Position numbers and translations under genes: made by a program. A stretch of DNA of 64,000 nt from positions 1-64,000 of the forward strand of contig JADGJC010000079.1 in assembly GCA_027596075.1 (NCBI GenBank), in the 5' to 3' direction. The first letter of the stretch is position 1; every line of letters begins with the position of its first letter. Origin of the DNA: Rhizophlyctis rosea. Taxonomy: Eukaryota > Chytridiomycota > Chytridiomycetes > Rhizophlyctidales > Rhizophlyctidaceae. Of this stretch, positions 1 to 64,000 are shown one piece after another. The notes under the pieces are model-generated. The model saw nothing but the letters and a program-made list of their open reading frames with translations, did no database searches and had not been told where the DNA came from.

Positions 1-1689
1 CGTAACCCATCCAACAATTCGCCAAAGTCTCCACTACCGATCCACCTCCCGAACTTTCCCCAAATTCTCCTTCTACTCCAGAATTTGTCCCCTGACTCCC
101 CTCTCGACCGAACCCTGAACGTCCCTCACACAATCCGTACACTCCACTCAACTCCATCCGATTCTCTCCATTTCCTCCAACTCGTCCCGACTCGTCAAAT
201 TCTCCTTCCACCTCCTCGCCTCTCCATTTCCACCCCCTCTCCTCGATCCACTTCTCAACCGCCTTCGTCAACTCCAAATAATATAGATCATTCGCACGTC
301 TAATACTACGCACGCCAATGTCCAAATTATGACTCACCTGATCACAACCAAACACGCTACCACCACTAAACACACTACTACCTATAACCTCCTCTTCACC
401 AGCAGATCCCTCCCATTCACCCATTCCCGTGACTTTCTCCTCTTTATCCCTCCTCTTCACCTTCCTCCAATTAACACCACCCTGTCTCCTCTCTTTATCA
501 ATGACGTCATTCTTTTCCCTTTGATACTCTTCTTCTTCTTTTTGCTTTTCGCACAACATCAAAAACTCCAAAAGATTCAACCCTCCGCGCACGTCGTCCC
601 ATTGAAACTCTTCCCGGTAAGACTTCAGCCGCACATGATTCACCGTCCGCCCTTCAAACAAAAGCTTCCCGTCCAAGTCCTGCACTGTATACGAACCCCC
701 AAGACAGACGTCCCTAATTTGAACAGGTCCCTCCCATCTCGGTAATACCTTATTCTCCACCTTGAACTCATTTGCTGCGCGTGAACCGTACAACCAGACT
801 AAGTCTCCCTCCTTGTACTTCCGTGGTTCCGGTAGATCCTCCTCCTGCTGGGCCGCCCTTTCGTGCTGTTCCTTCCGATGTTCCGCCCGGTATTCCCTCA
901 ACTGTTTCACCAACTCCAAATCAACTAGTCTCCTCTCCGTCAACTCCTTCCCGATGTCCGAAGTAACTTGGTCCAACGGTGCTAACGGGTCTTGCCCAAA
1001 CGCTAACTGGTAGGGGCTCATTCCAGTTACACGCGAAACCTGCACGTTGTATGCAATACCGCCTCCCTCCACACCGTATGCCATCGATGAGCGGCACTCT
1101 TCATGTCCCACCCCTCTGCTCGCGCCCTTGCTACAATCATTCGTGCCAAGACGTATATTATGTCCTCATTGAACCGCTCCGCTCGTCCGTTCCCCTTCGG
1201 ATGCAGCCGCGACGCCTTTAGCAACTCAATCCCCAGCTGACCAGCGTATTTCGCAAATTTGCCCTTAACGAAATACTGCGCATTATCCAGAACAATAAAG
1301 GCCGGTCTCCCGAAATAATCCACCCATTCCCGAACTGCTTCAACCACGCGATGTCCCTTCGTATGCCCTTGAACTGGCTTGACGAATCCCCACCCCGTCG
1401 TATAGTCCACCATGGTAATGAGCTCCGTGTACTTCCCGCTCTTCGGTAACTGCAGCGTATCCATGCCGACCATGGTAAAGCAACTCGCTGGTGGGACTAT
1501 TCGGTACAGTTGGTAACGTGTGGGCCTCCGCGCCCTCCTCTCCGAACAGACTTTGCACCTTTCGATGAATTCCGCCACATCCTGCGACATTCCCGCCCAA
1601 TAGTACCTCTTACTGAGCAGCTGAATCGTCGTTTGCACGCTATGATGCTCTACACCGTGGGATGGTGTTGGTGAGAATTTTGCGGCCAT
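1..1689 (-). mobile_element. Ty3/gypsy-type retrotransposon integrase region, frameshifted, left edge cut
   Basis: Retroviral-type integrase read on the minus strand. From 1689 down it shows an N-terminal zinc-binding region (His residues near the start, then C-x2-C in FIERCKVCSERR), then the catalytic core with D (GMDTLQLP), D (IVLDNAQYF) and E (GNGRAERFNED). The frame stops at 1027. The family sequence resumes in another frame (AYNVQVSRVTGMSPYQLAFG) and stays open to base 1, including a chromodomain-like region (DLVWLYGSRAANEFKVENK). A single-base shift near 1050 therefore breaks the gene. A stop about 45 bases upstream of 1689 and the lack of RNase H or reverse transcriptase sequence up to 2300 suggest 5' truncation. 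No LTR is visible inside the window. Confidence 0.85.
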
Positions 1690-1735
1690 AGTGTGGAGGA
1701 GGCACCAGGAGGAGCGGGCCAGTTCTGCCTGATGC

Positions 1736-2347
1736 TGCGGAGGTGGGTGTTAGGAATTGGATTTGGATTTTGGAAGTCTATCCTTTTGATACGCGAACAA
1801 CAACGATGCCGCGGTGAAGAGAAACCTCCCCACGAAAGCTCTGCCCCGACAAGCAAAACCCTCAAAACCAAAGCACATGAAACTTACCAGCACTCCGACA
1901 CATACACCCCCCACTCCTCCCCAAAACCTTCTCAATAGGTTCCGAACTCGTCACCCAATTGATGACTCGTTAAATTGCCTAATCTATCAAACAATACCAT
2001 CAGCTCGATTTTCAGCTCGAACCCCACAAATCACATACCAATCAAACGACCCAAATCTCACCTCAAACAACCATTCGGCCAGTGCCGTTCCGGAACGCAA
2101 CACCATGCACCGAATCCGTCAACGATCGCGCACAAGCGTGGAAAGATCTTTTGGACCCATGAGGAAGAAACAATGGTCCCTCATGACGCGGCAATTTGAC
2201 ACCATCATAGGTCTTGTGTGATGGCGGTTCTGATGTGCCGCGTGCGCCTTGAGTTCGAGCTCGTGAGTTCAAAACCTCTTTCTCTTCTTCACAGATGTCC
2301 TGAGCGACCAGAGCCAGACGTTGCAATCCGTAGGGCGTTTGCAGATT
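1736..2347. other. Stretch with no supported gene
   Basis: This lies between the integrase remnant and the next gene model. Short open frames exist on both strands, but none shows a family motif or a convincing splice pattern. It may hold further decayed transposon sequence. Confidence 0.4.
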
Positions 2348-3421
2348 TTAGTTGCATGATGTAGTACGGGTGCTGGCGGTAAGATTCAATCGCCGCGGCT
2401 GCGCCGTCGTAAATGCCGTCTTTGTACGTTTCGAAAAGTCTGTTAGGGATGAATAAGATATCAAAAGCCGTCGGTTGATGGCTGCTGGATGCCAAGAACA
2501 CTTACCACAGGTTTGTCTGACTTTCGGTAACATCAACTCCAACTTGGGTCCACCTGTCGATCGCTTGATATTCCTTTTTGAGAGGGCTGTCGGTTTCATT
2601 CGAGCAGGTCCAATGGGGAATGCTTTGTCAATATTGGGGGAAAAACCGCGGTATTGAAATCGCCCAGGAAACAAAAAACACAAAAAGGGAAAAGAAGAAA
2701 GCAAGACAGAAAACATATATACAGTCACACTGACGGCACAACATGCCAGGGAGTTTGCTAGCCGGCGCCATTTGGTCGTCTGCAATAGCCACCGTGCCCT
2801 TTCAGCACACAGACAGCGACATACGGTGTAACAGATCTGAATCTTGAAGCTTCTCGAAGGTATCAGAAACAGTGTCGCCATCGTCGGAGCTGCCAGACGA
2901 CGCGGAGGGTGTACGGCGGGCAGGAGGGGCCACACTCAACCTCCGTGTGTTATGTTCCTCAGCACTACGCGCAACAATCAAGATGTCCTTCGTCTTCGCT
3001 TGCCTGATCAAAAATCCCACCAAATTAGCTCTAATTGCACCTCGCTCCTTCCTCAAAAAGTCCAGGGCAAACACCTACATAACAACCTCCCTCCAAATAT
3101 ACTCAATATGATCACTCGGCGTCTCACTTTGCCTTGGTTGTTGGGCTTCACCAGGAATTTGAACCGTTCGTCTGTGATCGTGCGAACACGGACCAGTCTC
3201 AAAATCAACTCGAACGGGCGTGATGCATTCCGAATTTCCGATGGCAGATACAAGCCACTTCATGACATCAAGATCACGATCAAGATAGGCCCGCTACTGC
3301 GGACTGGACTGCCAAACACCCCCAACTTTCCCACACTCTACTGATCCGCGATCTACCAGACAGACATTTCACCCTCAAGTGTGGAGAAGGGACATAACAA
3401 CTGGTGAGTAGTGCTGGACAT
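2348..3421 (-). CDS. Hypothetical spliced protein, 217 aa
   Basis: Model of five exons: 3421-3357, 3257-3128, 3074-2825, 2622-2506, 2439-2348. Donors and acceptors are GT/AG and all phases agree. The best-supported join is the 53-nt intron at 3127-3075, which links KFLVKPNNQGK to VFALDFLRKERGA. The product has an ordered N-terminal half rich in hydrophobic and basic residues, a Ser/Asp-rich stretch (SASSGSSDDGD) near residue 115, and a very basic C-terminus. I do not recognise a family. The first intron has a weak acceptor (CATGAAG), so the start and first exon are the least certain part; another frame also reads well over exon 2. Confidence 0.4.
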
Positions 3422-4998
3422 TCCGTCAAGAGTGGTGGTAAGGTGCCTTGATTCACCAAATCGGGCATGTTTTATAGGATGATAGGAATTTTTTTCGAAT
3501 GGCAAAACAGTGTCGAATTGTTGATCAAAAATCTGATCAATTTGATTTGTATTCGGGTTCATTGACGTGGAACAATCTGCTGGTTTTCGTTGATTCCTCC
3601 TGTACTCGATAACCTCTTGCTTGAAGTAGAAGTGCATTACGCGACTTCTCACTAAAAGTTCATATGTATGAAGTGTTTGGGAATGCAACGCGCTCTGTAT
3701 TCTTTATCTGAATTGACAGATTTGAGAACCTCATCAGGGTGCGGACTAAAATTGACTTGATCAACCGGACGCAATAGCAGTGTACTAAATGACAATGTCT
3801 ATAGTGTGCTCTCGGCTAAGCGGACGACACTTTGCGTAAGGAGACGAGGGATGTTGGTAATGGGGAGATGGTGGTGAAGATGACAACAGAGCTGAAGGTC
3901 TTGTAAGCAGAAGTTGTTCCGCACTGGATGACGCACTAACGAACCAGGCAGATTGGTGGGAAAGGATGAAAATCACGTGCGTGATGCCAATGCGGTGAAT
4001 GTCAATAGCTGCAATCCGTTTGTTTCGGACTCTTCTTTGCCGTCAACATGAACATGGAGTTATCTTGCGGGCGCTCCTGTAGACGTAACGAGGTTGTGTT
4101 GCATTTCAATTGGGCAATGACATTGCACTTTACTCTTTAGCTATGTTTGATCTTGCTCCTGGTTTCCCTTCTCGTCGCCTTGCTCTTGTTCGGGGGGCAG
4201 TCATTGGATTTGTTGCAGCATGTGGACTCATCGTGAGGACCTTCAGGAATTTGGTTGGTGGCACAGCAGCGTGGCTTTGACATGTGAAAGTTGATTCCAC
4301 CCTCGTGCAATGATGCGAATATCAGCTCAATTCGGCTGTCACGTGATTCATATCACTTCAATCATGACCGATATGGCAGGTTCCGCGACGAAATGACGAA
4401 TGACCCGCTGACCCATCCTTGCCTGCCTATATCTTGGCAGCGTATTCTGTTTCCTTTCCACTCTTCTTTCTCTTGTTCTACACTTTCTGACGACGCTAAG
4501 CTTCCCCTCGGCATCATGCGGGGAGTGAGGGCCGATAACTTCATTGAGCTTGCTCGTGAGGGGACGAACCGCAGCTCCTTTGTATGGTGTCGAGATCAGT
4601 GGAAGCACATCCTTCATTTACCTCTTCGGACGACTAGGGACCATAACTCCATTTGAGCAGCAGCACTCGAGCTCGTGGAGGGAGGAACCGGAGGTAAATG
4701 TCATCTTGCGGGGCGCATACGCAACCTTTCGGAATTGTTCGTGTAGTGAGGCCCATAACTTCAATTGAGCTAGACTCGTGAAGGGAGGTAACCACAGCTA
4801 CAAGGAACTTGTTCTGGGGTGAGGAAGCAGAGCCGCCGGGGCTCCTCCAGTGGTGAGTTACCGCAGCCTCTTTGGGCATTGCCCGGGAGGTGAGGTACCG
4901 CAGCCATTGTGGGGGGAAGGATGTATAGCCGAGGGAAGACATGTAATATAAACTAGTTAGTTTGGGTGGGAGGGTGGGGACGGGAATGGGGATACCTT
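3422..4998. other. Gene-poor stretch
   Basis: No open frame here carries a recognisable domain. Around 4640-4930 the sequence repeats short GAGGTGAGGAACCG-like words, suggesting old local duplication next to the minisatellite that follows. Confidence 0.35.
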
Positions 4999-4999
4999 G

Positions 5000-5131
5000 G
5001 AGCGATGCACGTCTACCGCACAAACGGGATAGCAGAGCGACGCACGTCTTACCGCACCACGGGATAGCAGAGCGATGCAACGTCTTACCGCACCAACGGG
5101 ACAGTAGAGCGATGCACGTCTTACCGCACCC
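5000..5131. repeat. Minisatellite, about four copies of a 35-37 nt unit
   Basis: Four imperfect head-to-tail copies start near 5000, 5035, 5070 and 5107. The core word is GAGCGATGCACGTCTTACCG followed by CACCAACGGGATAGCA. Copies differ by substitutions and 1-2 nt indels. The minus-strand frame over it reads as repeated Cys-Gly-Lys-Thr words, which is a by-product of the repeat and not a protein domain. Confidence 0.85.
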
Positions 5132-5539
5132 AAGAACGAGTGGAAAAGGGCAGAGGGCGAAGGGGGAGTTGCGTGAAATCCGTAGCTCCCGAAAGGGAAC
5201 CGTGATAGCCGGCCAGAGCAGCATTGCGTCACTTCGATATGTAACTTGTATATCAATCTTGCAATCCCCAATAAAACATTCATCAAAGCAGTAAAAGCAC
5301 TTGTCTGATATTGCAGCAATCATAGTTGTGTAAAGCTGGAGATTCGTTTCGTGTCTTTGTCAACGCTGTCACAATCAATGACAGCTAGGGCACAATGTCC
5401 CTTATAGGTACACCACACAATACGACAAGGAAACTGCTGAACCTTTCGCTCTCTTGACACATATATGGCGACGAAACCCTCACAGTAATCCACCCACTGA
5501 TCTCCCAATGCTCCGTAATCCCACTCGCGTGAATCTTCA

Positions 5540-5672
5540 AAACCTCCAACCCGCCCTGCTCATTCGGCAACGAAATTTCAATCTTTCGGTCCAACAGTCC
5601 CGGTTGCAACAATGCCGGGTCGAGCGTGAAAAGTGAGTGGTTGTTGGAGGGAAGGTATGGCTGTGGGAAGAC
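5540..5672 (-). pseudogene. Orphan fragment of proteasome ATPase RPT4 (PSMC6)
   Basis: The minus strand reads [17 protein letters not shown], then LPNEQ and [14 protein letters not shown]. This matches the end of the AAA domain of the 19S regulatory ATPase Rpt4, where the family has LRPGRLDRKI, LPNEQ and LKIHAGPITKHGEI. Key positions are changed: the arginine of RPG is Gln, GRLD is GLLD, and KHGEI is EHWEI. The match ends at a possible exon border (GAGATCAGTGGG) and nothing of Rpt4 is seen on either side. It is therefore about 45 codons, probably one exon copied here and now decaying or co-opted into a longer open frame (5385-5774). Confidence 0.65.
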
Positions 5673-6150
5673 GGGAGTTTGTTGGAGTTGGTTTTGGAGT
5701 GGGTGGGGAGGGACATCTTTCGGCGGAGATGCAACTCGGGACGTGACGGAGGCGGGAACGATGTCTGCTGGCATGGTTGGCAGGACGACTGCGTTGTGAC
5801 GGAGATTGTGCGAGGTGGGGATATAGGACGTGCTTTGAGGGATGGTGATGCTGTTAGCTGCGTTCCATCCCTGGTGAGAAAAGAAGACTCGACGTGCTGC
5901 GTTGACGAGTACATGGTACCATACAGGTTCTGGCCCGTTAAAGCACCCGCAGCTTTAGCGGCGGGGTTGGGGCAGGTTGCGGCATATGCGGGGGGTAGTC
6001 GACGCACCCCCTGACATGGAAATCATGATCGCTCCATCATAACCCGCAGATGACTGCTTGCCCTTCACCACCACGTTTTCTCCCATTCCTTTCCACCCAC
6101 TTCCACCGACGTTTTCCGCGCCGGTCGAAACAACCACATCCGTCTCCCCA
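5673..6150 (-). other. Decayed or unresolved coding region
   Basis: Protein-like stretches on the minus strand lie in different frames, for example GMVIPNIFNGETDVVV near 6180-6130 and SSAGYDGAIMISMSGG near 6055-6010. I found no intron that joins them cleanly to the upstream frame (6151-6621) or to the RPT4 fragment. It may be a broken gene. Confidence 0.3.
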
Positions 6151-6621
6151 TTAAAGATGTTCGGAATCACCATCCCACGCATATCCAATCCCCTGCAAGA
6201 TGTTCTTGCTCCCCGCATAAACATATAGCTGCTCCAACTCCTCAGGAGTCATGAAAGATCCAAAAGCGTTCGACATAGGCTCGACGTCAACAGAGTCCGC
6301 AGGGTTGATGAAGGCAGATTGGAAGTCGGCGTAAGATTTGACGGTGGAATCAAAGGGGAGGGAACGGAAGTTCTCAAAGGCACTCTCCATGCTAAGGTCA
6401 TTCTCATCGTTCTGATTGTATGCCTGTGCGGAGTTTTGCACTCTGTGATGAACCCTCCTGCTCGCGACCGTAGCCGACGTTGCGACAACACCGTTGAGAG
6501 CGCCCATAGGGACAGGCTTAGTCCGTGGCGACATGGCGTCGGTTACTTCTTCCAATTTCTTTGTTGTTGCGGACGAGAGCTTTTTGAACTGCTTTTGATT
6601 CATCTTCTTCGACTCAACCAT
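6151..6621 (-). CDS. Hypothetical protein (possible first part of a broken gene)
   Basis: Open frame of about 156 codons starting MVESKKMNQKQFKKLSS. It has a basic N-terminus and an acidic, structured-looking C-terminal half (FGSFMTPEELEQLYVYAGSK). No known domain is seen. The frame ends just where another minus-strand frame with protein character takes over, so this may be the 5' part of a frameshifted gene. Low confidence. Confidence 0.25.
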   Translation of the reverse strand: MVESKKMNQKQFKKLSSATTKKLEEVTDAMSPRTKPVPMGALNGVVATSATVASRRVHHRVQNSAQAYNQNDENDLSMESAFENFRSLPFDSTVKSYADFQSAFINPADSVDVEPMSNAFGSFMTPEELEQLYVYAGSKNILQGIGYAWDGDSEHL

Positions 6622-7569
6622 CACTTGGTGCAGATGCCACAAACGCCATCATAGGTTTTCGAGGCGGCTAGATTTGAGTTAGGGGTGAGGAAGCGGGAGA
6701 AATGGAGAAGGCCGGAAGGAGTAAACGAGGGACATACACTAGGTAAAATAATTCTCAACTTCACAAAATCCACCGCACCTCCACCTCAATCGGCAACGGG
6801 TTCGATGTAACAGCCGCCGGACTATTTGAATCCCCAAAAATGAAGATGATTAACATACCACCACACAGTTTGAATATGTCATGCAACACACTGCAGCCTG
6901 TATCCTTCCTATCAAATGATCGTTTCCTCGTTGACCTCCAAGCACTTCTGCTTAAGCAGTTGGCAAAGATACTGTACCTATAAAAAAGAACATTCTTTTC
7001 TGCTACTGGTTACACACCAAGCACGCCAAACAGAACTCAAGCTGAAATGATAAACAGATACACCCAACAACGCTCTAAGAAGGTTGAGGGAAGTTAACTT
7101 GTATTAAATGATATGCGTTGGGCTTTCCAGCTCTTTCTTGCATAAAAATCCCGACTTGGTCTTTGAAGCGGTATTCCGGGTGGCGTGGCATACTTGTCCG
7201 TCCACAATCCCGCACATGTGCCCGCACCTGGTTAAGGTAAACAACCGTCGACACGTCCTCGCAACGAGCGCCTTTAAGTGAGTATTTGTAAAGAAGTTGC
7301 GTGCAAATTGCAACGCGGGCAGAGTGAGGCAGTGAGTAAAGACCGCCAAGTCATACCTGGTACCATTCTTTGAGTGGGTGTCAGGGCTGCAGGGGCCTAG
7401 CAGACACTGGGTCCTGGGTCAATAGGGTCCTGAACCCAGGACTTCTGACATGGCCTCCATCGTCCACGTGACGCCATCAGAGTATAAATCGATTCGACGC
7501 GTTCAAAACAACACTTCCCTCACAATTTATTCACCGACAAACTCTGATCACCCGAAAAAGCACATCAAA
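6622..7569. other. Intergenic, ends in the promoter of the next gene
   Basis: No supported gene. The short minus-strand frame at 7104-7349 has no domain. The right end holds a TATA box and a CACGTGACG word (see 7483). Confidence 0.4.
7483..7488 (+). promoter_or_regulatory. TATA box
   Basis: TATAAA within CAGAGTATAAATCG, 82 nt upstream of the ATG at 7570. A CACGTGACG word (E-box/CRE-like) lies just upstream near 7465. Placement fits a fungal core promoter. Confidence 0.55.
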
Positions 7570-7875
7570 ATGACTCAACAAAAGAATATCCTGTTTAGCG
7601 GTGCCCCGCAGACTCGACGTACCACTAAAAATGACACCCCATTCCCACGCGATCTAGTGCCCGTCAATCAACTACGATCGGCCCACTCCGTCGAAACCCG
7701 TCATCCACTCAGCCGGATCCTCACGCCCGGCCGAGCTTTGCGGTCCAACGCGAACGCAACTGGTACCTTGTCAGAATCAACTTCCAGCGAAGCGGATGCT
7801 ATTTGCTTGAACCAAAGCAAGGGACTTGCAGTACTTCGCAGTGATGCGAGGCTCCTTCATGACTACGTTTGCTAG
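7570..7875 (+). CDS. Small hypothetical protein, 101 aa
   Basis: Intronless frame starting MTQQKNILFSGAPQ, preceded by a good context (CATCAAAATG) and a TATA box at 7483. The protein is hydrophilic, Arg/Ser/Thr-rich and probably disordered (TPGRALRSNANATGTLSES). No domain is recognised. The promoter, Kozak context and codon use make a real short gene plausible. The frame extends upstream to a CTG/TTG-type codon, but the ATG at 7570 is the first sensible start. Confidence 0.45.
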   Translation: MTQQKNILFSGAPQTRRTTKNDTPFPRDLVPVNQLRSAHSVETRHPLSRILTPGRALRSNANATGTLSESTSSEADAICLNQSKGLAVLRSDARLLHDYVC

Positions 7876-7998
7876 CACTGTCGAAGCAAACCAAAAACTG
7901 GGGCCTCTCGATCGGATGGGAGTCATCATATATGTATTTCGTGATGTAAACACAGAACCTGACAACCATTTGACATCGCATGTCTTGAACTTCCGTAA

Positions 7999-9232
7999 TT
8001 AGTTTACGCTTTCGAAATACTCTTTGCTGCCCTTAGGGTCAGCCTTCATGCTTTTGTCTACAATTTGGCCATATTAGTCTCCTCACAACATGCTGTGATT
8101 GCTCTTCCAAGCGACGTACCTCCTTTCTTCCATCCAGCCGGGCAGACCTCCTACAATGTGATCATGACAATGAGATCAAAATGTCCGTCAGCAAGCCAAT
8201 GATGATGCACATACCCCATGTTCCTTCGCAAACTGCAACGCGTCCAATAGCCTCAACGTCTCGTCGACGCTCCTTCCGACATTCAAGTCATTGATTGAGA
8301 GGTGACGCACAATGCCCTCCGGATCAATGATGAATGTTCCGCGCAAAGCTAGACCGACGTCGGGACCGGACTCAACCAGAACACCATACTCGTGGGAAAT
8401 GTTCTTCGTGATGTCCGAGACTAAACAGATGGATAAGTCATGTGCGAATGTCATTGACGGGGAGGTGAAGATGCATCCAATGCTTACTAAGAGGATACTT
8501 CAAGTGCCCCAACCCGCCCTCCTTCCTTGGTTGGTTGATCCAGGCAAGGTGAGAGTGCTTGCTGATTTGCGAATTGGGTGGATTAGAACGGGTGCAAGCA
8601 TGAGAGGGATCTGCCATTGTACCTGTCGACACTGCAACCAACAACTTCTGCGCCACGCTCGCGGAACTCTGCGATACGTTCGCTGAACGCAATGATTTCT
8701 GTCGGGCATCTATGAGATAGCTAATAGGTTACCAACTTGTATGTGCAGTACCACCACAAACGCGCCGAAAGCATACACGAAAGTAACTAGAAAAGATGCA
8801 GTTAGCAGAAGTTCGGACGCGCAACGAGAGAAAATCACTCACAATCAAGCGGGTAGAAGAAGAAAACGAGCCTGGATGGGTCAAATGGTCATGAGGGGGC
8901 AGCCGTACAAGTTCGAAGCGTCAACATACCATTTGCCTTTGTAGTCCTCCAAGGAGACATCAGCGAAGTCGCCATCGACTACGGCACCAGCCTCCCATCT
9001 GGGAGCGGGGCTCTAAATTGAGATGGTTGAGTAAAGTCATATATGGGGAAACGAATGTACAAGCTCTACAAACCTGAACGCGGGCGATCTCGTGACGAGG
9101 AGTGTATGTGGTGGAGAAAGAGCGGGTCACGAAAGATGTCGCGCTCGCCGCGGTGGGGAGGACGCGCGGGAAGCGAGTGACCGGTCGAAGCCCAGCGGTG
9201 AGAGAGCGAGTGAAAATCTTGGCAGCGGACAT
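7999..9232 (-). CDS. Mitochondrial typical 2-Cys peroxiredoxin
   Basis: Thiol peroxidase reducing H2O2 and organic peroxides. Nine exons: 9232-9074, 9012-8930, 8871-8843, 8786-8777, 8709-8623, 8561-8488, 8420-8215, 8150-8120, 8057-7999; 245 aa. The first exon is an Arg/Ser/Thr-rich presequence ([17 protein letters not shown]) typical of mitochondrial import. The peroxidatic Cys is about C95 in FYPLDFTFVCPTE and the resolving Cys about C219 in EVCPAGW. GGLG (in [11 protein letters not shown]) and the C-terminal YF mark the hyperoxidation-sensitive class (PRDX3/PRDX1-like). Exon 4 is only 10 nt and encodes most of FTFV. The gene is divergent from the hydroxylase-GT60 gene with 258 nt between the ATGs. 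Confidence 0.95.
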
Positions 9233-9490
9233 AGTTGTAGGTGGAGTTCAATATGGTGGGAAAATGTCGATGAAAGAGTGAAGGATATGAATAGCATCAG
9301 CAACAGTTTGTAAACACATTCGGCGAGTGTGGCTTAGCTCATTGCCGAAGTCTTCCAGCTTCATCACCGCAAACCCTCCCTTTTCAACCTCTCTCTCTTT
9401 CACAGATTCCGCGCACCTTCCGCGTCAGTTCATCTTACGATCAGCCACGACCCTGAAGCTCAGACAGTCTATCTAATTAGGGCTGCCACG
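9233..9490. promoter_or_regulatory. Shared divergent promoter (peroxiredoxin / hydroxylase-GT60)
   Basis: 258 nt separate the two ATGs. Pyrimidine runs (CTCTCTCTTTCAC) lie on the hydroxylase side. No clear TATA box is visible. Both genes probably use this stretch for their 5' UTRs and promoters. Confidence 0.5.
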
Positions 9491-11421
9491 ATGGACCAGA
9501 AGTTGGTTCACTCGCTTCCCAACGACTTGCAGTTCAAAATCCTCTCCTTGCTCACGCCTCCAAGCCTCTCGTCAGCGATAGGATCGGTTCCTGTTCCAAA
9601 GCCTAACCTGAGAGTTCGAGCAAACGTCATCGACATCCTGAACCGACTCGACGCGGAAGGACATTGCATAGTGGACGACTTTTTGGATATAGCCTTGGCC
9701 AACAGTCTTTTGACTACTTGCAAGGTATGGACTTTGACCAAGTCGCGATAACCCCACGAGAGTCTTCGCTAATTCAGCAGCGGACCAGGACCTGGAACAG
9801 AATGGCCAGCTGCGACCAGCGAAGATGGGAACGGGAGTCACACAGTACGTGAAGACTTGCTTCTTTGCTTTCATGCCAAGGTTGTAACCAGGCAACGTTC
9901 AGGCATAGCAACGAAGCTATTCGCGGCGACAAGCTTCGCTTCCTGCTAATTAGCGAGTTGACGGCAAACACAAATGAACTTCCTGCGACATTTACACCAT
10001 TCAAAGAACTGAAGCAGCATTTTGACACCCTTTCAGCGTCGCTGAACGACAAACTCCCTCAAAATGCTTCGGTCCCGCCATTCACGTCAAAAGGTCTCCA
10101 AGTCGCCTTCTACCCTGGCAATGGCGCCCGTTATGTGAAGCACCGCGATGCTTCGCCATTAAACCCCAACCGAAGGATCACAATGATCTTATATCTGAAC
10201 AAAGATTGGTCACCAAAAAATGGAGGTCAATTGAGGATCTATCGGTCAGAAAAGACGCCCGATACGGCCGAGAAGGAACACAATTTCGAAGATATTAGTC
10301 CTCTATTCAATAGGCTGCTTGTGTTCCGGAGTGATATGGAGCATGAGGTCTTAGAATCTTTTGGAGATAGATTCGCAGTCACGATGTGGCTCTACTCGCC
10401 ACATGATTTGGATGCAACTCTCGCAGCATATCGTAATACCCAACGTACGCCCAATAACGACACCATCTTTGTTTCCATCCCATCATACCGCGACCCGGAA
10501 ACAAAACGCACCGTAGAATCTCTCCTGAGTACTGCCAACAATCCATCTCGCATCCATGTAGGCATCTTATACCAAGACGATCCTATCGAGGATGCGGCAA
10601 TACACGATCATACCTCATTGCCCAATACCCCAAACATCCGTGTTACATCAGTCCCAATCTCGGAAGCAAAAGGCCCAGCATACGCCCGCCGAATCATCGC
10701 ACAAACCTTATACAAACACGAAAAATACTACTTCCAAATCGACTCTCATTGCCGATTCGCCAAAGGATGGGATACGTTGCTCATATCCAGTCTGCTCGCC
10801 GCACCACATCCTGCAAAATCGTTGATTACCATGTACCCACCTCCTTACACCCTTCCTGACATCCTTTCGAAACCACCTTACGGCCCTGTCATCATGCGTC
10901 CTGAGAAGTTTGACGACGACGGTATGCTCCGCATCACAGGGCGGCTGACCTTCCCTCCGCCGCCGCCACAACACGACGAGCCGGACACTTTGATCTCTCA
11001 GAAGTTCATCGCCGCCGGATGCCTCTTCGCCCCTGCTAAGGAGCTTCTGACTGATCTTAACGAAGGAGGCGGTGACGCCGCACAATGGGCGGGATTGTTC
11101 TTTGGGGAAGAAGTCGCGCAATCGGCAATTTTATGGACGCGCGGGTGGCGGTTTTGGACGCCGAGGGATGGTACCAAACCTATCATTTGGCATTTGTGGC
11201 AGCGTAGCTATAGGAGAACGTTTCAGGAGAATATGGATAGTGATGCTGGTGGGCATGGGTCGTTGAAGGAGGTACGGGCGGTTTCGCAGAAGAGGATTAG
11301 AGTCAGTTTGAGGATGGAAAATGGGGAAGTAGATAGGCCTTTGGTGATGGGAGAGGGATGTACGTTGGCGGAGTTTGAAGGGTTTGTAGGTGTCAAGTTT
11401 GCGGAGAAGAGAATAGAGTGA
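9491..11421 (+). CDS. Fusion: prolyl 4-hydroxylase + GT60 (Skp1-type) GlcNAc-transferase
   Basis: Exons 9491-9724, 9789-9848, 9892-11421; 607 aa. Residues about 1-30 (LPNDLQFKILSLLTPPSL) look like the first half of an F-box. Residues about 45-270 are a 2-oxoglutarate/Fe(II) prolyl hydroxylase with iron ligands H182 and D184 (VKHRD), H249 (MEHEVL) and 2OG-binding R258, closest in style to the PHD/PhyA group. From about 290 it is a GT60-type glycosyltransferase: IFVSIPSYRDPET at the start, YYFQIDSH (D382) as the metal/nucleotide site, later FFGEEVAQSAILWTRGW. In Dictyostelium, PhyA hydroxylates Skp1 and Gnt1 (GT60) adds GlcNAc to the new hydroxyproline, as separate proteins. No signal peptide, so cytoplasmic. 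Neighbours: peroxiredoxin (divergent) and GNA1 (convergent). Confidence 0.9.
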
Positions 11422-11647
11422 AGATGGCGCGTCTCTGACCAGCTGTGCTTACACTCTGCCATTCCTTACATAGTACACCATCTCATAACGTTGCAAATCT
11501 CATCCAACATGTTTTGCAAATGATAAGCTTTCCTCATTAATTTGCTCCATTACCCAACATAACACCAACACACCATCTGCTGCACGCCATCCATGATCTT
11601 GCACCGTTTCTCATGTTATCACCAACGAATATTGGGGGAAATGGGTA

Positions 11648-12659
11648 TCATGGTCTATAATTAGCCATCATCTGACTTTTTGGTTTGAACCCGCACTTTT
11701 CGTAGAAGCCGATTTTGTCGTGTGCGCAGTTAAGGATCACCTGTGTTGGATCGATGAGGATCCATGTCCAAAACGCCGTGCGTCAGCACACTCTCGTCAA
11801 CCGCCTTTACCTTGTACGCTTTCCGCTCGTCCGCAATGTGCACCAAGGCTTTAATGATCCTAATCAAGTGCACGCCAAGTCTTCAGCAACCAACGTCAAT
11901 GACTGAACGCCATATGCAGAGTTGTCATTACCATTTGCCCAAACTCTTTCCGCGTGTGTCTTCGTGAACGACGATATCTGCGTGCGCAAAGGTGTCTTCA
12001 GCAATTGACCATCATGGCAAGTGACATGATGGATGCACAGGCGCGTACCCTCAATATGTGCTGCAATTCCGTTCTCATGTAGGAACTTGTGGTCGAGGAG
12101 TAACGACCCCGCTCTGAGTATAGCTATAGTTGTCAAATTTTGTGGCGTGGGAATCGTCATGTGTCAAAAGGGGTTTACCCTACAATCCGCTCCTTGTCGA
12201 CATCTTCAATCACTAGCGTGTAGTGTACGTCATTTCTGTGTTGCAGCCAGTGGAAGCGTTCTGCGATATGAAGACGGTTAAAATCAATCGCATCATATAT
12301 GTCACAGTTCGTGAGTTTTTGATGGACTGAGTCATGAGATATTCACCTCGGTACTTTTCTTTGGAGATGTTTCCGACTTCAGAAAGCTGTCCCAGTAAGG
12401 GTATGAAGCCTGACCAAAGCCCAGAAAGAAAACATTCATTGTCAGAAAACGCGTGCAGATGGTGCAATGATCTTTGACGGGTCGTACCCTTATCGTAGTC
12501 CCCGATGTGCAGCGGCCGCAAGAGGTAGCCGGGTGGTAATGCCTTTTGGACGTCTTCTGATATCAGTCCGTCTGGAAACTGATAGTCGTCAACGTAGGAG
12601 ACGTATGGAGGTTCTGTTGATTCGTGTGGTTTGGGGTCCATTGTGGTTGCAGATGACAT
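11648..12659 (-). CDS. GNA1: Glucosamine-6-phosphate N-acetyltransferase
   Basis: GNAT-fold enzyme making GlcNAc-6-P from GlcN-6-P and acetyl-CoA on the way to UDP-GlcNAc (chitin, glycosylation). Seven exons: 12659-12488, 12409-12347, 12260-12179, 12113-12049, 11977-11932, 11859-11811, 11740-11648; 189 aa. Visible family signatures: LRPLHIGDYDKGF, LSEVGNISKEKY, DVHYTLVIEDV, KFLHENGIAAHIEDIVV, the acetyl-CoA loop DTRGKSLGKW, and the C-terminal VILNCAHDKIGFYEKCGFK. All joins are in phase. It converges on the hydroxylase-GT60 gene (227 nt between stops), whose glycosyltransferase would use UDP-GlcNAc. The first ATG of the frame (12659) was chosen; another Met follows six residues later. Confidence 0.95.
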
Positions 12660-13012
12660 GATAACGTGAAGGGAAAGGAAAGGTTTAGCCTGCCGCAACT
12701 CGGGAAGAAGGTTTCATTTTGTGGCGGCGCAACCGAAATGAATACCTTACACAAATCCGATAGATCGGACAGTGTCACAGGATGTGGCGGTTTGAAACCC
12801 CACCCTGGCTTGCACGACGTCATTCAACTAACACCGCCACAAACTAGCATTTTTCCCATTGACTTTTTAACACTTTTGACTTGCCATCTATTCTCACAAC
12901 CACCAACTATATTTAACACATGCTATTCACACAATCTCGTCGGACAACCAAACTCCAACTACTGAACCTCACATCACTCCTACTCCTTGTCATCCTCCTC
13001 TTCAACCCCAAA

Positions 13013-13690
13013 ATGAGCACAACCCTCTCCAACGAACTCACCACCGCCCAGTCAGACTACCAATCCCTCCGCTCCGTCAAGGGCCACTTCGACGGCGGAG
13101 ACGAGTTCAACCCGGACGTCGACAAGTTCGGCGGGAAGAAACAACTTGCTATGGAGAAGTTGGGAGAGTACTTGGGCGCGCCCGGAACGCCCGCGACGAG
13201 GGTGTTGCAAACGATGGGAAAGCCGGACGCCGTGGTGCCGAAGACTGACGCCTCGCAGGAGGGGCCGAGTGCTTTGCAAGGAGGGTCGGCGGGAGTGCAG
13301 GGCATGCCGGTGAGTTTCGGTGATGGCGTCAGCGCATTCCAGTAGGAGCATATTGTTTTTACCACGAAGTTGGGGGATTTTTGGCCAATGGCGCAGGGAG
13401 CGCTGAGGTTGGGAACATCTGATCGAAAGCTAGTATCAAGGGATGCAGCTTGCGAACCTTGAGTGCGGATAAAGCAATAGGCGATTGGTGTGCAAGACTC
13501 TTTGTTGATATCTCATTATTTCCATTTCCAGGGACCGCTTATCCCAGGCGGCGGATTGGCGGAAGGTGGAAACTACTTCTTGGTATACTACTGGCGTGGA
13601 AAGCATGACTACCTCTGGTTCGAGGTCCAAACCGACAAGAACGGTGACGAAACCGTCAAAGGTTACGACTGGTACAAGGCATTGGAATAA
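13013..13690 (+). CDS. Conserved-looking hypothetical protein, 151 aa
   Basis: Exons 13013-13309 and 13532-13690. The start has a good context (CCAAAATGAGC). The N-terminal part holds KFGGKKQLAMEKLGEY and a Gly/Pro-rich linker. The second exon encodes GPLIPGGGLAEGGNYFLVYYWRGKHDYLWFEV in two short pieces and ends KGYDWYKALE. The YYWRG..DYLWFEV pattern recalls small uncharacterised fungal proteins, but I cannot name the family. No signal peptide or membrane segment. Divergent from GNA1 (353 nt between ATGs). Confidence 0.75.
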
Positions 13691-13881
13691 AGGCAAATTG
13701 CTCAGTATCGTAATTCCATAGCACGGAAACAAATTGTATATTGCCGCCACATCAAATATGAAGTTTTGCAGATCCGTCCGACATCAGCGTTTTATGTGTG
13801 GTTTCTTGTTGAAATTGGAGGTTGTAAAGAAGGGGTCGCATCCATGTACACGGATCTATATCTAACCTATCAAAAGGAACC

Positions 13882-16403
13882 TCAAACAACTAATGTAGCA
13901 CCACCACCGTCACTATTCTCACCAACCATACTCATCCTACTTCCAGCCCTCTTCAGAAACACACTTCCATGCCGCGCACCTAGAACATTCCCACCTCCAT
14001 CCGGTGGCCGCAAGCTAGTTCTACGTCCCATCCCCATCGCTGGCGGCATGCCGGGAACCGCTAATGCTATCCGCGACCCACCCATCCGATTACTCGGACG
14101 TAGCACATTGGTTGTCGTCAACCGACTTCCGAGGCTTCGCGATTGCTCATCTTCCTCTGTCACTCCGACTTCAAGGATTGGAACAGCTAGACTCCTGTTA
14201 GCACCTCCGCTGGGTGTTTGAGGCCTACTCCTATCCGGCATCTTCTTCGAGGACACAGCATTCGACGCAACCGGCTCATCATCGGACGAATCGCCGTCAT
14301 CGGCATCAGTTCTTATACTTTTCTCATCTTCGTCTTCCATTCTGAATTCAGGAGCCTTCCCTTCGTCAGCGGAACTTCCCAAAAGCTGTCCATGTGTAGC
14401 AGCAATAAGGGCATCATCTCTCACACGTTCGGCCATGATCTGTTGAATGCGTTCCTGTATTTGACTACGACGTTTGCCCTTTGTTGTTTGAGAAGTTTCG
14501 TGCGATGTTGTTTGGGTATTTGTGTGGTGGATGGAGGACCATTCCCGAGGGTTTATGTACCAGGCTCCGTACTGTTCGGGTGGGAAATGAAGGGTGTAGT
14601 TGGTGATTGACTTCCACGAACGGCAGGATTATTTTGATCTTCTGACATTTACCTGACCCCTCTTGTCGACGTTGGAACCACGCCGTGGTGCAGCGGACGC
14701 TTTTCGGCGTTTTGATTTGATGATTTTGCCTTCACCTAGATGGGAAAAGCGGGTTAAGACATGTCTTGTGATGTACTTAACATAAAAAAACACTCACATC
14801 TAGACTTACCATCTGCAAACACCATCTTCCCACCGCTGCCCCACTGTACCTCCGACTCCTTCCTTCCCTTCAAACTGCTTAACAGCTCCTCCGGCGGGTT
14901 CTCCTCCAACGTCACCCTGATCCTTGGTGCCCGCTCACTCTCCGATGCCATCGGTGCCCACGGGTTCAGTAAGACGGAGAAATCCCCATTCTTGGCCACA
15001 GCAAGTGGATCTTCCATGTCGTCTTGAAGGGGCTGTCGGGCGGATGGGCTGATTGGGGAGAGGATGGATGTGGCAGATATTGCCGAGCGGGTGAAGGAGT
15101 CTGAGCTGTCCGTGAGTTGAGTTGTGCGAACTGAGAGGGTATTTGTGGAGGGTTGGTGTTGCGGCTGGGGTTTGGTGGGGGTTTGGGGTTGGTCTTCAGG
15201 GAGGAGGGTGGTGGTGGTATCAAGGTTGGAGGATACCCAGTCGCGTAGATCCAGTATCACTGTAATATAAATGGGTTTGGTTATGATGAGACGGTCATTA
15301 GATCCTACTCTGGCATGGGGAGGAATACCTTTCTCCATTACATGTGCGCCATTGCCTCTCGCATGAGGGACTCCACCAATTATATTCCTCGTCCGACGTG
15401 GCTCAACCATCTTGGAATATCGTTCCACATGAGCTTTCAACAGATAATGCCAACCAGCAAGCGTTAGCGGCATTTTCTCATTTCCCGATCCAAACCCTTA
15501 CCTCTGGCCCCCTCCCCACCCAAAGGCTCCAAAGTCCGCGACCTTCCAATCCCCTCCGGCATAACAGCCAACGACGCCATCTGAATCACACTCCTCCTCC
15601 CTTCCGTCGCTCCATCTGCCCGCTGCCCATCCTCCTCCGTCAGCGGCAAATTCTCATAACTCTCGACTGGAAATGACATATCTGAATCAAACGATTCTGG
15701 CCGCTCAATGGGAAGGGGTCCAAGCTCTGACAGGACGGAGGAGGATGAAGATGTACTTAGTTGGGAGGCTGTGCGTGAAAGTTGTGCTGGTGCTGTGGCA
15801 GGACGGTTGATAATGCGGAGGAGGATGGTGCGTTGGGACGGGTTTAGGCCGGAGAATTCATGTAGCTGAAGTTATGGTGTGAAGATAGGTGTCCTGTTCA
15901 TGACTGACAACAAAAGAAAGTCTCCCACCATCGCTTCCTCCGTTTCCTCTTCAAGAGTTTCAACTCGTTCCAGCCGCCGCAATTTTGCGGGGTAGAGCAA
16001 AGCTCTGCGCTGTTCCTCTCTGCTATTTTCATGCCGTAGGATCGGACCTGCCGTCACCGCTCGTCGTTTTGGTAAGGAGCCTGTTGTTTCCGGAATAGGC
16101 GAAACGGTCCGAAAGATTGGTTGGTAATGGCCATTGCTGAATAGAGCATGAGAATCAGAGTCGATTAATGAATTCGGCCTCCACGCCAAGAGAACTTCAG
16201 TACCTGACTTCGTTTACTTTTCTAAGACTCCACGGTCGTTGTACTGGCATTTGGCCGGGCACTATTTGCCTATCCGGAAGATGGGGTATGTTTGCAGATG
16301 AACAGAAGGAATAAAAGTAAGGTCGGATATGATGGGTTTGGACAGATGGGGTTAATATCAGCAACATTGGTTGATCAATCATGATCGTAAACCCATGATC
16401 CAT
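13882..16403 (-). CDS. Large, mostly disordered protein with a YGAWY motif (possibly FAM47-like)
   Basis: Seven exons: 16403-16204, 16136-15929, 15865-15502, 15433-15329, 15259-14810, 14735-14653, 14610-13882; 712 aa; all phases agree. The N-terminal part has a basic segment (LPKRRAVTAGPILRHENS) and an acidic one (LEEETEEAM). The middle is Ser/Thr/Pro-rich. Folded-looking islands are AHVERYSKMVEPRRTRNI, VILDLRDWVSSNL, and in the last exon LHFPPEQYGAWYINPREWSS, which resembles the FGAWYL-x-P-x2-W motif I recall from FAM47-type proteins, a family linked to cilia or testis. A coiled segment (SQIQERIQQIMAERVRDD) follows. The start could instead be the ATG at 16250. Function unknown; a flagellar role would fit other genes here. 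Confidence 0.65.
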
Positions 16404-16880
16404 AAAAATCGTGAATTTGATTTGGCCATCGGATCCTACATATCGGGCTGCATGCCCATGCTGATGAGTGGGCGACAGGTGATTATGGCAACCAACCCAA
16501 TCTGCTGACAGCGTGCACCTTTGGCGAGAGCCTGTTCATTTGCACTCACGTTATCTGCAACATTGCTTGTGTGCATTTACCACAGCCAGGACATGGACCG
16601 AATGAGTTTCATGTTCCATCTTGATACTTTTTATTGATGATACCACTGGGACTGGTCACAATCCGAAGGCGGAGTAGAAGAGATGGGTCAAATGTATGAG
16701 AAATTCGGCAACTGAAAACTTGGAAACGTCTAAGAGGTAGGCTGTCGACAGTAAAGCAGTTAAAGAGTCAAATACCATCCAGCAGGGACCCTTACTGCGC
16801 ATAGCTTACATACAGTGCATGGCCTCCCAAGGCACATTTTGCGCCACCAAAGCCGCGGATGGCGGGAGTTCCCCAAAATA
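16404..16880. other. Intergenic
   Basis: Divergent spacer between the YGAWY protein and the nuclease-like gene. Short frames only; nothing supported. Confidence 0.4.
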
Positions 16881-18410
16881 ATGCAGAATTCATCCCCTAT
16901 ATTTACATGCTCGACGCACACAACGGAATCGTTTGAAACAAAAGAAGTTTCGGCACTTGAATATGGCGCCAACTGTGAATTGCAGCTATACCAAATGGGA
17001 GCAACGAAGAATTTCTTCCACCAGGAGACGGTCTTCTTGAGTTCAGATCACCGCCTCGACCTGGCCACCTTCTGCCGCGAAAACCGCTTTGAGGCAGTCT
17101 TCTATCTTCCGGACGGTTTGGGCGGCGCTCAAGTCAAGCTGTACGCCCGGGAGGACGGCTGGACCAACAATAGTTTTGAGGGCTTGCAGGTTCTTCATTG
17201 CAAAGTGCAACTTTCGAAAGGTTAGGACTCTGACGAACATAGAAGTAAACAAATGGTCCGTGCCGTATAAGATGGCATGTGCATTGTAGCATTAGCTCGG
17301 CCTGCTGCACTACAACTCCTGACCTTTGCATACCATTTGATTCGGTGGTTCCTCTATGAATCTTACATCTGTTAATGTCCAATATATGATTTAGCATTTG
17401 GCCGTTCCGTCACATTCTCCGAAGCTCAGATTGAGCAGGTCTATGCGGACTTCTCAGTCTCTCAAGGTCTTCCATGGGATATCGAGGCCCTCTGTAGTCC
17501 TGTGCAGGTACCGCGTGCTGTTTGTAAGTGCCTGTTATCAGTTTTCTACTTTGCTCTCTCTCTTTCTGACTCGGGTCTGTGGACAGCTGAGACCATCAGC
17601 TTATATTGCAATCACAACACCTGCCGTGCAGGACCTTCCCGACGCACAATCATATCCCTCCTCACCGTCAATGCCGTTGCTCATGTCAGCCGGGAACATG
17701 CGGATGGACTACCACTCATTGTTGATGAGGATTATCTTGCAGAAGTTGTTAAGGAGGATTTGAAGGGTCAACGGGTGCAGTATTATGGGAACATTGACTT
17801 TGCAGTGGGACATTCCCGCCTCAAAGACAGGTATGTTGATTGTGCACGTTGGTGTTCATAATACCGTTTCATTCAGCTTTTGTCAAGCAGATTGCCTGCT
17901 AGTGTTGCGATGTTGGTGATCCACGCAAAGAAGAACCAAACCTTCGTTGGGGCGTATGCACAAACAGTTGCACAAGCGGCCGCCTCTCTTCTGTACAAAG
18001 TCCAACATCGTCGAGGATTTCCCATCAAACCCACCGTCTACTTCATCACCACCGATGGTGAGCAGTTCCGTTTCGGGAAACTATATGTTGGGTCGGGTCG
18101 CATCTATGTTTCCCATTCTCCCGATCTGGAACATTCCATCCGCCGGAAGGGAGTTTCGGTGTCATTGGAGGTTGTTTACGGTTGCTTTGTCAAGATTGTA
18201 CAAATGGCCACGGAAGTCTCACCAACAATCCTAAGTCAATTGAGTGAAGCTAGCTTCCCCGGAGTTGGCAATCCACAAATAGCTGAACCTGGTACGGGTC
18301 TGGAACGTTTGGAACGGGAGGTGGCGGAAGTTACTATGGAGGGAGGAGCCGATGGGGATTTTTTCACGAAGAAGCGGGTTGGAGAGGGAATAGGAAGTTG
18401 TGTGGTCTGA
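16881..18410 (+). CDS. PD-(D/E)XK nuclease-like protein, 410 aa
   Basis: Exons 16881-17220, 17395-17523, 17587-17830, 17891-18410, in phase. The C-terminal half has the layout of restriction-endonuclease-fold proteins: an acidic residue in YYGNIDFAVGHSR (D227), a strand MLVIHAKK (H249, K251) where the usual form is E-x-K, a Gln-bearing helix (AYAQTVAQAAASLLYK), and a closing strand with TDGEQFRFGKL (D293). Such domains occur in fungal Crinkler-like proteins and other lineage-expanded nucleases. The usual Glu is His here, so the site may be altered or inactive. The N-terminal 110 residues are unassigned (FHQETVFLSSDHRLDLATF). The start at 16881 is the first ATG in frame; an upstream exon cannot be excluded. 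Confidence 0.6.
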
Positions 18411-18885
18411 GTGGATTGCGCTGGGTTAAATGAGGCAAAATAGCCAATGGCACTAGTTAGGTTCTAACAATCCGCGATTGTTGTCGAACTTGAAAATGTT
18501 TGTGAACGTCGAGAAGACCATCAATTTAAGGTTTCAGAATAAGAGTATCACGATCACGCAGTCATATTCTCTGAATGGTGAGTTGTCCTCATAAAAGGTG
18601 GAAGCTGGTGACTTCGAAGAGGGCAGTCTGCTTTACATATTTCACAGCGGCATTCAAATGTTCACTCCCGTGTTCAATCATTCAAAAATGATCCAGCTGT
18701 CGTTGCCGACGATTGTACTGCAAAAGGTTCTTATATTGTAGTTTATTACCCTTGATGTACACTCTATATCACTGCTATCAACATCGACCTTCTCTACCTC
18801 CCAATGCTCAAGCGCCAGGTCAAACATCAAATCATCCACAACCATCTGCACCCTTCACAGCGCAACAGCCCCTCCTGAAATGTCT
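18411..18885. other. Intergenic
   Basis: Downstream flank of the nuclease-like gene. No supported feature. Confidence 0.35.
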
Positions 18886-19351
18886 CTAGGTATAGCCTAA
18901 AATCCGCCAATCCCTCCATGCGTCCCACTTACAATGAATCGCGGCTTGCTCCTGAGGGCTTTGAGGAAGGTGTAACACAGGTAAACAGCATGCTTTGGAA
19001 AGTCCAAAGGGTTGGATGCGGTTGCGGTCGATGGTTCCGTCTTTTTCCAGGGCATTAACGAGGAGCAGTTCGGGGTGGACGGAATGGCTGGCCACATGAG
19101 ACTTCATGATCTTCTCCATTTCATGTAGTCCTTCCGCACCATCTTCCCTAGCTTCAATGACACGCAGTGTGGGAAGAGCAATAGTTTCGAGCGTTACAGT
19201 CTTGCATTCAGCTCATTCATCGTTTTGATAAAGCGCCTGTCTACTTCCAGAGAGGGCGGTATTAGCGTCGAAGCTCAAGGGTTCAAAAACTTTCCTCTCT
19301 GCCCCACCGTAACAACGACATCCAACCAAAATACCGTGCGAATAAAGAAAT
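18886..19351 (-). CDS. Possible small gene or 3' gene fragment, unresolved
   Basis: The frame LETIALPTLRVIEAREDGAEG...MEKIMKSHVASHSVHPELLLVNALEKDG...WDAWRDWRILGYT (ending at 18886) has good protein character. It is closed upstream by a stop near 19205. The frame before that (ILVGCRCYGGAERKVFEPLSF, 19213-19351) also reads well, but I could not find a clean intron joining them. It may be a short gene with an unidentified first exon or a pseudogene. No domain is recognised. It lies just downstream of the F-box gene on the same strand. Confidence 0.3.
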
Positions 19352-19406
19352 GGCATCTTCCCTATCAGTAAAAACCACCAAAATGTAAATAAAACAATCC
19401 CCACCC

Positions 19407-21463
19407 CTACAAATACTCCCTCGACCTAAAATAAACCCTCAACTCCCCACGGGGCTTCCCAACCCTCACCCCCACCACCCCACCAGCACCCTCCACCCCC
19501 TTCTCCCTAACAACCCCATAAACCCCGGTCACCTCCTCATCCCTCCCACCCCCCCTCCCATCCCCACAGATCCAAAACCCCCTCTCCACAAAATCCAAAA
19601 CAACCCTCACAAACTTCTCCTCCCCCGACCCAAACCCCAAAAAAAACACAGTCCCATCATCCGAAACCCTGACATCCACCCCATGCTTCAAATCCCACTC
19701 CAAATCCGGCTCAAACAGCAACGGCTCCACATGCGGTATCAAAGGGGAGAAATCTACCGTGTGGAGGTACTCAAGTGACGGGAGCGCATGAATCTGGAGC
19801 GTGTGTCCGTGCCGGAGGAGGAGGTGGGTGCGGGTTAGGAAGCGTTGTTCGCCTGTATAAGTGTCGGCATTTGGGTCGGTGACGTCGTTGCGGAGGTTTT
19901 CCAAGATACGTGTGCAAATAACTGTGTGAGAGCGTATATGTATGAGCGTGACGGTGGACAGACCGTGGTTGGGCCGGCGCGAGGGAGGGATACTCTCCAT
20001 GGGTAGGCAATCCTCCTTGACGGGCTGGACCCTCAACGCCATAGTCTCATTAAGCAGCCACATTGCCTCACTTTCCTCGCTCCATAGCTCCCGTACTTGC
20101 GGTGCTGCTGCTGCTTTGTGGGACGCATCTACTTCCCAAAAAGTGGCCTTTACATCATTGGTATCGCGGTTGTGGTCGACCACCGCTTCACAGGTAAGGC
20201 ACGCTTGGCCACACATTTGGACGCAGGGTTGTAGGCCGATGGAGATGTTAGGCAGCGGGCGGGGGAGATTAGTGGTGATGCGTTGTTGCTGGATGTCGTA
20301 AAATGAGACAGGGTGACCTTCCCGCATTTGTGCACAGAAGCGGGAACGGGATGTGGGTTGGACGTGTAAAAGGTGGGGGAGTCTCTTGTCAGGATCCGTG
20401 GTGGTGAGGTCTGTTCGTTGTATCTGTAGGTGTTTCGAGTTCAGGTTTGTTTTTTGATGGTTGGGACTTTGCAGATAGATTTCGAAATATGATTGTGAAG
20501 CAGATGCCACAAACCCTAATGCCACAAAATCATGAGCCCGCCCTCATTCTTGATACTTGACCCGTCTAGCCTTCCCCCACAGGGTACCCTCAACATGAAA
20601 CCGAAGCTTCAGTCCTTCCAGCCTATTCCATTGCCATGAATGCAACAACCCTCCCGCGCCATGATGACGGCAAATCGAAAGCCCCCACCAACAGCACCAT
20701 CCCAACCCAAACCCACCACCACCAACAGCATTTTCCCAACCCAATCCCACCACCACCCACCCACGCACAGTGACCCACCACCACCCCCACACAGCACCAC
20801 AACCCAATACTCACAGAAAAAATATCACCCGGAGCACACTCCGCAGACCAAACAGTACTTCCAACACTCCATGCATCATCAAAGCAATATGCAGACCCAG
20901 AACTATGAGGCATAACGCCCACAAAGGACCGCACAAGGGGCGGTACAGGAGGCATTGCTTCATCCGCTTCAAGGATTATGGGAGTGAGGGTATCTATGCG
21001 AGGAGAATTCCACGGTCTGGACCAAGCCTGAAATGAAGGATGATGTCAGCCCTCCACCTCTCCCCACCCCACATCGCCGGCTCCTATTCCCTTCCCATTG
21101 TCCCCGTCTCCGTCACACCCCCCCCCCCCCCCCCCTTTCCTCCCCGCTCTCTCTCCCACAACACACACATCTCCTTACCAACATAAAACGCGCTAAATCC
21201 CTCCACCTCTCCGCACCCCACACGGCCGGCTCCGTCCCGGTGGGAAAGCCCCTCACAACAATGACCCTCCAAATCACACCATCATTGGCCTCATTCCTCA
21301 ACACCCTGTTCCAAAGAGAACAGACACCTTCCAACCGAAAGGCAGAGAGGATGTCAGTTGCGGCCAGAAGGCAGAACAGGATGTCCGTTGGGAGGGTTAG
21401 GATGTGTGGGTGTGTTGAGGGTATGGATGAGGAGGAGGAATGTGTGGATGTCTTGTTGGGCAT
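19407..21463 (-). CDS. F-box protein
   Basis: Exon 1 21463-21179 and exon 2 21027-20815 are clear. Exon 3 (about 20620-20560, LRFHVEGTLWGKARR) and the long last exon (about 20510-19407) are joined with less certainty, probably through a 48-nt intron 20559-20512. The F-box is at residues about 15-65: HILTLPTDILFCLLAATDIL, then VCSLWNRVLRN and a W in VIWRVIVV. F-box proteins bind Skp1 and recruit substrates to SCF ubiquitin ligases. The rest has no named repeat but alternates beta-like strands (SFYDIQQQRITTNL, HTLQIHALPSLEYLHTVDF), which would fit a propeller-like substrate domain. Intron 1 carries an 18-nt poly-C tract (plus strand). Confidence 0.75.
21118..21135. repeat. Poly-C homopolymer, 18 nt
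   Basis: Uninterrupted C18 on the plus strand, inside intron 1 of the minus-strand F-box gene, so a length change would not shift its frame. Also a likely place for sequencing error. Confidence 0.9.
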
Positions 21464-22588
21464 TTTTGATGATTGTTTGCGAATGGGGTAGATGAGGGTA
21501 CAAGGCTTCAAGTTCGGGGATAGTAAAGGAGCGATGTTCAGGATGCAATGTGGACGGATCAGCGTCATGAAAATACTTGCCCAAATCACCCCAAGTTGCC
21601 CACCAAGGCGGGGCGAGGTCCGGGCGAGCACAGCCCACAGTCGGCGGACCCTTGACGCGTCCATGACCAGTGTAAACAAGCTTGTGTCACAACAACACCA
21701 CCATGTAAAGCATCTTAGTTGCAGAGACTTTGGTGGGGCGAGGGTCTCAGGTAACGGGGACTTCCGAGCCGACGTGTCGTGTCCAACCGTCTGCTCGAAA
21801 GGTCCCGGGAAGGGGAAATGGCGACGGTAAAAACTAGACTGTAGTTACTAGGAGAAGCACCAATATGCCATTGAGATATCCCTGACGTCTCATTGCCACT
21901 GCTGGCTGCTTGACGATATGGCACCTCTGAAAGTCTTGTAGCTAAAGCACTGTGCGATTCTTTTCGAATCAGCAGGTGTGAGGTACTAGTCTACAGCTGT
22001 TTTGAATGAACCCAGAGGAGCATATGGGCGTGTGTTCTGGGCTTGCTCGGAACTGGCTCGCTCCCTCTTTGTCATCTCCCTTTCTCGTTTCTGTCGTTCG
22101 TTCCTCATGCACTTCTTACGTTTAATTGGCCCATCCAGGTTTCCTTTTTTCAGCGTTCGGCTAGAGTATTATGTATTGTAATGATATATAATGACATTCT
22201 TCACATAACTCGCATTGTGTGCGTTGGTGTGGTGGCTTGCATCTGAAAACGGCCCGCTGATGAGATGAGCGTCTGTGAGTACTCAACATTAAGTTCGCCA
22301 TCGATCACAAACCGTGGGGATGAAAAGCGATTCATTTGTTATCATGTTCAACCACGGCTCCTTTGTCGACATTTTCTTCAAAGTTCAACGTCGAAGCGCG
22401 CACAAGGGCCATCCAGATATGTGCTTGTCGGAAGAGACTCTCCTTAAATTGATATGACGATGATGATTGATAAATTAAGGAAAATACAACTATTGCTACA
22501 AAAAACGTACTGCAACGTGCCTACACTATACTACATGACCCTACAAAACTACCACCAATAAGTTGACACCAATCACTACTTCATGGTA
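21464..22588. other. Intergenic, no supported gene
   Basis: About 1.1 kb between the F-box gene start and the helicase stop. Short frames only, without domains. Confidence 0.4.
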
Positions 22589-25039
22589 TCAACGACCACG
22601 GCCGCGACCTCCCCCTCCCCCTCCCCTACCCCTTCCACCACCAAACCCACCGCCACGTCCACCCCGTCCACCACCACCACCACCACGTCCTCCACCATTC
22701 CCATACCCACCATTCCTGTTCCCACCCCCATACCCCCCACCCTGCCCACCCCCACCACCCCCGCCACCCCCAACCCTCTCCTGCAACTCCGGCAACTCCT
22801 TCGCAACCTCCAACGTAACCCCCTTAACCCCCTCCCACCTAACCCCAGCAACCCTCAACCCCTCCCCCTCCTCCCCAATCTCAACCTTCTCACTATTAAC
22901 ATCAACAACAACCCCCATCTCATCCTTCGTCAACCGCCACCCAAACGTATCCTCGTACGTCAACCCGGGGAACGTCCGCTGAACAATCGCGCGGACGTAC
23001 CCTACGTTCCGAATCTTCTGCTCGACGCGGAAGAGGAGGGTGTAGAAGCCTTCGTTGGCGGACATGAGGGAGCGGGGTGGGAGGGGTTTGGTGGTGTTGC
23101 AGATCATTGCTAGGGTTGCGGAAAGGGCTTGGACGGCGTCGTCGTTGAAGTGGGTGAGGATTTCTGTGGCGGTTTGGGTGAAGTATGACAGTACTTTGGG
23201 GTCTACGTCCGTCTTAATGGTATCCAACGTATCCGCCGCACGAGCCGCGACGATATCAAACGGTTGTGGAGCGCCGACTTTAGTGAATGCTACACCGGCG
23301 CGACGAGAGATGTTTTGGAGGAGGTATTCTTGTGCGGGTTTGTAGAATGTGACGCAGACGCCGGATTTGCCAGCACGACCTGTTCGGCCTGATCGGTGGA
23401 TGTAGGTTTCGACGTCGGTGGGGGGTTCGCAGTTGATGACGAGGTCGACTTCGGGAATGTCGACACCGCGGGCGCAGACGTTGGTGGTGATGAGACATTT
23501 GAATTTACCGTCACGGAAGCCTTGCATGGCTGTTTCGCGTTGTTTTTGGACGACGTCGCCGTGGATGACTTGGGTTCCCATGGCGGCGAGTTTGTCGTTT
23601 AGGGAGAGTTCGTTACATTCGCCCTTTGTTTCGACGAAGATGATGGTGCGTCCTGCGCCTCCGCGACCGTAGACGGCGGCAATGTCGCCGAGGACTGCGG
23701 CGCGGTTTTGCCAGCGGGATGGGACGGCAAGATGTTTCACCGTTGCGCTGGTTTTTTGCTTGTCGTTGCCGATCAGGTCGATGGTGACTTTGTCCGGACG
23801 CATGTATTTGCCTACGGCTTGTTTGACCCAGTCTGGGAGGGTAGCGGAGAAGAGGAGGGTTTGGTGGGCGGGTGCGGCGTCACCTGCTGCCGCTTTTTGT
23901 TCAGTAACGGCTGCAAGGACTTTGTCCATGGCTTCGGCAAAGCCGATGTCAAGCATTTGGTCGGCTTCGTCGAGACAGACAAAGGTGAGTTGGTGGAGCT
24001 TGAGGTTTCCACGTTCGATGTGGTCAATGATACGACCGGGTGTTCCGACTACTACATCGACACCGTCCCGCATTGCGTAGTCTGCAAAAATTGGATATGT
24101 AAGAACCCGACTCTCCACGCACATCAATCACAGATTACTATACTCACATTGCGTATCATACGGCGTCCCACCATAAACACAAACAGTCTTCAAGTCCCCA
24201 GAACTAATACCCTCAAACTCCTTATGCACCTGCATAGCCAACTCCCTCGTCGGCGCCATAATCAACACATTCGGCGCCCGCCCCTTAGCCGTGAACTTCT
24301 TCCGATCAGTCTCCCGATCCTTCTTCAACCGCTCCACCATAGGCAACGAGAACGCCAACGTCTTTCCCGTACCCGTACGTGCGCGGCCCAGAAGGTCATT
24401 GCCTTCCAGAATAGGTTTCAGAGAGGCTGCTTGGATGGGGAAGAGCTGCGTCACGCCACGAGCGGTAAGTGCTTTGATTGTGGATTCTGATAGGGAATTG
24501 TTTTTGAGGAGGAGGTGCGGGGGTACGGATGTTGCTTCAGGGTCGGTTTCGGCGATGGTGACGGTTTTGGAGGATGTGGAAGCGTCTGTTTCGTGGGTTT
24601 TTGGTTTTTTAGAGGGAGGGTTTTCTTTTTGGGAGGAGGATGTTGTGGTGTCGGATGCGGGTGAGGATTCTTTTGCTTCGCGCTTGCGTTTGGATTTTTT
24701 GGATTCGGTGGATTCGGTGGGAGCGACGCCGTTTGTTTCTGGCTCCTGTTCGTGTTTCTTTGCTTTCTGCTTCTCCTTCCTGTCCTTCCTTTTGTCCTTC
24801 TTTGGTGGCTTTTCTTCCGTGCCGTCTACTTCCGTGCCGTCTACTTCCATATCATCGGTGCCCTTCTTTGACTTCTTCTTCTTTTCTTTTTTTGGAGATA
24901 CACCGTTTGTTTCTGGTGTGGGTTCTTCGACCTTGCTTTCCTTCTTGCTCTTCTTCTTCTTCTTCTCGACCACCTCGGTAGCCGGCGCCGCGTCTTCCAT
25001 CACGACGTCCTCTCCGTCTGCCTTCTTGAGTCCCGGCAT
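22589..25039 (-). CDS. Nucleolar DEAD-box RNA helicase, DDX21/DDX50-like
   Basis: Exons 25039-24148 and 24081-22589; 794 aa. The order is a Lys-rich, low-complexity N-terminus with KKKKKSKK blocks (nucleolar signal), then the helicase core from about residue 190. Its motifs are FPIQAA (Q motif), ARTGTGKT, APTRELA, GTPGR, DEAD (LDEADQML), SAT (FSATLPDW), and HRSGRTGRAG (VI). A GUCT domain follows (MSANEGFYTLLFRVEQKIRNV), the hallmark of DDX21/DDX50/Gu helicases, then a Gly/Arg-rich tail (RGGRGGGFGGGRGRGG). These enzymes act in rRNA transcription and processing. Plants and animals have this type; the GUCT domain sets it apart from yeast Dbp proteins. Divergent from UTP11 with 253 nt between ATGs. 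Confidence 0.9.
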
Positions 25040-25292
25040 TTCCAGTTGATATTGATAATATTTTATGTATGCCCTACGAGTATTGACCGGAAGTAATGAA
25101 TTGGCACGAGAAGAAGAAGGAAGCATTTGGAATCCGACGTCAAAAATAAAAAATCTCACCAGTGTGTGGCTTTACGCCATCGGAGGCGCCACACACAGAC
25201 CGCGCCCAACTTGTGAAATGTTTTTGACACGATTTTGAACTTCGAGTGTTTCTCTGCACCGACTTCCACTCATTGCCACTACAAACTTGACA
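25040..25292. promoter_or_regulatory. Shared divergent promoter of two ribosome-biogenesis genes
   Basis: 253 nt between the ATGs of the DDX21-like helicase (-) and UTP11 (+). No clear TATA box is seen. Confidence 0.5.
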
Positions 25293-26598
25293 ATGTCGTC
25301 CTCATTACGGTAAACTTCACTTGAGTTCTGCACCACGGCGTATGTGTCAGCAACTCACTCACCCTTCTCCCTCAGGAACGCCATCCAACGCCGCTCCCAC
25401 CGGGAACGAGCGCAACCCGAAGCTCGTGCAAAGCTTGGCCTGCTCGAAAAGAAAAAGGACTATGTCCTCCGTGCACGAGACTACCACCGGAAACGCGATG
25501 CTCTCAAAAAGCTCAAAACGAAGGCTGCGTTCAGGAATCCGGATGAGTTTTATTTTGGGATGATAAAGAGCAAGACGAAGGTTTGTTTTTTCTTGCGTGT
25601 ATGGGAAGCGGGGTTGCAGGGAGGGTTGTAAACAAACCGTGAATAACTCATGTGCTGACGTTCATTCGAATTTTTGGTCTACAGAAAGGTGTACATCAAA
25701 TAACTGAACGGAACGAGCATTTTGACCATGACACGATAAAGCTGTTGAAGACTCAGGATCAGGGGTATGTCAATTATCAGAGAAGTGTGAACCAAAAGGT
25801 GTGTACCTGTTTCTTGCATTCACCTGCTGACTGGTAGTGTCGCTGAATGATTGAAAAAGCTAAATCTAATCGTTGACAGAAAATCGAGCGTCTAAAAAAC
25901 GACCTTCACCTCCTGCAAGAGGACGAAGAAGAGGACGGTGCAGATGATATGGGGATGGACTTGGACGATGATGACCTGGGAGACGGGTTGGGAATCGGAT
26001 CTTCATCCAAATCTAAGGATGTTAAACACACGATTTTCGTTGAGGATGAGGACGAAGGTGCGGTATATGGTGCCATGGAATGTCGAGTGGTGGAATTGTA
26101 CGACGGCGGCGACTGATATTGGTTTTGCAAAACATCCTACAGTCAAAACCTTTGACCCAGCAAAACACTTCAACACCCTACCAGAACTAGTTGGACGGAA
26201 ATACAACCGACCTAGGAAGGAGACGTTAGAGGCGGCGGATTTGCCACAGGTGGACAAGAAGCAGATCAAGGTTTGTTGCGGCAGGGGATAATCTGTTCGA
26301 TTGCCTATTACGCGAAGCTGAGACCGACTGCTCCTTTCATGCAGAAACTCGCAAAATCCCGAGAAGCATCTTACCGCGAGCTAAACTCCCGGCTGGAGAG
26401 AGAGGCCAAGTTGAACAAGTTGGCAAAGGAGCAGGACTTGCAGAAGGCTATTATGGTAAGGACTACGAATAATATTGCATGTGCACTTTACAATGTGTAT
26501 TCTCACCGATTTTCCAGGGCAAGGGAGCAAAACGAAAGGTCGGAGTTGACGCGGACGGCGTACCCATATATAAGTGGAGGGCGGAGAGGAAGAAATAG
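25293..26598 (+). CDS. UTP11: U3 snoRNA-associated protein UTP11
   Basis: Small-subunit processome component for 18S rRNA processing. Seven exons: 25293-25309, 25376-25580, 25685-25798, 25880-26057, 26143-26270, 26345-26455, 26518-26598; 277 aa. Family signatures in order: [59 protein letters not shown], then [20 protein letters not shown] and a basic C-terminus ending [12 protein letters not shown], as in the family. An acidic insert ([10 protein letters not shown]...LDDDDLGDG) sits mid-protein. The first exon is 17 nt and encodes only MSSSLR. Intron 4 starts GTGCGG, with an ACTGAT branch-like word before CTACAG. Confidence 0.95.
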
Positions 26599-26879
26599 CT
26601 TGTTTCGGGCGATCGTATTTCCGGCTTCGTTTCTTGTACATAGTTGTATTTTGGCGGGTGATAAGGCCCGTGACCTAGAGACATGTAATTTAACCACGTC
26701 TAACCTTGTGATATAGTTATCTACACTACTTTGTTTTGTTCTATGGTGGATTGGTGGATACTGATCTAGAGTATGACTGTGGAATATCTATAATGGGACA
26801 GATAGTCTACGCTACGGTCAAATCATCGCTGTATGGGAGAGAATGAGACAAGAGGATGACGGGGAATGACGGAAACGAC

Positions 26880-27820
26880 TCAAAAGCGATTGTCCACCCA
26901 CCTGAAATACAAATGAATGACAGGCAACCACTGTTCCTCGTCCATTCCCAAACTCTCAAATGTGGCGCTCTCGTCCTTGATGCCGTTCTGTTCCAGAGTT
27001 AGAGACATGTCGAGCAATGCACCGAGCCGTTTCCACATGTATCCCTTTGCATGCGAGTTGAATTTCATGTACCGGTCTTGTATTGCTGCGAGTTTTTCTT
27101 CTGCGCAGACCTGTGGTGGAGACAGTATGTGATTTTCAATTGATGCGAAGTATGGGCGTATGGAATTCGACTGACCTCCAAGACGTGTTCGTCTCTTGTC
27201 AAGGTGTTCACGATCCTGATTCTGCGTGTTTTTTGTGTCAGTTTTCCGATCCAATATTCTTCCTTGTTCATCCACCAGGGCACGCCACCGCCTTCGGGAG
27301 TAGTCCAATCCGCTCGGGGAAGGGGAGGGGGGACGTGGACGAAGCGGCCTTCGGGTGTGTAGGGTGTTGTGACAGATGTGAGTGGTGAGATGTGCGTCTT
27401 CAGCTGGGAAAAAAAAGTATATCAGTAATGGCACGAGGTTCTTCGTCGGCATCGTGAGGAAGCCAAGGACGCCGTCATGCGCGAGGAGATCAATTTTTTC
27501 CAGGCACTTACATCCCTCGTCCGTCTCTCAAACCAATGACTGACATCCTTCCCCGCATTCCTCAAAATGGGTCCCATCAATGGGTCGCCTTGCATCTCCT
27601 CTGCCAACTTCGTTAGGTCGTACACATCCCCCAACCATGAGATCCAGAGATCGTGCGGGGAATTGTGTAGTTCAACCTCTGCCGGTGTGAAATAACGCGT
27701 GGGAGCTGAAGCGGAGGAAGATGCAGCGGCGGACGATCCTAAGACATTGGCGGAGGCGGGTGTTGCGGGACGGGCTTTTGGTGTTGGACCGACGGGGTTG
27801 TGTTTTATGTTTGAGAGCAT
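26880..27820 (-). CDS. CYB5D1: CYB5D1-like ciliary cytochrome b5-domain protein
   Basis: Exons 27820-27512, 27403-27176, 27110-26880; 255 aa. After a Ser/Ala-rich leader it reads [45 protein letters not shown], then [46 protein letters not shown] and [10 protein letters not shown]. This order and these words match vertebrate and algal CYB5D1, a ciliary protein tied to radial spokes, and not electron-transfer b5 proteins: the HPGG heme loop is absent and only the HW pair is kept. It is good evidence for a flagellated fungus. Divergent from MTR4 (446 nt). Confidence 0.9.
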
Positions 27821-28266
27821 TGTGTTGCGGTCAATCTGAATGAGGAGACTTCAAGATCCGGTCGTATTATGGTTTTACTACAGTATAAACGCAATCCGTT
27901 TGGAGGGGCTGAAAGGAAGGAAGTGAAGGAAGGAAACCGCCTTGTCCGGACGCTTTTCAATGGACCCTTGCGGCGGTGGCACAATGCAGGGTCTGGTGGT
28001 GGTGCTGGCTGTGCCTTCAATATGTATACATAATGAGTCATTGCATTTGCTCTCAAGCAAATGTCTTGTCGATTTTATCTGTGCGCAGTCAGTTCTGTCG
28101 ATTTTCTAAACGTTCAAAAATCGGCATTGGGATCCTTGTTGAAAATAATAAACTTGAGGTGTACATAGCCTCGAAGTCCTATCGTCACAATTGCACTGCA
28201 ACATATTGATACCAGGCTATTCGGTAGTTCAACCTTCTACTCCTCAAAACCGTCACCTCCTCCACC

Positions 28267-31200
28267 ATGGGTTTTGACGACCCTTTTGACGTGTTCAGCG
28301 ACGACGGAGACGACACGGCCGTTCCCATAGCCCCTGTCATCCCATCCAAACGACGACGAGAAGTAAACGGCAAAAGCAATGGAAACACTACCACAACCCC
28401 TGTCGACGCGCACGCGGATAAGCGACAAAAGGCTTCGTCTGGTGCTCCACGCATTCCCGTTCCAACCAAGGGTCCTATCTTGAGAGACTTGGACCCAACA
28501 TACCGGCCTGTCGTGACTGACGCCGTTGAGCAAGATGTTGAGCAGGAGTACAGGGCTGCGGACCAGCTGGTTGAGCCCAATGGGGCGGCGCAGGGAGGGT
28601 CTGCTGCTGGTGCGGCTCAAACACAGCAAGCACCTGCAGCGGGACCCTCAACAGAGGTATCCACCGTCAAGCTCAAGCATCAGGTATGAAAAGATGTTTC
28701 ATTCGCACAGGCGTGAAGTCATGGCTGTTTTGGTCTCATGGAAGAGTTTTACTGATTGTGCCACCACGAACCCCAAACAGGTCCGCCACCAAGTCGCACT
28801 CCCACCAGACTATCCATACATTGCCATATCAGAGCACGTCCCACCAGCAGAACCCGCCCGAACCTACAAATTCACTCTGGACCCTTTCCAACAAACCGCC
28901 ATCTACAGCATACAACGCAACGAGTCAGTCCTTGTGGCTGCACACACGAGTGCAGGAAAAACTGTAGTGGCAGAGTATGCGATTGCTCAAAGTTTGCGAG
29001 ACAAGCAGCGTGTTGTGTATACCAGTCCCATCAAGGTTTGTATATATCTGGTGAAACCCATGTACCTATGGAACAAAGTCTCAACGTTGATCTTTTGCAG
29101 GCCTTGTCAAATCAGAAGTATCGAGAGCTGTTGGCGGAGTTTGGTGATGTGGGTCTCATGACGGGTGATGTCACTATCAACCCGGGGGCAGGTTGTCTTG
29201 TTATGACAACGGAGATTTTGCGTTCCATGCTGTACAGAGGCAGTGAGATCATCAGAGAAGTGGCCTGGATTATTTTCGATGAAATCCACTACATGCGTGA
29301 CAAAGGTACTTATTCATGGAAATGGTGTTTGATGTTTGTCCAATTGCTCACGCTATGTACATTACAGCTCGTGGCGTGGTATGGGAAGAAACCATCATCC
29401 TCCTCCCCGACAAAGTGCACTTCGTGTTCCTATCCGCCACCATCCCCAACGCCATGCAGTTCGCAGAATGGATTTGCAAAATTCACTCGCAACCGTGTCA
29501 TGTTGTGTACACGGATTACCGGCCGACCCCGCTTCAGCACTACTTGTTCCCGGCAGGAGGGAGTGGAATTCATTTGGTGGTGGATGAGAAGTCGCAGTTC
29601 CGTGAGGATAACTTCCAGCGGGCGATTGCGGCATTGGGGGACAAGGATGACGATGGAGCTGGAGGTGGGAAGAAGGGTGGACCGAAGGGTAAAGGGCGGA
29701 AGGATAGGAGTACGAAAGGTACGTTCGAGCTGTTTGATCATGAATATCTGCTCGACGCAATATGCTTACCATTGCTTGTCACATTCACCACATGCAGGTC
29801 AAACTGACGTGCACAAGCTCATCAAAATGACATACCTCAAAAACATGATGCCCGTCATCGTCTTCTCATTCGCCAAACGCGATTGCGAAGCAAACGCCGT
29901 GCAAATCTCCAAACTCGACTTCAACGACGACAGCGAGAAGCAGATGGTGCACAACGTGTTCACCAACGCCATCCATTCGCTGAATGAGGATGATCGGAAC
30001 TTGCCGCAAATTCAGAACCTTCTGCCCTTGTTGAAGCGCGGGATCGGGGTTCACCATGCTGGATTGTTGCCTATCCTAAAGGAAGTGATCGAAATCTTGT
30101 TCCAGGAAGGATTGTTAAAAGTCCTCTTCGCAACGGAAACCTTCTCCATCGGTCTCAACATGCCCGCCAAAACCGTCGTCTTCACGGCCGTACGCAAATG
30201 GGACGGCAAAGAGCAGCGGTGGCTCGGAGGTGGAGAGTACATCCAAATGAGTGGACGTGCTGGTCGTCGTGGGTTGGATGATCGTGGACTGGTCATTTTG
30301 ATGATTGACGAGAAGATGGAGCCGGCGGTCGCCAAGGGGATGTTGAAGGGTGTTGCGGATCCGTTGAACAGTGCGTTCCATTTGACGTATACTATGATTT
30401 TGAATCTGATGAGGATTGAGGGGATCAATGCGGAGTTTATTTTGAAGAGGAGTTTTTATCAGTTTCAGAGTGCGGCGAAGGTGCCGCAGCTTACTGAAGG
30501 TGGGTTTTTCACACGGGTTTTGGTGAAGATTGTGAGAGGCACAACTTGACGAGTTTTTTTTTGCGCTTATTAATAGAAATGCGCATCTACGAACAACGTC
30601 GGGACAACCTGGAGATTCCTCGAGAACCACAGATCGCCGAATACTACGAGATCCGCTTCCAACTTGACCAATACAGAAACGACATGAAGGCCGTCATCAA
30701 CCACCCGCAATACATCAAACCCTTCCTCCAAAGCGGACGGCTGGTCCGCGTGAGAATGGACGCGCCCGCGGACAGCGGAGAGAAGCAGTACGACTTCGGT
30801 TACGGCGTCGTCCTGATGTTCTCACAAACCGTCACCAAAAACCGCGGGAAGGACATCTCGGCGGGAGCGGACGAACCTACTTTGCTGGTTGACGTCTTGA
30901 TTCATTGTGCGCCGGGGACTGAAGCATCAGGGACCAAGACGCCCAAACCGGCGCCGCCTGGTGTGCAGGGGGATTTGATTGCGCTTTCGTGTGCGTTGAA
31001 TGTGTTGGATGATTGGAGTTCGGTGCGGTTGAAGGTTCCAAAGGATATGAGAAGTGCGGAGAACCGGATGCAGTTGTGGAAGAGTTTGAAGGAGGTTCAT
31101 AGGCGGTTCCCGGATGGGCCGCCGATGTTGGATCCGATTGAGGATATGGGGATTCGGGATGATGGGTTTGTGAAGCTTATTAAGGTTGATGTCTGATTTT

Positions 31201-32180
31201 CTAGTTATTTCTTCAAAGATTGGTATGACCGGATACTTAAATCCGAACTTATCCACAACCAGCGCACCGCAATCCTCGAAACCAAACTCCGCGAAAACCC
31301 ACTTCACACCGACCCCGACCTCCCCTCCCTCTACGAACAATACGAACTCAAACTCTCTCTCCAAACAAAGATCAAGACGATCAAGAAACAGATTCAGACG
31401 ACGGAGAGCGTGCTCCAGCTCGACGAGTTGAAGAACCGGATGAGGGTTTTGAGACGGTTGGGGTATACGACGCCGACAGGGGTGATTGAGATGAAGGGAC
31501 GGGTGGCGTGCGAGATCAGTGCGGGGGATGAGTTGCTTTTGACGGAGATGATTTTTTCGGGGGTTTTCAATGATTTGACGGTGGAGCAGTGTGTTAGTTT
31601 GTTGAGTTGTTTTACGTTTCAGGAGAAGGTGGGTTTTCATCATTATTACTTTATTTTATTTTTTTTGTTTCGTTTTGTGTGCCACCCTTTGGCGATTACA
31701 TCTTTTGCTAACTTTCCTGCCCTACAGGCCGACGACAACACCAAACTCCGCGACGAACTGACAGGCCCACTACGGGACATGCAAGCTTCCGCAAGGCGGA
31801 TTGCAAAAGTCTCCATCGAATCCAAGCTGGCACTGGACGAGGAAGAGTACGTCCAGTCTTTCCGGCATGAGCTGATGGACGTGACGTATGCGTGGGCCAA
31901 GGGAGCCAAGTTCAGCGAGATTGTGAAGATGACGGATGTGTTTGAAGGGAGCATTATCAGGAGTATGAGGCGGTTGGAGGAGTTGTTGAGGCAGATGTGT
32001 AGTGCTAGTCGGATTTTGGGGAATAGTGAGTTGGAGAATAAGTTTGCTGAGGGTGGGTTTCTGTTTTTTCTGTTCAGGCTTTTGGTCTTGGTTTGTTGGG
32101 TACTAATACCCTTCTCACAAAACGTAGGAATCACAAAGATCAAGCGCGACATTGTGTTCGCGGCGAGTTTGTACCTGTAA
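28267..32180 (+). CDS. MTR4: Exosome-cofactor RNA helicase MTR4 (SKI2-like)
   Basis: Nine exons: 28267-28683, 28781-29035, 29101-29305, 29368-29718, 29798-30499, 30577-31184, 31263-31628, 31728-32052, 32128-32180; 1093 aa. It unwinds RNA for the nuclear exosome (TRAMP). Motifs: AHTSAGKT (residues 193-200), DEIH (284-287), [29 protein letters not shown], and [10 protein letters not shown]. The arch/KOW region lies about residues 600-830. The C-terminal half keeps [52 protein letters not shown] in separate blocks and ends [16 protein letters not shown], the family C-terminus. An extra Gly/Lys insert ([17 protein letters not shown]) follows helicase motif III. The 78-nt intron before 31263 uses the CAACCAG acceptor, which restores [13 protein letters not shown]. 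Confidence 0.95.
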
Positions 32181-32471
32181 AAACTTCTCTTTTCACAGTC
32201 AAGTGCACAAATCCAACAAAGAGAGTCATCAACAACTGTACGCTTCTTGCGACCCTTTTGTATTGTAGTATTTATGTCGGGGTTGCGGGAGGAACAGATC
32301 CATCCTTTGTTGAAGCAAACTTTGATGTTGCAAGATTGCTCGTTGTTGAGGGATTGGGGCCATAGTCTCAATTTGATTCAGATTGCCATAAACAGGCTTT
32401 ACAACTTGGGTGAGCGGAAATCGTGACACAGATTGAATGGAATGTACAGGATTGGATTTAGGGCAAAAAGT

Positions 32472-34307
32472 TCAAGGTCTCCAAGTGATGACTTGTATGG
32501 CACGGCGGGCAGCTTCGGCCAGCTGGGTGTTTTTGGATTCCGTGAAGGTTTGGAGCTGATAATTGAGACATGCACTTCAGTTTTGTGTCCACACAATCTC
32601 GGATGGAGAACCATCGATGCCATCAAACAATTTCGCATGCCACTGAACCTCCAACACGTTCCCTTCCCAGCGCAACATACCTGCTTGATTGCTCCATGCA
32701 GCTGGAACCTCCCTCTATAATCCTCCGCGCAGTTTGTAATGGTCTTGATAACGTTCAACAGGATAGATTCATTTTGGTCGTTGAGGAGCTCCACAAGGGT
32801 TGGGAGAGCGTTCTCACGGACCATTAGGCGTTTGGCGTCGCAGTCTATTGTTATGCTATTTTTGGGATAGTCAGTCAAGCGGTTTCGAAAGTGGACTATG
32901 AAGCAACGGAAGCATATTCGGCAACCATTCGCGTAAAGGCAACCCCTTGATCCTCGACCCATGACCAGGAGAAATATGTACCTCATGAGTGCCCCTGCTG
33001 CGGCGGCACGAACTTCGGCCTTGCGTGCAACTAGCAGGTCGATAAGAACCGGCACAGTTTGTTCTCTGCATGCGATGCGTTTGGCTTCTGGGTAAAAACT
33101 GCGAATGTAATGCTATAAGTCAATAGCTGATCGGCGCTGTTCACCACCGCCCAGTCCAAATTCCAAATCATTCCTCAACCCAACCATTCCACTAAAAGTT
33201 CACCCGCATACCTCAACATCATAATACACCTCGCCCCAGCAACCTTCACCCCCGTCACCATCTCCTTCTTCACCAACCCCGTCAATGCCTCCATCGCCCC
33301 ACTCTCCAGCGCGTCCCGCGGCATGGACGGTTCCCGCCCTAACCGGATGCAGTTATAGCACGTTTCAAGGATTGGAATCTTAATTTCGGTACGTTCTGTG
33401 GCGAGCTTTTGGATAAGAGATGGGAAGAGAGCGAAGGATAGGAGGGAGTCGACGCCTGTAAATGTTTTATATGGGAAATGGGTTATGAGAGTTTGGACCG
33501 ACAGCAGTATGGACGTGGGACCATACCGGCTTGCTGTGTGGTTGTGCGGGAGAATGTTTCGTGGACTTGTTTGCGGACGAGGTCGTCTTGGTCGTCGAAC
33601 TGGATTGTTGTGTTAGACTCAGAACGGGCATGCAGCATATCTCACGACTGGCCCATTACCATTTTGGACAAAGGCATAAGAGTTTCATTCTCAATTATGC
33701 CCGTTCTTCCAACAGCATGTCCTGAAAGAATGTGCGGGAACGGATGTGAATACCCCCACAGTCAATGAAAACTCGGAACATCTTATGGCTCATTGATTTT
33801 GAAAGATACGGTACCAGAAAGAATCAAGAAACACTCCGTGGTTTTTTGCCGGACAGTCAAATCTGATTCGCTCAGCATACGAGTAAGCTTGACGACGATA
33901 TCTGAGAACGAGTGTCATGAGCTATCACGACGAGAAGGCACATTCTGCCTTGCCAATCTCAACCAACCTTCACTCAAACTCTGTGCAATGTTCTGTGGAT
34001 TATGGAACAAATCCGCCAAGAACACAAGCGCGCGTTGGCGGACGAAGAGAGTTTCTGATGAGAGTTCGCCTATCTAGATCTTCTCAATGAGTCCCTTATT
34101 GTCAACACACATGCAAAAGTTCCTGACGAGGAAAATTACCAACTTCGGCACCGCCCTTTTCCCATACGCCAATTGCTGTTTCGTAGGATCCACATCCTGG
34201 GGAAGAGTCGGCACCATGGATTGGACCACATCTCTTGAATCCAGGACGGAGGCGGAGGAGGATGTAAGGTTGTAGAGGCTGCTGTTGGAGGGGAGGACGT
34301 CGGTCAT
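32472..34307 (-). CDS. RSPH14: Radial spoke head protein 14 homolog (RTDR1), armadillo-like
   Basis: Nine exons: 34307-34140, 34073-33968, 33901-33815, 33721-33660, 33599-33527, 33455-33212, 33098-32982, 32855-32681, 32555-32472; 371 aa. The start of the conserved region, DVDPTKQQLAYGKRAVPKL, matches the RSPH14 opening, followed by ELSSETLFVRQRALVFLADL, LTVRQKTTECFLIL and GHAVGRTGIIENE. Later come armadillo-like repeats (ALESGAMEALTGLVKKEM, RAAAAGALM, ENALPTLVELL). The family stabilises or docks axonemal radial spokes. The gene is expected only in flagellated lineages, so it supports a chytrid-like origin. It converges on MTR4 (291 nt between stops). Confidence 0.93.
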
Positions 34308-35117
34308 AATCGAACGACGGTTTTGGTATTGCGAAATTGATGGGAAATGAACGAGGTATGATATCTTACGGGAGTCCAATGTGACATGTGCTAGCTGCGA
34401 GCTACTGACATTAACCATGCCTTGTCCGGACGGACATCCGCCGATCAAGTCATCAATATGGTGATTAGGTGAGCTCTCGGCTGCGCAAAAAAGTCGATCA
34501 TCCAGCAAATCCGTCTAATCCAGCCTGAGGAGCGGGAGCCTATTTTAGAAAATTCAAACTAAAATTGGGTTAGCACGGCTCGAACAAGGCTGTTTTCACG
34601 TACACTCATACTCATATGGAAATGATACATAATTAATACGCATCCGTCAAAGTTGTCGCCTCCTGTTCAGAAATCGACAACCTCGATCTTCAGTATTGCC
34701 TACACAGCATGCATTTCACACGGTGCGTTCTGTGCTGACTCCGGTCTAGGCGCAGCACAGGGCGAGAAGTCCCAGACCTCCTATACCAGGAACCACCGGG
34801 TCTGCCGTCAAAAAGTTCAGGGAGCAGAGCAGCGGGCAAGATGGAGTGATCTGTGGAAATGGGAGAACAAGACGCGTGCTGCTCAAATCCAGGTGACGCG
34901 TCTGGTGTTCTGACATGTGCGGTAACTGAGATAAATTGAGCCCACCATGGTCGACAAATCGCTTCTGAGCCTTTTGAGATGTTTTTCACTGCTTCAACAG
35001 AGAATATCAGACACAAGGCCAGCAACGATACGGGCACAAGTTTGATCAAAAACTTCTACTTTACAAATCACGGCAAAGGTTCAATAAAACTATTTATATA
35101 TGTACAATGGTCTCACT
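34308..35117. other. Intergenic
   Basis: Upstream flank of RSPH14 and downstream flank of the b5 reductase. No supported gene. Confidence 0.4.
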
Positions 35118-36751
35118 CTAGAATTTGTAAACGTCGTTCTCCGTGTATCTATAAGAGAGAGGGGTGAGCGTGGGAACGAAGAACATTGCAAATGATATGG
35201 CGAACTTACCCCAACTTCTTCAAGATACCACCAACCTCGCCCTGCTTGTAGTCGGGAGTCTTCGTTCCAGAAACTACGGGAACATTCCGTCAACCTTTCT
35301 GCACCAGCCCAAAATGGTGCAACGCTGAATTACTACGATCACTTACTAGCCGCCAACATTTGGTTAGGTCCGCAAATGAAGACCTTGCCTTCTCCGGGCT
35401 TGGGCAACTTCTCCTTAATGATCTGCTCACTAACGTAGCCGACGCCCTCGGTCCATCCCTTGGGAGGCTTCTCAAGAACATAGTAGACTTCGATCCGGTC
35501 AGGGTTTTGCTTCTTGAGCCCGTCAAAGTAGCTTCGGAGAAGAATGTCCTCCTCAGCAATGTTGGCAAACACCAAGGTGACCTTGGTCTTGTCTTCTGGG
35601 TTGCTCAGAATCCGCTGAATGACTTGAAGGTTGGGGGTGATACCTGTTCATCCATTGTATCAGAAATGGAGCACGCGAGTTTCATTATTCGACGACTACT
35701 CATACCAGTTCCACCAGCAATGAGACCAACGTGCTTGAACTCGTTCGCCTTGTAAGGCCACTTGGGAATGGGACCCTTGATATCCAACTTGTCTCCGGGC
35801 TTCAAGCTGAAGATATGAGTGGACATGGGACCATCTAAATGTTCAATGCGATGAGTGATCATTAACCCACGAGAACAAACATAGGTCAAACTGCGCCTCG
35901 TGCCATTACTCACTAGGGTATTTCTTGATCAACAGGTCGAAGTAACCGGTGTAACCGTCGGCGGGGTCTTCAAGAGGAGTGTCTTCAAGGACACAAGCAC
36001 AGCTGTTAGATAATGGAAATAGAGACATCTGAAGAATTTATTATCCTACAAGGGCGAATGACGACGTTGGGCTTTCCATCAGCCTTGACACCGTCCTGGA
36101 ACTTTGTGACGACAGCGCTAGCAGTGGGCAAACCCAGCTCAGTAGTGCCCTCAGGCAAAGCGAATCTGGGCGGATTCGGCATTAGGCAACTTTCATAGAT
36201 CCCTCGCGAAGTGTGTCATGAGCTACCAACCGGAATTTCTTGGTGTTATGGTTAACGGGAAGAACCTCCTTCAATTCGAAGGGAACGAACTTGTCGGCGA
36301 CAAGCGCCGGGACCGGGTTGGCAACCTGTTTGGTATTAACCTTCTTGCTTCCATCCTGCGTGGTGTAGTAGTAGTAACCTACATCAGCCGAAGATTCAAT
36401 CACAGTGTCAGTGGTCATTGTGGATGATAGTGACGGAAAGAAGGCAAACGGCCGGGGGGAAAGGAAGGAACAAAGTGTCTTGAAGACAGTGGGGAATATT
36501 CTTATCTCGATCCATTAAATACTCCACTCCCACGCCCTAAGCACGCCAACCTCCGCGCCTATTACACCATATGCTCTGTACTACTCACCACCACCAACCA
36601 ACGCCCCGGGAATCAGGACCCACTTCACGAGCGGATTCAACCCACCACTAGGCTGAGATCCCGCCGCCTCCGTAGCATACGCCCTCCTCGACGTAGTCTT
36701 TCCAGCGACCATAAAGGCCCTGCAAGTAGATTGCGCGGTGCGGAATAGCAT
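35118..36751 (-). CDS. MCR1: NADH-cytochrome b5 reductase, MCR1-like
   Basis: Eight exons: 36751-36589, 36378-36231, 36165-36050, 35982-35914, 35834-35706, 35643-35347, 35273-35210, 35148-35118; 338 aa. FAD/NADH flavoenzyme passing electrons to cytochrome b5. A mitochondrial presequence (MLFRTAQSTCRAFMVAGKTT) and a hydrophobic anchor (PLVKWVLIPGALVGGG) lead into GYYYY, as in MCR1. The FAD motif RPYTPLED is formed across the exon 3/4 border. The NADH site is LIAGGTGITPNLQ. CGPNQM and the C-terminal VYKF fit the family. Intron 2 (GTTGGT...CCCAG) restores KKFRFALPEGTTELG. Intron 1 contains an in-frame ATG at 36418 that could give a shorter form without presequence (see findings). Confidence 0.93.
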
Positions 36752-37755
36752 TTTGTGCTGGTGGGTTTGGTTATGTGTGGATGGAGAGGACCAGATCCAA
36801 AAGTAGATGAGTTGAAGCAGGGTTGACAAATCTGGTAGCGGAAGAATAGCTTCCCCTTTCCCCCGTGTCTCCTTGGTCCCTGACTCCCTGTCGCGTCAAC
36901 GCGTCACAACAGCTCGTCACCACTGCGCGTGGCTTGTATATTTAATCGCACATGCTCAGATACAGTTTAGGAAGTCACTTTAGTTCATGTGACTTGATTC
37001 AATATTGGCTAATCAATCCGTAATTCACGTCGTTCGGATCTTGCGCCGGCTCCGGGGTCTCCCTCCGATGGGCTGACGTCTACCTCCGATGACCGGCACC
37101 GCATGTGGATGAGCTACACCAGCAAAAGGAGTTCAACTTGCTAAATGCAGACGGGTTTCAGAAATGACCGCACCATATAAGTAAAATTGTTACATTGATT
37201 GCAACCTTGTCTCCGTCGGCCACACCGTCATGGGCTCCGCTTTACTATTTCATTCATCTCCGCGGGTCCGATGCCGATGTATGTAGAAAACACTACCGCA
37301 CCGAGAAAGTGTGACAAACGTGAAGGCGGATTATGAGTGGGGTGGGAAGACCATTTTTGGTGAAAGGAGCAACATTCGGGATTTGAGTTGCCACAGGGGC
37401 CGGCCCATTGCTGCATCTGTGATGAGTCGAATCTTCCATGAGCGAGAAGACAGGTCCACATGACAAATCGGCGAGTGGCCCGGTGGATGCTGGATGGTTC
37501 ACGCGCAGTAGCCGCGGAGAATTGGCGCTGCACACTTGCGGTCGATGTGGGAAAAAGACATTCAAGGGAACACCCGTCCGCCCCTGTCGGATTGAGCAAT
37601 CCTCCCACATCCCAGTCTTCCAATTCTAGAATGGCTAGCTTGACGCGTACCAAAAAGTCACCCACAACACCTTCAAAAAGCAGGCCATGAAAGGCGAAGG
37701 TACCCCACTCGACTGGAATGAATACATGCTAATGCTGCATGAACCCTGTCCCAAG
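36752..37755. other. Intergenic
   Basis: Divergent spacer of about 1 kb between the b5 reductase and the cutinase gene. Open frames on both strands at 37228-37690 lack domains and overlap each other; I take them as chance. Confidence 0.4.
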
Positions 37756-37763
37756 TATATAAA
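37756..37763 (+). promoter_or_regulatory. TATA box of the cutinase gene
   Basis: TATATAAA, 77 nt upstream of the ATG at 37833, followed by a pyrimidine-rich leader (CCGCTCCTTCCTCC-like). Confidence 0.6.
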
Positions 37764-37832
37764 CCCATCATCTACCCTTCACCGCTCCTTCCTCCAATCC
37801 TTCCTCATACCCCAGACAACCCACCGTCCACC

Positions 37833-39238
37833 ATGTCTTCCAAGTTGATCGCCGCTTCCTCCGTGCTCTTCGCCGTGGGCGCCATGGCCCAATCCTGCCC
37901 CGGTGTCATGGTCTTCGGAGCTCGTGAGACCACCGCTTCCCCCGGTTACGGTTCCACTGCCACATTGTGCGTATCGTTAGAAAGACCAATACGCATGTTG
38001 CAAAACGAAAACTCACATGCAATCAATTTGACAGGGTGAACCAAGTCGTTTCCGCCTACTCTGGCGCGCAGTCCCAAGCTATCTCCTACCCTGCCTGCGG
38101 TGGCCAATCCTCATGCGGCGGTGTGTCGTACGACTCTTCTGCCCAACAGGGTCAATCGGCCGTTGCCAGCGCCGTCAACTCGTTCAACTCCCGCTGCCCC
38201 AACGCCCAGATCGTGTTGATTGGGTACTCTCAGGTATGTGCTGAATTGAAGTCATTGCCTTCAACAAAGCGTCAGTAAGTAACGTAATCAATTAGGGAGG
38301 ACAAATCACCGACCACGCCTACTGCGATGGTTTGATCAACTCCGCCGCCGTCGCCAAAATCGCTGCCGTCATTGAGTTCGGTGCCCCGACCTTCGTCGCT
38401 GGTCTCTCCTACAACGTCGGTTCCTGCAGTGCTCAAGGCGTAAGTTGGAAAACACCACTCAATCCCTCCTCCTATCCAACCATTTTCTTGCTGCCCGATC
38501 CCTCTAAAAACACAGTTCGCTGCCCGCGCCCGTGGCTTCCAATGCAAAAACTCCGGCGCCAAGATCCAATCCTACTGTGACTCCCGCGACCCGTACTGCT
38601 GTACCGGCAGCGATGCCAACGTCCACAACAACTACCAGAGCCAGTACGGCTCCGCTGCCCTTTCGTTCATCAAGTCGAAGTTGTCTAGCAGTGGCGGTGG
38701 CACTGGCGGCAACACTGGCGGCAACACTGGTGGCAACACTGGGGGCAACACTGGCGGTAGCACCGGTGGTTCAACGTCGTGCACCAACACCAACGTTCCC
38801 AACGGTAAGTTGACAGATATGAGGCGGTGATAATTTGTGAATGGAAGGAGCATGGATGAATTCCTCTACGGCACATCCATCTAATCGCTTGCTGCACATT
38901 CATACCTCCCACCTCCAGACCCGTACGGATGCGCCCAACAAGCCTCTTGGGGCAACTGCAACCAGAGCTGGATGCAATCTCCTTACTGCAACCAGGTAAA
39001 TATCCATCAGATTCAAACATTTTCCATAATTTGTCCTCACATCTTTCCCTCCCAACCTTTCCAGTCCTGCGGCCGCTGCAGCAGCTCAGGCGGATCCACC
39101 GGCGGCAGCACCAGCACCTGCACGGACACCGCCGTCCCTGGCGACCCGTACGGTTGCTCTCAGCAAGCCTCTTGGGGTAACTGCGGTCAGTCTTGGATGC
39201 AGAGTCCTTACTGTAACAAGTCTTGCAAGCGTTGTTAG
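37833..39238 (+). CDS. Secreted cutinase-family (CE5) esterase with two ShK-like Cys modules
   Basis: Exons 37833-37966, 38035-38233, 38296-38439, 38516-38804, 38919-38995, 39065-39238; 338 aa. Signal peptide MSSKLIAASSVLFAVGAMAQ. The CE5 alpha/beta-hydrolase domain has GARETTASPGYGS, nucleophile S110 in GYSQGG (split by an intron), D184 in DPYCC and H196 in NVHNNY. CE5 enzymes are cutinases or acetylxylan esterases, so a role on plant cell wall or cuticle is likely. A Gly/Asn/Thr linker (GGNTGGNTGG, bases 38694-38772) follows. Two near-identical six-Cys modules end the protein (DPYGC.QQASWGNC.QSWMQSPYCN.SC..C), spaced like ShK/ShKT domains and probably a surface- or substrate-binding tail. 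A TATA box is at 37756. Confidence 0.9.
38694..38772 (+). repeat. Coding 15-nt tandem repeat in the cutinase linker
   Basis: Tandem GGCAACACTGG(T/C)GGC units encode the repeated GGNTG linker between the esterase and the first Cys module. Copy number is likely to vary between strains. Confidence 0.8.
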
Positions 39239-39926
39239 ATAGTGCATTCTAATATGGTGGATGCGGAGCTTTCACTGTAGCAAGTCTTTCAAAGCTTTGT
39301 TAGATGGTGCATCGCAAAAAGTCTTTGAGGAAGATTTCATGGCTTTGTATGACTTTTGTGATAACGGTGTCCATGATACATGGCCATGGGCCGGGAGGTG
39401 CTGGATCGCCTCCTTACCCAGACAACAATATAAGTATGCTCTGTCTGATTCGCTGTGTCCAATTCAGTGTTGTATACATGGTTCTTTCAAGAAGTGTGCC
39501 GTGAATTTTGGATTGCAATTAGAACCATACTTTACAGATATATGCGATGGGGCAAGTCGTGATGTTCATTCCTCGTTTCGATCACATGCGGGCGGGAAGG
39601 AAACAATCCTGGCTGCAGGCGAAACAAGATTGGCACTGATTTCTGCGATGGGGTACTCGTTTGACTTTCTGCCAAACAGCTGCGCCCAGAGCCAATCTCA
39701 AGCAAGTGTTGTCATGTCCGAATTTCATTTCGGTAAACAATGCGGCTGAGGAAAGGGCACCCTGATCGTTGGATCGCTAGACCCGCGCGACTGAGAGTTG
39801 ACATTTTGTCCTCGTCTATTTTTGACTTTCACATCACAAACCCTCTGCCACAGCACAAACCGCAACCAACTAAAGGAGACAAAACATTTCGCTGAACTGC
39901 AATACACCCGCAAACGAATTCACACT
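39239..39926. other. Intergenic
   Basis: Just after the stop (39250-39310) the sequence echoes the end of the cutinase gene (TGTAGCAAGTCTT..., GTTAGAT), suggesting a short tandem duplication of the last coding bases. Otherwise nothing supported. Confidence 0.45.
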
Positions 39927-41781
39927 ATGCCCTACGAAGGCGGCACAGACTGCATCGCAACACCCGGGTTCGCCGGCTTCGTCCCCTCCCTCAAATACCA
40001 ATTCGGCCTAACCTACGGCAATGCCACCCGCCACATCCTCCGCACAGACCCATCCCTCAAACAAGGCATAATGCAACAGGAGATCGCAACGAGAAAGCAA
40101 ACCTCCCGAGCTGAACACTTGTCCCGCGTTGCTGCCGAGGCTGCATCGGATGTTGTTGCTGACATGGCTGCGGGGAGTGGGACTGGTGTTAGTTTGAATA
40201 TACAGGAAGTGATTCCCGGGCGGGGTGGGGCGAGGAAGGCTGCTGCTGCGAAGGGAGAGTGTCCGGGGGGTGATGAGCCGCATGATTGGGTTTGGAGTGG
40301 GGGGAGGAAGTATGCTACGGGTGATGATCGGTTTTCGTTCCCGCCTGTGCCTGGGTACACTGGTGAGTATTTTTGCAATGAGTAATTGAACAGAATTCTG
40401 TGCATTCGTCAGTAGTGCTTCAATTGATGCGTTTGTTCCATGCATTCCTCATTCAATGTCACTCCGACCATCTGCAGGCTTCATTCCCCGCTCCAAAGAA
40501 CATTTCGGCCGCCCCTACGTAGAAACCACCAACGCATCCCTCGACGACTTCCAAACCATGCTCCAAGCAAAGAACGCCCTCCCCCCACGCGTCCGCCGCA
40601 TCAAAGAAGCTTACAAGGACAACAAACGCCCAACCCCCACCGCACCAACAAACAACCGCACCTCCTACCACCCGCAACCTCCTTCCCAACAACGGAAACG
40701 CGGCGTCCCCGTCGGCGGTGGATTCGCAGGCGGAAACGCCAGCGGCGCCGCGTTGGGCAGTTCGACAGGCGGAATGCCGACGTCGACTCAAGCGTGGAGA
40801 GGGGATGTGCCGACGTTTATGTACTCTGCGGCGGCGCATAGTCCGATTGATGATGTTAGTCCGTATCATCTGCCGCAGGGGCATCCGGAAAAGACTTTTA
40901 TTGGGGGGTATACGGGGTTTGTGCCGAGGCACAGGAATTATTTTGGAGAGGTGGGGTATTGATTCTTCGGGACTGGGTTGTTCATCGTTGTTTTGGGCAT
41001 CCAATCCATCGCTAACAAGGATCCACTTCCAAACGAAAAGCCTTACCAAGACAGCGTCCGCGAAGCACTGGACGAGTTCACCGCGCCCAAGGCGGTAAAG
41101 GACCCTTACCTCGACCCACATGCGTATGACAAAGTTGAAAGGAAGAACATCGTTGGAACGAACCCCATCCCTGGTACGATCCAAAAGTTGATGTTGAAGA
41201 GTGACAAATGACAATCTGGAGTATGATTGGACCACTAACGACCACTAACACATCAAATCACAGGCTTCACAGGCTTCATCCCGGGCAGCCGAACACTCTA
41301 CTCGACGACATTTGGACGAACATTCAACATTGCATATGACAACTTCAACCGGAGGGACGAGAAGGGGTGAGTGTGAAAAACCACTGTCTGAAATAAGCGG
41401 ATGGACATGATTTGACGGTTCATCATCATATTGACACCCACCCCGTCGTAGCCACTACGAAACGTCCCTCGAACCCTCCCTTCCAAAGAAGAACCTCAAC
41501 AACACTCTCCCCATCCCCGGTTACAGAGGTCACAGTAAGTTTCGGGAGCCAAAGTGCATCGAACCCAATGAGCCTTCAACCGCGTTTTCTCACCACTACC
41601 AATCGTTCAACTTCCATTTCTCATCCTCACAGTCCCCAAATTCATCTTCTCCGCCGAAAGACCCTATGGCATCTCCTCCAAAGAATGCATCCAATCCTTC
41701 AAGCGCGAGCGCTGGTTGGAGGATCACCCTCAAATGCCAATTTCTGGTCCGACTCCGAGTGGTGTGCAGTTGGCAGTATAG
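39927..41781 (+). CDS. FAM166/CIMIP2-like ciliary microtubule inner protein
   Basis: Six exons: 39927-40362, 40478-40950, 41020-41173, 41264-41366, 41452-41534, 41633-41781; 465 aa. It is built from repeated PGYxGFxPxxxxxFGxxY words: TPGFAGFVPSLKYQFGLTYG, VPGYTGFIPRSKEHFGRPY, IGGYTGFVPRHRNYFGE, IPGFTGFIPGSRTLYSTTFG, IPGYRGHIPKFIF. These are the signature of FAM166 (CIMIP2) proteins, which line the lumen of axonemal doublet microtubules. Several repeats are split by introns after the Pro-Gly-Tyr part and are restored by splicing, which supports the model. A Gly/Ala/Ser-rich spacer lies around residues 240-270. With RSPH14 and CYB5D1 it shows an intact flagellar gene set. Confidence 0.85.
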
Positions 41782-42127
41782 GTGGTTCTATACCCGAGTT
41801 TTGGTGAGATAGGTATTCTAGCATTTCATAGACGTAGGGAGCAGTTTTCACGACAGAGTATGCAGAATACTGATAGGAAGGAGATCGTGTGTATGTTATT
41901 CGAATAGAAAGTTTAGTCAATGGTGATACTAAACAATGTTTCTTTCGTCGTGGGAATGGCAGCGTGCTAGATTCCGGCAGATTCCGGAGCAGTCCCAACT
42001 TACAAAATTGCGATTATAAAGCCCCACACCTGCGCACTCAAACGAAATGCCTTATTTGATACATCAAAAACAATATTCTAAAACGTCTTATCTACATACA
42101 AAGCAACAATTCCCTCCAAAATCACCT
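41782..42127. other. Short convergent intergenic stretch
   Basis: 346 nt between the stops of two convergent genes. AT-rich with no feature seen. Confidence 0.4.
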
Positions 42128-44019
42128 CTAAAACCCACTCATCTGATAGGCATCCCTCCTCTCCTTCTGCCACCACGGCCTCGCAGCCCTCTTCCCCCTC
42201 CAATAAACCACCCCAATAATAACCAAAAGCACAATCAACACCCCCGCCACAATCCCCCCCTTCGCTCCCGTACTCAACCCATTACCCGCGGCAGCAGCCG
42301 AATCCGCATGGAAATGCACCATGTAAATCTCATTCGTCGAATCCGACCCAATGAAAAGTCGTCCACGGTTGTCAAAGGTGATACCGACGGGGCGGACACA
42401 CTTTGTGAAGGCTTTTGGTGTACCTTCGTCTTTGCAGAGCGTTGCGGCGTTTTCTACTTCGAAGACGGTTTCCAGGCGGGATTGAATGGGTGCGCCGTTG
42501 GAGAAGGGGAGACGGACTACGTTGTAACCTACAAAATCCGGATTCCATAATTTCAGGCCAATAGGCATGAGAAGCAGCAGAGCTCGTTGTAGCAATACCA
42601 CATACCTTTAGGAGTTTTGCTAGTCACACTCCCATGCACAGTTAGGAACATGTCGCCCTTCATTTCACAAGGGAAACTATGTGTGTCAAAACCGCATCCA
42701 TTATTATCTCCAAAGAACGTCATGGCAAGCGGTGAGGAATGAGCTGGCATTGTTGCATTTGGTGGTACGTTGTTCGTGGTGTTTTGGCACCATGCGTTGT
42801 CTAAGGGTGCACTGTTGCTCCAGGATAGTTGAGTGCTGGCGCTGGGTCCGTTACCGCCTGCGGTGAAGCACCATGGCCCTATATGGTTGTTGTTAGATAT
42901 TCATGATGGAAATATGATAACAATGCAGGACTTACATCCATAAAATGAATCATTCTTCAGAACATTGATCTCATCTAGGGGTGATTGTTCATGAGAATCA
43001 TCCAAGGATAGGCTATCAATGGTGCGATTCGTGATGTCAGAACCCAGATCTGCTGCCCAAAGGTTTCCCGATGTGTCTGGTTTGAAGTTTCAAAGTCAGA
43101 AGGAATAGCATCACCACGACCTTGAGTCTATTATTCCCTTACCAAACGTCATCCCCACTGCATTTCGAATACCATCGGCCCTGTAATGCATGCCGTCAGC
43201 ATCAAACTGTTGTGGCATCGTGCACCGGGGTTTTGAGAATGACAATCATACCAGATGTTCCCTTGCTGATAGAAATCATAACCACCATTGGGAATGGAAG
43301 AGACATCAAACCATCTAACCAGTCCATGCTGAGGATTTTGGACATCATCGGCAACATTTCCGATAGAGACGAAGAGATGATTGGTATTTGTGTTGTGGAA
43401 AGTTAGGGTTCGGGTTATGCTTCCGACAAGGTTACCACTAGAATCACGGGGAGCTGAGATGTTTTGAACCTGACAAGATACAAGTCAGATTGACGAAACG
43501 CCACAGGGAGAGATATTGACTACCTACCACCACAGTGCCTTTGGAAGGATCCAAAATATCCCGATTCCCAGCTGTGTATTGCCATCTCGTGACGGCGGTT
43601 GGGGTACTCAAATAGCTGAAGTCATGATTGAGCACAACTGTCCACTATTATGCGATGACCCCAACTCACATATATCCGTTGGAAAACGCGAACCCATGGT
43701 TCCATTGATCCGGAGCTTTCTCTCCTAGCCCGGGAACATTGACCATAGTCTGCGACAATATGGTCTTGTTCTGCCACTGACCGCTGCCCGGTGTGTCTTC
43801 CCATACCGCTTGCACGGTGGAAAGGGTTGAGCGACCAGGGCAAAGGGCGAGGAGTTGTTGACCATCCCATAAGATTGTACGGACACGTTGGCAGGTGGAT
43901 ATGATAGTTGCTGATAGGCCTGAGAAGGAAGCGGCAGGGTAGGCCAGGGTGGTTTGGGAAAGGGTGGAGGGGAGGAGGGAGCTCGCCAATGCGGCGGTGA
44001 GGATGTGGGATATGTGCAT
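42128..44019 (-). CDS. Sorbosone-dehydrogenase-like beta-propeller membrane protein
   Basis: Seven exons: 44019-43670, 43615-43528, 43469-43252, 43180-43143, 43076-42936, 42878-42606, 42528-42128; 502 aa. Signal peptide MHISHILTAALASSLLPSTLSQ. The body has the repeated strands of the glucose/L-sorbosone dehydrogenase propeller family: NHGFAFSNGYIYLSTPTAV, SITRTLTFHNTNTNHLFVSIGN, RADGIRNAVGMTFD-type block (ADGIRNAVGMTFD), NLWAADLGSD, and VRPVGITFDNRGRLFIGSD. A TM helix (GIVAGVLIVLLVIIGVVYW) and a short basic tail end it, so it is extracellular and single-pass. These proteins are presumed PQQ-dependent or merely structural propellers; the substrate is unknown. A second Met 18 residues upstream of 44019 is out of a good context. 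Confidence 0.85.
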
Positions 44020-44451
44020 GGTTGCGTGGGATTTATGTGGAAGGCAGTTAGTTGGCGGTCTTATAGTGTCCAATCGACATAGGTACAGCGCTTCGGAAGA
44101 GGACCAGCTCTTCCACCTTGCAACTGGAGGGAAAGAGGAGAAGAAATGAAAGACTTGTTTGTTTACATTGCATGGGGAATGGGTTGGATAGCTTATTGCG
44201 CCACACGTGGTTTGACGTCACCCCTTGTTCTTCCAAAAACCTAAATATGTATCCGCCCCATATAGCCTCATTGGGTAAATGGGATGTGCTGGAGGCAAAC
44301 TTGAAGCACCTCAGCACTTCATCTCTCAATCCTTCGCTTTCCCACTCCAGTAACAAGTCTTCAGAAGTATACCCTCTTCTTTCCTACCACAACTATCATA
44401 AAGACAAGCGCTCACTCTAGTCGGCTCACCACGGTTGATTTGTGCTCTATC
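44020..44451. promoter_or_regulatory. Divergent promoter region (propeller protein / PHD protein)
   Basis: 432 nt between the two ATGs. No clear TATA box on either strand, so the promoter is assigned by position only. Confidence 0.35.
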
Positions 44452-45149
44452 ATGCCGGCTAAGAAGCGTACTTCCAGTGGTCAACCACCATTCGCCTGCT
44501 CTTGGCGCGGGTGTGACATTCGGTTAGAATCGGTGGACTCACTTAAAGCGCACGCAATAGAGGTAGGCTATTTCGAAGGTTTTCAGAGGCACAACTCCGA
44601 TCCAGCTCACAACTGCCTTAACTCTTCCAGCACGCTCGCAACGCTCCGCCTGCCATATTAACAAAAGTCCTTACAAACTCTCGCTCCCAAAATTCATCAA
44701 AACGCCGCTCCACCTCCACCCCCAATCAATCACCAAGCAAAAAGGCACCTCGTCTCGACGAGTCTCCATCTGCACCTGACAATACGGTTTGGAATCCGAA
44801 AGAAGAATGGGAAGACCAAGACATGACGTGCATAGTTTGCGGCGATGGGTCGGAGGCAGACGGAAACAAAATCATCGTCTGCGAAGGTTGCGGCCGTGGT
44901 TATCACCAGGACTGCTTCAAACCACGTATATCCGATCGCTTCGTTGAAGAGTGGGAATTGGAATGGTGGTGTCGGGAATGTAAACCAGATTTCCATCCGC
45001 GGGTGGAGCGGTCAACTTCTGCTACGCCCTCGGCGACACATGAAAGGGATGGGGTGGATGATGTGCTTGGGAAGTCAGTAGGGCAAGATGTTAACAAGGA
45101 GGATTCGAAATCAGCATCTATGGATTCGAGCCCAGTATCTGCGCCATAG
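44452..45149 (+). CDS. C2H2 zinc finger + PHD finger chromatin-type protein
   Basis: Exons 44452-44562 and 44631-45149; 209 aa. The N-terminal C2H2-like finger is C-x4-C-x12-H-x3-H (CSWRGC ... SLKAHAIEH); the second His is the first codon of exon 2, so the finger exists only after splicing. A basic Ser-rich linker (SSKRRSTSTPNQSPSKKAPR) follows. Then comes a C4HC3 PHD finger: CIVCGDG, IIVCEGCGRGYHQDCF, WWCRECK. PHD fingers read histone H3 tails. The acidic, Ser-rich tail is disordered. Nuclear; target unknown. Confidence 0.85.
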
Positions 45150-45399
45150 AAGTACACCTGTTGTTCCAATTTTGGTCCTGACGAGATAGGAAGTGGGCGA
45201 AGCTACGGTGGAGTACGTACAGCATAGTCGTCGCTGACACATTGATCATTGCGCAAATAAGTTCAAGCAATTCCTGGCATTGTAATCAAAGTTACCACCA
45301 CGGATTATAAATTATATTCAAATTGTACAAAAAGCAAATAGCAGACGGGCATGAACTTTCAACAGAACAGAAAGCAACTACAGAAGGTCACAACTACAC

Positions 45400-45955
45400 A
45401 TGGAGCCCATCACCATCTTTTGTCATTTATACCAAGATGTTCTTGAACGCCCTCCCACAAAAGCTTCTCCTCACCATCCACTTCATTCCGCCGATCCTGA
45501 CATAAACATTTCCGGACAGTTGCCCTATCCGGTGCCTCTTGAACAACTTCAAGTACTGGACGGGGTAGGGCTATGGGCAATGGAAACACTGAAATGAAAG
45601 AGATGTACTGACTGTTGGTGTGTGTGTTCCCACTGCCACATGACCTACCTTCTCCTAGGAAGGCCGATATCCATGTTTCATCCACTGGGAAGTCGGTGTG
45701 GCTGCTGTCCGCGTTGTACTGCCGGACGAACAATCGGTCTATCTAATGGACCCCCTGTTATTGAACGAAGCGTCGCATGTCGGCGCCATCAAACCATTGG
45801 TGACTCACAAGAAAGAGAGAATTGGCACATTCAACGAACCCGAGCTGCCCCCGCTTGCCAGTCTCGTCGGAGTTGCAGCGGTTTTGTTCAGAGTCCACTT
45901 ATGCGGGTGGATCGGGGTTGGACGTACACGTCTCGTGGAGAGCGAATGTAAATAG
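45400..45955 (+). CDS. Small hypothetical protein, 153 aa
   Basis: Exons 45400-45564 and 45659-45955, joined in phase (QVLDG|EGRYPCFIHWEVG). It has alternating hydrophobic strands (VGVAAVRVVLPDEQSVYLMD, ASLVGVAAVLFRVHL) that suggest a small beta-rich fold. No signal peptide or known family. The intron is GTAGGG...TCCTAG with a pyrimidine-rich 3' end. Confidence 0.5.
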
Positions 45956-48091
45956 GTGACATATCTCATGAAGAGTCGTGATGATGATGAGTGGTATCAT
46001 TATGCAGCTCCGTTGCAATGCGTCCGGAGACGATGATTCTGCCGGAAAGCATCGAAATATTCAGTAAGGCAATAGAAAGCATTCCGTAGAAGCCACCACT
46101 GTATGCAACATCTGCCCGTGCCAGCATACAAACTCATTCAAAAACACCTTGGTTTCAAGCGCTTTGACGCCCCTTCGCGGTGGAACCCATGCGAACAAGT
46201 TCTTATCTTTTTCTTTCAACTGGTTAAATTTGTACGTGATTTCATACCGCAGCGGAGTGGTGATATGTAAAGTGATTTAGGATTGAAGGAAGTTCGAGAA
46301 GAATTCCGTTGCAGCCGATCCTTCAACATTCAGGACAGAGCAGAGGAAGGGAACCATAGAAGGATGTCGAGGAGTTTATTCGGAGAGTGCACGGCATCTT
46401 TGAAATATTGCCCTGGTGAAAGGGCCAATCGTTGAAAACAACTGGCCTAGTGATGATAATGAATGTTCAAAAGCCGATAAGTTTTGCAGAAGAAACCAAC
46501 TTGCGAGAGCTCCCGAGTCATGACCCCAGCAGAGTATATGAAGTCAGGCGAACTGGCCAATCTGCCAATCTGATACCTATGCAGATGGATGTTACCAGGA
46601 CCCTGACGCCCAGACGCGGCTTTTTGGATGTGACACAACGCACAAGCCACAAACCCGCAAATCCGTGGTCATCAACCTGGTGACAAGACCCGCAACTCTG
46701 CCAGTCTTCCTTCTTTCCTTCCACACTTCTCTTCATTCATCCTTTCTTCTTCGCTCATCCCATTTCAAGTGAAGTGTTCGTCCATTTTTATCGTCATCCA
46801 TCATCCATCCATCCTCTAGTGTTAGTTATCCTTCATGCTTTATCTTTCTCACCTCGCTTCATCGCGAACTCCGGATTTCGACTGCCGCATGGGGATATCC
46901 AAAAGTTGAGTGTCATGCATGTGACATTTTCCCACCATCCTTCACCTTCGTGACTCTCCCAGCCCACCGGGGCCGTCGAGTTTTATTAACCAGCTAAGTA
47001 TTGGTGTGCGGTGTGCCAGGTGTGTGGGAGGGCTTGAGTCGAGTACGTGCCGGCTGGTGGTTACATTCCACTGGCTCATAGGGCTTCTGGCGGGAGGATC
47101 CATGGCATAGGTGTCTAAGTTAGCCTCGTTAGAGACTGCATGGTCTCGAGGGGTCTCGTCATGGATAATAAACTTAGCATCGATGATTGCCGAGTGTCGG
47201 AAGCTGTCGTTCACCTTGCCTGATTGCGCATTGTATTGGGGTTCCCATTGAGCTGGTTCCGCGACTTTCCGACATTCGACATCGCTTCAATCCAACGACT
47301 CGGCGGTCCTTCCGGTTTCGGCGGTCTCTTCAGCTTCGGCGCGCGGTCATTTCGGCAACAGCGGTCGCTTCGGCTTCCAACTTCGGCTCCAAACAGTCTT
47401 TTCGATTCGGCGGTCCTTCTCCGGCTTGCGGCGGTTTCTTCGGCTTCGAGTACAATTCGTCCAGCTCAATGGGGACGAGATGTCAGAATTGGGGTCCAAT
47501 ACTTCTTAAACTGCGTACTAAATCCTCGAAAATGTCATTACAGATCGGCGGTGGCTTCCAGCCGAAAGGAAGCCCGGGCCCCGAGGTGCTTTTGAGCATC
47601 GGCGTGCGAGCGTCGGTATGTCGTGTATTGGTTTCCGGGTCTCTCATACATTTGTCAATTTAGGAGGGCCCGAATGTGGCCTCGTATTCATCTTTGATGA
47701 TATGAGCGTGTCGCAAGCCACTCAAACACAGAGCGGGGTCCCCATACAAGTCCGTACAAGTCCATCAAGACCTCGAACTTCCGCGCGCCTTGTTGGCTAC
47801 ATCGTCCATCCATCCATCCATCCATTCATCCATCCACCTATCGATACATTCAAAACGCTCGTCCTCAATCGGTATACCTTTCCCGCTGAGCCATACACGT
47901 CTGCAAACCATGCGCTAATCCCGTATCGCGCTTGCCTGACGGTGTCAGAATCCATCGCTTCCGTCTGCGTCCCTGCAGCCGTGGGAAGTCACGTCTTCGC
48001 TCGACACAGCCATGGCCATTCGCGAAGTTCTGAAGCACACTGCACTGTCGCCCAATCTCAGTCGGTATCCGATGATTTTTATGGAAGTAAA
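45956..48091. other. Gene-poor region
   Basis: No supported gene over about 2.1 kb. Low-complexity pieces: CATC tetranucleotide runs near 46793-46815 and 47806-47840, and a TTCGGC-rich segment near 47300-47460 that gives chance Phe/Gly/Ser-rich open frames. Confidence 0.5.
47806..47840. repeat. CATC tetranucleotide microsatellite
   Basis: About eight CATC units with one CATT variant, ending in CATCCACC. A shorter tract of the same unit lies 1 kb upstream near 46793. Confidence 0.8.
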
Positions 48092-48362
48092 GGCAGAGGT
48101 GGAGCCACTATGGACACTCTCTGGCCTGCGGAAGTTTCATAAAAGTTGAGGCAGGAGTGGAGCCACTACGGACACTTCCTAGCCAATGGAATTTTACGTG
48201 GATATGGAGGCAGGAGTGGAGCCACTACGGACACTTCCTAGCCGGTGGAATTCATGTCGAAGCGGAGGCAGGAGTGGAGGCACTACGGACACTACCTAGC
48301 CAGTGGATTATATGGCAGGAATGTAGCCAATACGGACATTACCTAGCCCTTGGAGTTCGCCC
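48092..48362. repeat. Minisatellite, five copies of a 47-59 nt unit
   Basis: Copies start at 48092, 48150, 48209, 48267 and 48314. The shared core is GGCAGGAGTGGAGCCACTAC then GGACACTTCCTAGCCAGTGGA. Copies 2-4 are close; 1 and 5 are more diverged, as is common at array ends. The 3' part of each unit varies in length. The period is not a multiple of three and no protein is encoded. Confidence 0.85.
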
Positions 48363-48745
48363 AGACAGTGGGGGCAGCCATTACGGTGCCGTGCATTTTG
48401 CAACCCACTTGCAGAACTGTTCAGGTAAGCGGGGAAAGCAGAAAGGGACTTTAGCGCCATAGACCTCTTGTCTCGGTACCAGTATACCCAGTGGATGTCC
48501 TTTGGAATTATTCTTCCAATGCTGACCGCTGGAGATAACGGAGCCTCGCCTCAACGCTTCTCCGGGATGGAGAGGCGAGCGGGCCACATGTCAAGGAAAG
48601 GATTCCTTTTTGGAGTAGGGCCGGCTGGGGGGCTATGAACGCTTTGGTGAGAACTGGAGCTTTCCTCTGATCTTTTTGTGCGTGATCGTCGTATGGCTCT
48701 TATCACCTCATTTTCAGGATTTACCACGCTCATGAGTACACTATT

Positions 48746-49238
48746 CTATATAAGTCGGTCAATGGCCTTTGTCTGCGAACATGATTTCTTCGTCAACGCG
48801 AAACATAGAGGCTTCCCGTCAATAACATGAACCACCGGCTTATCCCCGACGGTGCTCTGGAAAGCTCCAGGATATTCAGGTCTCTCATCACAAGCACAAA
48901 TTGATGCGCTGTAAAGCATCTGTTTCCTCGGGTTTCCGTTCCCACACGATACAACTCTCGATCCCAGGCTCAAGTGGACCTATTTGCCTGGTGGGATCTT
49001 CGTGTGGTAATAATCAGGTAAACCTTATACGGCTAATAGATGTCATTATGGTACTAACATGGGGGACGACCTGAGCACACTGGGTGTGGAACTGCGGGAA
49101 ACAGACGCTTGGCATACAATCCCTAAAGTGTTGACGCGGGCCTCGTTGAGTCCCAGGGGTATGCCGGTCATTCGCTGGCGCATCTACAAGTTTCGGATCA
49201 CTTTTGACGGCTAAGGAGGAGTACCGTTTGGGAAGCAC
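48746..49238 (-). CDS. Possible small Cys-rich protein, weak
   Basis: Two minus-strand stretches with protein character may be exons of one gene: near 49238-49060 (RGPRQHFRDCMPSVCFPQF) and 48973-48746 (SRVVSCGNGNPRKQML, SASICACDERPEYPGAFQS, PVVHVIDGKPLCFALTKKSC). A CCCACCAG acceptor lies between them, but I could not fix the first exon. No family recognised. Confidence 0.2.
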
Positions 49239-49478
49239 TCTTTGTTGTGTGAAGGTCGTCGTTTTCTCCCCGCAGGTTCATGATAATGCATCATATTAGG
49301 ATAGAGGTTGTGCTTTGTATGTAGAAGTGAGGTTTGGTGGGTTTCCCTCACTATAATAAATCCCGCACTTGGCTTTGGAGCCGTGCACCCACAGAGAACT
49401 ACGTCTCTTGACCATGGCCCTTACTCCCAAATGTACATCAGCTTTGCGTTGTGTACATGGTTTGATTATAACCAACAT

Positions 49479-50402
49479 TCAGACCACGCACACTGCGGGT
49501 GCATGATCTCTTTGTGCATGACTACTCCAACTCCCTTGCTCACTCTCCTTTACTGCTTTCCAGCCAAATACCAAATCCACCACATCATCAATCATGCCCC
49601 CGGGGAATTCTCCTGCTTGCGATCTACTCTTACCCCAATCAAACGCTAAATGAACAAAATCTTTGACCATCCTCTCGTCTTTTCCAACAAGAAGAACGCT
49701 CCACTTCTTTGAAAACTCTTTCCGCCGTCTTTCGAGGGTGTCCCTCGTTGGAATAACAGCCCTTTCGCTCTCAGCGGCGTGGTCTGCACTGGCTTCTTTC
49801 GGAGGCGCTGCAGGAGGTGCGGGAGCGGGCGGAATGTATCCGCTTGCGGTGTTGTTTCGAGGATTGGGAGATGCGTCTGGAAAGGGTTCTGCGGCGGATG
49901 GAGGACGTGGTTGTGCGCGTGCGGTGTGTTTGGGACCATTTTCCGCGTCGTTGGCGGAGATATTGATGGGCGCGTGGGACGCGAAGGATGGAGGATGTAG
50001 TAATGCAGGGGAAGGGCATTTGTTGTCGTATTCTTCCCATGGAGAAGGATTGCCGTTTCGTGGGTAGCGAGGTGCTTGGAGTCTTCGCGACGTCTTGTCT
50101 ACTTTCTGCGGTGCGGGAGTGGGAGTAGGAGTAGGGTTTTCGGTCTCATGTTCTTCCGACCGGGCGGAATCTGGGTAGGGAGGTGCTTGAAGTTGCGACG
50201 TCGTGCCGACATTTTGTGATGAGGGCAAAGAGGGTTCGCTGTCGTATGTTTCCCATGGGGCAGGATCACCGTTTCGTGGAAAGCGGGGTGCTTGGAGTCT
50301 TCGTGACGTCTTTCCCACCGTATGTTGATGGGTTCTAGCCCTAGCGGTAGAGGGCTTCTTTGCAATTGTGGTATTGATGACGAGCGGAAGGCTTTTGGGC
50401 AT
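49479..50402 (-). CDS. Hypothetical protein with repeated LQAPR-type segments, 307 aa
   Basis: Single exon, ATG at 50402. Three related segments near residues 30-130: SRRLQAPRFPRNGDPAPWE, SQLQAPPYPDSARS and SRRLQAPRYPRNGNPSPWE, each in a Pro/Ser/Thr-rich context. A long disordered Pro/Ala stretch (PPAPAPPAAPPKEAS) leads to a folded-looking C-terminal part (KKWSVLLVGKDERMVKDFVHLAFDWG, MIDDVVDLVFGWKAVKESE). No signal peptide or known domain. Divergent from the second hydroxylase gene, 370 nt between ATGs, so possibly co-expressed with it. Confidence 0.65.
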   Translation of the reverse strand: MPKSLPLVINTTIAKKPSTARARTHQHTVGKTSRRLQAPRFPRNGDPAPWETYDSEPSLPSSQNVGTTSQLQAPPYPDSARSEEHETENPTPTPTPAPQKVDKTSRRLQAPRYPRNGNPSPWEEYDNKCPSPALLHPPSFASHAPINISANDAENGPKHTARAQPRPPSAAEPFPDASPNPRNNTASGYIPPAPAPPAAPPKEASADHAAESERAVIPTRDTLERRRKEFSKKWSVLLVGKDERMVKDFVHLAFDWGKSRSQAGEFPGGMIDDVVDLVFGWKAVKESEQGSWSSHAQRDHAPAVCVV

Positions 50403-50650
50403 CTCGAGGGCGTTACAGATAGAGACGCGTCAGCGTTGATAGATGGAGGTGGAGATGCTGACAAAAGAGTGTGGAAGAGGAAGGGGAGAAGGGAACGAGC
50501 CGAGCTGTGTTTGAACTTTGGTGCTCCGCCTCCTCCGCTCCACCTCCGTGCGGTGTCTCTGTGTGACTGGACAGCAAACACCATCCACAAAATTGGCGAC
50601 TTCGCCACGCTGACAAGACCCTGCCACTCAGCATGCCACTCAAGCAGTAG

Positions 50651-50658
50651 TATAAAAG
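50651..50658 (+). promoter_or_regulatory. TATA box, divergent promoter 50403-50772
   Basis: TATAAAAG, 122 nt upstream of the ATG at 50773. A second TATA-like word (CATATAAATAG) lies near 50748, only about 25 nt before the ATG and thus less likely to be the promoter element. Confidence 0.5.
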
Positions 50659-50772
50659 TGGTGGGGAAATAACTCCTCCCCAGATTTCCCACACCACCAT
50701 CAACATCCTTCTTACAAGCTCGTGCTAAGAGGTAGATAACCCGTACCATATAAATAGACGGCAACTGCAACC

Positions 50773-53301
50773 ATGGCGTCCACATATATACCGCGCGAAA
50801 TGAAATCCTTGGACGATCTCCTTCCTGACGTCGACGCATGTCCGCCACCTCACGGAAACTCAACCATACGGACAGACATTTCAGTCTCCGGCGCCAACGT
50901 GTTTGCCATCGATGACTTCTTGTCAGACGAGGAGTGCGAATACTTCAAGAATTTGGCAGAGAGGTTGGGCTTCGAGTCCGTGGAGTGGGAGTATGCGAAG
51001 GACTATCGAGACTGTGTGCGAGTGGGTGGGTTTATCTTGATTTGTTTACAATCGCGAAGCAAGGGCTCATGTGGTGTTGCTTCCATAGTCGGTAAAAGCG
51101 AAACACTATCTAATACCTTATGGAGCCGTATCCTGCCCCATCTGCGTCGATCAGACCTACTCGCTCGCCCATATGGGTTTGGCGCATCGAAGGGAGTGTG
51201 GGTGCCCAAGGGTGTGAATCCCTGCATCCGCTTCACCAAGTACACGTCTGGTGGTCATTTCAGCCCTCACCGAGATGGCGGTTTTGTTATCACCGATTCA
51301 TATCGCTCGGTATACACCCTTCTCATCTATCTCAACGACGATTTCAAAGGGGGCAAAACTCGTTTTCATCCCGACGATGAAGAAGGGATGACTGCCACCG
51401 TTGATCCTAAGCGTGGCACGGCAATCGTTTTCAATCATGATGTGAAACACGAAGGCCAAGCGATGGAGGACGGAGCGAAGTATATTATCAGAACGGACAT
51501 TATGTTTGAACGTGTAGACTTAGACCTACCGGGAACCGGCGCGGACGCGGCGTACACCTCTCACCCTCGTTACAAAGAAGCTGAACGATTGTACAATAGA
51601 TCTATAGAGCTCCAACAGCAAGGTGATCCCAGAGGTAGCACAGAAGCATACTTGAAAGCGATGGAAATCCATGCCACCCTTCCGTCCATCCTCCCTCAGC
51701 TAGTAACCGGCAACAAAGCACTCGACGTCCTGCCATTAGAACTCTGGACCAAAATCCTCCTGTACTTCCAACCCAAAACCCTTGCCGTTCTCTCCCGAGT
51801 CAACGCCAAATTCTGCCAAATCGCACGCGACCCCTTCGTCTGGTCCGCCCTATACAAATCCCGCTTCCCCGAACACCACGCGGCCGTCGCGTCCTCCATC
51901 CGCGCAAAACTCTCCCTCATCCAAACGGGAACGGTGACAAGCATGATGGGCGACGAGAACATCGCGTTGGCGTGGGATTGGTATTCGTTGTATAAGCATA
52001 GGGCGACGGCAGAGAAGTTTTTCCAGCCGGTATTTTTCGATGTTGGGTCGCGATATACTAAGTTTGGTGGATTGGGAATGGATGTGTTGAAGAAGCCCGG
52101 AAGTTGGTGGGAGTATGAAGTGACCTCGTCGGATGAGGACAGCGACGAAGACACACCTTCTGCCCCACGCCGTACTCGAAAACGTGGTCCCGACACCGTC
52201 CCCGTCGGTCACATCCGCAGTGTCTTTGTCCGCCAATCAGGACACTACTGGTCCGCAGGCAGCGGGTACTGCGACGTGACGGTCCACGGTGCCGGTCGGG
52301 AAGTTGAGTACGACCATACTCAACGCATTGAAAGCGAGCGTGAATACTGGCGGCAGCGGACGGAGCAGTTTTCGTTCCAGCCCTACCGGTTGGATTGGCA
52401 GGAAGGGGAACGAAGAAATTGGGTAGCGGAGGGGGAGGTTGATCCGACTACTTTTGAGACTATTGTGCATTTTGTGATGCAGAAGAGTTTTAGGCATCGT
52501 TGGATGAGTCCTAGTTCGCATCCAGTAAGTCGAAGAAATTCATTTCTTATTGCTAAGACGTGCCGACGGCCTTTTTCTGACTTTCAATTTACTCCCAATA
52601 TCCCTCAGTTCATCTTCGCCCTACCTCCATTCCTCTCCCCACCCGCTCACCGCGCCCTCATCTCCATAATAGTCAAGCTCCATATCCCATACATGGCACT
52701 AATAGACGCCGCCGTCCTCTCCCTCCTCCCACACGCCCTCTCCACCGCCGTCGTCGTGTCAATCGGAGCCTCTCACGTCTGGGTCGCACCCATAGATAAA
52801 TGCAAACCCGTCTACAAGTATCCTTTGCCTGTTTTCCGCATTCCGAATAAGACGGGTTGGCTGAAACGTCTACCGGAGGCGGATTTGGAGGCGTTGTTCT
52901 TCACGGAACCTGTAAACACCACAACTCCACCAAAAAGCGTCGACCTCCTCACCCTCATCACATCCGCTCTTTCCCTCCTTCCCTCCACGCCCAAACCACC
53001 ACCCATCCTCCTAACGGGAGGTCAAGCGCCCTACATCCACGCACTCCTTAAACGCCACCTCCCCACCAACCAAATCATCCTCTCCGCAAAGCCCGACGAG
53101 GACATCGTGCGCGGGGCGGAGGTGTTTGCGTCGTTGCCGGGGGCGAGGAGCGCGTATGTGAATCTGGAGACCTATAATAAGATTATGGGGGATGATGGGA
53201 AGAAGGAACGGGATAGGACGTATGATTTATATTGGTATAGTGAGCAGAAGCAGAAGGATGTGGTTTTGGAGGAGTATATGAGGGAGAGGGGGTATGAGTG
53301 A
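50773..53301 (+). CDS. Fusion: prolyl 4-hydroxylase + F-box + actin-like domain
   Basis: Exons 50773-51025, 51089-52524, 52609-53301; 793 aa. Residues 40-225 are a 2OG/Fe(II) prolyl hydroxylase: IDDFLSDEEC at the start, H145 and D147 (SPHRDGG), H205 (VKHEGQ), and basic K215/R219 for 2OG. Residues about 245-285 look like a TPR-type helix pair (YKEAERLYNRSIELQQQG). The F-box is at about 297-341 (LDVLPLELWTKILLYFQPKT, VNAKFCQIARDPFVW). From about 395 an actin-related fold begins: VFFDVGSRYTKFGG (phosphate-1-like), later FIFALPPFLSPPAHRALISI, VVVSIGASHVWVAPI and ILLTGGQAPYIHALL. F-box proteins bind Skp1. Both introns are multiples of three without stops, so the unspliced frame is also open. Confidence 0.9.
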   Translation: MASTYIPREMKSLDDLLPDVDACPPPHGNSTIRTDISVSGANVFAIDDFLSDEECEYFKNLAERLGFESVEWEYAKDYRDCVRVGGFILICLQSRSKGSCGVASIVGKSETLSNTLWSRILPHLRRSDLLARPYGFGASKGVWVPKGVNPCIRFTKYTSGGHFSPHRDGGFVITDSYRSVYTLLIYLNDDFKGGKTRFHPDDEEGMTATVDPKRGTAIVFNHDVKHEGQAMEDGAKYIIRTDIMFERVDLDLPGTGADAAYTSHPRYKEAERLYNRSIELQQQGDPRGSTEAYLKAMEIHATLPSILPQLVTGNKALDVLPLELWTKILLYFQPKTLAVLSRVNAKFCQIARDPFVWSALYKSRFPEHHAAVASSIRAKLSLIQTGTVTSMMGDENIALAWDWYSLYKHRATAEKFFQPVFFDVGSRYTKFGGLGMDVLKKPGSWWEYEVTSSDEDSDEDTPSAPRRTRKRGPDTVPVGHIRSVFVRQSGHYWSAGSGYCDVTVHGAGREVEYDHTQRIESEREYWRQRTEQFSFQPYRLDWQEGERRNWVAEGEVDPTTFETIVHFVMQKSFRHRWMSPSSHPVSRRNSFLIAKTCRRPFSDFQFTPNIPQFIFALPPFLSPPAHRALISIIVKLHIPYMALIDAAVLSLLPHALSTAVVVSIGASHVWVAPIDKCKPVYKYPLPVFRIPNKTGWLKRLPEADLEALFFTEPVNTTTPPKSVDLLTLITSALSLLPSTPKPPPILLTGGQAPYIHALLKRHLPTNQIILSAKPDEDIVRGAEVFASLPGARSAYVNLETYNKIMGDDGKKERDRTYDLYWYSEQKQKDVVLEEYMRERGYE

Positions 53302-54657
53302 TTGTGGGAGGCGTGGAAGGGGTTCCGTCATATGTCGAGCGTCGTTTCTTAGTCAGTGGGTGGGGACTTTTGGGAAACGAAATGCGTCGATGGTGATGTT
53401 GTTGATGTTACGAGCGTTGAAAGGTGATTTGTATTAGATCGCAGATATATTTTGTTTACGTAGCACGTTATATACAAGAACAAGTACTGGACAAGTCTCG
53501 TGGTGCTGTGGTACGACGGAAAGTTTACGACTCAAGCTTGACCCAGTCCACTCGACGTTGAAACATCAGTTCAGCGAGACACAAGTCATACGTCTCAAAT
53601 TATGAGATCCACCAACTTGAAGAGTCTTACGTACCTGATTGTCGTCGCGCGAAGTTTGGTTGCGCACCACCACCTCCAAACGAGTATCGCAAGTAACGCA
53701 GAAAGGGAAGTCTTCACTCACCAGAAATCAGAGACCATTTTCGACAACTTGACCGGATTGAAAGAACAGCACACACAAAAAGGACGCGCCCGTCGTCTTC
53801 CTTTTTGCATGCACTGAGAGAGGGTATTGTTTTTTTTTTGTTTTCCTTTTGAACTTTTTTTTTGTATGTTTTTTTTTTTTTTGATATGAAGACTCGAAGG
53901 TGTGAAGATGTGAAGCGGACTTGTTTTTTTTTTGTTTTTTATGTTTCGTTACGCTTTTTTTTTGTTTTGTTTTTGTTTTTTGAACTTTTTTTTTTCTTTT
54001 TCACACAGTCCATTTTGCGATGTTGACCTTACCCATAACTTAACGCTAACCTTACGGCGAAAAGATGGTCGGTGTGCCCAAGCCTACCACCTTTTCATGT
54101 TGATTTTGCTTCCGGGCGAACGAACGCCTCTCGGGCCAAGAGAACGCATAGGCCTTCGGTCGGTGAGCCGACCACCTCGCGGCAGGGGGCACCAGTCCCA
54201 AAAAGGGACTTACCCGGAGGGCGACTTAGATACGGTCGGAATATGGATGGAGGTGGGAGGGGGGTGTCTGTGATATGAGGAAGGAAGGTCAGTGTTGCTG
54301 CCTTTGAACGGTTGACGATTCGGAGGTGGTGGTGCGGCATGTTTGGGAAGTTTGGAAGGTGAAAGAGCGCTTGTGGGTAAGGAGACGGGAATAGGAAGAA
54401 GTGGAAGGACACGAGGAACATGCTGAGCGAATGAAAGGGATGTGCTTCTTCAATGGATGGTGCAACATGGGTGAATGCCAGGCGGGGTCTAAACTCCTTG
54501 TTGAACTAACAACCCCCGCCACTACTCATAGGCAGATCTATCCCCACCAGGTTCTAGCCCCAAGCGCAAGGTCTTATCGATGCTGGGCACGGGCAAGTTC
54601 GGGGCCTCGACGTAATGGGAGCCCTCAGCTAGTTTCTGCATTAAACCACACAAAATA
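53302..54657. other. Gene-poor stretch with poly-T tracts
   Basis: Many T8-T13 runs occur between 53826 and 53997. No supported gene follows. The segment near 54120-54420 resembles one near 55625-55900 (see the repeat entry). Confidence 0.45.
53826..53997. repeat. T-rich low-complexity tract
   Basis: At least seven runs of eight or more T separated by short GTTT or GAAC words, on the plus strand. Confidence 0.85.
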
Positions 54658-55900
54658 AGGTGCACCTTTTGTTTTGATGGTAATCTCTGTTTTACTTGGA
54701 ACACTTTGCAAACTCACCTTATCTACAAGGATAGTGGTTATGTTTAATGTGTTTGGTGCCTTATTGCAATGATTTCAGTTGGATTCCTAGGCTATTCCAA
54801 AGACTTTCTTACATTCTTTCCTTTCCTAGGCAGTTAGTTGTGTTTGGTGCTATTGCAGTATTGGTAGTTTCAGGAAACCAATGGATTGTAACCTTATTTT
54901 TATTAAGAGGTGCACCTTTGATGGTAATCTCTGTTTTACTTGGAACACTTGCAAACTAACCTATCTACAAGGATTCAGTGAATTGGCGTATCCCCTGTGG
55001 CTATGGCGCACGATGAATCATAACTGTCGTAAATTCGTACTCTTTCGTGGACATGCATGCGACATAATAGTCATAATGCCCCGCCACCTGAAACATGTCC
55101 CTGGCGGAAACCGGCCTTGCCCATGATGGGCATCTAGTCATGGATATTGCGGCTTTCATCACCAAAGCAATCACTAAGTTCATTATCGCTGGTATGATAT
55201 ACTAGAACACTGGTCTCATGTATGACCACCGGTTTTATTTACAAACAATCATGTATGTACATAAACAAACAAAAACCCTTCCAAAGCTACTCTATCTTAC
55301 TACCAGCGTCCCCAATCCGTGCTATCTTGGCAAAGAAGTTTCATAGCAAATTGCCAGCATGTCTACTCGAGAAGACTTACCTCACCTCATCGGAAACTCA
55401 TAGCCACCACCACCCAGCAACATAACAAAAAAGCCAGAAAGAAGCCAATCACTCACCTAAAGAACAACTTCATCAACACAGCAGCAAGCAAGATTTGGAG
55501 CGTTGATTCAGTGAACACATCCGACAAAAGTGAAGCAACAAATGAGCGCAAAGATGAGAGCGAGGGAGTGTTTACCTTGCGCCTGATTGAATCGTACAAC
55601 GGAACAGTAAAAGTGTTTGCATAGTCTCGGGCGAGCACCATCTACGCGAGATGCCTGCTCATTTGGCAAGTCCACAGCCTCGCGGCCGGTGAGACACCAA
55701 GTCCAAAAAAGACTTAACCTTCGACTAGGGGAGAGAGTGGGTAGGGAGAGTATTTGCCTGTGATTGGGAGGGAAGAGTTTAGCGTTGCTATGTCTGGGGA
55801 AGATGGTCGTGTTGAGGGGTGGTGGTGCGAATGGTGGGAGAAAGAGGGTGCTTGATTGGGGAATGGGGAACGGGAGAAAGAGGAAGATATTGGTGGAAAG
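54121..55900. repeat. Two diverged copies of a 280-nt segment, about 1.5 kb apart
   Basis: Copy 1 near 54121-54420 and copy 2 near 55628-55900 share the order GGGCGA, then CCTCGCGG, GGTGAG, CACCA-GTCC(C)AAAAA-GACTTA, and further on GGTGGTGGTGCG(G/A). Identity is patchy but collinear. Neither copy encodes a clear protein. They may be remnants of a mobile element. Confidence 0.45.
54659..54972. repeat. Direct repeat pair of about 65-72 nt
   Basis: Copy A 54659-54730 and copy B 54909-54972 share GGTGCACCTTT, GATGGTAATCTCTGTTTTAC, TTGGAACACTT, GCAAACT and ATCTACAAGG, with small indels. Between them a second short pair (GTGTTTGGTGC...ATTGCA) repeats at about 54749 and 54840. Confidence 0.8.
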
Positions 55901-56559
55901 CGTGGCAGGAGATGAGGAGGGGTGGTCGTTATATACAGAACCGAGAACCAACAGGGTTTTCGGCCTTTCTGTCTTCAGCAGTTTGCAAGCAATCCACAAT
56001 GTTGATACAACATTCATTGATTACAAATGCCTCGAATGAGGTCAAGTGCCTTCGATGATGTTTGACACGCCACTGATCATAGGGAGGCGATGAGGGGAAG
56101 CACTGACTGCATCTAGTCAAAGCTGGGTTCGAGTATGGGGGATGACACGCCGTCAAGGTCTGTGCCATCCCGCTCGCTAATGCACAACTCATCGATGCAA
56201 TCATTTGACTGTGCGTATGTAATTCTTCATTGTAGTGTCTCCCGGCACATCAAACAGTGGTCCTATTATGCCATCCCAGCAGAAACATGCAGTATTATGT
56301 AAGCTCAAGTTCACCACATTACTACGCCAGGGTCCTTGTCATCGGATTCCGCCTGGAGACTCGTCGCACAAAACATCAAGCAGTTCCCAGTTAGAGCAAT
56401 TGGACGAAAGGAGGTGGGCTTGGCCCATCCAATCTTCTGGTTCTCCAGGATGGGGCCTTGTCGCGTCAAATTTTGAGCTCCAACGCGTTCCAGATTTCGA
56501 GATGGGGTGCATGTAGCGATGTGGACCTGATGTGGACCCATGCTCCAGCATACAATACA
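54973..56559. other. Gene-poor stretch
   Basis: No supported gene; contains the second copy of the 280-nt segment (55628-55900). The minus-strand frame at 55508-56017 is low complexity and I do not take it as a gene. Confidence 0.4.
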
Positions 56560-56566
56560 TATAAAA
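56560..56566 (+). promoter_or_regulatory. TATA box of the CVNH gene
   Basis: TATAAAA within ACATATAAAAGGGAGG, 65 nt before the ATG at 56625. Confidence 0.6.
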
Positions 56567-56624
56567 GGGAGGCCTGTAGCTTGCCACCCGTCCTCAATCA
56601 TGACATCTTGCTAGGCCTTGAAAG

Positions 56625-57478
56625 ATGGACGGAATAATCAAAAACTTCACAAATTACTTGAAAGCCAACGTCAAGCTCACAGTAAGTCACTTCAAACAGA
56701 ACGTCACAACTACCATTTATAAAATCACACTCTAGCCCATCGATCCGCCTCCGTTCTACGCCCAACCCTACCCAAACACCTGCCGCAACATCACCCTCAT
56801 CCGTCAAGCCAACGAGTTCCCCCACTTGTGGCTGAAAGCAGAATGCTTGCGAACTGACGGCACCTATTGCACATCGTTCATCGATTTGAACGTGTGTATT
56901 GGTCCACAGCAAGGACCTCCTCTGAAAGCACTTACCGGTTACATTACCCACGAACTGGTGAAGGAGGAGTTATTCAAGGACGTCGCACTTGTTGAAGACG
57001 GGAAGATCCTGACTTGCACCTACCAAGGGGAGGCCCAAAGATTCAACCTTACCCACTATCTGTACAATCACGACGGCTGTTTGGAGTTTTGGTGTCCCAA
57101 AGGAGTATGTACTTCCTTTCGCGGAGCCGTTCATCCGCGACAAAACCGCTCGAGATCCTACTAACGAGTTTTGCTTTGGGCTATTAGGATGACGATCTTC
57201 CCAACTGGGTCAAGGTGTTCGCGGGTGCGGCCGGTGATGATTGGGAGGAAGAGATGGAAGCACCCAATCCGTTTGAAGTCATCACCAACAACATCAAAGA
57301 TGTCACCGGGTGGCAGACACCGCTGGATAAGTGGGAGGACGAATTTGAGGAGAAGTCTGAGAAGTGGTATGTTGGGACTAGATTAGAAGGGGATAAGGTT
57401 ATCCGACGAGGGAATGTGTTGGATAAAAAGAAGTGGGAATTGACGTCGGAAGGACTCAAGTATAAGGGTCCAGCATGA
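56625..57478 (+). CDS. Cyanovirin-N-homology (CVNH) lectin-like protein, 238 aa
   Basis: Exons 56625-56681, 56736-57104, 57188-57478, in phase. The core has two tandem half-repeats typical of the CVNH fold: TCRNITLIRQ, KAECLRTDGTYCTSFIDLNV, CIGPQQG, then ILTCTYQGEAQRFNLTHYLY and NHDGCLEF. CVNH proteins bind mannose-type glycans; in fungi they are common but their roles are unclear. The last exon adds an acidic, Trp-containing tail (WEEEMEAPNPFEVITNNIKD, WQTPLDKWEDEFEEK) not part of the standard domain. No signal peptide is visible, as in many fungal members. A TATA box is at 56560. Confidence 0.75.
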
Positions 57479-58617
57479 TTGTACAGTACGTCTGATTAGT
57501 TCGGATATATAGTATAATAGTACATGTATGAGAAAAAATTATATGATGTGCGGGTTTTCGAGAACTTTCGAGCCTTGCCTTGGGCCGCTCAGATTCCTGA
57601 TCGTTGCCACGTCAAACCCGTCTTTCATTGCTTTCCCGACTTTCCTCCGAAACATTGTCCCAGGATTCTATTGGGCTGCGCCAACGCTTTCTCTGCAACC
57701 TGGAGGAACTTCAGAATACTAATCATATCGTCTGCAACACACAGTCCGAGGCTCCGCCAAAATCATTTTGCTACCCTGTCGAAGTTCTGCCATTGGTGTC
57801 CCTTGCTTACGAAAACACGCGGGCCAGGAAAGAAGGTACGGTTGGTGGCGGTGCTATGATTGTGGCTAGCATCAAGCTATCTGTGCCATCCTCAATATCT
57901 GGACATTCCTGCTCGTCCTGCTCGCCCACTTTGCCTCCACTTCCCTACCTGTCAAAATATGCATGCGCAAATAGAAAATTGTGACTCATCAATACATTCC
58001 ATTTGCTGCCCAGCACAAGCTTCTCATTACCAGGTATTCGGGCTCCGCGCATTCCACCTGAATGTTTCCATGGTCAGCATACCACTTGCAGAGTATTACC
58101 TGTCAAACATCATTGGTCACCAGTATTACCTGTCAAACTGAGTCTCGCTCTATGTGTACTAGCGGACTACCTCAGAACGTTCCGCCGGACTATTAGATGT
58201 ACTGGATACATAGGATACGGCCCGACTCCATCGAACGGCCATTCCGCGTTCTGTCTGAAACATTTTGACAGGTTGATGGGGGCGTACTCAAAAGTCTCAT
58301 AACGCGTCGGTCATTCCTGTCAGAGTGACCGGTACGTTGTGATTACGCCCGGTGGCTTTCGCTCCTTTCACATGCTCATCGCCATGTGAAAGTGTCCCTT
58401 CCCACCCGAAACAGCTCCAGCCTCAAGTGTATCCCTCTCTATCAATCAAAGGCATCAGTTGGTCGATCTTCGTGCGCGCCTGTCAAGCGCATATTGTGCA
58501 CAATTAGTGACATATTGTCTGTGTGCAAGTGACGTCAAACAAGGTTTCTCACGGGCATGGTCGGAAGCCTTTCTCAAGCGAATCCATCGACAAATTGCCT
58601 CAATCCATGCAGACTTC
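57479..58617. other. Intergenic
   Basis: About 1.1 kb with no supported gene. An 18-nt sequence (TATTACCTGTCAAAC) repeats near 58094 and 58123. Confidence 0.4.
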
Positions 58618-58625
58618 TATATAAA
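58618..58625 (+). promoter_or_regulatory. TATA box of the promethin-like gene
   Basis: TATATAAA, about 210 nt before the ATG at 58829. Between them is a C/A-rich, G-poor leader (ACCACAACCCACAAAACC-like), typical of highly expressed fungal genes. Confidence 0.5.
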
Positions 58626-58828
58626 TCCATCATTCCTCGTTCCCTTCATAACCCAAAGTCCTGGCGCTTCCACTACCCCAACCTGGCAAACTCCACCCTC
58701 AAACCACAACCCACAAAACCAACCCCCCTCACACCAAACACAACACGTCAACACCACCCCCGTCACCAACACACAGCACCCCACCAACCGTCACAATTCC
58801 CACACCCGCAAAACGCAAACACTCCCAA

Positions 58829-59738
58829 ATGTCTGCCGCTCAAACTCAATCTTCCAACCTCACCGAGAGGGCTCGCAACGTCCCGGACAAGGTCAAGGGC
58901 GCCGCCGAGAAGGTGTCGGCCGAGATGCGCGCTACCGCTGCTGAGGTCCCTGAGATGGCGGGCAAGGCCGTCCACAAGGCTCAGAATGTGTTGACTCCGG
59001 TGTATCAGTACGTCAGCAAGAGCACTGGGTATTGTTGGGGCGTCGTCAATCAGTTGATGGAGAGGTACCCGCCTGTCAAGGTACGTCTTAGAGCTGTCAA
59101 TTTTGGTTTGTTCGTTGACGGGCCGGTGGAAGAGAGTGGACGGGGACGGTTCAGTTTTGACGTGTTTTGGGAACTCGGCATTTTGATTTTTGTGGTTCTG
59201 GAGACACTCGACGGGTCTTGTTACTCTTCATTGTTCTTCGCATACTGATGTTCTGCATGCGCATTTATCCAACCACAACACACAGGCCTTCGTCTACAGC
59301 TTCATGGCCACGGCGGCAATTCCGACTACAGTCTTCACCGGATACAGTCTCACGACCGGTACTATCGTCGGCGGGATTGCTGGAACCATCGCTACGGTTG
59401 TTCAGGTACGGTATTTCAACCCAATCGTTCGTAGCATTTTCGCTCTGCAACGTGCAACTGACAACTGATCTATCGTCAGGGTTGCATCATGGCCTTCGGC
59501 GCCTTCTTCTACTTCTGGTGGTTGGTCGGCGCTTTCATCGTTGCTTCCATCACTGGCGTCTGGTACGTAAATCAAGTCGCACTCCCCAAACCTCCCGCGC
59601 CGGTTCTTTGTTTGTAAACAATACACAATTTTCTAATACCTTCCCGTTCTCATCACCACCTACAGCGCTTCCGGCATGTGGATCGCCTACAGCGGCTACA
59701 AGATGATCGGCGACTCTGTTGCCCGCAACGCGAAATGA
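58829..59738 (+). CDS. Small multi-pass membrane protein, promethin/LDAF1-like
   Basis: Exons 58829-59080, 59286-59405, 59480-59562, 59666-59738; 175 aa. The N-terminal 80 residues are an amphipathic, Ala/Lys/Glu-rich helix region (ARNVPDKVKGAAEKVSAEM). Then come about four hydrophobic segments: AFVYSFMATAAIPTTVFTG, TIVGGIAGTIATVVQGCIMA, FGAFFYFWWLVGAFIVASI, ASGMWIAYSGYKM. This layout recalls promethin/LDAF1, the seipin partner in lipid-droplet formation, and oleosin-like hairpins. The match is by pattern, not by a fixed motif, so the name is tentative. The ATG context (CCCAAATGTC) and a TATA box at 58618 support the start. Confidence 0.6.
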
Positions 59739-60664
59739 AGTCCTTTTCTGCGTGTTTTGATTTGTGGGCATGTAGTGTTGTAGGGCAGTGATGAGTGCTT
59801 TTTTTGTCTACTTGCATTATGCTGTTGATGTTGTGCGTATCTTTCGATTTCGGGGAAGTCTTTTTCGCTTGCTGCGCTTGAGGGATGGGAAGTTTTGTAT
59901 ATACCCAACATGTGCACATTGCTTTTTTGCTTCATAATTGTGGTTTTATGAGTTGGTTTGGTGATTGACGAGGAGCTTTTGTAGGTGATTGAGCGATATG
60001 TTATGATGCCAAGTTGTCATAAATCTTGCAAAGAAGTGCTCGGATGCACATACCACAAGCGCTGCGTAAAGATGCAATCGTATCAGGTCAAGGCACAGCA
60101 AGGATGATAGGGCAGGAGCACTCTATCAGATGTCAGATCAGTGCACAAATTACCAATGGCCCAAATTCACTCTCAATTTATAGGCGTTCGTGGCGAAGTT
60201 GGCGGCAGCTATGATGCTGAAAATGCAAAAGTTGTTGTTCATTGCTCCCATGGTACATACCCGATGACCCATGATGATGATGACATACCCAAAGGAACTC
60301 AGGCAGCTCTCCATGAGCATTGGCACATTTGGCGGCCATTATTCGAAAGTTGGGTGGAGGAGTTCCTTTGACGAGTCAATCGGAGCGGTGAGTGTAACGG
60401 AGCTGCGCCGAACTTTTTGAGTTTTGGTGTTTTGTGAATGGTGCCTCCAGGACTCGAAACGCGGAGCCACGAATTGACGCGATTCAATTATACCCCATGG
60501 AGCCACAAGGAAGCGCGTGTCTTTTCCCCACAAAGACTCGGTCGGTAACACAAAAGTAGTACTGACCCACGATGATGTGGAGAGTTGGAATGCTTGCGCT
60601 CTGATTGGTCGAAATATCCCCTCCCTTTCACAACAGGGTGTGGCTTATCTACGTCGCAAATTCC
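59739..60664. other. Intergenic
   Basis: No supported gene in about 0.9 kb. A TTCGAGTCC-like word on the minus strand near 60450 is not part of a foldable tRNA (see rejected items). Confidence 0.4.
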
Positions 60665-60671
60665 TATATAA
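60665..60671 (+). promoter_or_regulatory. TATA box of the YcnI-like gene
   Basis: TATATAA, about 155 nt before the ATG at 60824, followed by a pyrimidine-rich leader (CATTCCCTTCTACTACG-like). Confidence 0.5.
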
Positions 60672-60823
60672 CCCCAGCAGAAATCGCGCACTTTTTGGGA
60701 TTCCCATTCAGCAAATACACCTCATTCCCTTCTACTACGTTTCCGTTCCCAGCGAAACCTACGCACTCCCTAATACTTGCAGCCTACCAAAACGCGCTAG
60801 ACGCTAGACACCAATAACCAAAA

Positions 60824-61599
60824 ATGCAACTCTCCTTCACTACCGTCGCTACGTCCCTCTTGGCTCTTGCCGCCAGCGTCCAAGGCCATGCATCGATGAC
60901 ACCTAACGCGGCCGTGCCCAACACCAACTACTACGGCGCCGTTCGCATACGTAAGTAAATCTCATATGATTTGACGCGTCTCACTCGTTACCACAACAAA
61001 CTGTAAAATCCAACAACACTAACCCCCATCTCTTCCTCTCTCCTTTAGCCCACGGCTGCACCGGCTCCCCCTCCAACAACATCACCGTCTGGATCCCCCA
61101 AAACGTCACCTCCGTCAAGCCCAAAACCTCCGCCGTCTGGCAAATCGCCACAACCATCCGCCCCCTCGTCCCCCCCGTCATCGCCGAATCCGGCGCAACA
61201 GTCAACACCACCATCGACACAATCACCTGGACAGGCTCTAAAGTCGCTGACACAGAGTACTTCGACTTCGAGTTCTCCGGTAAACTACCTGACGGGAAGG
61301 ACGGCGACATTATCTACTTTACTGTTTTGCAGCTTTGCGAGAATGGGGCGAGTTACTTGTGGGCTACCAGCCCTGGTAACAATGTTAGCGACAACACTCC
61401 CAACCGGACTGTGTCGACCGCGCCGAAGTTGACGTTGTTCTTGAACGGGACTTCAATCAAGGCTCAACCTCAGGGTTCCGGTGCCTCTGGTGCGTCTGCT
61501 GACAGCACGCAGAAGAGCGGTGCGGGTGCGTCGGCTGTTGGGTCGTTGATGGCTGGTGCTGCGGCGGCTGTGTTTGGTGTTATGGTGTACTTCATGTAG
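60824..61599 (+). CDS. Secreted YcnI/DUF1775-like protein with C-terminal anchor
   Basis: Exons 60824-60950 and 61049-61599; 225 aa. Signal peptide MQLSFTTVATSLLALAASVQG, so the mature protein would begin HASMTPNAAV with an N-terminal His (H22). The body matches the YcnI fold: a YYGAVRIPHGCTG block, NITVWIPQNVTSVKP, WQIATTI, a TITWTGSKV strand whose Trp fits the conserved YcnI Trp, EYFDFEFSGKLPD, and ITYFTVLQLCENG-like DIIYFTVLQLC. Bacterial YcnI binds copper through the N-terminal amine/His and this Trp. A Ser/Gly-rich spacer and a terminal hydrophobic helix (LMAGAAAAVFGVMVYFM) suggest a GPI or membrane anchor. Role in copper handling is inferred. Confidence 0.8.
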
Positions 61600-62289
61600 A
61601 TACCTTAGTGGTGGGTAATTTTGGGAGAAGTGACGAACAATCTTAATCTTTGTACAGTAGGTGTTTGCATTAGCTTTTTTGTTTAGAACATGTCATATGT
61701 AGTGTCTCTTAGAGAAACTTCTATAATCCTCAATGTGTTAATATGTATGCGTTCGTTCCCACGGTTCTGTGAACTGGATACATTTTGTGTTTTGCGAAGT
61801 GGAGTTTCCCCTTTCCCATGTATGAAATCTCAAGAAAAATGGCAGTTTGGTCAATGCCGTAATAGGAGGCAGTCTTTACAATACCCCACTCTTAGAAACA
61901 TATTATAATTTACATCCAAAATAAACACAAGCCTGCATGATGTGGCGTGCGGCCAACGGCGACTGTCAAATTTCGAATGTTCCTTTGGAAGCTTCACTGC
62001 CGAAGAGGTCCGAGTATGGTAAACTATTCCTCTCATACCTTCCGACGCCCTTCTTCCCCTTCGAAAAGACAAGGTGTGTTGGTCTATCCGCAATGTCAGG
62101 AGCAGCCCCTCCCTTTCAAACCCCACCCCCCCACCCCCTTTCTTTTTTCACAAACAAGTCAGGAAAAGCTCATACAGAGGATGACAACCACCAAACCGGA
62201 AGTCACATTCCTACTCATCTTCATGAACCCGTTAGGTCGCACTCCACCTCCTCCGCAAAGGCGCCTCAATCCACACAGACAATTATCAC
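61600..62289. other. Flank of the decayed ankyrin gene
   Basis: May hold its first exon: the plus-strand frame from 61937 (MMWRAANGDCQISNVPLEAS) runs toward the ankyrin region but in another frame. Nothing else seen. Confidence 0.35.
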
Positions 62290-63578
62290 TCCTGCCCATG
62301 CTGTACCTACGACTCCTATCTTCCGCCGCCTTTAAAGACCGCTATCAAGAAGGATCACCTCCCCCTCGCGCGACTCCTAGTGTCCCACGAGGCCGATGTA
62401 AACAGACATGACCAGCACGGCAATTCTACATTGCACCATGCTATCGTGGGAGGCTCTCTCCCCATGGTTTGATTGTTGTTGGAGGCTGGAAGCAGAAGTT
62501 GATCCTGACATGCTTCCCTGAACATTGCAAAGTGCCTGCAGTGGCTGGCATTACGAAGTTGTGAAGTTCTTGGTGGAGAAGTTTGGGTGAGTTTTTGTGG
62601 GAACGATGGGAGATGGGCTAGGTTTTGCGTAAGGAATGGTGTGGGAAAAACACATTCAAAAACAGTCGCATCACATCTGGACTTTTGCCATAAAGACATC
62701 TTCATTCCCCCTTCTTCTTTCCTCCTCCCGTGTCTCTCACACGCCCATCCCGTTCTCATTTTCGCCCTTTTTCCTTTTTGCAGATGACACATCATCACCT
62801 CCTTTCATTGGGCATCTCAATCAACAGCAAAGCCCCCCGGGGAATCTGGCCCCTTCACGGATTACCGTGTGCCCCTAGAAGTCCAGGAATTGTTGCTTCA
62901 AGCGGGCGCAAACATCAATGCTACGGAACGTGATGGAGACACACCGCTTATGAAAGCCATCAGGCAAAACAGTGTGGACAAGGTACCATTGGCGTATCGG
63001 ACATGGTGCTGATATCTATGTGACGAAACAATCTACGCGCAGGAAAACGCCGTGTGCGTGCATCGGAGGTGCCCACAAAATTGGCAATTACATAAGCGGC
63101 CGGTCTTCCGGGAAGGTTTGCGCTGGTCAAACGCCTTTTTGGGATGGGGCCTCGGTTGGATTGGTGGTCGCTCCAGGAAGCTACGAAATTTGGATCGTTG
63201 GATAACGGCTACAGTTTATCCCTAACACAAAAGTCGAGATGTCAATGGACGTCAACTTCCTCACCACGAACTCACCGACCCGTCATCCAAACAGTCTGGT
63301 GGCAAGTCCGGTTGTTGATGCTCTACAGCTCAGCAAACCCAACACTAGACCACATCTCCGGCCTAGCGCACTGCACGATCCTCCATAGTTCGCAAATTTA
63401 GCGAGGGGATGGGACGCTGTGTCATGGTGAGGCATCTCCTGGGGAGGGTATGACGCCCGAGCAGGTGAGGGACATGAAACGTTATGTGGTGCGGATGGTG
63501 GTCGTGGATGTGAATGAGATTGATGGACGGGGTTGGACGGCATTAGATTGTGCTTTGGCGCCGTATCAGAAGGGCTAG
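62290..63578 (+). pseudogene. Decayed ankyrin-repeat gene
   Basis: Ankyrin-type segments appear in several frames: PPLKTAIKKDHLPLARLLVS, HEADVNRHDQHGNSTLHHAI (62310-62450); TLQSACSGWHYEVVKFLVEK (about 62515-62585); LEVQELLLQAGANINATERD, GDTPLMKAIRQNSVDK (62875-62980); HGADIYVTKQSTRRKTP (about 63000-63060); VDVNEIDGRGWTALDCALAP, ending at a stop at 63578. In-frame stops (for example right after GGSLPMV near 62468) and frame changes between repeats are not explained by introns I can find. The gene therefore looks inactive. Some breaks could be assembly or base-call errors, since a G21 run lies just downstream. Confidence 0.7.
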
Positions 63579-63614
63579 TGAAGGGAAGCGGGAGGAGTGG
63601 GGTGGAGATTTTGA

Positions 63615-63635
63615 GGGGGGGGGGGGGGGGGGGGG
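63615..63635. repeat. Poly-G homopolymer, 21 nt
   Basis: Uninterrupted G21 followed by TGGGGG. Just downstream of the ankyrin pseudogene; a likely site of sequencing error. Confidence 0.9.
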
Positions 63636-64000
63636 TGGGGGTCCGGGGATTGGGAAGGAAAAGCGGGTATTGGGGGTGGCAAAGACGACGTGCTTGCCGG
63701 TAGAAAAAGGGTTCTCACTACTGAATGTACCTACATTGTTCGTACTTGTTCGCAGGAGGTCAGAATATAAAAAGATGGGTGGATTTTCTCCCTGTCACAT
63801 TCGAGATCAATTTCCAGGTACCCAGCGCAAAAGGTTGAGACATATTGGTCCCCGTCCCTCGACTCCCACAATCCCACAAACAAAACTCCAACAAACCTCC
63901 GCCTCATACCCAAAACGAAAAACATCTTGCACAAGATATTTCAAACATATGCAACATTGAAAAGATAGAGGACCACTTATATACAAACCATAACCACTCA
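63636..64000. other. Right edge, no supported gene
   Basis: Short frames only. The sequence may contain the flank of a gene beyond the window. Confidence 0.4.

Follow-up and report, generated by a model that had tools for sequence, protein, structure and literature searches.

The locus at positions 9491-11421 (+) raises the question of whether a fungus carries, on a single polypeptide chain, the two enzymes that act one after the other on Skp1 in the oxygen-sensing pathway of protists, and of how such a protein might find its substrate. The stretch of DNA analyzed (hereafter the window) comprises positions 1 to 64,000 of a contig from Rhizophlyctis rosea, a saprotrophic chytrid, and the locus encodes a single 602-aa protein in which a PhyA/EGLN-type prolyl 4-hydroxylase is followed by a GT60 GlcNAc-transferase. 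With a probability of about 0.8, this gene encodes a bifunctional, O2-dependent Skp1 hydroxylase/GlcNAc-transferase of the same type as the enzyme known from Pythium. The substrate, the order of the reactions, and the role of O2 ascribed to it are those that its characterized relatives suggest.

Gene Structure

Several three-exon models link the ATG at 9491 to the stop codon ending at 11421, and all of them are open. In the model adopted here, exon 1 (9491-9724, +) encodes the N-terminal motif, the linker, and the start of the hydroxylase domain, and is followed by intron 1 (9725-9788, +), at a join crossed by conserved sequence, exon 2 (9789-9844, +), intron 2 (9845-9902, +), and exon 3 (9903-11421, +), which supplies the remaining hydroxylase and the entire GT60 domain in one open frame that includes the stop. 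The 602-aa product is 100% identical over its full length to a public prediction annotated as ‘Egl nine 3 [Rhizophlyctis rosea]’ (P0001), which matches it in exon 1, exon 2, and the placement of intron 2. The original prediction had set the second intron at 9849-9891; the resulting 607-aa model is open too, but it contains five extra residues and aligns more poorly with seven chytrid relatives (summed alignment scores of 656 versus 732 for the 602-aa model), and it was rejected. With 9845-9902 as the best placement of intron 2, the residue numbers given originally drop by five. The two upstream exon joins are predicted solely from conservation. Exon 3 lies inside a 522-codon open frame (9853-11421) that contains both a complete 2OG fold and a complete GT60 domain, and the single frame proposed earlier for the two domains is thereby borne out: since their junction falls inside the uninterrupted exon 9903-11421, the fusion is one gene and not two.

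Several other genes were noted in the window. Tail to tail with the fusion gene, at ~11860-12713 (-), lies what looks like a gene for glucosamine-6-phosphate N-acetyltransferase (GNA1), an enzyme that supplies the UDP-GlcNAc used by GT60; a 121-aa segment assembled by eye matches 2vez (E 1.8e-21), and single frames give 0.065, 0.6, or no match. The upstream gene on the opposite strand (8188-8499, -) encodes an AhpC/TSA peroxiredoxin (E 9.5e-9), and a frame at 1027-1749 (-) resembles, by eye, a retrotransposon integrase. A second link between a 2OG oxygenase and an F-box within the window is found in an 847-codon open frame at 50758-53301 (+), which matches a 2OG oxygenase (E 2.5e-11), an F-box (E 1.4e-6), and, in a weak part, an actin-like protein (E 0.0072).

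Catalytic Domains

Both domains, and the families to which they had been assigned, are confirmed by Pfam, where 2OG-FeII_Oxy_3 (PF13640, E 4.4e-21) and GlcNAc (PF11397, E 3.1e-46) score far above their cut-offs, and by a comparison with PDB sequences, in which the first domain matches 6t8m best (E 1.3e-26, 96.5 bits), an entry titled as a Dictyostelium hypoxia-sensing prolyl hydroxylase, with EGLN1 chains next (best 77.9 bits). Sequence likeness thus favors the Skp1 hydroxylase PhyA over the HIF hydroxylases, and a fold search ties the two (PHD2, E 6.3e-18; PhyA 6t8m, 9.9e-18). NCBIfam gave no match for the three fusion proteins examined. An AF2 model of P0001 has a mean pLDDT of 91.1 and a pTM of 0.73.

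The 2OG-Fe(II) oxygenase fold spans 10096-10395 (+; residues 162-261) and contains the catalytic residues H177 and D179 (10141-10149, +) and H244 (10342-10344, +) of the HxD...H arrangement, together with the 2OG-binding R253 (10369-10371, +). The GT60 domain (PF11397; 10462-11328, +, by profile match and alignment) includes D377-S-H379 (10741-10749, +) within the QIDSH sequence at residues 375-379. These catalytic residues, named in the original prediction, are intact under the new numbering: the columns of H177, D179, H244, R253, D377, and H379 are invariant in an alignment of 33 sequences, the hydroxylase H, D, H, and R are kept in all 18 hydroxylase-GT60 relatives compared by pairwise mapping, and the GT60 metal-binding residues are present, the acidic motif being kept and D377 and H379 being found in 24 of 24 proteins compared in the same way.

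Distribution and Evolution of the Fusion

A single-sequence search from the R. rosea protein recovered 165 proteins at E <= 0.001; among the best 120 of these, with domain order scored using domains cut from P0001, 72 have the hydroxylase-GT60 order, 13 the reversed GT60-hydroxylase order, and 35 GT60 only. Fungal names are borne by 17 of the 72 hydroxylase-GT60 records listed (Rhizophlyctis (2), Spizellomyces, Borealophlyctis, Nowakowskiella (2), Irineochytrium, Physocladia, Blyttiomyces, Phlyctochytrium, Chytriomyces (3), Obelidium, Cladochytrium, Thamnocephalis, and Gonapodya), and a profile search built on 14 fungal sequences (best 120 of 145 matches) brought in no other named fungal genus; as scoring in both searches was confined to the ~8000 candidates with the most words in common, the fungal spread is a lower bound. 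Other carriers of this order include green algae, an oomycete, a diatom, and Naegleria, and among the names listed are Pythium insidiosum, Trebouxia, Coccomyxa, Parachlorella, Chlamydomonas eustigma, Pleodorina, Edaphochlamys, Chaetoceros, Tribonema, Ochromonas, and Naegleria fowleri. Of the reversed-order proteins, three of 13 carry names, namely Effrenium, Durusdinium, and an entry reading ‘Dinophy’.

At least 17 named fungal records therefore combine the two domains in the hydroxylase-GT60 order. The statement in the original prediction that no fungal fusion of this kind has been described may hold in the strict sense, since none was found in the literature searched, although these fungal records exist under automatic names. 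The fusion is not new as a kind, since a dual-function Skp1 prolyl 4-hydroxylase/N-acetylglucosaminyltransferase of the plant pathogen Pythium ultimum is, by its title, in print (van der Wel, Gas-Pascual and West 2019, Glycobiology 29:705), and a review describes consecutive (odd-even) pairs of the six Skp1 pathway enzymes as often fused in protists (PMC8724618). The R. rosea protein thus adds a fungal member to a known kind.

The R. rosea genome holds one GT60 gene, and no second relative of the hydroxylase was detected in it. Two records that both bear the name Rhizophlyctis rosea, P0001 and P0002, share only 59% identity, and together with the single GT60 gene found here, this suggests that the name may cover distant lineages.

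Trees of the two domains were built without partial or near-copy rows. In the GT60 tree (88 rows; quick method with SH-aLRT and no bootstrap), the 17 fungal sequences form one group (support 99), so that the fungal fusion looks, by its GT60 part, to have been inherited within fungi, and the 13 reversed-order sequences form another (SH-aLRT 97). The hydroxylase tree (83 rows) is weakly resolved; the fungi do not form one group in it, four changes being needed, and the reversed-order group (support 83) is placed among the hydroxylases of hydroxylase-GT60 proteins, including those of Chaetoceros, Tribonema, and Pythium. From these sequences, the reversed domain order looks to have arisen once, through either permutation or a second fusion.

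GT60 domains are also paired with 2OG domains in bacteria. Eight of 80 bacterial GT60 loci (L041, L042, L043, L044, L045, L062, L066, and L076), from Rickettsiales and other Alphaproteobacteria MAGs, encode, in a single frame, between two and four tandem GT60 copies with a 2OG oxygenase domain at the C-terminus, some of the proteins exceeding 2000 residues. The 2OG part of P0118, P0136, P0139, P0147, P0148, P0151, and P0152 gives no match to the hydroxylase profile, and L062 is the only one of the eight loci whose 2OG part does match. P0136, which appears as a GT60-GT2 fusion in a precomputed Pfam list, actually consists of three GT60 repeats and a 2OG domain. Bacteria are not known to have Skp1; the domain pairing alone therefore does not name Skp1 as the substrate, and its occurrence in these predicted proteins is a sign that it can arise without Skp1.

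The N-Terminal Motif

The N-terminal motif (9515-9553, +; residues 9-21, LPNDLQFKILSLL) lies in register with F-box helix 1 and follows the pattern LPxxLQxKILxxL, of which no description was found in the literature searched and which is apparently undescribed so far. Its conservation among the fungal members matches that of the catalytic domains: across an alignment of 14 sequences, L9 is invariant and P10, I17, and L18 are nearly so in otherwise unconserved surroundings, and the mean majority-residue fraction is 0.62 for residues 9-21, compared with 0.31 for residues 1-8, 0.29 for residues 22-50, 0.62 for the 2OG fold, and 0.57 for residues 283-540. Each of the 15 fungal models whose N-terminus is intact has the motif; those from Irineochytrium and Cladochytrium either begin further downstream or lack it. 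In the AF2 model of P0001, residues 11-21 form a helix (pLDDT ~65), followed by a linker below 60 and then by the two confident domains.

Since the fungal motif windows were picked by a pattern requiring LP and L, the fungal rows are no test of the motif. Among 37 hydroxylase-GT60 N-termini not named as fungal (some near copies included), 22 score above the 99% shuffle level with the fungal motif profile and 20 above the 99.9% level, among them those of Trebouxia, Coccomyxa, Pleodorina, Chlamydomonas eustigma, and Naegleria, and none of 76 control N-termini exceeds the 99% level. The 15 that fall below it include the diatom Chaetoceros and Pythium insidiosum (-0.5), the latter being the relative closest to the characterized enzyme, which counts against a docking role for the motif. 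Two unnamed proteins, P0072 and P0080, have a second copy of the motif (LLPENLQLKILSLV) in the linker, immediately before GT60. A search for stand-alone hydroxylases returned 15 proteins, mostly short and of bacterial type, with Dictyostelium PhyA not among them.

The reversed-order proteins place a similar element elsewhere in the chain. All 13 have an LP-type helix between GT60 and the hydroxylase, in one aligned block and with proline at position 2 in 12, and this helix is the best match of the fungal motif profile within the GT60-hydroxylase linker in 12 of the 13; singly, p is below 0.05 in four of 13, and the combined p is 1.3e-6 for rows that are related. In the model of one such protein (P0035; mean pLDDT 71.0), it forms the helix at residues 353-362, inside a low-confidence linker (337-377). 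In both domain orders, therefore, the motif lies just N-terminal to the hydroxylase, as would be expected of a tethered docking element.

A full three-helix F-box is ruled out by the Pfam F-box score of the 602-aa protein, which lies below the cut-off (12.4 bits versus 24.3, E 0.14) and spans no more than positions 2-23 of the 47 in the profile; of the three helices, helix 1 alone is present. The motif aligns with the F-box profile in one register (LPpELLlqIFSYL, 17.8 bits; next register, 1.4 bits), a score reached by none of 2000 column permutations, though the highest permutation gave 17.6. N-termini were considered fit for testing where they began with Met and had at least 30 residues ahead of the hydroxylase, which applied to 59 of the 72 hydroxylase-GT60 proteins (55 without near copies). 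A helix-1 profile made from R. rosea F-boxes, in which four or five of the 27 training windows were out of register, places 23 of the 59 above the 99% shuffle level versus one of 48 controls, and in the reverse test the motif profile picks out 11 of 30 R. rosea F-boxes. Pfam matches to 48 of the 55 N-termini, a favorable subset because the seven without the motif by eye were omitted, comprise F-box (five), F-box-like (five), and one each for every other family, all of them weak (best E 0.0048). The absence of helices 2 and 3 counts against docking, as does the partial resemblance to F-box helix 1 that any LP-capped amphipathic helix will show.

Substrate and Proposed Mechanism

By analogy with its characterized relatives, the N-terminal EGLN/PhyA-type domain would consume O2 and 2-oxoglutarate in the 4-hydroxylation of a proline close to the Skp1 C-terminus, and the GT60 domain would next transfer GlcNAc onto the resulting hydroxyproline. 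As hydroxylation uses O2, the rate of modification would follow O2, and the modification would in turn alter which F-box proteins Skp1 takes up. The R. rosea genome contains four Skp1 loci (contigs C79, C451, C148, and C246), and the expected target proline is kept in all four (NIVNDFTPEEE in two, NIVNDFSPEEE, and NIENDFTPEEE). The Skp1 of organisms that lack the enzyme or the pathway often retains this proline too, so its presence proves little about the substrate.

The N-terminal helix may possibly, at odds somewhat short of even, represent half an F-box through which the enzyme docks at the F-box site of Skp1. The motif would then occupy the Skp1 F-box groove beside the target proline, with the disordered linker tethering it to the hydroxylase. 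A broader and slightly more tentative proposal is that in many eukaryotes the Skp1-modifying hydroxylase modules bear a tethered half F-box on their N-terminal side that docks in the F-box groove of their own substrate. Only Skp1 free of F-box proteins would then be modified, and the enzyme would act as a pseudo-F-box protein, in competition with those ubiquitin-ligase receptors that assemble under its control, the motif staying with the hydroxylase in reversed-order proteins as well. Whether the helix is instead something other than an F-box element, such as a nuclear export signal, a membrane-binding or self-association element, or a lid of the hydroxylase, is about an even bet. The hydrophobic spacing of LQFKILSL (residues 13-20), which also fits one class of export signal, counts in this direction, as do the LP-helix variants of some stramenopile members and of the reversed-order proteins, which are little like F-boxes. 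An export signal, however, requires neither the proline at position 2 nor the I-L pair at positions 9-10 (0.93 each in fungi), no Pfam families other than F-box and F-box-like are matched by more than one N-terminus of the favorable subset, and AF2 predicts the motif, with low confidence, as separate from the high-confidence domains, an arrangement with which a loose lid would still be compatible.

The remaining alternatives concern the Skp1 reading itself and the purpose of the fusion. An artefact of two adjacent genes merged in one model is wholly improbable: the gene model is a prediction from sequence, but the junction lies in one open exon, and the same domain order recurs in 72 of the 120 homologues listed, some of which stem from transcript collections (eukprot, mmetsp). 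The idea of the original prediction that the fusion couples hydroxylation to capping, as a processive enzyme by which free Skp1 hydroxyproline is never exposed, is unlikely. The Pythium enzyme paper reportedly gives no kinetic evidence for processive handling of Skp1, PhyA and Gnt1 work free-standing in Dictyostelium and Toxoplasma, and the occurrence of both domain orders argues against one fixed hand-over geometry. In its favor are the two consecutive activities on a single chain and a passage in a review stating that such fusions possibly support processive processing (PMC8724618). Also improbable is a genuine hydroxylase/GlcNAc-transferase whose main substrate in chytrids is a protein other than Skp1, with the F-box look incidental. 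The bacterial GT60-2OG proteins indicate that the pair can serve other substrates, and one report links a Toxoplasma prolyl hydroxylase to translation elongation (PMC6437050). However, the 2OG part of seven of the bacterial proteins is missed by the hydroxylase profile (that of L062 does match), the first domain of the R. rosea protein is nearest in sequence to the Dictyostelium Skp1 hydroxylase, and the four local Skp1s retain the target site. A bifunctional Skp1 hydroxylase/GlcNAc-transferase therefore remains the preferred reading of the gene.

Comparison With Known Systems

If this reading is correct, a protist O2-sensing pathway would be extended to fungi, for which the saprotrophic R. 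rosea would offer a benign model. One review limits Skp1 glycosylation to protists (PMC8724618) and another source describes it as apparently restricted to protists and ‘pathogenic fungi’ (PMC12101541), compared with the at least 17 named fungal records found here. A structural study places determinants of Skp1 recognition outside the PhyA active site and describes a crystallized DdPhyA without residues 1-59 (PMC7864055). If the motif docks on Skp1, it would account for the recognition of a folded substrate by Skp1 hydroxylases through such contacts, and modification would be tied to the F-box-free state of Skp1.

A precedent for docking is JcdI/Fbxo13, likewise a 2OG enzyme, which binds Skp1 through an F-box at its N-terminus (PMC9485057). 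As described there, it differs from the R. rosea protein in its full F-box, its JmjC fold, and its lack of a glycosyltransferase, and modification of Skp1 by it is not known. Dictyostelium AgtA belongs to the same pathway and likewise has a separate Skp1-acting module (a WD40 propeller), although both the domain and the step differ from those of R. rosea (PMC8724618). The EGLN/PHD2 HIF prolyl hydroxylases share the fold and the iron and 2OG ligands, consistent with the automatic annotation of the R. rosea protein, but they have no GT60 domain, and PhyA is closer by sequence, the two being level by fold. PhyA and Gnt1 of Dictyostelium and Toxoplasma have homologous domains (6t8m being the top PDB sequence match, and a Cavenderia GlcNAc transferase reaching 35% identity over 54% of the R. 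rosea query), but they are separate proteins, whereas the R. rosea enzyme is one chain with an N-terminal helix motif. The Pythium insidiosum protein P0024 has the same order of hydroxylase then GT60, and differs in its 32% identity and in a weak N-terminal motif (LSPQLQALVEASL, score -0.5). The characterized Pythium ultimum enzyme resembles that of R. rosea in carrying both activities on one chain and, as its title states, in acting on Skp1 (van der Wel, Gas-Pascual and West 2019, Glycobiology 29:705).
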